The translations under genes were made by a program, and so were the position numbers. From NCBI GenBank assembly GCA_903827945.1, contig CAIKKN010000028.1, positions 1 to 34,021 of the forward strand: DNA of 34,021 nt, in the 5' to 3' direction. Source of the stretch: an uncultured Actinomycetes bacterium. GTDB taxonomy: Bacteria; Actinomycetota; Actinomycetes; Nanopelagicales; Nanopelagicaceae. The notes beneath the pieces were generated by a model, which saw nothing but the letters and a program-made list of their open reading frames with translations, ran no database searches and was not told where the DNA came from. Shown here one piece after another: positions 1 through 34,021 of the stretch (position 1 is its first letter; the number at the start of each line of letters is the position of its first letter).

Positions 1-66
1 ATAGCAAGACGTGAATATGGGCCACTAAGTAGATCGTTAACAGAACTGGATACGAGATGTCATTAG
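1..66 (+). CDS. possible 3' end of an upstream gene (partial)
   Basis: Frame 1 is open from the window edge to a TAG at 64-66, giving 21 codons that end inside the first codons of dnaX. An overlapping stop would fit translational coupling and the weak ribosome binding site in front of dnaX. The piece is too short to identify. In mycobacteria an aspartate aminotransferase gene sits upstream of dnaX, but nothing here confirms that. It may be a chance open frame, and its codons (AGA, CTA, AGT) are not especially typical of the neighbours. Confidence 0.25.
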   Translation: MARREYGPLSRSLTELDTRCH

Positions 67-1772
67 CTTTATATAGAAAGTATCGCCCTTCAACATTTGG
101 CGAAGTAATTGGTGAGGAACACGTCACCGAACCTCTTTCAAATGCACTCGAGTCCGGGAAGATTCACCACGCTTATTTATTTAGCGGGCCACGCGGTTGC
201 GGAAAAACATCTAGCGCACGAATCATGGCGCGCTCACTTAATTGTGAAAAAGGCCCAACACCAAACCCTTGTGGAGTTTGCCAATCATGTACGGATCTAG
301 TTGCAAATGGTCCGGGTTCTATCGATGTTATGGAACTAGATGCCGCAACACATGGCCTCGTCGATGATGCTCGCGATCTTCGCGACAAAGCATTCTTCGC
401 GCCAGTTCAATCTCGCTACAAGATTTATATTATTGATGAGGCTCACCAACTTGGGCCCGGCGCCGCTAATGCGCTCCTTAAAGTTGTAGAAGAGCCACCT
501 CCCCATGTTCTATTTATTTTTGCCACAACAGAACCAGACAAACTCATAAGCACTATTCGCTCGCGTACACACCACTACCCGTTCCGCCTTGTTCCACCTG
601 GAATACTTGCAAAGCATCTTGAAAGTATTTGCGAGAAGGAAAATGTAAAAGTCGCAAAGGGAGTAATTCCATTAGTTGTTCGTGCATCCGGTGGATCTGT
701 TCGCGATGCGCTTTCCGTTCTTGGACAACTCCTTGCCGGCGCTGGTAAAGATGGCGTTACCTATGAGATTGCAGTCTCACTTCTCGGTTACACCGACGGC
801 GCGCTCCTTGATGAATCAATTGATGCGATTGCTGCGCGCGATGTCTCCACTCTTTTCAACACAATCGACAAAGTGATTGAAGCGGGACTAGACCCTAGAC
901 GCTTCACGCAAGATTTGCTGGAAAGAATCCGCGACCTCATTGTTGTGGGCTCTACAAAGGGCGAAGCGGGCCACATTTTGCGCGATATCCCTGAAGATCA
1001 GCTTGAAAGAATGAATGCACAGGCTAATCACATAGGCGCCGCTTCACTTATTCGCGCCGCAGAAATAGCGCATGAGGGCCTAAATCAGATGCGTGGAAAT
1101 GCTTATCCTCGTTTAGTTCTAGAACTAATCGCAGGAAAAATCATGTTGCCCGGGAATGATGATGCAGGGCTGCTTGCGAGAATTGAACGAATTGAGAAAG
1201 CGTCCGGACTACGAATTCAAAGTCCGCTACCGCCAGTTCAAGATGAACCCGCGAATGAAGATGCTGCGGCTCTAAAGCCAGTCGCTAAAAAAATAGAAAA
1301 AGAAGCGGTTACATTAAAGCAACAGGCGAATAAGCCGGTTGCTGATAAGGAACTAGTGCCACCGTCTTCTGTGAAAGTGGTCCGGACAGGCCCGGTTGAT
1401 ATCACCGCACTCCGTCGCTTATGGCCTGATGTGATTGAGAATGTAAAGAAGCGTCGCCGCTTAACGTGGTCACTTCTTTCAGCTTCCGCCCAAGTTCTTT
1501 CTGTTGATGAAAGCGCCATCACAATCGGCATCGTTAATGCAGGAGCGCGCGATTCATTTATAAGGTCTGGAAGTGATGTGATTCTCCAAGGCGCATTCGC
1601 AGATGTTGTAGGCCTTGATTTGAAGATTGAATGTGTCGTTGATCCATCGGTCAACGCACCAGTACATGAGCGCACAACAGAAGATCCATCTGATGCGGCG
1701 CAACTGAGTGGCGCAGATCTTCTTGCCCGCGAACTAGGTGCTAAAGTCATCAAAACAATCTCAGGCGAGTAG
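57..1772 (+). CDS. dnaX: DNA polymerase III subunit gamma/tau
   Basis: This is the AAA+ clamp-loader subunit that loads the sliding clamp for the replicative polymerase. The 571-residue protein has Walker A GPRGCGKT at about residues 44-51, a zinc module (C63, C72, C75, C78), a Walker B/DEAH motif at 127-130 and an SRT arginine-finger region near residue 168. After about residue 370 a poorly conserved Lys/Ala-rich linker leads to a C-terminal tau-like domain. The ATG at 57 has only a weak upstream ribosome binding site, and an open frame from upstream overlaps it by a few bases, so coupling is possible. recR follows 11 bases after the stop. The ybaB/ebfC gene that usually lies between dnaX and recR is absent here. 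No obvious slippery frameshift signal was noticed. Confidence 0.97.
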
Positions 1773-1783
1773 GCGGACAAATA

Positions 1784-2377
1784 ATGTACGAAGGCGCCAT
1801 ACAAGACCTCATTGATGAATTAGGTCGCTTGCCAGGAATCGGGCCAAAGTCCGCGCAGCGAATTGCATTTCATATTATTCAAAGCGAGCGCGTAGATACA
1901 TCGAGGTTGATAGATGTACTTCGTACCGTTAAAGAGCGAGTGAAGTTTTGCATCGAATGTGGCAATATTTCTGAAGAGGATCTCTGCCGAATTTGCCGCG
2001 ACCCAAGGCGGGACGCAACGTTAATTTGTGTTGTTGAAGAATCTAAAGATGTTATGGCAATTGAAAAGACTCGCGAATTTCGGGGTAAGTATCACGTTCT
2101 TGGTGGAGCTATTTCACCGATCGATGGGGTTGGTCCAGAGAACCTTCGTATTCGTGAACTAATGATTCGCCTCGGCAATCCCGATATCGCAGAACTCATC
2201 ATCGCCACCGATCCCAACCTTGAGGGAGAGGCGACCGCTTCCTATCTGATTCGCCAGATTAAGCCACTTGGCATCAAAGTAAGCCGCTTGGCTTCAGGTC
2301 TACCTGTTGGCGGAGATCTTGAATATGCCGATGAAGTGACGCTGGGAAGAGCCTTCGAGGGTCGCCGTTCAGTTTAA
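1784..2377 (+). CDS. recR: recombination protein RecR
   Basis: RecR acts with RecF and RecO to load RecA at gaps in DNA. The 197-residue length is normal. An N-terminal helix-hairpin-helix ([15 protein letters not shown], from residue 16) is followed by a four-cysteine zinc finger (C56, C59, C68, C71) and a Toprim domain from about residue 79 ([10 protein letters not shown], with conserved GGAISP). The start is an ATG with an AGGCGGA-like site a few bases upstream. It sits 11 bases behind dnaX and is very likely co-transcribed with it. A short hairpin follows the stop. Confidence 0.97.
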
Positions 2378-2387
2378 ACTCACTATG

Positions 2388-2412
2388 TGAGACGTTGAGT
2401 GTCTCATTATTT
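2388..2412 (+). terminator. possible weak terminator after recR
   Basis: TGAGAC (2388-2393) pairs with GTCTCA (2401-2406) around a 7-base loop, followed by TTATTT. The stem is only 6 bp and the T-run is interrupted, so this is a weak candidate for ending the dnaX-recR transcript. Confidence 0.35.
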
Positions 2413-2428
2413 GATAAAACTTCCATTT

Positions 2429-2447
2429 CTGCCATTTCTCATGGCAG
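2429..2447 (+). promoter_or_regulatory. hairpin covering the likely ribosome binding site of lysC
   Basis: CTGCCAT (2429-2435) and ATGGCAG (2441-2447) form a perfect 7-bp stem with a 5-base loop. The 3' arm overlaps GGCAGG, the only Shine-Dalgarno-like sequence before the ATG at 2457. If transcribed, the hairpin could limit aspartokinase translation. No leader peptide or known riboswitch was recognised. Confidence 0.4.
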
Positions 2448-2456
2448 GCTTCTCAC

Positions 2457-3734
2457 ATGGGACTAATAGTTCAGAAATATGGCGGCTCCTCCGTAGCTGA
2501 TGCCGAAGGGCTCAAGCGCGTTGCCGCTCGCATCGTCGCCACAAAGAAGGCTGGAAATCAGGTCGTTGTCGTAGTTTCGGCAATGGGCGATACAACCGAT
2601 GAATTAATCGATCTCGCGAATCAGGTCACTCCCTTTCCAAATGGTCGCGAATTGGACATGTTGTTGACCGCCGGAGAGCGCATTTCGATGGCGCTACTTG
2701 CAATGGCCATTTCAAACCTAGGGCATGAAGCAAGATCTTTTACTGGTTCACAAGCCGGCGTCCTCACAACTAGCGCACATGGCAAGGCTCGTATTATTGA
2801 TGTGAAACCATCTCGAATTTCTGAAGCAATAAGTGAAGGTGCAATTGCGATTGTTGCGGGCTTTCAAGGAATTAACCAAGATACAAAAGATGTCACAACA
2901 CTTGGACGCGGCGGATCAGACACGACTGCAGTTGCGCTCGCTGCCGCACTTGAAGCAGATGTCTGCGAAATTTATACAGATGTCGATGGCGTCTACAGCG
3001 CCGACCCTCGAGTAGTTCCAACCGCGCGCAAACTTAAGACAGTTACTTACGAAGAGATGTTAGAACTTGCTGCATCTGGTGCAAAAGTTCTTCACCTTCG
3101 CTGCGTTGAATATGCGCGCAGATACGACATGCCAATTCACGTACGTTCATCATTTTCAAATCAAGAAGGAACTTGGGTGGTCAAAGATCATCCGGAGGGA
3201 GATAGTGGAGCAAACATGGAACAAGCAATCATTGCTGGTATCGCTCACGATAAGAGCGAAGCAAAAGTAACCATCGTTGGAGTTCCGGATCGAACCGGCG
3301 TTGCAGCTCGCATCTTCCAAACAATTGCCGATGCTGACATCAACATCGACATGATTGTTCAGAATGTTTCAGCGGCAGCAACAGGGCTCACTGATATTTC
3401 CTTCACTCTTCCAAAGTCAGAAGGCGCAGAAACAACTGCGCTTCTCAAAGGAATTCAAGGAGAGGTTGGGTTTGCCTCTCTTCAATACGATGATCAAATT
3501 GGAAAGCTTTCCCTCGTCGGAGCGGGAATGCGTTCACACCCTGGAGTAACGGCTACTTTCTTTGCGTGTTTGTCAGAAGCAGGAATCAATATTGAAATGA
3601 TCTCAACGTCAGAAATCAGAATTTCTGTCATCTGCCGCGTTGAAGATTTGGAAAAAGGCGTTAAAGCAGCACACTCCGCATTTGACTTGGATGCGGAAGG
3701 CGAAGCAGTGATCTATGGAGGTTCGGGGCGATGA
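2457..3734 (+). CDS. lysC: aspartokinase (alpha subunit)
   Basis: This enzyme phosphorylates L-aspartate, the first step to lysine, threonine, methionine and diaminopimelate. The 425-residue protein has the kinase signature KYGGSSV at residues 7-13, a catalytic amino-acid kinase domain to about residue 250, and two C-terminal ACT domains that normally bind the feedback effectors lysine and threonine. The length is close to the roughly 421 residues of the Corynebacterium alpha subunit. The stop overlaps the asd start by 4 bases (ATGA). An in-frame internal start with a good ribosome binding site probably makes a separate beta subunit. A hairpin lies just upstream of the start. Confidence 0.96.
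3216..3734 (+). CDS. lysC: aspartokinase beta subunit from an internal in-frame start
   Basis: The ATG at 3216 is in frame with lysC (codon 254) and has GTGGAG at 3205-3210, 5 bases upstream, inside a purine-rich stretch. Translation from it would give 172 residues, beginning [12 protein letters not shown] and containing only the two ACT regulatory domains. In Corynebacterium and Bacillus an internal start of this kind makes the beta subunit of an alpha2beta2 enzyme, and from memory the Corynebacterium beta subunit has the same length. The start and ribosome binding site are seen; production of the protein is inferred. Confidence 0.65.
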
Positions 3735-4786
3735 AAAAGAAACTTCCATCACTAGCAGTTGTGGGCGCAACAGGCGCCGTAGGTACTGTAATGCTCGACA
3801 TTCTGACCCAACGAGAAAACGTCTATGGTGAAATTCGATTGATTGCTTCAGCTCGTTCAGCTGGCAAGAAATTGATGTGCCGCGGAGAGGAACTCACCGT
3901 TGTAGCTCTTTCACCAGAAGCTTTCGATGGAATAGACATTGCAATGTTCGATGTTCCCGATGAGATTTCAGAAGAGTGGGCGCCGGTCGCAGTTTCACGA
4001 GGCGCAGTTGTCGTTGATAACTCGGGTGCTTTCCGTATGGATCCAAAGGTTCCACTTGTGGTTCCGGAAGTAAATCCAAAGGAAGCGAAGAAGCGTCCAA
4101 AGGGAATTATTTCAAATCCAAATTGCACAACTCTTTCAATGATTGTTGCACTCGGTGCGTTGAATCGTAAGTTTGAATTGAAAGAACTTGTCGTTGCTTC
4201 CTATCAAGCAGCATCTGGTGCCGGGCAACCTGGTATCGACGCGCTTCGTGCACAAATCAGCGCAATTGCTGGAACGAGTGCGGGTGAAGTTACTGGCGAT
4301 GTTCGTACATTCGTAGATGATTCAGGGCCGTTCCCTGCACCACTTGCAATGAATGTAGTTCCTTTCGCTGGTTCACTCAAAGATGAAGGCTGGTCTTCTG
4401 AGGAACTTAAGGTACGTAACGAATCTCGTAAAATTCTTGGTATGCCAAGACTTAAAGTGTCTGCGACATGCGTACGCGTTCCAGTTCTTACAACGCACTC
4501 ACTTGCCGTCCATGCAACATTTAAGACGGAAGTAACTCGCAAAGCTGCTCAGAAAGTTCTAGAAAAAGCTCCTGGCGTAGTGCTTTGGGATGAGCCAGAA
4601 AATAAGAAATTCCCTACCCCTAACGATGTTGTAGGAACTGATCCAACGTGGGTTGGACGCGTTCGCCAATCACTTGATGATAAGAAGTCGATAGATATGT
4701 TCTTGTGTGGCGACAACCTTCGAAAAGGCGCTGCGCTAAACACCGCGCAAATTGCAGAATTGGTTGCTGCTGAATTTAAAGGCTAG
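3731..4786 (+). CDS. asd: aspartate-semialdehyde dehydrogenase
   Basis: This enzyme reduces aspartyl phosphate to aspartate semialdehyde with NADPH, directly after aspartokinase. The 351-residue protein opens with the nucleotide-binding motif VVGATGAVG (residues 10-18). The catalytic cysteine lies in SNPNCTT near residue 134 and a QAASGAG substrate motif near 158. The ATG overlaps the lysC stop (ATGA), so the pair is translationally coupled. Its 3' end overlaps the convergent metallophosphoesterase gene by 11 bases, leaving no room for a separate terminator. Confidence 0.96.
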
Positions 4787-5594
4787 CTTCCAAAGTAATC
4801 AAACTTGCTTCGGGTGGTGATGCCACCCGAATGCGAGCAAAAGGACTTGTTCCCATGCCGGCCGACACATTGAGCCACGGTTCATCTTTAATTTTCGTAA
4901 CTCCACGCGCACGCCAATGTGGAAGATCACAATTTGTTGTAAGTGCTTTGCTCCCACCCCGCCATGGCAAGCGAACTTGGCCTCCGTGGGTATGGCCAGC
5001 AAAAATTACATCGAGGTTATCAGCGCTCATCGCTTGCAGAATTCGCAGATAAGGAGCGTGTGTAACTCCAATGGCTAATTGAGCAGAACGCTCTGGTGCA
5101 CCAGCAACTTCGCGATAGTGATCGCGTTCTAGGTGAGCATCATCGGTTCCACGAGCTTCGATCACAGTGCCATTTATATTCACAGTCGCACGTTGATGGT
5201 TCAGATTCTTCCACCCTCGCGAAGTGAGCCCGTCTGATAATTCCTGCCATGGAAGGTCTCGCCCGATGATTCGTTTTCCATGATCCTTCATGAGATAGGA
5301 AAATGGATTCTTTGGCTTAGGCGCAAAGTAATCGTTAGAGCCAAATACAAAGAGGCCCGGAATATCTAGAAGTCCATCTAGTGCTTCAAGCACAACAGGG
5401 ACTGAATCCATGTGGGCAAGAAAGTCTCCAGTGCTAATTACCAGATCAGGCTTTAGAGCGGCCCAACTTTTGATATCGGCGATTTCTTTCGTGCGAGATG
5501 GGGTCAAATGAAGGTCAGAAAAGTGAAGAATTCTTATGTCGCGATGCCCAGCAGGCAGCACAGGCAGTGTGCTCTCGCGCAATACATAACCCAT
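4776..5594 (-). CDS. metallophosphoesterase (YkuE/YaeI-like)
   Basis: This is a calcineurin-like phosphoesterase of 272 residues. The two-metal motifs are in order: DLHL (D27, H29), GD in VISTGDF, GSND, GVTHAP and GHTHGG. No convincing signal peptide or membrane segment is present, so a cytoplasmic or membrane-associated role is likely; the substrate is unknown. In many actinobacteria this gene lies beside yqeY and a class A penicillin-binding protein gene, and here only yqeY remains. The ATG has no Shine-Dalgarno site; a TATCTT box lies 8 bases upstream, suggesting a leaderless mRNA. It is divergent from yqeY with only 20 bases between starts. Confidence 0.88.
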
Positions 5595-5614
5595 AGCGTG
5601 AGAAGATACGCCTT
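5595..5614. promoter_or_regulatory. 20-bp divergent promoter between metallophosphoesterase and yqeY
   Basis: The two start codons are only 20 bases apart. On the minus strand TATCTT (TANNNT type) ends 8 bases before the phosphoesterase ATG; on the plus strand the same bases read AAGATA, 6 bases before the yqeY ATG. Neither gene has room for a ribosome binding site after a normal transcription start, so both transcripts are probably leaderless, with -35 regions inside the opposite gene. Confidence 0.5.
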
Positions 5615-6067
5615 ATGGGACTCAAAGAGAAACTCCAATCCGATCTCACGGAAGCGATTCGTTCACGAAACGAGCTCGTCTCCGGCACGATACGCATGGT
5701 TTTGACTGCAATCACAAATGAAGAGGTTGCTGGTAAAGAATCAAGAACCTTGTCCGATGATGAAATAATCACCGTTTTATCTCGCGAGGCGAAGAAGCGC
5801 CGCGAAGCAGCTGAGGCATTTGCTGACGCGGGCCGCGCAGATAAGGCTGAGTTGGAAAAATCTGAAGGTGAAGTCATTGTGGCTTACCTTCCAAAGCAAT
5901 TTTCTGATGAAGAATTAAACGCACTGATTGCAGATGCTGTTGCTAAATCAGGTGCTGCTGGTCCGCAAGATATGGGCAAGGTAATGGGAATTCTCAAACC
6001 TCAAATTGCAGGCAAGGCTGACGGTGGAAAAGTTTCTGCTGCAGTTAAAGCTGCGCTTAATAAGTAA
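5615..6067 (+). CDS. GatB/YqeY domain-containing protein
   Basis: This 150-residue protein matches the YqeY family, related to the tRNA-binding tail domain of GatB. It opens with the family-typical L-x-E-K-L-x-x-D-L-x-x-A-x-x-x-R pattern and ends with helical segments containing MGKVMGILKPQIAGKADG. Its molecular role is not well established; a link to tRNA-dependent amidation is only suggested by homology. The start is an ATG 20 bases from a divergent gene and is probably leaderless. The DUF4177 gene follows 11 bases later behind a GGAGAG site. Confidence 0.92.
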   Translation: MGLKEKLQSDLTEAIRSRNELVSGTIRMVLTAITNEEVAGKESRTLSDDEIITVLSREAKKRREAAEAFADAGRADKAELEKSEGEVIVAYLPKQFSDEELNALIADAVAKSGAAGPQDMGKVMGILKPQIAGKADGGKVSAAVKAALNK

Positions 6068-6078
6068 ACGGAGAGAAA

Positions 6079-6240
6079 ATGACAAAGTTTGAATATGTAA
6101 CTGTTCCACTACTAAGCCATGCAACAAAGCAGATTCTTGATACGTGGGGTTCTGAAGGTTGGGAGCTCGTACAGGTTGTTCCGGCGCCTGGTACTGGTGA
6201 ACAACTTGTTGCCTACATGAAGCGAAAGGTTGCTGAATAA
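6079..6240 (+). CDS. small DUF4177-like protein
   Basis: This 53-residue open frame starts at an ATG preceded by GGAGAG at 6070-6075 and ends in TAA one base before the RidA start. The protein (MTKFEYVTVPLL..., with GSEGWELVQVVP and MKRKV) has the FEY...GxxGWELVxV pattern of the DUF4177 family. Genes of this family commonly precede RidA in actinobacteria, which supports the call. Function is unknown; it is probably a small cytoplasmic beta-alpha protein. Confidence 0.85.
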   Translation: MTKFEYVTVPLLSHATKQILDTWGSEGWELVQVVPAPGTGEQLVAYMKRKVAE

Positions 6241-6241
6241 A

Positions 6242-6709
6242 ATGTCAGTCGATGTAAAAGCAAAACTCAACGAACTCGGTCTCCAACTTCCAGTGGCTTC
6301 AATACCGTTGGCTGCATATGTTCCAGCCGTTCGCACTGGAAACCTAGTTTTCACAGCAGGACAACTCCCACTCGTCGATGGAGCAATTCCATTCGTTGGA
6401 AAAGTTGATGGCGGAGTAACTCCAGATCAAGCAAAAGAAATGGCGCAGGTCTGCGCACTCAATGCAATTGCCGCACTTGGACTTGTTGCTGATATCAACA
6501 ATGTTGAACGCGTCGTTCAGGTTCGCGGATTTGTAAATGGAGTCTCTGGTTTTGTTGGACACCCAGGTGTCGTAAATGGAGTTTCAGAGCTCTTCATCAA
6601 AATTTGGGGAGAAGAAAAGGGAAAGCATGCGCGCACAGCGATTGGCGTTGCAGAATTGCCTTTGAACTCACCTGTTGAGGTTGAAGTAATTTTCGAGCTT
6701 AAAGCGTAA
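6242..6709 (+). CDS. RidA family protein
   Basis: RidA proteins hydrolyse reactive enamine/imine intermediates made by PLP enzymes. The 155-residue protein carries the GQLP region near residue 41 and the C-terminal ARTAIGVAELPLNSPVEVEV signature with the substrate-binding arginine and glutamate. I chose the ATG at 6242, directly after the upstream stop; an in-frame TTG at 6230 would overlap the previous gene and lacks a proper site. Its stop directly abuts the stop of the convergent Crp gene. It is longer than the classic 128-residue YjgF and belongs to the actinobacterial subgroup. Confidence 0.9.
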   Translation: MSVDVKAKLNELGLQLPVASIPLAAYVPAVRTGNLVFTAGQLPLVDGAIPFVGKVDGGVTPDQAKEMAQVCALNAIAALGLVADINNVERVVQVRGFVNGVSGFVGHPGVVNGVSELFIKIWGEEKGKHARTAIGVAELPLNSPVEVEVIFELKA

Positions 6710-7399
6710 TTACTTTCCGCGCTTTAATAAGCGTTCGTAATCCATAACTACCACTGCGCGAGGTTCAAGACGTACCCAACCGCGTGAAGCGAAATCTGCG
6801 AGCGCTTTATTCACTGTCTCACGAGAAGCTCCAACAAGCTGGGCCAACTCTTCTTGCGTAAGATCGTGATTAACGTGCAAGCCATCTTCTTTTTGTGAAC
6901 CGAAGCGTGTTCCTAAATCAATTATTGCTTTTGCGACGCGACCTGGAACGTCTGCGAATACCAAATCTGCAAGAACTTCATTTGAGCGACGAAGGCGTTG
7001 GGCTAATCGTTCGAGCAATTCAAGTGCGACACGTGGATGCGCTGTTATGAGACCAATAACCTGATCGTGGGAAAGGGCTAGAAGTCTGGCATCTGTAACT
7101 GCAGTTGCAGTTGAGGTACGTGGTTGAGGATCAAAAAGTGAAAGTTCGCCGAACATTTCCCCAGGTCCAAGAATTGAAAGCAAATTTTCGCGTCCATCGC
7201 CACTTGCCGTTCCGAGTTTCAATTTTCCTTCAAGAACAACGTAAAGGCGATCGCCTTCATCGCCCTCTTTGAAGAGAATGTTTCCTTTTGAAATCTTTAC
7301 TGGTGACATGGTTCCGCGAAGTGAAGCGGCGGAGTCATCATCTAGCCCGCGAAAGAGTGGGGCTTGGCGAACGGTTGCATCATCATTTGGTTTGGCCAC
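6710..7399 (-). CDS. Crp/Fnr-family transcriptional regulator (GlxR/Crp type)
   Basis: This 229-residue regulator has an N-terminal cyclic-nucleotide-binding beta roll, with the phosphate-binding-cassette stretch GEMFGELSLFDPQPRTSTA near residues 78-96. A dimerisation helix and a C-terminal winged helix follow, with recognition helix in ELAQLVGASRETVNKALADF. The PBC has the Arg-Thr/Ser pair seen in cAMP-responsive proteins, so cAMP is the likely ligand. In Mycobacterium and Corynebacterium the corresponding global regulator also lies next to nth. It is divergent from nth; the intergenic region may carry promoters for both. Confidence 0.93.
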   Translation of the reverse strand: MAKPNDDATVRQAPLFRGLDDDSAASLRGTMSPVKISKGNILFKEGDEGDRLYVVLEGKLKLGTASGDGRENLLSILGPGEMFGELSLFDPQPRTSTATAVTDARLLALSHDQVIGLITAHPRVALELLERLAQRLRRSNEVLADLVFADVPGRVAKAIIDLGTRFGSQKEDGLHVNHDLTQEELAQLVGASRETVNKALADFASRGWVRLEPRAVVVMDYERLLKRGK

Positions 7400-7464
7400 G
7401 TGTGGAGATTACTCCGACTAGCCCCGACACCCAAATTTTGGGATTTATAAGGGATTATTGCGCC
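7400..7464. promoter_or_regulatory. divergent crp-nth intergenic region
   Basis: These 65 bases separate the crp-like gene and nth. They contain CCCAAATTTTGGG (7430-7442), a 6-bp inverted repeat with one central base, and on the plus strand TTATAAGGGA 12-20 bases before the nth ATG, which could be either a -10 element or a distant ribosome binding site. No clear TGTGA-N6-TCACA Crp site was found. Confidence 0.35.
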
Positions 7465-8169
7465 ATGAGGTCGGAGAGTGAGGCAGCGAGCGTGAAGCAA
7501 GCGGTATCAATCTTTAAGGCGCTCGGGAAGCGCTATCCCAACGCGAACTGTGAACTAGATTTTGATTCGCCCTTCCAACTCATCATTGCAACCGTCCTCT
7601 CGGCTCAGTGCACTGACAAGCGCGTAAATATCGTGACTCCGCCTCTTTTTAAACGTTTTCCAACACCAAAAAAAATGGCATCAGCAAAGATTGTGGAACT
7701 AGAAGAGCTTGTTCGAACAACAGGTTTTTATCACAACAAAGCTCGCAACATTCAGGGGTTGAGCCAAAAAATATTGACGGATTTTGGTGGTGAAGTTCCA
7801 AGCACCTTAGAAGAACTCATCACGCTCCCAGGAGTGGGTCGAAAGACTGCCAATGTTGTTCTTGGACATGCATTTGGAGTTCCTGGGATCACAGTTGATA
7901 CACACTTTGGTCGCCTCGCGCGCAGATTTGGTTGGAGCACTTCTGAAGATCCTGTGAAAGTCGAACAAGATGTTATGAAGTTGATTCCGCAGAAAGAATG
8001 GACCAATCTTTCACAGAGGTTAATTTGGCATGGGAGAAGAATCTGTCACGCCAGAAAACCTGCGTGTGGGGCTTGTCCGTTAGTGGGTCTTTGTCCGGCC
8101 TATGGGGTGGGGGAGACCGATAAGGTTGCTGCCATGCAACTCGTAAAACCCGATTCGGCATTTCGATGA
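7465..8169 (+). CDS. nth: endonuclease III (DNA glycosylase/AP lyase)
   Basis: Nth removes oxidised pyrimidines and cleaves abasic sites. With the ATG at 7465 the protein has 234 residues. It shows the helix-hairpin-helix LPGVGRKTANVVL with catalytic lysine K127, the catalytic aspartate in VDTHFGRLARRFG (D145), and a C-terminal 4Fe-4S loop with C-x6-C-x2-C-x5-C spacing. The frame is open further upstream, but that would run into the divergent crp gene, so the later ATG is preferred. The stop overlaps the TlpA-like gene by 4 bases (ATGA). Confidence 0.95.
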   Translation: MRSESEAASVKQAVSIFKALGKRYPNANCELDFDSPFQLIIATVLSAQCTDKRVNIVTPPLFKRFPTPKKMASAKIVELEELVRTTGFYHNKARNIQGLSQKILTDFGGEVPSTLEELITLPGVGRKTANVVLGHAFGVPGITVDTHFGRLARRFGWSTSEDPVKVEQDVMKLIPQKEWTNLSQRLIWHGRRICHARKPACGACPLVGLCPAYGVGETDKVAAMQLVKPDSAFR

Positions 8170-8696
8170 AACGTATCCGCGAGAGTGTGGCACTGACTCT
8201 TTCTTTAATTTTAACTTCCACGGTTTTCACGCCAACTACCGCAAGCGCTACGGCACCGAGTTGCGCGACGATTGCCACGAATCCTGCGGTTAAGAAGGGA
8301 ATTACTCTGCCTTGTTTGGATGGCAAGAGGAATTTTGTATTTGAGGCTATTAGGGGACCGGTTTTGATTAATGTGTGGGGATCATGGTGTGAACCTTGTA
8401 AACAAGAGATCCCACTTTTGGTTCAAATCGCTAAGGAAAAAAAGATTCAAATAATTGGCGTCGATGTTGAAGAAAAGAACACCGACACAGCGAAAGCATT
8501 TGTGAGCGCTCATAAAATGACGTGGCCACAGCTTTATGACGTGAAGAGCAAGACCCGGGGCATATTTGGTTTAGGTGTTCCAGTTACACGTTTTATGGAT
8601 GTGGACGGCAAAACAGTCTACGAAAAGATTGGTCCCTTTAAGTCAGTAGCGGAAATCCGCAAAGCTGCGGAAGAGTTTCTAGGCGTAAAAAGTTAA
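8166..8696 (+). CDS. TlpA/ResA-like exported thioredoxin-fold protein
   Basis: This 176-residue protein has an N-terminal signal sequence (about residues 1-28, ending PTTASA) and a thioredoxin fold with the redox motif WGSWCEPC near residues 71-78 and the cis-proline segment GVPVT. It probably acts outside the cytoplasmic membrane in thiol-disulphide exchange, such as cytochrome c maturation. In mycobacteria a TlpA-like gene follows nth as well. The start overlaps the nth stop, and its 3' end is 2 bases from the convergent acs gene. Confidence 0.9.
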   Translation: MKRIRESVALTLSLILTSTVFTPTTASATAPSCATIATNPAVKKGITLPCLDGKRNFVFEAIRGPVLINVWGSWCEPCKQEIPLLVQIAKEKKIQIIGVDVEEKNTDTAKAFVSAHKMTWPQLYDVKSKTRGIFGLGVPVTRFMDVDGKTVYEKIGPFKSVAEIRKAAEEFLGVKS

Positions 8697-8698
8697 GA

Positions 8699-10696
8699 CT
8701 AATCCTCAGATTTTGCTGTTGAGAGCCCTTCGGAAATTAGCTTCATAACATTTGGATCAGCAAGAGTTGTTGAATCTCCTACGGCGCGATTTTCTGCAAC
8801 GTCACGGAGAAGTCGGCGCATAATTTTTCCACTTCGAGTCTTAGGAAGTTCGTTAACAACCATTATTTGTCGAGGTCTGGCGATTGCTCCAATTTCTTTA
8901 GTCACGTGGGCTTTCAGCGCTTTGTTTAGCTCTTCCCCACGCAATTGATCAGCATGTTCTACTCCACCGCGTAAAATGACGAATGCGACAATTGCCTGTC
9001 CTGTCATTGCATCATTTGCCCCAACAACTGCGGCCTCTGCTACGGCTTCATGTGAAACAAGTGCTGATTCAACTTCAGTGGTTGAAATTCGGTGGCCCGA
9101 GACGTTCATTACGTCATCAACTCGGCCCATTAACCAGATCGCACCATCATCATCTAACTTTGCGCCATCTCCTGCGAAATATTTTGGAGAGAAGCGCGAC
9201 CAATAAGTTTCGTTGTAGCGCTCTGGTTCGCCCCACACGCCTCGAAGCATCGACGGCCAAGGTTCAGTGAGAACGAGATAACCACCATGACCATCACCGA
9301 GTTCTTTTCCAGCATCGTCATATAATTTTGCAACAATTCCAGGCAAAGCCTTCATCGCACTTCCTGGCTTGCACGAAGTAATTCCTGGAAGCGGGGAAAT
9401 CATTATTGCGCCGGTTTCAGTTTGCCACCACGTATCAACGATTGGGCAACGGCCTTGGCCAATCACATCGCGGTACCACATCCACGCTTCAGGATTAATT
9501 GGCTCACCGACAGATCCGAGTAGACGCAGCGATGAAAGATCAGACGCCTTTGGAAATTCATCTCCCCACTTCATCCACGTGCGAATTAACGTTGGGGCTG
9601 TGTAAAGAATCGAGACTTTATATTTTTCAATTAATTCAAAGAGGCGGCCCTTTGTTGGGGTATCAGGAGTTCCTTCGTACATAACTTGCGTTGCGCCATT
9701 AATCATTGGGCCATAAACAACATATGAATGTCCAGTAATCCATCCGATATCGGCTGTACACCAGTAAACATCTTTCTCAGGTTTGATATCAAAGACAATC
9801 TTGTGTGTATAGGCCGCTTGAGTGAGGTATCCCCCTGTTGTGTGGAAGATTCCTTTTGGTTTTGCTGTGGTGCCGGATGTGTAAAGTATAAAGAGGATGT
9901 GCTCGGCATCAAAGCTTTCTGCTTCATGTTCAGCACTTTGCCGCTCCATAATTTCGTGCCACCAAATATCGCGACTGTCATCAAATGCTGTTTCTTGTCC
10001 GGTTCGCTTTACAACGAGTACGTTCTTTACATTTGTCTCGCCTTTTAGTGCTTCATCGACAGCAGGCTTAAGAGGGAAGGCGGCGCCTTTTCTATATCCA
10101 CCATCGGAAGTAATAACTAGAGTTGCATCTGCATCTTGAATTCGCGCAAGTAAAGAGTCTGCAGAGAATCCACCGAAGATAACTGAGTGAGCCGCGCCAA
10201 TTCGTGCGCAAGCAAGCATTGCTACGGCTGCTTCAGGAATCATCGGCATATAAATTGCAACACGATCGCCCGACTTCACTCCAAGTTCAATAAGCGCATT
10301 CGCAGCTTTCTTAACCTCATGCAACATTTGCGCATAAGTAATGGTGCGAGTATCGCCAGGTTCACCTTCGAAATAGTAAGCAACCCGGTCTCCGCGACCT
10401 TCGATTACATGGCGATCAAGACAGTTGTAAGAAGCATTCAGTTTTCCGCCAACAAACCATTTTGCGAATGGAACTTTCCATTCCAGAACTTCATCCCATT
10501 TCTTTGTCCAATGAAGTGCGCCAGCTTGTTTAGCCCAAAACGCTAGGCGATCACTCGATGCTTCTTCATAAATTCCAGGTTGCGCATTGGCTTGCGCGGA
10601 GAATTCTGCAGACGGTGGGAAGAGACGATTTTCGCTACCGAGGTTATCGATGGATTCGTGTTTATTTTCCGTACTCACTCCCGCGAGGTTACACAC
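8699..10696 (-). CDS. acs: acetyl-CoA synthetase (AMP-forming)
   Basis: Acs activates acetate to acetyl-CoA through acetyl-AMP. The 665-residue length is typical. The P-loop core YTSGTTAKPKG (an A where G is more common), the adenylate-binding stretch DTWWQTETG, and the C-terminal GKIMRR motif with the acetylatable lysine are all visible. The GTG at 10696 gives the longest frame and has AAGGCAGG just upstream; a second GTG at 10678 would begin MSTENKHES, matching common Acs starts, so the first six residues are uncertain. The upstream region, with two inverted repeats, is shared with the divergent small peptide gene. Confidence 0.95.
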   Translation of the reverse strand: MCNLAGVSTENKHESIDNLGSENRLFPPSAEFSAQANAQPGIYEEASSDRLAFWAKQAGALHWTKKWDEVLEWKVPFAKWFVGGKLNASYNCLDRHVIEGRGDRVAYYFEGEPGDTRTITYAQMLHEVKKAANALIELGVKSGDRVAIYMPMIPEAAVAMLACARIGAAHSVIFGGFSADSLLARIQDADATLVITSDGGYRKGAAFPLKPAVDEALKGETNVKNVLVVKRTGQETAFDDSRDIWWHEIMERQSAEHEAESFDAEHILFILYTSGTTAKPKGIFHTTGGYLTQAAYTHKIVFDIKPEKDVYWCTADIGWITGHSYVVYGPMINGATQVMYEGTPDTPTKGRLFELIEKYKVSILYTAPTLIRTWMKWGDEFPKASDLSSLRLLGSVGEPINPEAWMWYRDVIGQGRCPIVDTWWQTETGAIMISPLPGITSCKPGSAMKALPGIVAKLYDDAGKELGDGHGGYLVLTEPWPSMLRGVWGEPERYNETYWSRFSPKYFAGDGAKLDDDGAIWLMGRVDDVMNVSGHRISTTEVESALVSHEAVAEAAVVGANDAMTGQAIVAFVILRGGVEHADQLRGEELNKALKAHVTKEIGAIARPRQIMVVNELPKTRSGKIMRRLLRDVAENRAVGDSTTLADPNVMKLISEGLSTAKSED

Positions 10697-10722
10697 CCTG
10701 CCTTATCCACACTAGAGGGAAG

Positions 10723-10771
10723 GGAAAATATTTCCGAAGAACTATTTGCGTACTTTCTGTCCATTACGCAA
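10723..10771. promoter_or_regulatory. two inverted repeats in the acs/small-peptide divergent region
   Basis: GGAAA-ATA-TTTCC occupies 10723-10735, and TTGCGTA (10746-10752) is repeated inverted as TACGCAA (10765-10771) across a 12-base spacer. Both lie between the divergent starts of acs and the 50-residue peptide gene, as expected for operators or overlapping promoters. The binding protein is unknown. Confidence 0.4.
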
Positions 10772-10793
10772 TTTATTTAGAAAGGAGTACACA

Positions 10794-10946
10794 ATGCTTG
10801 GTTGGTTACGTTTAGGCGAGGCCGTCAGTCGCGTCCATTTTGTCAGCACAGTAGTGAAAGTGGCCGCTAAGGCGGCAAAGTTCCTCTTTCACTCAAATCT
10901 CGGGCTCATTGGGCTAGCTGCTCTTGCCGCTCGATTCGGCCTGTAA
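10794..10946 (+). CDS. small hydrophobic protein of unknown function
   Basis: This 50-residue open frame starts at an ATG with an excellent site, AAAGGAG (10781-10787), 6 bases upstream. The protein begins MLGWLRLGEAVSRVH and ends with a hydrophobic stretch (FHSNLGLIGLAALAARFGL), with several lysines and arginines before it, so it could be a small membrane peptide or an amphipathic helix. I do not recognise a family. The frame is open upstream to 10746, but that start lies in the operator-like repeat and lacks a site. It is divergent from acs and followed by a hairpin-rich spacer before fba. Confidence 0.6.
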   Translation: MLGWLRLGEAVSRVHFVSTVVKVAAKAAKFLFHSNLGLIGLAALAARFGL

Positions 10947-11008
10947 GGACCCCGCTTAAAGTGAAGCTAGCGCTCTTCAGACCACTCATTTGGGAGCGCC
11001 AGTTTTCC

Positions 11009-11068
11009 AATCCACCCCAAAATGTGGTGGGATTAGCCGTAAGGCTCACCGCCCAGTGTTGAGACTGG
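11009..11068 (+). other. two hairpins in the spacer before fba
   Basis: AATCCACC (11009-11016) pairs with GGTGGGATT (11026-11034) with one bulge, and CCAGT (11053-11057) pairs with ACTGG (11064-11068) around a 6-base loop. Neither is followed by a clean T-run, so they are not clear terminators. They could be part of a structured fba leader or an attenuator. No known riboswitch was recognised. Confidence 0.3.
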
Positions 11069-11120
11069 TGAAGTTTTACTTGAATTTCCAGAACCACCTC
11101 AACTTACTTGGGAGACTTAA

Positions 11121-12155
11121 ATGGCCATTGCAACCCCTGAAATTTATGCAGAGATGCTCGATCGCGCTAAAGCCGGAGCTTTTGCATATCCAGCAATTAA
11201 CGTTTCTTCTTCACAAACGCTGATTGGTGCACTTCGCGGTTTCGCAGAGGCTGAATCAGATGGAATCATTCAAATTTCTTGGGGCGGGGCTGAATATCTC
11301 TCCGGCTCAACAGTCAAGAACATGGTCGATGGCGCAGTTGCACTCGCTGAGTACGCACACGTCGTTGCAAAGAACTACAACGTCAACATTGGTATCCACA
11401 CCGACCATTGCCCAGCAGAAAAGTTGGACGGTTTCATGCGTCCGCTTCTTGAGATTGGCGCAGAACGCATAAAGTCAGGCAAAGGTCCACTATTTAATTC
11501 ACATATGTGGGATGGCTCAGCAGTATCTATGCCAGAGAACATGACAATTGCTTCAGAGCTCATTGATAAGTCAGCAGCAGCGCGCACAATCCTTGAAATC
11601 GAAATCGGCGTTGTTGGCGGGGAAGAAGATGGAATTGAAGCAAAGCACGATGCAAAGCTTTACTCAACAGAAGAAGATGCAATTCTCACAATAGAAACTC
11701 TTGGTAAAGGTGAGCGTGGCCGTTACATGGTCGCTGCAACCTTTGGAAACGTTCACGGCGTATACAAGCCAGGAAACGTTGTTCTTCAACCAAAGATTCT
11801 CAACACACTTCAAACCGCTGTTGAAAAGAAGTTTGGATTCGCTGCAGGAAGTAAGCCAATGGATCTCGTATTCCACGGTGGTTCAGGTTCGCTTCTTTCA
11901 GAAATCCGCGAAGCACTTGATTACGGTGTAATTAAGATGAATATCGACACTGATACTCAATACGCATTCACTCGCCCAATCGTTGATCACATGTTCAAGA
12001 ACTACGACGGCGTTCTCAAAGTTGAAGGCGAAGTTGGAAATAAGAAGCAATACGATCCACGTGCATGGGGTAAAACAGCAGAAGCTGGCCTTGCAAAGCG
12101 TATTGTTGAAGCCGCTACAGATCTTCGTTCTGTCGGCACATCAATGAAGAAGTAA
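11121..12155 (+). CDS. fba: fructose-bisphosphate aldolase, class II
   Basis: This zinc-dependent aldolase interconverts fructose 1,6-bisphosphate with glyceraldehyde 3-phosphate and dihydroxyacetone phosphate. The 344-residue length fits class IIA. Visible features are the N-terminal PAINVSSS, the zinc ligand region HTDHC near residue 95, the GGEEDG loop near 175-180, VFHGGSGS near 252 and the NIDTDTQYAF phosphate-binding segment. The ATG has GGGAG 7 bases upstream. purA follows after 38 bases, an order also common in actinobacteria. Confidence 0.96.
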   Translation: MAIATPEIYAEMLDRAKAGAFAYPAINVSSSQTLIGALRGFAEAESDGIIQISWGGAEYLSGSTVKNMVDGAVALAEYAHVVAKNYNVNIGIHTDHCPAEKLDGFMRPLLEIGAERIKSGKGPLFNSHMWDGSAVSMPENMTIASELIDKSAAARTILEIEIGVVGGEEDGIEAKHDAKLYSTEEDAILTIETLGKGERGRYMVAATFGNVHGVYKPGNVVLQPKILNTLQTAVEKKFGFAAGSKPMDLVFHGGSGSLLSEIREALDYGVIKMNIDTDTQYAFTRPIVDHMFKNYDGVLKVEGEVGNKKQYDPRAWGKTAEAGLAKRIVEAATDLRSVGTSMKK

Positions 12156-12181
12156 AGAAAATTAATTAGCATTCCACTTAA

Positions 12182-14718
<2,537 letters not shown>

Positions 14719-14747
14719 ATGCTTTCTAAATACGAGAGAATTACGCC

Positions 14748-16151
14748 ATGAGCCTCCTCGCTGACCGTTATGCATCGGCGCAAATGCGCGAGATTTGGTC
14801 GCCGCAAGCAAAAATAATTAGTGAACGCAAACTTTGGGTAGCGGTAATGCGCGCACAATCCAAACTAGGTCACTCGATTCCAGATTCAGTAATAGCAGAT
14901 TATGAAAAAGTTATTAATAAAGTTGATCTTGCATCGATCGACGCTCGCGAAAAGTCCACTCGCCATGATGTAAAAGCTCGAATTGAAGAATTTAACGCTC
15001 TGGCCGGACATGAAGCAATTCATGCAGGAATGACCAGTAGAGATCTCACGGAGAATGTCGAAGCGATGCAGGTCCGCGACGGACTTGCATTGGTTCGTGA
15101 TCGCGTAGTCGCAGTTCTCGCAGTTCTTGGTCAGCGCGCAACTGAATACATTGATCAACCAATTGCAGGTCGTTCCCATAATGTTCCTGCTCAAGTCACA
15201 ACTTTAGGAAAACGTTTTGCTACGACGGCAGAAGAACTTCTCTTCGCATATGAGCGTTTAGATAATTTAATCGAGCGATATCCAATTCGTGGAATTAAAG
15301 GACCAGTAGGAACTTCACAGGATTCTGTGGACCTTCTTGGATCTACCGAATCTCATGCACAACTCGAACAATTGGTGGCATCACACCTTGGATTCAGCCG
15401 CGTTTTGGATTCAACCGGTCAGGTTTATCCACGATCATTTGATTTCGACGTGGTGACCTCACTCGTTCAGATTGCCGCCGGACCTTCCTCTCTTGCAACC
15501 TCAATTCGTTTGATGGCTGGCGCAGAACTAGTAACTGAAGGTTTCAAAGAAGGACAAGTTGGATCTTCTGCAATGCCACATAAGATGAATACTCGCTCCT
15601 GTGAGCGTGTAAATGGATTGGCAGTAATACTTCGGGGATACGCCTCAATGGTTGGTGAACTTTCAGGCGATCAATGGAATGAAGGCGACGTTTCTTGCAG
15701 CGTTGTGCGCCGAGTTGCCTTGCCAGATACGTTCTATGCAATTGATGGCCTGATCGAAACTTTCCTCACCGTACTTACAGAATTTGGCGCCTTTCCTGAC
15801 GTAATTGCAGCAGAACTCACAAGATATTTACCTTTCCTCGCTACAACCAAAATTTTGATGGCTTCAGTTAAAGCTGGAGTAGGCCGGGAAGAAGCTCACG
15901 AAGTTATTAAGACACATGCAGTGGCTGCGGCGCTTGGAATTCGTAAAGGCCAACAAAATGGAATGCTCGATGCAATCGGAAATGATTCTCGCATTCCACT
16001 TTCAAAAGAAGATTTAGTTGCTCTCATCTCCAAACCGTTGGAGTTCACAGGAGATGCACATGCACAAGTAGAGCGAATTGTTGCTCGCATTGATGCGATC
16101 ACAAAAGCTCACGCTGCGGCAGCGCAGTACCGTCCCGGCTCTATTCGATGA
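14748..16151 (+). CDS. purB: adenylosuccinate lyase
   Basis: PurB releases fumarate from SAICAR and from adenylosuccinate, so it serves both the IMP and AMP steps. The 467-residue protein has the fumarase/aspartase superfamily signature GSSAMPHKMN near residues 270-279 and the TSRDLTEN and GRSHNVPAQ active-site regions. Its ATG overlaps no other gene; the stop overlaps purC by 4 bases (ATGA). Confidence 0.96.
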   Translation: MSLLADRYASAQMREIWSPQAKIISERKLWVAVMRAQSKLGHSIPDSVIADYEKVINKVDLASIDAREKSTRHDVKARIEEFNALAGHEAIHAGMTSRDLTENVEAMQVRDGLALVRDRVVAVLAVLGQRATEYIDQPIAGRSHNVPAQVTTLGKRFATTAEELLFAYERLDNLIERYPIRGIKGPVGTSQDSVDLLGSTESHAQLEQLVASHLGFSRVLDSTGQVYPRSFDFDVVTSLVQIAAGPSSLATSIRLMAGAELVTEGFKEGQVGSSAMPHKMNTRSCERVNGLAVILRGYASMVGELSGDQWNEGDVSCSVVRRVALPDTFYAIDGLIETFLTVLTEFGAFPDVIAAELTRYLPFLATTKILMASVKAGVGREEAHEVIKTHAVAAALGIRKGQQNGMLDAIGNDSRIPLSKEDLVALISKPLEFTGDAHAQVERIVARIDAITKAHAAAAQYRPGSIR

Positions 16152-16996
16152 TTAACGACGGCTGGAAGCACGTTCGTTCCGGCAAGGTCCGCGACCTGTA
16201 CACAAATGATAATAATGAATTGCTGCTTGTTGCATCAGATCGAATCAGCGCATTTGATTATGTTCTACCAACCCCAATTCCAAATAAAGGAAAGCTTTTA
16301 ACCCAACTTTCACTTTTCTGGTTTGAATACTTGCAAGATATTGTTCCCAATCACCTCATTGAAAAAAGTGTTCCAACAGAAGTAGAAGGTCGAGCAGTAA
16401 TTGCAAAACCATTAAATATGTTTGCAATCGAATGTGTTGCACGCGGATACTTAACAGGTAGCGGATGGGTTGAATATCAAAACAGTCAAACAGTTTGTGG
16501 AATCCCACTTCCTGCTGGCTTGCAAGATGGATCTAAATTGCCAGAGCCTATTTTTACGCCAGCGACAAAGGCTGAAATTGGCGACCACGATGAGAACATT
16601 GACTTTGATCGCGCTGTCCAAATTGTGGGACGAGTAAACGCCGAGATACTCCGGGATTTAACTTTAAAGCTTTATTCAAAGGCTCATGATTACGCCGCCA
16701 CTCGCGGAATCATTCTGGCCGATACAAAATTCGAATTCGGCACCGATCAAGACGGTAACATTCTCTTAGGCGATGAAGCCTTAACGCCTGACTCTTCCCG
16801 CTTTTGGTCGGCTAATGAATGGAAACCAGGTGGGGTTCAACCTTCCTTTGATAAGCAATATGTTCGCGATTGGTTGCTATCAAGTGGATGGGATAAAGCC
16901 TCAACACCACCTGTATTACCTGAAGAAATCATTGCAAAGACGCAAGAACGCTATATGACTGCTTATGAACTGCTAACGGGAAAGGCGCTTATTTAA
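16148..16996 (+). CDS. purC: phosphoribosylaminoimidazole-succinocarboxamide synthase
   Basis: PurC makes SAICAR from CAIR and aspartate with ATP. The 282-residue protein begins with the typical GKVRDLY segment and contains SDRISAFDYVLPTPIPNKG and EFGTDQDGNILLGDE. The length is that of the longer actinobacterial/yeast-like form, not the roughly 237 residues of E. coli. It overlaps purB by 4 bases and directly abuts purS. Confidence 0.96.
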   Translation: MINDGWKHVRSGKVRDLYTNDNNELLLVASDRISAFDYVLPTPIPNKGKLLTQLSLFWFEYLQDIVPNHLIEKSVPTEVEGRAVIAKPLNMFAIECVARGYLTGSGWVEYQNSQTVCGIPLPAGLQDGSKLPEPIFTPATKAEIGDHDENIDFDRAVQIVGRVNAEILRDLTLKLYSKAHDYAATRGIILADTKFEFGTDQDGNILLGDEALTPDSSRFWSANEWKPGGVQPSFDKQYVRDWLLSSGWDKASTPPVLPEEIIAKTQERYMTAYELLTGKALI

Positions 16997-17242
16997 ATGG
17001 CCATTATTGTTGTTGAGGTTATGTTGAAGCCAGAAATTTTGGATCCACAAGGCCAAGCCGTCGCCTCCGCTCTTCCTCGTCTTGGATTCACATTTGCTAA
17101 GTCAGTTCGTCAAGGAAAGCGCTTTGAAATTGAAGTGGATGGCGAACCAACAGAAGCCCAAATTGCTGAGGTAGAAAAAGCTGCGCACACCCTTCTTTCA
17201 AATCCTGTTATTGAAAACTTTCTAGTAAGAGTTGAGAAATAA
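16997..17242 (+). CDS. purS: FGAM synthase subunit PurS
   Basis: PurS bridges PurQ and PurL in the three-part FGAM synthase found in Gram-positives. The 81-residue protein has the family pattern with VEVMLKPEILDPQGQA near the start and RQGKRFEIEVDG in the middle. It starts directly after the purC stop and shares one base with purQ (TAATG), so the three subunits are produced from one coupled message. Confidence 0.95.
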   Translation: MAIIVVEVMLKPEILDPQGQAVASALPRLGFTFAKSVRQGKRFEIEVDGEPTEAQIAEVEKAAHTLLSNPVIENFLVRVEK

Positions 17243-17913
17243 TGCGAATCGGAGTTGTCACATTTCCCGGTTCACTCGATGATCGCTCAGCACTCCGCGC
17301 CATTGAATTAGGAGGAGGAACCCCGGTCCCACTTTTTCATGGAAGTAATGATCTCAAAGAAGTTCAGGCAGTAATTCTTCCAGGTGGATTTTCATACGGA
17401 GATTATCTTCGTTGTGGAGCAATCAGTCGCTTCTCTCCAATAATGGAATCAATCATCCTTGCCGCAGAACACGGTTTTCCCGTTCTCGGAATTTGTAACG
17501 GTTTTCAAATTCTCTGCGAGTCACACCTTCTTCCAGGGGCACTTACACGAAATGCGGATTTGCACTTTATCTGCGCGGATCAAAAAGTTTCTGTTGAAAA
17601 TACAAATACACCGTGGACAAACAATTACAAAAAAGGTCAAGAGATTGTTATCCCAATCAAGAATGGCGAAGGCTCGTTCCAGTGCAGCGATGAAACACTT
17701 AAAGAGTTGGAAGATGAAGGCCGCGTTGTACTTCGTTATGTAGGCAAAAATCCAAATGGTTCTCGTAACGCAATCGCAGGAATTTCCAATAAGCGTGGAA
17801 ATGTAGTGGGCGTAATGCCTCATCCAGAACAAGCTATTGAGGATTTAACAGGCCCAAGTGAAGATGGATTGAATTTCTTCACATCAATCTTGAAAGAGAT
17901 GGTGGGGCGCTAA
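17242..17913 (+). CDS. purQ: FGAM synthase glutaminase subunit PurQ
   Basis: PurQ supplies ammonia from glutamine to PurL. The 223-residue class I glutamine amidotransferase has the nucleophile motif GICNGFQIL (cysteine near residue 82) and the C-terminal histidine-glutamate motif PHPEQ. It begins [11 protein letters not shown], as in the family. It shares one base with both purS and purL. Confidence 0.96.
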
Positions 17914-20144
17914 TGGCACTCGATACCGTCAAGCATGCGCAGGAAAATCCTGATGCGGTACAGCCGTATAAAGAACTTGGTTTGAAAGATGATGAGTATG
18001 AAAGCATTAAAGAGATTTTGGGGCGCCGTCCGACATCATCTGAACTAGCGATGTATTCGGTTATGTGGTCAGAGCACTGCAGCTATAAATCTTCAAAGAT
18101 TCACCTCAAGCAATTTGGCGAAAAGGCAGTTAAATCCGAGGCTCTCCTCGTGGGAATAGGCGAAAACGCTGGTGTTGTAGATGTGGGTCAGGGCTACGCC
18201 GTTACATTCAAAATTGAATCTCACAACCACCCCAGCTACATCGAGCCATACCAAGGCGCAGCAACTGGCGTAGGTGGAATTGTGCGCGACATCCTTACTA
18301 TGGGCGCGCGACCAATTGCAATCATGGATCCGCTTCGTTTTGGAGATCCAGAGAACCCAGATACCCGCAGAGTTCTTCCAGGAATTGTTTCTGGAATTGG
18401 TGGTTATGGCAATTGCCTAGGTTTGCCAAACATTGGCGGGGAAGTTGTTTTCGACGACACATATCAAGGAAATCCACTCGTCAACGCTCTCTGCGTTGGA
18501 GTCATGAAACACGCTGATATCAAATTAGCGACGGCGCACGGAGTTGGAAATCTTGTAGTTCTCTTTGGCGCAAAAACTGGTGGCGATGGAATTGGCGGAG
18601 TATCCGTATTGGCGTCGGAAACATTTAGCGATTCTAGTTCCAAGAAACCGACAAAGCGCCCTGCCGTTCAGGTAGGCGATCCATTTGCAGAAAAAGTTTT
18701 GATTGAATGTTCTCTTGAAATCTTTGCTGAAGATTTGGTTGTAGGTATTCAAGATTTAGGTGGAGCAGGTTTATCTTGCGCGACTTCCGAACTTGCTTCG
18801 GCGGGAAGTGGCGGAATGGATATCCGTCTTGAAACAGTTCCGCTTCGCGATCCTTCTCTTTCCCCTGAAGAAATCTTGATGAGTGAATCACAAGAGCGCA
18901 TGTGTGCGATTGTTGAACCTTCAAAGTTAAAGCGCTTCATGCAAATTTGCCGCAAGTGGGATGTGACTGCAACGGTTATTGGCGAAGTAACGACAGGAAC
19001 TCGTTTAAACATTACATTCAACGGCGAACTTATTGTGGATGTCCCACCTCGCACTGTTGCTCATGATGGTCCGGTCTATAACCGTCCAATTTCAGTACCA
19101 AAATATTTAGATACTTTGAAGCCCGTAGATGTGCCACTTCCTTCAACTGGTGTCGAAATCAAAGCAGCAATCCTAAAGTTGATGTCAGCGCCGAACATGG
19201 CCGACAAAACATGGGTCACAAATCAATACGATCGATATGTGCAGGGAAATACCGTTTTGTCACAACCTGAAGATTCAGGCGTGATTCGTATAGATACCCA
19301 GACAAACCTGGGCGTTGCTATCTCTACCGATGCCAATGCGCGCTGGTCGTACTTGAATCCTTACGAAGGTGCCAAGTTAGCGCTCCTTGAATCATGTAGA
19401 AATATTGCAACAAACGGGGCAAAACCATTGGCTGTTACAAACTGCTTGAATTTCGGATCTCCTGAAGACCCAGAAGTAATGTGGCAATTCTCTGAAACAG
19501 TTCGCGGTTTGGCCGATGCATGTTTAGAGCTTGGTTTGCCCGTTACTGGCGGAAACGTCTCCTTCTATAACCAAACTGGATCTGTAGCGATTCTCCCAAC
19601 ACCTGTTATCGGTGTTCTGGGTGTTGTCGAGGATGTCACAAAGCGCACTCCGATGGGGATCAAGCCAGGTCAAGAGATTTATGTAATTGGAAATGTTGAC
19701 GATAACTTCAGCGGATCTGAATGGGCGCACATCCATGGAAAACAAATTGGTGATCGATCACCTGTCGCAGATTTAGATATGGAAAAAAGGTTGGTTTTGA
19801 TGCTTCTTGAAGGTCAACCAATTTTTGAAGCAGCCCACGATATTTCTAATGGAGGTTTTGCCGCCTCAATTTCAGAGATGGTTCTTCGGACAAACGTTGG
19901 CGCGACAATTACTTTGGAAGGAAATGTTGCTGCAGAATTACTTGCAGAAACTCCTGGCCGAGTTGTTATCGCCATCAATGAATCAAATACAAATGCGATA
20001 GTCACTCTTGCTGGGAAGTATCAAATTCCAGTTAAGAACGTTGGTGTGACTGGCGGAGATTCATTAACAATAAATGACGGCGCACTTTCCATTGATGAAT
20101 TGCGCGGCGCACATACTGGAGTTCTGGAAGCACTGTTCGGGTGA
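17913..20144 (+). CDS. purL: FGAM synthase subunit PurL
   Basis: This is the ATP-binding synthase subunit that converts FGAR to FGAM. At 743 residues it is the small PurL type that needs PurS and PurQ. Motifs include [12 protein letters not shown] and SHNHPS near the N-terminus, [14 protein letters not shown] and the second-half SFYNQTG. The start shares one base with purQ and the stop overlaps the next gene by 4 bases. Confidence 0.96.
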
Positions 20145-20452
20145 TGACAAGAGATCCGCAGGTACTCGAGCGAGTGAAAGGAATACTTAAAATTATTTCT
20201 GAACTGGCTCCGGGCCATGCGGTGGAACTTCGAATCCCTCCCTATTCAGCGATTCAATGTGTCGAGGGACCAAAACACACTCGCGGGACTCCTCCAAATG
20301 TGGTTGAGATGCAGGCCGAGACTCTTTTTTCCTTGGCGTCCGGTGAAAAGATCTGGCAATCAGGAATTGAAAGCGGAGCGATTCATGCTTCGGGGGAACG
20401 ATCGGATCTTGAATCACTCTTCCAACAATTAGCACTTAGGATGCATCCATGA
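20141..20452 (+). CDS. sterol-carrier-like (SCP-orthologue) protein
   Basis: This 103-residue protein has the core [19 protein letters not shown], then RGTPPNVVE and a [12 protein letters not shown] tail, typical of the small SCP-2-like family that actinobacteria keep between purL and purF. The fold suggests a hydrophobic pocket, but its ligand and link to purine synthesis are unknown. It overlaps purL and purF by 4 bases each, so it is embedded in the operon. Confidence 0.85.
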
Positions 20453-21918
20453 GCCGCCGCCCGGATGGAAAGTTAACCGCCGAGCTCTTCCCTGGAGAAA
20501 AAGCTCAGGATGAATGTGGCGTATTTGGGGTGTGGGCGCCTGGTGAAGAAGTCGCGAAGTTAACGTTTTACGGGCTTTATGCCCTGCAACATCGTGGACA
20601 GGAATCCGCGGGTATCGCCACAAGTGATGGAAGTCGAATCTTCGTTTATAAAGATATGGGTCTTGTTTCTCAGGTATTTACCGAAAATGATTTAGCAACA
20701 CTTACTGGCCACCTTGCAATCGGTCACTGCCGATACAGCACTACTGGTTCTTCAACGTGGGCGAATGCCCAACCAACACTTCGCGCAACAACACATGGCA
20801 CCCTCGCTCTTGCGCACAACGGAAATCTCACAAACACAGGTGACCTTGCAGAATATCTTGCAAAGAATGTTCCTGGGCATGCAGATCACGCAAATCAGGC
20901 AACGACTGATACGGAAATAATGACTGCTCTTATTGCGTCGCAAGAAGGAAAGAATTTTGAAAGTTCTGCGCTATCAGTTCTTCCAATGCTTAAAGGCGCC
21001 TTTTCTCTCGTATTTATGGATGAGCACACTTTGTATGCAGCGCGCGATCGACATGGAGTTCGCCCTCTCGTAATCGGAAAACTTGATCACGGTTGGGTTG
21101 TTGCATCTGAGTCTGCAGCGCTAGATATTGTTGGCGCCGCCTACGTTCGCGAAGTTGAACCAGGAGAATTCATTGCGATTGACGCAGATGGACTTCGCTC
21201 ACATCGATGGGCAGAGGCAACTCCAAAAGGTTGCGTATTTGAATATGTTTATTTGGCTCGACCAGATACTGCAATCGCCGGACGAAATGTCCATGCAACA
21301 CGAGTTGAACTTGGCGCCCAACTTGCGCGAGAGCATCCAGTTACTGCTGACATTGTTATTCCAGTCCCAGAGTCAGGAACCCCCGCAGCTGTCGGTTATG
21401 CAAGAGAGTCAGGGATTCCTTATGGAGCAGGTCTTGTAAAGAATTCTTATGTTGGACGTACATTTATTCAACCAAGTCAATTAATCCGCCAATTAGGTAT
21501 TCGCTTGAAATTAAACCCTCTTCGAGAAGTTATTGAAGGTAAGAAAGTTGTTGTCGTAGATGACTCCATCGTTCGTGGCAATACTCAACGAGCTTTGGTG
21601 AAAATGCTTCGCGAGGCAGGGGCCCTTGAGATCCACGTCCGCATTTCAAGTCCACCAGTTAAATGGCCGTGTTACTACGGCATCGATTTTGCATCCCGCG
21701 CTGAATTAGTGGCTGCAGGCTTGGAAATTGAGGATATTCGCCGCTCAATTGGTGCGGATTCTCTTGGTTATGTCTCTATGGAGGGTTTGATTAAAGCGAC
21801 CACCATTGCAGAGGACCGACTTTGTACGGCATGTTTCACCGGCAACTATCCCATTGAAATTCCCGTAGATATTTCAGGCGGTAAGCATCTTCTAGAGATT
21901 GTGAATAATCACGAGTGA
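20449..21918 (+). CDS. purF: amidophosphoribosyltransferase
   Basis: PurF makes phosphoribosylamine from PRPP and glutamine, the first committed step. The 489-residue protein has the N-terminal-nucleophile cysteine at C23 in DECGVFGVW after a short propeptide, the PRPP-binding motif VVVVDDSIVRGNT, and C-terminal cysteines (CTACFTG) of the iron-sulphur type. It overlaps the SCP-like gene and purM by 4 bases. Confidence 0.96.
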   Translation: MSRRPDGKLTAELFPGEKAQDECGVFGVWAPGEEVAKLTFYGLYALQHRGQESAGIATSDGSRIFVYKDMGLVSQVFTENDLATLTGHLAIGHCRYSTTGSSTWANAQPTLRATTHGTLALAHNGNLTNTGDLAEYLAKNVPGHADHANQATTDTEIMTALIASQEGKNFESSALSVLPMLKGAFSLVFMDEHTLYAARDRHGVRPLVIGKLDHGWVVASESAALDIVGAAYVREVEPGEFIAIDADGLRSHRWAEATPKGCVFEYVYLARPDTAIAGRNVHATRVELGAQLAREHPVTADIVIPVPESGTPAAVGYARESGIPYGAGLVKNSYVGRTFIQPSQLIRQLGIRLKLNPLREVIEGKKVVVVDDSIVRGNTQRALVKMLREAGALEIHVRISSPPVKWPCYYGIDFASRAELVAAGLEIEDIRRSIGADSLGYVSMEGLIKATTIAEDRLCTACFTGNYPIEIPVDISGGKHLLEIVNNHE

Positions 21919-22973
21919 GTACATATTCAGAAGCCGGCGTAGACATTGATGCAGGAGATACTGCTGTTAGATTAATGAAAGAACACCTTGCAAAAGCTCG
22001 TCGTCCAGAAGTTGTGGGAGATATTGGCGGCTTTGCTGGTTTGTTTGATATCTCGGTGGCCAAAAGTATGAAGCGACCTTTGCTCGCAACATCAACCGAT
22101 GGAGTCGGAACAAAAACTGAAATTGCTCGAGCACTCGGAAAGTACGACACCATCGGAGAAGATCTAGTTGCCATGGTTGTTGATGACCTTGTTGTTTGTG
22201 GAGCCGAACCACTTTTCATGACTGATTACATCGCTGTTGGAAAAGTTTTCCCAGAACGAATTGCTGAAATTGTTTCCGGCATCGCTCGAGGATGCGCGAA
22301 GGCGGGAACTGCATTGGTCGGTGGTGAAACTGCTGAGCACCCAGGACTTCTCGGCGAAGATGAATTCGATATCGCAGGCGCGGCCACAGGTGTTGTGGAT
22401 GCCGATAATTTACTTGGAGAACATCGCGTAAGAAGCGGAGATATTCTTATTGCAATGCCATCTAGTGGATTTCACGCAAATGGATTCTCGTTGGTCCGCC
22501 ACATTATTAAAACAAAAAACCTTTCACTTGATTATGTTGTGAGTGAATACAACAAAACATCGGGCGAGGTTTTCCTTACCCCCACTGAGATTTACTCACT
22601 CGACTGCTTGACCCTTTACAAGGCTTTGCAAGATGGTCTTCATGGGTTTAGCCACATTACGGGCGGCGGAATTGCTGAAAATACGGCTCGAGTCATCCCA
22701 GATAACTTGACCGCGGTTTACGATCGCTCATCATGGGCCCTGCCGGTAGAGATGGAATTTATGGCCTCTCTGGGCGGCGTCCCACAGGCTGATATGGAGC
22801 GGACCTGGAACTGTGGCATCGGCATGACCGCCATCGTGGCACCTGCCGAGGCCGATAGAGCCCTGCGCACGCTTGGAGCCCGCGGCATGAAGGCTTGGGT
22901 CGCTGGCTCCGTCAAAGAGCGCCAATCTGGGGAACGCGGTTCCGCTTTGGAAGGCACCTACCAAGCGCGGTAA
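21915..22973 (+). CDS. purM: phosphoribosylformylglycinamidine cyclo-ligase
   Basis: PurM closes the imidazole ring to form AIR. The 352-residue protein begins YSEAGVDIDAGD after a GTG start that overlaps the purF stop (GTGA). STDGVGTK, DDLVVCGAEPLF and GGGIAENTARVIP are visible. The last part of the gene (from about 22710) is more GC-rich than the rest. It is the last gene of the purine run; purN, purH, purE and purK are not in the window. Confidence 0.96.
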   Translation: MSTYSEAGVDIDAGDTAVRLMKEHLAKARRPEVVGDIGGFAGLFDISVAKSMKRPLLATSTDGVGTKTEIARALGKYDTIGEDLVAMVVDDLVVCGAEPLFMTDYIAVGKVFPERIAEIVSGIARGCAKAGTALVGGETAEHPGLLGEDEFDIAGAATGVVDADNLLGEHRVRSGDILIAMPSSGFHANGFSLVRHIIKTKNLSLDYVVSEYNKTSGEVFLTPTEIYSLDCLTLYKALQDGLHGFSHITGGGIAENTARVIPDNLTAVYDRSSWALPVEMEFMASLGGVPQADMERTWNCGIGMTAIVAPAEADRALRTLGARGMKAWVAGSVKERQSGERGSALEGTYQAR

Positions 22974-23027
22974 CCTACCTCCCTGTAGATGAACACACAT
23001 ATTGAATCCTGATAGGAGGTCTCGCCC

Positions 23028-23204
23028 ATGGGTCGTGGCCGACAAAAAGCAAAAGCAACTCGTGTTGCACGCGATTTGAAATATTCCGCACAAGATATGG
23101 ATCTTGAGAGCCTTGCAAAAGAGCTTCATGGTGATCCCGCTAAAGATCAAGATAAAAGTGACGATGATCCGTTTGCCGAGGGCAATTACATTCGTCGTGC
23201 GTAA
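23028..23204 (+). CDS. DUF3073 small protein
   Basis: This 58-residue open frame starts at an ATG with a strong site, TAGGAGGT, ending 7 bases upstream. The basic N-terminus MGRGRQKAKATRVARDLKYS followed by an acidic tail (KDQDKSDDDPFAEG) is the pattern of the actinobacterial DUF3073 family, which commonly follows purM. Function is unknown; the basic end suggests nucleic-acid binding. Confidence 0.88.
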   Translation: MGRGRQKAKATRVARDLKYSAQDMDLESLAKELHGDPAKDQDKSDDDPFAEGNYIRRA

Positions 23205-23208
23205 GTAG

Positions 23209-24018
23209 ATGCGCCCAACTCCTTACGTCGCATCACTTCGGGTTTACGAACCCATTACTTCCTTTGAACCTGCTGAACAATTGCGGTGGAGCGCTATTCC
23301 CATCACAACTTCAACCGGTGAAGAAGAACAAATTCGCGCTTTGAAGCGCACGATAACAATTGAACCTCCAGCACTTCGTCCAGATGGCGCGCACATTCTT
23401 GAATTTGAAGGCGCGAGATACGTTTCACCATGGTCCACTGCAACTCGTTGTTGGACAGCGCTAGATTCATTTAAGGACACGCTTCCTTCTTCAATCGTTC
23501 GTTATTTCGTTCCCGTAAATATGGAAGAAGCGATTCTGATCAATTCAGAAATAATGGAAGACAAAATTCCTCACATCTTGACGGAAACATGGTTGATTCC
23601 TCCTCGCTGGTTTGGCCTCTTTGAGCCAACCGATCGCCTGCGTGCCCAAACAGATGATGGACCGTATGTTGTTCATAGAACTGCAATTGCGAATGCAAAG
23701 AAGAGATGTATGCGTCTGCACGAAGTGGTTGTCGCATCTTTTGGTGAGGGGCCAGTTGAAGGTGAAATCGCTGATCTCCTTGAATGGTTGGACCTTTTTC
23801 ATCCAGAATCAATTGTTGAGTTGGATTACGGCGGCCTGGCTATTTATATGGAGAACGCTCTTCAAGACCAAGGTGGCCTGGAAGCTGACACATCTGTTGA
23901 AGACCTATTGAGCTCACTTCGAGGTCTGGAGATGGGCAACGGAGCAATGGCTGGTCAAGGTTATGAAGCATTGATAGGTCGCTGGCGTAAAATTGCCGCA
24001 TTCGAGCAAACTTCTTAG
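23209..24018 (+). CDS. conserved hypothetical protein (actinobacterial)
   Basis: This 269-residue protein starts 4 bases after the DUF3073 stop and is probably co-transcribed. It begins MRPTPYVASLRVYEPITSFEP, and has acidic and aromatic-rich segments but no signal peptide, membrane segment or recognised catalytic motif. I believe similar proteins occur next to bldC in other actinobacteria, but that is from memory. It ends about 130 bases before the bldC-like gene. Function is unassigned. Confidence 0.75.
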   Translation: MRPTPYVASLRVYEPITSFEPAEQLRWSAIPITTSTGEEEQIRALKRTITIEPPALRPDGAHILEFEGARYVSPWSTATRCWTALDSFKDTLPSSIVRYFVPVNMEEAILINSEIMEDKIPHILTETWLIPPRWFGLFEPTDRLRAQTDDGPYVVHRTAIANAKKRCMRLHEVVVASFGEGPVEGEIADLLEWLDLFHPESIVELDYGGLAIYMENALQDQGGLEADTSVEDLLSSLRGLEMGNGAMAGQGYEALIGRWRKIAAFEQTS

Positions 24019-24026
24019 AAATCCGT

Positions 24027-24046
24027 ACATAAATCTACATAAATCT
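24027..24046 (+). repeat. 10-bp tandem repeat upstream of the bldC promoter
   Basis: ACATAAATCT occurs twice in direct contact (24027-24036 and 24037-24046), 11 bases before the proposed -35 element of the bldC-like gene. The spacing of one helical turn could suit an activator or BldC-type autoregulation, since BldC binds direct repeats cooperatively. Confidence 0.45.
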
Positions 24047-24057
24047 AGTAATAGCAC

Positions 24058-24087
24058 TTGTCAGTAACCGCTAAACACGGGGATACT
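24058..24087 (+). promoter_or_regulatory. promoter of the bldC-like gene
   Basis: TTGTCA (24058-24063) and GATACT (24082-24087) are separated by 18 bases and look like a sigma-70-type promoter. Transcription would begin near 24094, leaving a leader of about 60 bases before the TTG start. Confidence 0.55.
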
Positions 24088-24152
24088 TTCGCCCATAAGG
24101 TTCATATCGGAAGAAATGGACATTTTGATTTACTAGGCGGAAGGAGTGGCAG

Positions 24153-24338
24153 TTGAGCGAACAAGAAGTATTGCTAACTCCATCCGAAGTTGCGCACTTA
24201 TTCCGCGTAGATCCAAAGACTGTCACTCGTTGGGCGAAAGCCGGCAAGCTGACATCGATTCGTACTTTAGGTGGCCATCGCCGCTATAAAGAATCAGAAG
24301 TAAAAGCGCTCCTTAATACAGTTACAAAAGAAGCTTAG
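24153..24338 (+). CDS. BldC-like MerR-family DNA-binding protein
   Basis: This 61-residue protein consists of a single MerR-type winged helix: LTPSEVAHLFRVDPKTVTRW followed by AGKLTSIRTLGGHRRYKESEV. It is the size and layout of BldC, a Streptomyces regulator that binds arrays of direct repeats. No effector domain is present. The start is TTG with GGAAGGAG 5 bases upstream. A promoter and a 10-bp tandem repeat precede it. What it controls in a non-sporulating organism is unknown. Confidence 0.9.
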   Translation: MSEQEVLLTPSEVAHLFRVDPKTVTRWAKAGKLTSIRTLGGHRRYKESEVKALLNTVTKEA

Positions 24339-24350
24339 GAAGGTACTGAC

Positions 24351-24533
24351 ATGGCTAACGCACCAAAAGAAGATCCAAAAGAACGTATGCGCCAAGCGCT
24401 TGAAAGAAAGAAAAATGGCGGCGCAGCTGGTGCCACCGGGTCTAATGGCCCTGCAGGAAATTCAAAGGTTGGCGGAAGCCAAGCTGGCGGCGGAGCTCCA
24501 AAGATGTTCCGTCGTAAATCTGGCGCAGCCTGA
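24351..24533 (+). CDS. DUF5302-like small protein
   Basis: This 60-residue protein begins with a charged helix (PKERMRQALERKK), continues with a Gly/Ala/Ser/Asn-rich low-complexity middle and ends KMFRRKSGAA, the tail typical of DUF5302. It starts 12 bases after bldC behind AGGAAGG, so the two are probably co-transcribed. Function is unknown; the middle is likely disordered. Confidence 0.75.
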   Translation: MANAPKEDPKERMRQALERKKNGGAAGATGSNGPAGNSKVGGSQAGGGAPKMFRRKSGAA

Positions 24534-24553
24534 TTTAATTTAACTTCCTGCTT

Positions 24554-25591
24554 ATGCAGATATCTACGATCGATTACGCGCTACTTTTTCTGGCGACCTT
24601 TGCTGTCGTAGGGGCGCTAACTCCGCTCGCTCGAAAATTTGCAATCAGTCGTAATGTTATTGATGCACCAAACCTTGCTCACAAAACGCACAAGGAACCT
24701 GTTCCATACTTAGGTGGCGTCGCCATCATTGTTGGAATCGGGTTGATCTCCTTCGCTGCCTTTATTTTTCGCGACGGCACGTCAAAGAATTTTTGGCTAG
24801 AAACCTCAGTTATGGGGCCGGCTCTGGTTTTAGGAATTATTGGTTTATTGGATGACTTAAAGAATCTTTCACCGATGCCACGATTTATTGCACAAACGAT
24901 TGCAGGAATCTTTACAGCCGTACTTTTAATTTCTGCAAAAACCGTAGGAACTCCAACATCATCTAGATTGCTTGATGCGCTGATTACTACATTCTGGATT
25001 GTCGGAATTTGTAATTCTATTAATTTCTTCGACAACGTTGATGGCGGAGCGGCAGGAACGGTCGCGGTTTCCTCGACCGCCCTGGCAATCATTGCTTACA
25101 ACGGTGATCAATATTTAATTACAGCTCTTGCGACAGTTACATCTGGTGCGATGATTGGATTCTTACTGTGGAACAAGAGCCCAGCAAGAATTTATATGGG
25201 AGATGCCGGAGCGCTCTTCCTCGGTGTTCTAATTGCGACACTTACTATTCGTCTTCACCCAGATGCAGAAACAAAATGGACGTCATTTGCAACGCCAGTG
25301 TTACTTCTTGCCGTTCCTATTTTGGATACATCAGTCGCCGTTATTTCTAGGCTCCGTAGAAAGATTTCACCATTTCAAGGTGGGCGCGATCATCTCTCAC
25401 ACCGCTTGATTCGGGCAGGCCTAAGTCGGCCAATCGCTGCAGTGGCGCTTTGGATTCTAAGTGGTCTCTTCGCGTTATGCGCAGTACTTATTCCATTAGT
25501 TGGTTTAAGAGTGGAAGAGACTATTGTTTGGATTGCAGCAATCACATGGGCATCCTTATTTATGTATTTCATCCAAACGAGTGATTCTTAA
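24554..25591 (+). CDS. MraY/WecA-family undecaprenyl/decaprenyl-phosphate glycosyl-1-phosphate transferase
   Basis: This multi-pass membrane enzyme of 345 residues transfers a sugar-1-phosphate to a polyprenyl phosphate and starts the synthesis of a cell-wall glycan. About ten hydrophobic segments are visible. Family motifs include GLLDDLKN, NFFDNVDGGAAG, MGDAGALFLG and GGRDHLSHRL. The HLSHRL form fits WecA/TagO more than MraY. The exact sugar cannot be told. Its context (bldC upstream, a NlpC/P60 hydrolase downstream) suggests envelope work. Confidence 0.88.
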   Translation: MQISTIDYALLFLATFAVVGALTPLARKFAISRNVIDAPNLAHKTHKEPVPYLGGVAIIVGIGLISFAAFIFRDGTSKNFWLETSVMGPALVLGIIGLLDDLKNLSPMPRFIAQTIAGIFTAVLLISAKTVGTPTSSRLLDALITTFWIVGICNSINFFDNVDGGAAGTVAVSSTALAIIAYNGDQYLITALATVTSGAMIGFLLWNKSPARIYMGDAGALFLGVLIATLTIRLHPDAETKWTSFATPVLLLAVPILDTSVAVISRLRRKISPFQGGRDHLSHRLIRAGLSRPIAAVALWILSGLFALCAVLIPLVGLRVEETIVWIAAITWASLFMYFIQTSDS

Positions 25592-25653
25592 GAAATATTT
25601 CTATTCAACGTTCAATTTGAGCGTGACGTTCATGGAATTCACAGCATCACAGG

Positions 25654-25681
25654 TTGAGCCGATTACATAACAACCGATAAT
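25654..25681 (+). promoter_or_regulatory. promoter giving a leaderless NlpC/P60 mRNA
   Basis: TTGAGC (25654-25659) and GATAAT (25676-25681) are separated by 16 bases. The ATG at 25690 lies 8 bases after the -10 element, where transcription should begin, and no Shine-Dalgarno site fits before it. A further ATG at 25684 would be too near the -10 element. Confidence 0.6.
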
Positions 25682-25689
25682 CTATGCTG

Positions 25690-26712
25690 ATGCAGAAACG
25701 CAGATTGAGCTCGTCATCCGCGAAAGTTTGGATGCTCGTTCTCGCAAGCCTTGTTGGAGTTACAACTCCGGCACACGCGGCTCAATCACTTGCCGAGGTA
25801 CAAGCACAAGTCGAGCGCCTTCAAATTCAGGCATCGGCCGCAGCCGAAGCTGGCCAACAAGCACAAGTCGAATTGGGAAGACTCACTCGTTCTTTGAATT
25901 CAGTGAAGCAAAGAGATGCTGCGCAGGCCGCCTCTGTCGGTGATTTAAAGAAATCACTTGGAAAGATTGCTGTTGAGCAATATAAAAACAATGGCTTGAG
26001 CCAAAGCATGTCACTTCTTTTTTCTTCTGATCCGACTCTTTATTTGCAAGCAGCGGGAAGCCTTTCAGTTATTACTCAAAAGAAGGCGCTACAGCTAAGC
26101 CGTTACATGACTGCAGAACAAAGACTTCGAGCAACATCATTAACGCTCAACGATCAAGTAGCCCAGGTTGCTGCGGCAAAAGCTCGATATGTTGAACGTG
26201 AAGCGGCGGCGCAAGCAAGCCTTAAAGCAGCCGAAAAACTTCTTTCCAAATTAACTGCAGCCGAACGTGTTCGCCTTGCTAAATTGCAGGCCGATTCAGA
26301 TAACGCTTATAACGCAGCTTCGCTAGCTTTGGCTAAAAAAGGCGTCGCGGCGAGTGGCCGTGCTGGTATCGCACTTCGTTTTGCTCTCAAGCAAATTGGA
26401 AAGCGCTATTACTTTGGCGGCGCAGGAATGACGTATTGGGATTGTTCAGGACTGACGATGCGCTCCTTTGGAGCTGCAGGGGTTTCACTGCCTCACTCGG
26501 CGGCGGCGCAATCGCGATATGGAAAATCGATTTCACTGGGGTCAATCAAGGTTGGCGATCTTGTCTTCTTTGGTCGACCAATTTCGCACGTTGGTATTTA
26601 TCTTGGTGGCGGAAGAATGATTGATGCTCCCCATGCGGGCGCGCGTGTAAGAGTTGAAAGTTTTTCATCTTGGTTTGGCCGCGAGAAGTTTGTTGCCGCT
26701 CGCCGTATCTGA
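25690..26712 (+). CDS. secreted NlpC/P60 (C40) peptidoglycan hydrolase
   Basis: The protein is 340 residues long from the ATG at 25690. It has a signal peptide (basic MQKRR, hydrophobic core, AHA-type cleavage near residue 31), a long Ala/Gln-rich coiled coil to about residue 215, and a C-terminal NlpC/P60 domain with catalytic cysteine in WDCSGL, histidine in ISHVGIYLG and the third residue in DAPHAG. It probably cuts stem peptides during division, like RipA/RipC proteins. An ATG 6 bases upstream is in frame but sits almost on the -10 box, so the second is preferred. Confidence 0.92.
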   Translation: MQKRRLSSSSAKVWMLVLASLVGVTTPAHAAQSLAEVQAQVERLQIQASAAAEAGQQAQVELGRLTRSLNSVKQRDAAQAASVGDLKKSLGKIAVEQYKNNGLSQSMSLLFSSDPTLYLQAAGSLSVITQKKALQLSRYMTAEQRLRATSLTLNDQVAQVAAAKARYVEREAAAQASLKAAEKLLSKLTAAERVRLAKLQADSDNAYNAASLALAKKGVAASGRAGIALRFALKQIGKRYYFGGAGMTYWDCSGLTMRSFGAAGVSLPHSAAAQSRYGKSISLGSIKVGDLVFFGRPISHVGIYLGGGRMIDAPHAGARVRVESFSSWFGREKFVAARRI

Positions 26713-26739
26713 TTTGTTAAGTATCTAACATATAAATGA

Positions 26740-26816
26740 TGGTGGCTCGGGCCGGGGTCGAACCGGCGACCTCACGATTTTCAGTCGCGCGCTCGTACCA
26801 ACTGAGCTACCGAGCC
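26740..26816 (-). tRNA. tRNA-Phe (GAA), with CCA encoded
   Basis: The minus strand folds as a cloverleaf: acceptor GGCTCGG/CCGAGCC, D arm GCTC/GAGC, anticodon loop CTGAAAA with GAA, and T arm GCCGG-TTCGAAC-CCGGC. Discriminator A is at 26743 and the CCA end (26742-26740) is genomically encoded, unlike the two neighbouring tRNAs. Confidence 0.95.
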
Positions 26817-26843
26817 ATGATCTATATCTATCGCTATTACTAG

Positions 26844-26917
26844 CGACCCAGACGGGACTTGAACCCGCGACCTCCGCCGTGACAGGGCGGCGCGCTAACC
26901 AACTGCGCTACTGGGCC
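26844..26917 (-). tRNA. tRNA-Asp (GTC)
   Basis: The minus strand gives acceptor GGCCCAG/CTGGGTC, an anticodon loop with GTC (CCTGTCACG) and T loop TTCAAGT. The discriminator is G, normal for tRNA-Asp. The next bases read CTA, so CCA is not encoded. It lies between tRNA-Glu and tRNA-Phe, probably in one transcript. Confidence 0.95.
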
Positions 26918-27008
26918 TTTCCATGTGCCAAAGGACTTTAGATTTCTCTAGTTTGTTCATCCCCACTTACGTGGCAACAAACATCCTTTAACGCATTTTC
27001 GAATGAGC

Positions 27009-27026
27009 AAGAAGTCGAAACTTCTT
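27009..27026 (-). other. hairpin between tRNA-Glu and tRNA-Asp
   Basis: On the minus strand AAGAAGT and ACTTCTT pair over a TTCG tetraloop, 10 bases after the tRNA-Glu 3' end. It could be a processing signal or partial terminator, but there is no long T-run. Confidence 0.4.
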
Positions 27027-27036
27027 CCTCACCTAG

Positions 27037-27109
27037 TGCCCCCAACGGGGTTCGAACCCGTGTTACCGCCGTGAAAGGGCGATGTCCTAGGCCTCTAGAC
27101 GATGGGGAC
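27037..27109 (-). tRNA. tRNA-Glu (TTC)
   Basis: The minus strand folds with acceptor GTCCCCA/TGGGGGC, anticodon loop CTTTCAC containing TTC, and T arm CGGG-TTCGAAC-CCCG. CCA is not encoded. It is the first tRNA of a minus-strand Glu-Asp-Phe cluster, an order common in actinobacteria. Confidence 0.95.
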
Positions 27110-27128
27110 CGCAGAACAAGAGGCTAAG

Positions 27129-27157
27129 AGTATCGGCTAGCGCCCTAGCCACAAAAC
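27129..27157 (-). promoter_or_regulatory. possible promoter of the tRNA cluster, with a 6-bp hairpin
   Basis: On the minus strand GATACT (27134-27129) is a good -10 box, about 20 bases before tRNA-Glu, with GTTTTG (27157-27152) at a 17-base spacing as a poor -35. Between them GGCTAG (27135-27140) and CTAGCC (27145-27150) form a perfect 6-bp stem with a 4-base loop, which may instead stop the upstream SIMPL gene's transcript. Confidence 0.35.
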
Positions 27158-27169
27158 TGGATTATGCGC

Positions 27170-27877
27170 TTATTTAATAGCCCATTTAACGGCTACAGAG
27201 ACCGAAACATCCTGTTGGCCAAGGTCAATTTGGGTCGCACCCGAATCCATCTTCGCCGTCGCCATCATGATTGGGTATGGAGAAGGAGAGGTGGTCTCAT
27301 CAAGAGATGTGACACTTGAAAGCTTTACTCCCAAGAGTTTGGCGTAGTGGGCAGCCTTCGCTTTGGCGCGAGTTATGGCATCAGTGCGCGCAGCGTTGGT
27401 GGCTGTTGCGTTGTCGAATACGTAAGGTGTAACTCCATCTAGATTCAACTTATCTGCGCCTGCAGCGACGATTGCATCAACAACCGTACCGGCATTCTTT
27501 GCATTGCGAACGATGATTTCAAAGGATTGAGAAGCGCGATATCCGATGAGTACTGAACCTTTATCGGTTGTGTAGTTGTATTCAGGATAAATCGTGAGGT
27601 TTTGGGATTTGATGTATTGGGCATCAACGCCATTTGATTTCAGCGCCGCACGAATTGCGCTCGCTGTTGCAGCCGAAGTTGATTGGGCAACTGAACTTGT
27701 CGTCCCGACAAATGAAACAGAGGCATTAATGCGAACAGTGTCAGGAGTGACCTTTACTGATCCTGTCGCGCTGACATTGATATAACGATCAGCTGCTTCG
27801 GCCCCAGTGAGTCCAATACCTGTTAATAAGGCACCAGAAAGGGCAATGGCCAAAATACGCTTTGTTTGCATTCTCAT
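27170..27877 (-). CDS. exported SIMPL-domain (DUF541) protein
   Basis: This 235-residue protein has a signal peptide (MRMQTKRILAIALSGALL..., cleaved near AEA at residue 28) and a SIMPL/DUF541 domain: INVSATGSVKVTPDTVRINA at the start, RASQSFEIIVRN in the middle, and a SVSVAVKWAIK end. The family includes YggE, linked to oxidative stress; its molecular role is not known. It diverges from the Sua5-like gene over a 71-base region with an inverted repeat. Confidence 0.88.
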   Translation of the reverse strand: MRMQTKRILAIALSGALLTGIGLTGAEAADRYINVSATGSVKVTPDTVRINASVSFVGTTSSVAQSTSAATASAIRAALKSNGVDAQYIKSQNLTIYPEYNYTTDKGSVLIGYRASQSFEIIVRNAKNAGTVVDAIVAAGADKLNLDGVTPYVFDNATATNAARTDAITRAKAKAAHYAKLLGVKLSSVTSLDETTSPSPYPIMMATAKMDSGATQIDLGQQDVSVSVAVKWAIK

Positions 27878-27897
27878 CCCACCATTCTTCCACTATT

Positions 27898-27921
27898 CAA
27901 TTGGGAAATGCCCACCAATTG
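27898..27921. promoter_or_regulatory. 7-bp inverted repeat between SIMPL and Sua5-like genes
   Basis: CAATTGG (27898-27904) and CCAATTG (27915-27921) form a perfect inverted repeat with a 10-base spacer, centred in the 71 bases between the divergent starts. It could be an operator for either gene. No family match is recognised. Confidence 0.4.
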
Positions 27922-27948
27922 ACTGAGCCTTGTATGGGAGAATTCACC

Positions 27949-28905
27949 ATGAGCTTTTTATCTAAGTGCAGCACACATACGGTGCAATCTGCCGCGGCCG
28001 CACTTAAGGCAGGCTCCCTCGTCGCCTTTCCAACTGAAACCGTTTACGGCCTCGGAGCAGATGCGGAGAATGCAGAAGCGGTTGCACGAATTTATGAAGT
28101 GAAAGGTCGCCCGCACGATCATCCCCTCATCGTGCACATCGCATCGATTGATGGACTCAACGATTGGGCGGCGGATTTACCCGATTACGCAATTGCGCTC
28201 GCTCGCGATTTTTGGCCAGGCCCACTAACACTTGTTGTAAATCGAAGTGAGCGAGCAAAAGATTTCATTACCGGCAATCAGAACACTGTCGGCCTTCGAG
28301 TTCCCGCCCACAACATTGCACTCGGTTTGATTCAAGAATTTATCAAACTTGGTGGCAAAGGAATTGCCGCCCCATCAGCAAACCGTTTCGGTGCTGTTTC
28401 ACCTACAAATGCGCAAGCCGTGGAAGAAGAACTAGCCGAGTACTTACAAGTGCAAGACATCATTCTCGATGGCGGCCAATCCCTAGTTGGCGTCGAATCA
28501 ACAATCGTTGATTGCACCGGTGAGACTCCTTTTATTCTCCGACTCGGCGCAGTTACTTCAGAGATGATTGAAGAGTCCACAGGGCTCATTGCACTCACAA
28601 AAGAGAATTCAGAGATTCGGGTTTCTGGCTCACTTGATTCTCATTACTCACCAAAAGCAAAAGTTGTTCTGGACGCTATTGCAGAACCGGGGGATGGACT
28701 CATTGCCCCCGATCAAATTCCAACTCCCGATGGAGTTATTCGCCTCGCCTCGCCTCGAACCATAGAAGGTTATGCCCGCGACCTATACGCGGCCCTTCGA
28801 AGCGCGGATGCCCAAGGAATTGAAGTGGTCGTCGTATTACAGCCAGGTGGCGACGGTTTGGCCGCGGCCATTCGCGACCGATTGAAGCGTTCGGCCTTCG
28901 AATAA
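27949..28905 (+). CDS. L-threonylcarbamoyladenylate synthase (Sua5 type)
   Basis: This enzyme makes threonylcarbamoyl-AMP for t6A modification of tRNAs that read ANN codons. The 318-residue protein has the YrdC domain (FPTETVYGLGADA, KGRPHDHPLIVHI, SANRFGAVSPT, GGQSLVGVESTIVD) and an additional C-terminal Sua5 domain, so it is the long form. The ATG at 27949 has GGGAG 9 bases upstream; starts further upstream would run back into the divergent SIMPL gene. It ends 9 bases from the convergent Exordium-like gene. Confidence 0.92.
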   Translation: MSFLSKCSTHTVQSAAAALKAGSLVAFPTETVYGLGADAENAEAVARIYEVKGRPHDHPLIVHIASIDGLNDWAADLPDYAIALARDFWPGPLTLVVNRSERAKDFITGNQNTVGLRVPAHNIALGLIQEFIKLGGKGIAAPSANRFGAVSPTNAQAVEEELAEYLQVQDIILDGGQSLVGVESTIVDCTGETPFILRLGAVTSEMIEESTGLIALTKENSEIRVSGSLDSHYSPKAKVVLDAIAEPGDGLIAPDQIPTPDGVIRLASPRTIEGYARDLYAALRSADAQGIEVVVVLQPGGDGLAAAIRDRLKRSAFE

Positions 28906-28914
28906 ATTCAGTAC

Positions 28915-30951
28915 TTACTTGATTGCCAGCGTGCTTGCAGATAGAGCACTTATGCCAGCAGGTGTTGTGATCTGAATCTTGTAAGTGGTTAACGGAAGAG
29001 ACTTGGGGCAAAGGAATGTTGCCTTTGTCGCGGAGACTCCCGTCAATCCTGAAATTTCAACCGGCGTCCCAACTGTAGGTGTCAAGGTTACTAACGTAGA
29101 GCCCAACAGGTTAGTTCCAGTGATTGTTACAGAGTTTGTCGCCGAAGAAATCGTGATAGATGCCGGAGTGAAACTGGTAATTGTTGGAAGGCCTTTTACA
29201 AACAAACCAGTGGAAGTCCCTGTTCCAGCAGCACTCGTCACCGAGATTGTGGCGGTTGTGGCTGATGTAGGAATGGTCGCATTGATTTGAGTGTCATTCA
29301 CGACGCTGAAACCAGCGAGGGCAACGGTTCCGATTTTTGCACCCGTTGCGCCTGTGAAGTTAGACCCCGTGATTGTGATTGCTGTCGATGCGAGGGAATT
29401 TGATGGAGTAAAGCTTGATACGACTGGTGCCGCAACGGTGAACGCCACTCCTGTAGAAGTTCCACCAGGGCCTGCAACTGTGATGTTTCCAGTTTTTGCA
29501 GTTGTTGGAATCGTGGCAGTAATGAGTGAGTCGCTAACGACTGTGAATCCAGTTATTGAAACAGTTCCAATCTTTACAGCGGTGGCTCCGGTGAAATTAG
29601 ATCCGTTGATTGAAATTGGTGTACCAATTCGACCCGAAGCTGGCGAAATACTCAAAATAGCGGGAACTGGCAATGCGGCTACTGTGAAGTTGGTTGGGCT
29701 CACCCAAACTCCGTAATCAGAAACCACCGTAATTGGACCAGTTGTTGCTCCGGTTGGCACAGTCACTGTAATTGAGGTCGCGCTCTGGCTTGAAATCTTA
29801 GCAAGGGTTCCATTGAAATAAACATAGTTTGTCGAAGGAGAAGCGCTGAGATTTGTTCCTGTAATCACGACGGATGTTGCTGAGGGCCCGGTCATCGGTG
29901 AGACACTTGCAACGGTACTTAACTTACTTGGTAATACAGAAACGCAACTATTTGTATTTGCCGCGACATTTTCCTGAAGGAAATAGTTTCCTACACCGGA
30001 TACTGCATTCGCCTTTGCAAGGTTTGCAATATATGTGCTTCCGAAAATCCACGCACATTTATCTCCATTTTCATAGCCCGCTCCGTCAAACCATGCGTTC
30101 AGTCTTGGGTCTGAAACTGTTTCAACTAATTCATGGGCGACCACACTCGCCATACCATCCGCCGTAGGATTGGCATTGGGAGAAGCGGATAGAATTGAAG
30201 AACTCACGCACCTTGCGCTATTTCCGCTATCTCCGACGAAAGAGTATTGAACTGTATTCGCGCCAGAATTTGTGTAACTGTGGTAACCACACATACTTGT
30301 TATAAAACCACTCACGGAAATATCGGGAGATGTGAATACAAAATACAGATCATTTGAATTGGCAGGCCAGCTTTGCGCGGTAATCTGATTCTGTACGATT
30401 GTGGAAATCTGGTTACCGGTTGCTGCATCAAACGACGTTCCTAATGTTGAACTTGGTACAGATATGCATCCGGTGTTGTTGACCGTGTTAGAAACGAATG
30501 ATTTTGCAGAACCTGCAACAGAATAATAAGACGTGGTTGTCTTATACCAACTTGAGCTTCCGACAGTGTTCAAGAAGTTATTGAGAACGCCAGCAGTGGA
30601 GGTGTCTACTGAAGCACAGGGAGTGCTCCAATTTCCGTAATAAATTTTGTACAAATTTACGGTCTGAAGTACTGGGCCACCGTGGTAAACGATATTTCCC
30701 GATCCGGAGGCAGGTTGAATGCTTGCGCCGATGATTGGAAAGTATGTGCCGTCAGCTTTGCCATGCGAATCAAAGTGAGTATGGCCTCCGTATTGAGAAC
30801 GAGATCCGACGCTTTCAGAAGGTGAACCATCTTCTTTGTTGGTTTGTTCGGATTGTGAGCGAGAATTTGAACTTGAGTTATCAGCAAAAGTTGGCTGCTG
30901 TAGCAGAGTTAAGCCCAACGCAATTGTGAGCGCGACTGTTAACTTCTTCAT
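28915..30951 (-). CDS. secreted Exordium-like protein with four IPT/TIG domains
   Basis: This 678-residue protein has a signal peptide (MKKLTVALTIALGLTLLQQP, cleavage near TFA at residue 23), a Ser/Asn-rich linker, then an N-terminal domain (about residues 85-340) resembling plant Exordium/PHI-1 (phosphate-induced protein 1). It shows GGPVLQTVNLYKIYYGNW, FVFTSPDISVSGFITSMCGY, YSFVGDSGN, then HELVETVSDPRLNAW and GDKCAW. Four IPT/TIG immunoglobulin-like repeats follow (starting near residues 346, 430, 500 and 590). HELVE (about 273-277) looks like a zincin-type HExxE motif. The ATG at 30951 has AGGGAG 7 bases upstream; an in-frame TTG at 30966 is less likely. No membrane anchor or sortase signal is seen at the C-terminus. 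Confidence 0.82.
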   Translation of the reverse strand: MKKLTVALTIALGLTLLQQPTFADNSSSNSRSQSEQTNKEDGSPSESVGSRSQYGGHTHFDSHGKADGTYFPIIGASIQPASGSGNIVYHGGPVLQTVNLYKIYYGNWSTPCASVDTSTAGVLNNFLNTVGSSSWYKTTTSYYSVAGSAKSFVSNTVNNTGCISVPSSTLGTSFDAATGNQISTIVQNQITAQSWPANSNDLYFVFTSPDISVSGFITSMCGYHSYTNSGANTVQYSFVGDSGNSARCVSSSILSASPNANPTADGMASVVAHELVETVSDPRLNAWFDGAGYENGDKCAWIFGSTYIANLAKANAVSGVGNYFLQENVAANTNSCVSVLPSKLSTVASVSPMTGPSATSVVITGTNLSASPSTNYVYFNGTLAKISSQSATSITVTVPTGATTGPITVVSDYGVWVSPTNFTVAALPVPAILSISPASGRIGTPISINGSNFTGATAVKIGTVSITGFTVVSDSLITATIPTTAKTGNITVAGPGGTSTGVAFTVAAPVVSSFTPSNSLASTAITITGSNFTGATGAKIGTVALAGFSVVNDTQINATIPTSATTATISVTSAAGTGTSTGLFVKGLPTITSFTPASITISSATNSVTITGTNLLGSTLVTLTPTVGTPVEISGLTGVSATKATFLCPKSLPLTTYKIQITTPAGISALSASTLAIK

Positions 30952-31112
30952 GAGCTTCTCCCTCAAGATTCCTATTTGAACCAGGCGCGAAACCCATCTC
31001 TGGATCCATAGCCTGACGACAGGTGGGTAATTCTAGGGGTGATTTTGGTCGATTCAGAAGCCCGAGTTTTGGAAAAATGAGCCTGAAAAGATGCCCTAGA
31101 CTCAGCGGCTTA
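30952..31112. promoter_or_regulatory. divergent region between the Exordium-like gene and tRNA-Lys
   Basis: On the plus strand TAGACT (31097-31102), 10 bases before the tRNA-Lys 5' end, is a suitable -10 box; a -35 is unclear (TTGGAA at 31069-31074 is 22 bases away). On the minus strand the 5' leader of the Exordium-like gene can form a short CCTG-TCGT-CAGG hairpin inside an ACCCA/TGGGT pairing. This is not a riboswitch class I recognise. Confidence 0.35.
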
Positions 31113-31182
31113 GGGCCTATAGCTCAGCCGGTAGAGCAACGGACTTTTAATCCCATAGGTTTCGAATCCCCGCATAGGTATT
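31113..31182 (+). pseudogene. degenerate tRNA-Lys (TTT), probable island junction
   Basis: The 5' half is a normal tRNA-Lys: acceptor strand GGGCCTA, D arm GCTC/GAGC and anticodon loop CTTTTAA. After that the structure fails: the anticodon stem ACGGA/TCCCA has two mismatches, the T arm around TTTCGAATCC is about 3 bases short, and the 3' acceptor strand reads TAGGTAT in place of TAGGCCC. CATAGGT is repeated at 31154-31160 and 31173-31179. The promoter-like region upstream is intact. AT-rich accessory DNA begins right after it, so it may be an integration junction. A divergent but functional tRNA is less likely. Confidence 0.6.
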
Positions 31183-31202
31183 ATGTCGACCAGTTCTGAC
31201 AA

Positions 31203-31248
31203 AGCCCTAATCTGAGCGTTAATCCGCCCTATTAGGGCTATTTCTTTT
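31203..31248 (+). terminator. intrinsic terminator after tRNA-Lys
   Basis: AGCCCTAAT (31203-31211) and ATTAGGGCT (31231-31239) form a perfect 9-bp stem with a 19-base loop, followed by ATTTCTTTT. It would end transcription from the tRNA-Lys promoter before the methyltransferase gene. Confidence 0.65.
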
Positions 31249-31279
31249 GCCCACTGATGTCTGCGTAACCGCGTATTCT

Positions 31280-31298
31280 TTGGCACAAGTTTGGCACA
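31280..31298 (+). repeat. paired TTGGCACA direct repeat
   Basis: TTGGCACA occurs at 31280-31287 and 31291-31298, 11 bases (one helical turn) apart, 41 bases before the methyltransferase start. Such repeats are like integrase arm-type sites or a dimeric regulator's site. It could also contribute a -35 element (TTGGCA). Confidence 0.5.
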
Positions 31299-31338
31299 GA
31301 TTTAGTGCTGATTCCTTCCTATTCGGACAGTTGGTTAG

Positions 31339-32766
31339 ATGACTAAAGAAAAAATAGACCTTGAGGTAAAAGGCTATAAAGGATTGGAAGCGTTTCATAA
31401 GTATTGGGGAAAAAAGCCCATTGAATCATGGAATATCTTGATCAATGAACTTTCTACCCCAGGGGATTTACTGCTTGACCCATTCTTGGGGTCAGGTTTG
31501 GTTGCAAGAGAATCTATTGATAAAAATAGGTCTTTTGTAGGGATTGATATAAACCCGATAAGTATAGAACTAACTAATTTTTTCTTGAATCCTCCAAAGG
31601 CAAAAGACCTAATATCTGCTTTTGAAAAAATTGAAAAGAATATGAAAAAGTATCTTACCAAGACTTACACTTGGGAAAATGAAATTGTGACTCATATTTT
31701 ATGGAACGATAAAGATGTGAGCGAATACTGGGTAAAAAGAAAAAATAAAAAAATAGTTCTCGCGCCTGACGAAGAATTTAGAAAAAAATTCAAAAAAGTA
31801 AAAAAATATACTATTAAAAATTTCAGGAAACCCGAATTTTTTAACAATGCCCGAATAAATACGAATAACAATCTGGATATTAGCGATATTTTTACAGTTC
31901 GTGCCTTGGAGTTTATTGATCTTCTTTTGCTAGAAATAGCTAAAGAAAAAAACACATCAGTAAAAAGAGCCTTAAGATTGCTTCTTTCTTCATCGGCTGG
32001 GCAGATGTCTAATATGGTTTTTGCCGTAACCAGTAGAGGTAAAACCACGGGTAAAGTGAGTACGAGAACTGAAGTTGGAAGTTGGGCAATAGGTTATTGG
32101 CGCCCTCAAACTCATTTTGAGGTGAACCCATGGTTCTGTTTTGAAAATAAAAAAAATAAGATGTTGAAAGGGTTGCTTGAAGCTGAGAAAGTCAGTTCAC
32201 TTAATGTAAATAAAGGAGTCGCAAAGCTTATGCTTGGGGATTCTGAAAAGAAATTAAAGAACATTGAAGACTCTTCTATTCAGCTAATTCTTACGGATCC
32301 ACCGCACGGTGATCGGATTCCATATTTAGAACTGAGCGAACTTTGGAATTCTATCTTGGGATTTAAAGTTGATTTTAAGAATGAATTAGTTGTGTCCAAC
32401 GCTAAGGAGAGGTCTAAGAGTGACTCAGACTACACTAAGAAATTTACCAATATAATTAATGAGTGTTACAGAGTACTGAAAGATAATGGATATCTTGCGA
32501 TTATGTTTAACTCGAAGAGTAAAGAACATTGGGATGCACTTGTCTCAATGCAGGATGGGTACAAATTAAATTTTGTAGGCAGGTACAACATGAATTACTC
32601 TGCTGGCTCAATCGTTCAAGACAATCGGGAAGGTGGATTGAAGAACGACTACGTATTAATTTTTGCTAAGGGATTGGACTCGACCAAAACTAAAAGCATA
32701 AGAAACCGACTTAAAGTTTTACCAGAATGGTCTAACAAACTTCCTGAGGCAAAACATGACTCTTAA
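31339..32766 (+). CDS. DNA methyltransferase (N6-adenine/N4-cytosine type, I-before-IV order)
   Basis: This 475-residue protein has FHKYWGKKP (residues 19-27), the SAM-binding motif I DPFLGSG (47-53) with FVGIDINP following, and far later the catalytic motif TDPPH (319-323) in place of the usual DPPY. Motif I precedes motif IV with about 265 residues between, which could hold the target-recognition region. It has no transmembrane segment. Base composition is much more AT-rich than upstream genes, with many AAA/ATA/AGA codons, indicating transfer. Its 3' end overlaps the next gene by 11 bases. Which base it methylates is not known. Confidence 0.85.
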   Translation: MTKEKIDLEVKGYKGLEAFHKYWGKKPIESWNILINELSTPGDLLLDPFLGSGLVARESIDKNRSFVGIDINPISIELTNFFLNPPKAKDLISAFEKIEKNMKKYLTKTYTWENEIVTHILWNDKDVSEYWVKRKNKKIVLAPDEEFRKKFKKVKKYTIKNFRKPEFFNNARINTNNNLDISDIFTVRALEFIDLLLLEIAKEKNTSVKRALRLLLSSSAGQMSNMVFAVTSRGKTTGKVSTRTEVGSWAIGYWRPQTHFEVNPWFCFENKKNKMLKGLLEAEKVSSLNVNKGVAKLMLGDSEKKLKNIEDSSIQLILTDPPHGDRIPYLELSELWNSILGFKVDFKNELVVSNAKERSKSDSDYTKKFTNIINECYRVLKDNGYLAIMFNSKSKEHWDALVSMQDGYKLNFVGRYNMNYSAGSIVQDNREGGLKNDYVLIFAKGLDSTKTKSIRNRLKVLPEWSNKLPEAKHDS

Positions 32767-33838
32767 TTTTGCAGACTGTGTTGCACTTTTCCGAAAAGGT
32801 GAAATTAACAAATTGTCTCTTACTCCTGAAGGATCTAGATTTTTAAAATTAAGGTCCATTGCTAGAACAGAATTGATGGAAGAGTTCTCTAAGATTTACA
32901 AAATCGTTTTGCCTGTGAAGAAAAGGGAATATTTTCCAGCAATATTTGAATCCAGAATTTCAGAAGATAACATTATTTCCTTTATTAAAATGAAATACAT
33001 TGAAGATCGTCGGGTTAGAAAAGCTGAGGAAGATGATCTGGTCTCTGAGTTATATAAAGTTGAATCATTTGGTTGGGCTGGTTCGAATGCCGGTGGGCTT
33101 GAAAGATCAATTGTTGACAATTATGTGAAAAAAATTAGAAATTATGATGGTCTAAAAAGTTCTATCAGAGGCGAGCTTATAAAGAATGTTGATACTTATG
33201 TAACTTCAAGTTGGTATAACCATTGGACATCGATAATCATTGAAGATCTTATTAATGACCACGAAAGAGTACTTCCTGCTATTGGTCGGATACCTAAGAT
33301 TGATTTCTTTGTTGATAATTATCCTTACGACCTGAAAGTAACTTTTCTTCCCGAAGAATATATTTCGGATTATAGGAAACTAAATAAACTGGGTGTCGAA
33401 AAGACAATCCTAAAAAAAGTTTGTAAAGAGTTAAATCTTCCAGTTATTGACTCGGATAAGAAAGACTTATCAGTATCTGTTTTGTGGAACCAATTGGCTG
33501 ATAACCCATCTGAATTGGCTGAAGGGGTGATATCAAAACAATTAAAGATTCGTAACGATTGCCTTACAGAAGCAATGAATGACCCCAAAAATCTTGCTAC
33601 TTGGTTATATGAAAATCAAGGCGAAAGAAGGTTTGATTCTTCTAATAGAATGTTCATCATTTTATGCGATTCCTCCAATTTCTTCGAAAGTTGGAAACTT
33701 AAACGAGCAAAACCCTTAATTGATAAACAATTCAAAAGCTATCTATCGGACAACAGGGAAATCGGGTTCGAACTAGATTTCAATTGGGAGAATCAAAAAT
33801 ACTCGGTCATAGCCGATGTAATTTTCATTATTAAATAA
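32756..33838 (+). CDS. putative restriction endonuclease or nuclease partner of the methyltransferase
   Basis: I do not recognise a family for this 360-residue protein. It contains a PD-(D/E)XK-like arrangement: E163 in IIIEDLI, D183 in KIDFF, and D192-L-K194 in YPYDLKVTF, on predicted strand-helix segments. It starts inside the methyltransferase gene's last codons and is certainly co-translated. AT-rich like its partner. The pairing suggests a type II-like restriction-modification unit, but no cleavage activity can be shown from sequence. It could also be a specificity or regulatory protein. Confidence 0.6.
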   Translation: MTLNFADCVALFRKGEINKLSLTPEGSRFLKLRSIARTELMEEFSKIYKIVLPVKKREYFPAIFESRISEDNIISFIKMKYIEDRRVRKAEEDDLVSELYKVESFGWAGSNAGGLERSIVDNYVKKIRNYDGLKSSIRGELIKNVDTYVTSSWYNHWTSIIIEDLINDHERVLPAIGRIPKIDFFVDNYPYDLKVTFLPEEYISDYRKLNKLGVEKTILKKVCKELNLPVIDSDKKDLSVSVLWNQLADNPSELAEGVISKQLKIRNDCLTEAMNDPKNLATWLYENQGERRFDSSNRMFIILCDSSNFFESWKLKRAKPLIDKQFKSYLSDNREIGFELDFNWENQKYSVIADVIFIIK

Positions 33839-33845
33839 GTCATCC

Positions 33846-33959
33846 TAAATTAAGATGTCCGTTACCACACCCGTACCTATACCCGCTTACTGGTCATAGT
33901 GCACCCGTAGCTATACCCGATGGCGGGTTATGAGTTGCTCGTGTTTTACGCTTAATTTA
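33846..33959. repeat. direct and inverted repeats after the accessory genes
   Basis: CACCCGTACCTATACCCG (33868-33885) and CACCCGTAGCTATACCCG (33902-33919) are 18-base direct repeats with one mismatch, 34 bases apart. They are enclosed by the 9-bp inverted pair TAAATTAAG (33846-33854) and CTTAATTTA (33951-33959). They may mark an element end or protein-binding array; no gene lies here. Confidence 0.55.
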
Positions 33960-33967
33960 AGTATCTC

Positions 33968-34021
33968 GGTTCCTGACCACCCAATCACAGCAAGATTAAT
34001 TGGGTGGTCAGGAACCTTCTA
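33968..34021 (+). terminator. 18-bp perfect hairpin, probable terminator at the window end
   Basis: GGTTCCTGACCACCCAAT (33968-33985) is repeated exactly inverted at 33999-34016, with a 13-base loop (33986-33998), followed by TTCTA. It is the strongest hairpin in the window and could end transcription from the methyltransferase pair. The T-run is short, and the sequence may be incomplete at the edge. Confidence 0.6.

What the first reader, a model, noticed from the sequence alone, without database searches (positions are those of the whole stretch)
31339..33838. AT-rich methyltransferase plus PD-(D/E)XK-like gene pair: candidate undescribed restriction-modification unit
A methyltransferase with motif I (DPFLGSG) before motif IV (TDPPH) overlaps by 11 bases a 360-residue gene with E163, D183, D192-x-K194 spacing as in PD-(D/E)XK nucleases. 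The pair sits behind a damaged tRNA in AT-rich DNA, a typical defence-island location. I do not recognise the second protein. The final histidine of TDPPH, in place of the usual Tyr, is less common.
Basis: partly seen in the sequence, partly recalled or inferred. Interest (0 to 1): 0.75.

Follow-up and report, generated by a model that had tools for sequence, protein, structure and literature searches.

The report
Uncatalogued Type II restriction-modification pair
Two overlapping genes, carried on foreign DNA that split a lysine-tRNA gene in an actinobacterium, most likely form a restriction-modification (anti-phage) system whose cutting enzyme belongs to a widespread family that the protein libraries searched here do not yet name.

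Summary
ORFs 31339-32766 (methyltransferase, 475 aa) and 32756-33838 (360 aa) overlap by 11 bases. The first is a DNA amino-methyltransferase (Pfam PF01555, 5.8e-22; PADLOC MTase_II, 2.7e-51). The second matches no Pfam, NCBIfam, PADLOC or PDB sequence model, yet at least 189 genome stretches from many bacterial and archaeal phyla encode relatives. E163, D183, D192, L193 and K194 are invariant in 82 of 82 aligned members, and the AlphaFold2 model (pLDDT 91) has the element order of PD-(D/E)XK nucleases. All 80 loci with enough upstream sequence have a DNA methyltransferase gene directly before it: 66 of the window's type, 13 of the D12 adenine type, 1 short PF01555 type. TDPPH is the family's majority form (49 of 68), not an oddity. 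The 'damaged tRNA' is the 5' half of tRNA-Lys(TTT); its 3' half starts contig C9, and a relative has the intact, collinear empty site, so the pair is cargo of an insertion. Cleavage, recognition site and methylated base are untested. Verdict: new member of a known kind, a Type II R-M system with an uncatalogued REase family.

The parts
31113..31153 (+). 5' half (41 nt) of tRNA-Lys(TTT), cut in the anticodon arm
   Evidence: 93-98% identical to intact tRNA-Lys in other genomes of the genus; 3' half at G000:C9:98-145; rejoined halves 74/74 identical to the G504 tRNA-Lys
31144..31153 (+). 10-bp repeated core CTTTTAATCC (attL-like), also at C9:102-111 (attR-like)
31154..34021 (.). inserted AT-rich DNA (36% GC), left end of an insertion; the contig ends inside it
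   Evidence: empty site collinear in G498:C42 (L140)
31339..32766 (+). DNA amino-methyltransferase, order HKYWGKKP (X-like) - DPFLGSG (I) - middle/TRD region - TDPPH (IV)
   Evidence: Pfam PF01555 5.8e-22; PADLOC MTase_II 2.7e-51; AF2 model pLDDT 88.6, PDB fold matches include Dam, rotifer N4C MTase, CcrM
32756..33838 (+). putative PD-(D/E)XK restriction endonuclease, 360 aa, E163/D183/D192-L-K194
   Evidence: 82/82 invariant residues; AF2 pLDDT 91.4, pTM 0.87; adjacent MTase in 80/80 testable loci
33968..34016 (.). imperfect inverted repeat at the contig end (terminator-like or element-end-like); role not established

Best explanation
The pair is a compact two-gene Type II restriction-modification system. 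The upstream SAM-dependent enzyme (motif order X-I-TRD-IV, DPPH catalytic motif) methylates a base, most likely the N6 of adenine, in a short DNA site. The downstream enzyme, from an uncatalogued PD-(D/E)XK family, cleaves the same site when it is unmodified, using D183, D192 and K194 (with E163) to bind metal and activate water. The pair arrived as cargo of DNA inserted in the anticodon arm of the tRNA-Lys(TTT) gene. Shown: gene anatomy, conserved pairing, residue invariance, predicted element order, split tRNA and empty site. Inferred: cleavage, shared recognition site, m6A, the recombinase mechanism.
For: PF01555 and PADLOC MTase_II hits. 189 genome stretches encode relatives of the second protein. 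E163, D183, D192, L193, K194 invariant in 82/82. AF2 model with the PD-(D/E)XK element order: helix 130-167 carrying E163, strands 172-174, 184-186 and 189-197 (D192, K194), helices, strand 298-304. MTase directly upstream in 80/80 testable loci: 66 window type, 13 D12, 1 short PF01555 type (D12 identity checked by Pfam for seven). MTase and REase pairwise distances correlate (r = 0.81, best of 999 permutations 0.17, 67 pairs). One REase clade (100/100) holds both window-type partners (L071, L072, L073, L079) and D12 partners, as expected if either MTase protects the site that the REase cuts. tRNA-Lys is split, with an empty site in a relative.
Against: No significant fold match for the REase in PDB or BFVD; AvaII at Z 2.8 and HinP1I at Z 2.1 are within noise. 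Active-site geometry was not measured (no coordinates available). No activity or methylome data. In the window's genome the contig ends 183 bp after the REase gene, so a further component cannot be excluded there.
Confidence: 0.88

Rival explanations
1. The second protein is a nuclease that acts on methylated or otherwise modified DNA (Type IV-like), or an accessory or control protein, and only travels with the methyltransferase.
For: No assay exists and the fold search gives no specific REase match. Distant relatives of the MTase sit beside DUF2357 and AAA ATPase genes on plasmids, which recalls modification-dependent systems.
Against: Invariant MTase-REase adjacency with correlated divergence, kept across a change of MTase class, fits classical protection better. 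The 360-aa protein has no reader or NTPase domain match.
Confidence: 0.07
2. The pair is an R-M system that is no longer active in this strain (decayed or silenced cargo).
For: It is absent from the other 295 genomes of the family searched; the host tRNA-Lys is disrupted and the insertion is cut by the contig end.
Against: Both ORFs are intact, at family length, with all presumed catalytic residues, and align with relatives over their whole length.
Confidence: 0.1
3. Chance: two unrelated ORFs with fortuitous motifs.
For: No curated family match for the second ORF.
Against: 80/80 pairing and 82/82 invariant residues.
Confidence: 0.01

Closest known systems
Type II R-M systems with PD-(D/E)XK REases (AvaII, HinP1I, ThaI as fold-level comparisons)
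   Same: Adjacent MTase and small REase; D...(D/E)xK residue set; predicted alpha-beta-beta-beta-alpha-beta element order
   Different: No sequence similarity to any PDB chain or Pfam REase family; long helical N-terminal half; conserved WYENQGxRRF and SWKLKR-type C-terminal signature; structural matches only at noise level
PF01555 N6_N4 DNA methyltransferases (fold matches include Dam, CcrM and rotifer N4CMT)
   Same: HKYWGKKP (motif X-like), DPFLGSG, DPP(H/Y)
   Different: Motif order X-I-TRD-IV, permuted relative to PF01555 (residues 20-78 match profile positions 160-218), with a large middle region and DPPH instead of DPPY in most members
D12-class (PF02086) adenine methyltransferases
   Same: Serve as MTase partner of the same REase family in 13 loci
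   Different: Not the window's MTase; a different class that replaces it in part of the REase tree

Membership tests
Type II restriction-modification system | MTase gene paired with REase gene | tested here: met
   80/80 testable loci
Type II restriction-modification system | No translocase, helicase or separate specificity subunit needed | tested here: inconclusive
   None in the window, but the contig ends 183 bp downstream; downstream ORFs in D12-paired relatives look varied by eye, not tested systematically
Type II restriction-modification system | REase cuts the site that the MTase protects | not testable with these tools
   needs an assay; only indirect support from distance correlation and partner exchange
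PD-(D/E)XK nuclease superfamily | Conserved D...(D/E)xK, with a helix Glu | tested here: met
   E163, D183, D192, K194 invariant in 82/82
PD-(D/E)XK nuclease superfamily | alpha-beta-beta-beta-alpha-beta core | tested here: inconclusive
   order of AF2 secondary-structure elements fits, pLDDT 91, but the spatial arrangement was not measured
PD-(D/E)XK nuclease superfamily | Significant structural match to a member | tested here: inconclusive
   best members AvaII Z 2.8, HinP1I Z 2.1
PF01555 amino-methyltransferase | Profile match above the gathering score | tested here: met
   79.2 bits against 26.7
N6-adenine specificity | m6A product | not testable with these tools
   inferred from DPP(H/Y) rather than SPP(Y/W), and from replacement by D12 (adenine) MTases

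The most novel reading that the evidence does not exclude
An uncatalogued family of site-specific restriction endonucleases, spread over many bacterial and archaeal phyla, whose members kept cutting the same kind of site while exchanging the protecting methyltransferase between two classes (permuted PF01555 type and D12 type).
Probability: 0.55. Interest if true: 0.5.

Novelty: new member of a known kind. Interest (0 to 1): 0.4.

Why it matters
The REase family is common (at least 189 genome stretches) and invariably paired, yet has no model in Pfam, NCBIfam or PADLOC, so tools built on these would be expected to report its MTase as an orphan. A profile from these members would turn such 'orphan' MTases into complete R-M calls. 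The exchange of MTase class within one REase clade gives a direct way to ask whether cleavage specificity is kept when the protecting enzyme is replaced.

Tried and rejected
PDB sequence search with one sequence and with a 55-member profile: nothing relevant for the REase. Foldseek PDB and BFVD and VIA-align: no significant match; the REases in the tail (AvaII, HinP1I, ThaI, BstEII) are not taken as evidence. G170 hit (E 5e-4, L004) rejected: it lies in a long ORF that reads as a DNA gyrase subunit. The REase family has no tblastn match in phages (window protein) or plasmids (three members), and one viral-contig relative. Literature searches found no description of the family; two queries were malformed. 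A Lake Biwa metaepigenome paper lists 0 methylated motifs and 0 MTases for the Actinobacteria draft genomes in the table rows seen (PMC6329791), so it gives no motif for this system. No integrase could be tied to the insertion: the two PF00589 hits are on other contigs and were not identified further.

Full report
Observation. Both ORFs exist as described: MTase 31339-32766 and a 360-aa gene 32756-33838, overlapping by 11 bases (ATGACTCTTAA). They lie in DNA of 36.0% GC, while same-size stretches of the preceding 31 kb average 47.3% (SD 1.2%, minimum 44.8%).

The methyltransferase. It matches PF01555 (79.2 bits, cut-off 26.7) and PADLOC MTase_II models (2.7e-51). The order is motif X-like HKYWGKKP, motif I DPFLGSG, a long middle region, then motif IV TDPPH; PF01555 is matched in permuted order. 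The AF2 model (pLDDT 88.6) has Dam as top Foldseek match, with the rotifer N4C MTase and CcrM further down. In 68 relatives position 323 is His in 49 and Tyr in 19, so TDPPH is the family's majority form.

The second protein. No Pfam, NCBIfam or PADLOC family and no PDB sequence matches it. Scanning 55 members gave only scattered weak hits, and a 55-member profile found nothing relevant in PDB. It is nevertheless a large family: the genome-contig scan confirmed 189 stretches, of which the best 80 were kept, from Bacteroidota, Pseudomonadota, Planctomycetota, Cyanobacteriota, Chloroflexota, candidate phyla and archaea. E163, D183, D192, L193 and K194 are invariant in 82/82 aligned members, as are W153-W157 (WYNHW), T196, Y285, E286 and R298. 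The AF2 model is confident (pLDDT 91.4, pTM 0.87): helix 130-167 carries E163, D183 sits just before strand 184-186, strand 189-197 carries D192 and K194, and helices lead on to strand 298-304. This is the element order of PD-(D/E)XK nucleases (general knowledge of that superfamily). No library structure matches significantly, and the active-site geometry could not be measured.

Pairing. In all 80 loci where at least 700 bp upstream could be read, a DNA methyltransferase gene lies directly upstream on the same strand: 66 of the window's family, 13 D12 (PF02086, confirmed by Pfam for seven) and one short PF01555 type. Two further loci were at a locus edge. Most pairs overlap or are separated by a few bases; in a few the ORFs are interrupted (L020, L036, L085). 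Across 67 pairs the MTase and REase distance matrices correlate at r = 0.81, against a best of 0.17 in 999 label permutations; shared phylogeny also contributes to this. In the REase tree one 100/100 clade of 13 holds members with window-type MTases (L071, L072, L073, L079) and, nested among them with moderate support, members with D12 MTases. The simplest reading is replacement of the MTase partner. A tree caution: the window's row has a long branch and its exact position is unresolved.

Setting. 31113-31153 is the 5' 41 nt of tRNA-Lys(TTT). The 3' half lies at G000:C9:98-145. They share the core CTTTTAATCC (window 31144-31153, C9 102-111), and the rejoined halves equal the intact G504 tRNA over 74/74 positions. 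In G498 the intact tRNA-Lys is flanked by DNA similar to the window's 28.0-28.9 kb gene on one side and to C9:220-1315 and C9:3002-5296 on the other, collinear. This is an empty site, and it implies that C28 and C9 are neighbours in the chromosome. The REase gene is absent from the other 295 genomes of the family, and the MTase from the genus except for one short partial match. That the insertion was made by a site-specific recombinase is inferred from the repeated core in the anticodon arm; no recombinase was found beside it.

Open problem. No intact tRNA-Lys(TTT) was found in this 95%-complete genome. One tRNA-Lys(CTT) exists, the other tRNAs examined carry other anticodons, and a pattern search found only the C9 half. 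A replacement copy on the unassembled part of the insertion is one possible answer, untested.

Conclusion. Confidence 0.88 for R-M; the site and the modified base are unknown. REBASE was not available, so 'uncatalogued' is limited to Pfam, NCBIfam, PADLOC and PDB sequences.

Noticed in passing
window 31113-31153 and G000:C9:98-145: The only tRNA-Lys(TTT) found in this 95%-complete genome is split by the insertion; no intact copy was found, though tRNA-Lys(CTT) exists.
   Followed up: partly
L157 672-745 and 16312-16385 (G496:C4): In another genome of the genus two intact tRNA-Lys(TTT) genes flank about 15.6 kb of metabolic and transporter genes, suggesting that tRNA-Lys is a recurrent insertion site.
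   Followed up: partly
L136 1353-1374 (G000:C9): A second short fragment of a tRNA-Lys 3' end lies 1.25 kb beyond the split tRNA, possibly a relic of another insertion.
   Followed up: no
window 31280-31300 and L136 3-12: The word TTGGCACAAG occurs just inside both ends of the insertion (window 31280-31289, with TTTGGCACAG following), possible recombinase arm sites.
   Followed up: no
L158, L159: Distant relatives of the window MTase on plasmids sit near DUF2357 genes, with an AAA ATPase gene close by, another likely modification-linked arrangement.
   Followed up: no
L002 (viral contig IMGVR_UViG_3300035698_014131): A contig classed as viral carries the complete pair (30% and 40% identical to the window's proteins) near phage-like genes such as a deoxycytidylate-deaminase-like ORF.
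   Followed up: no
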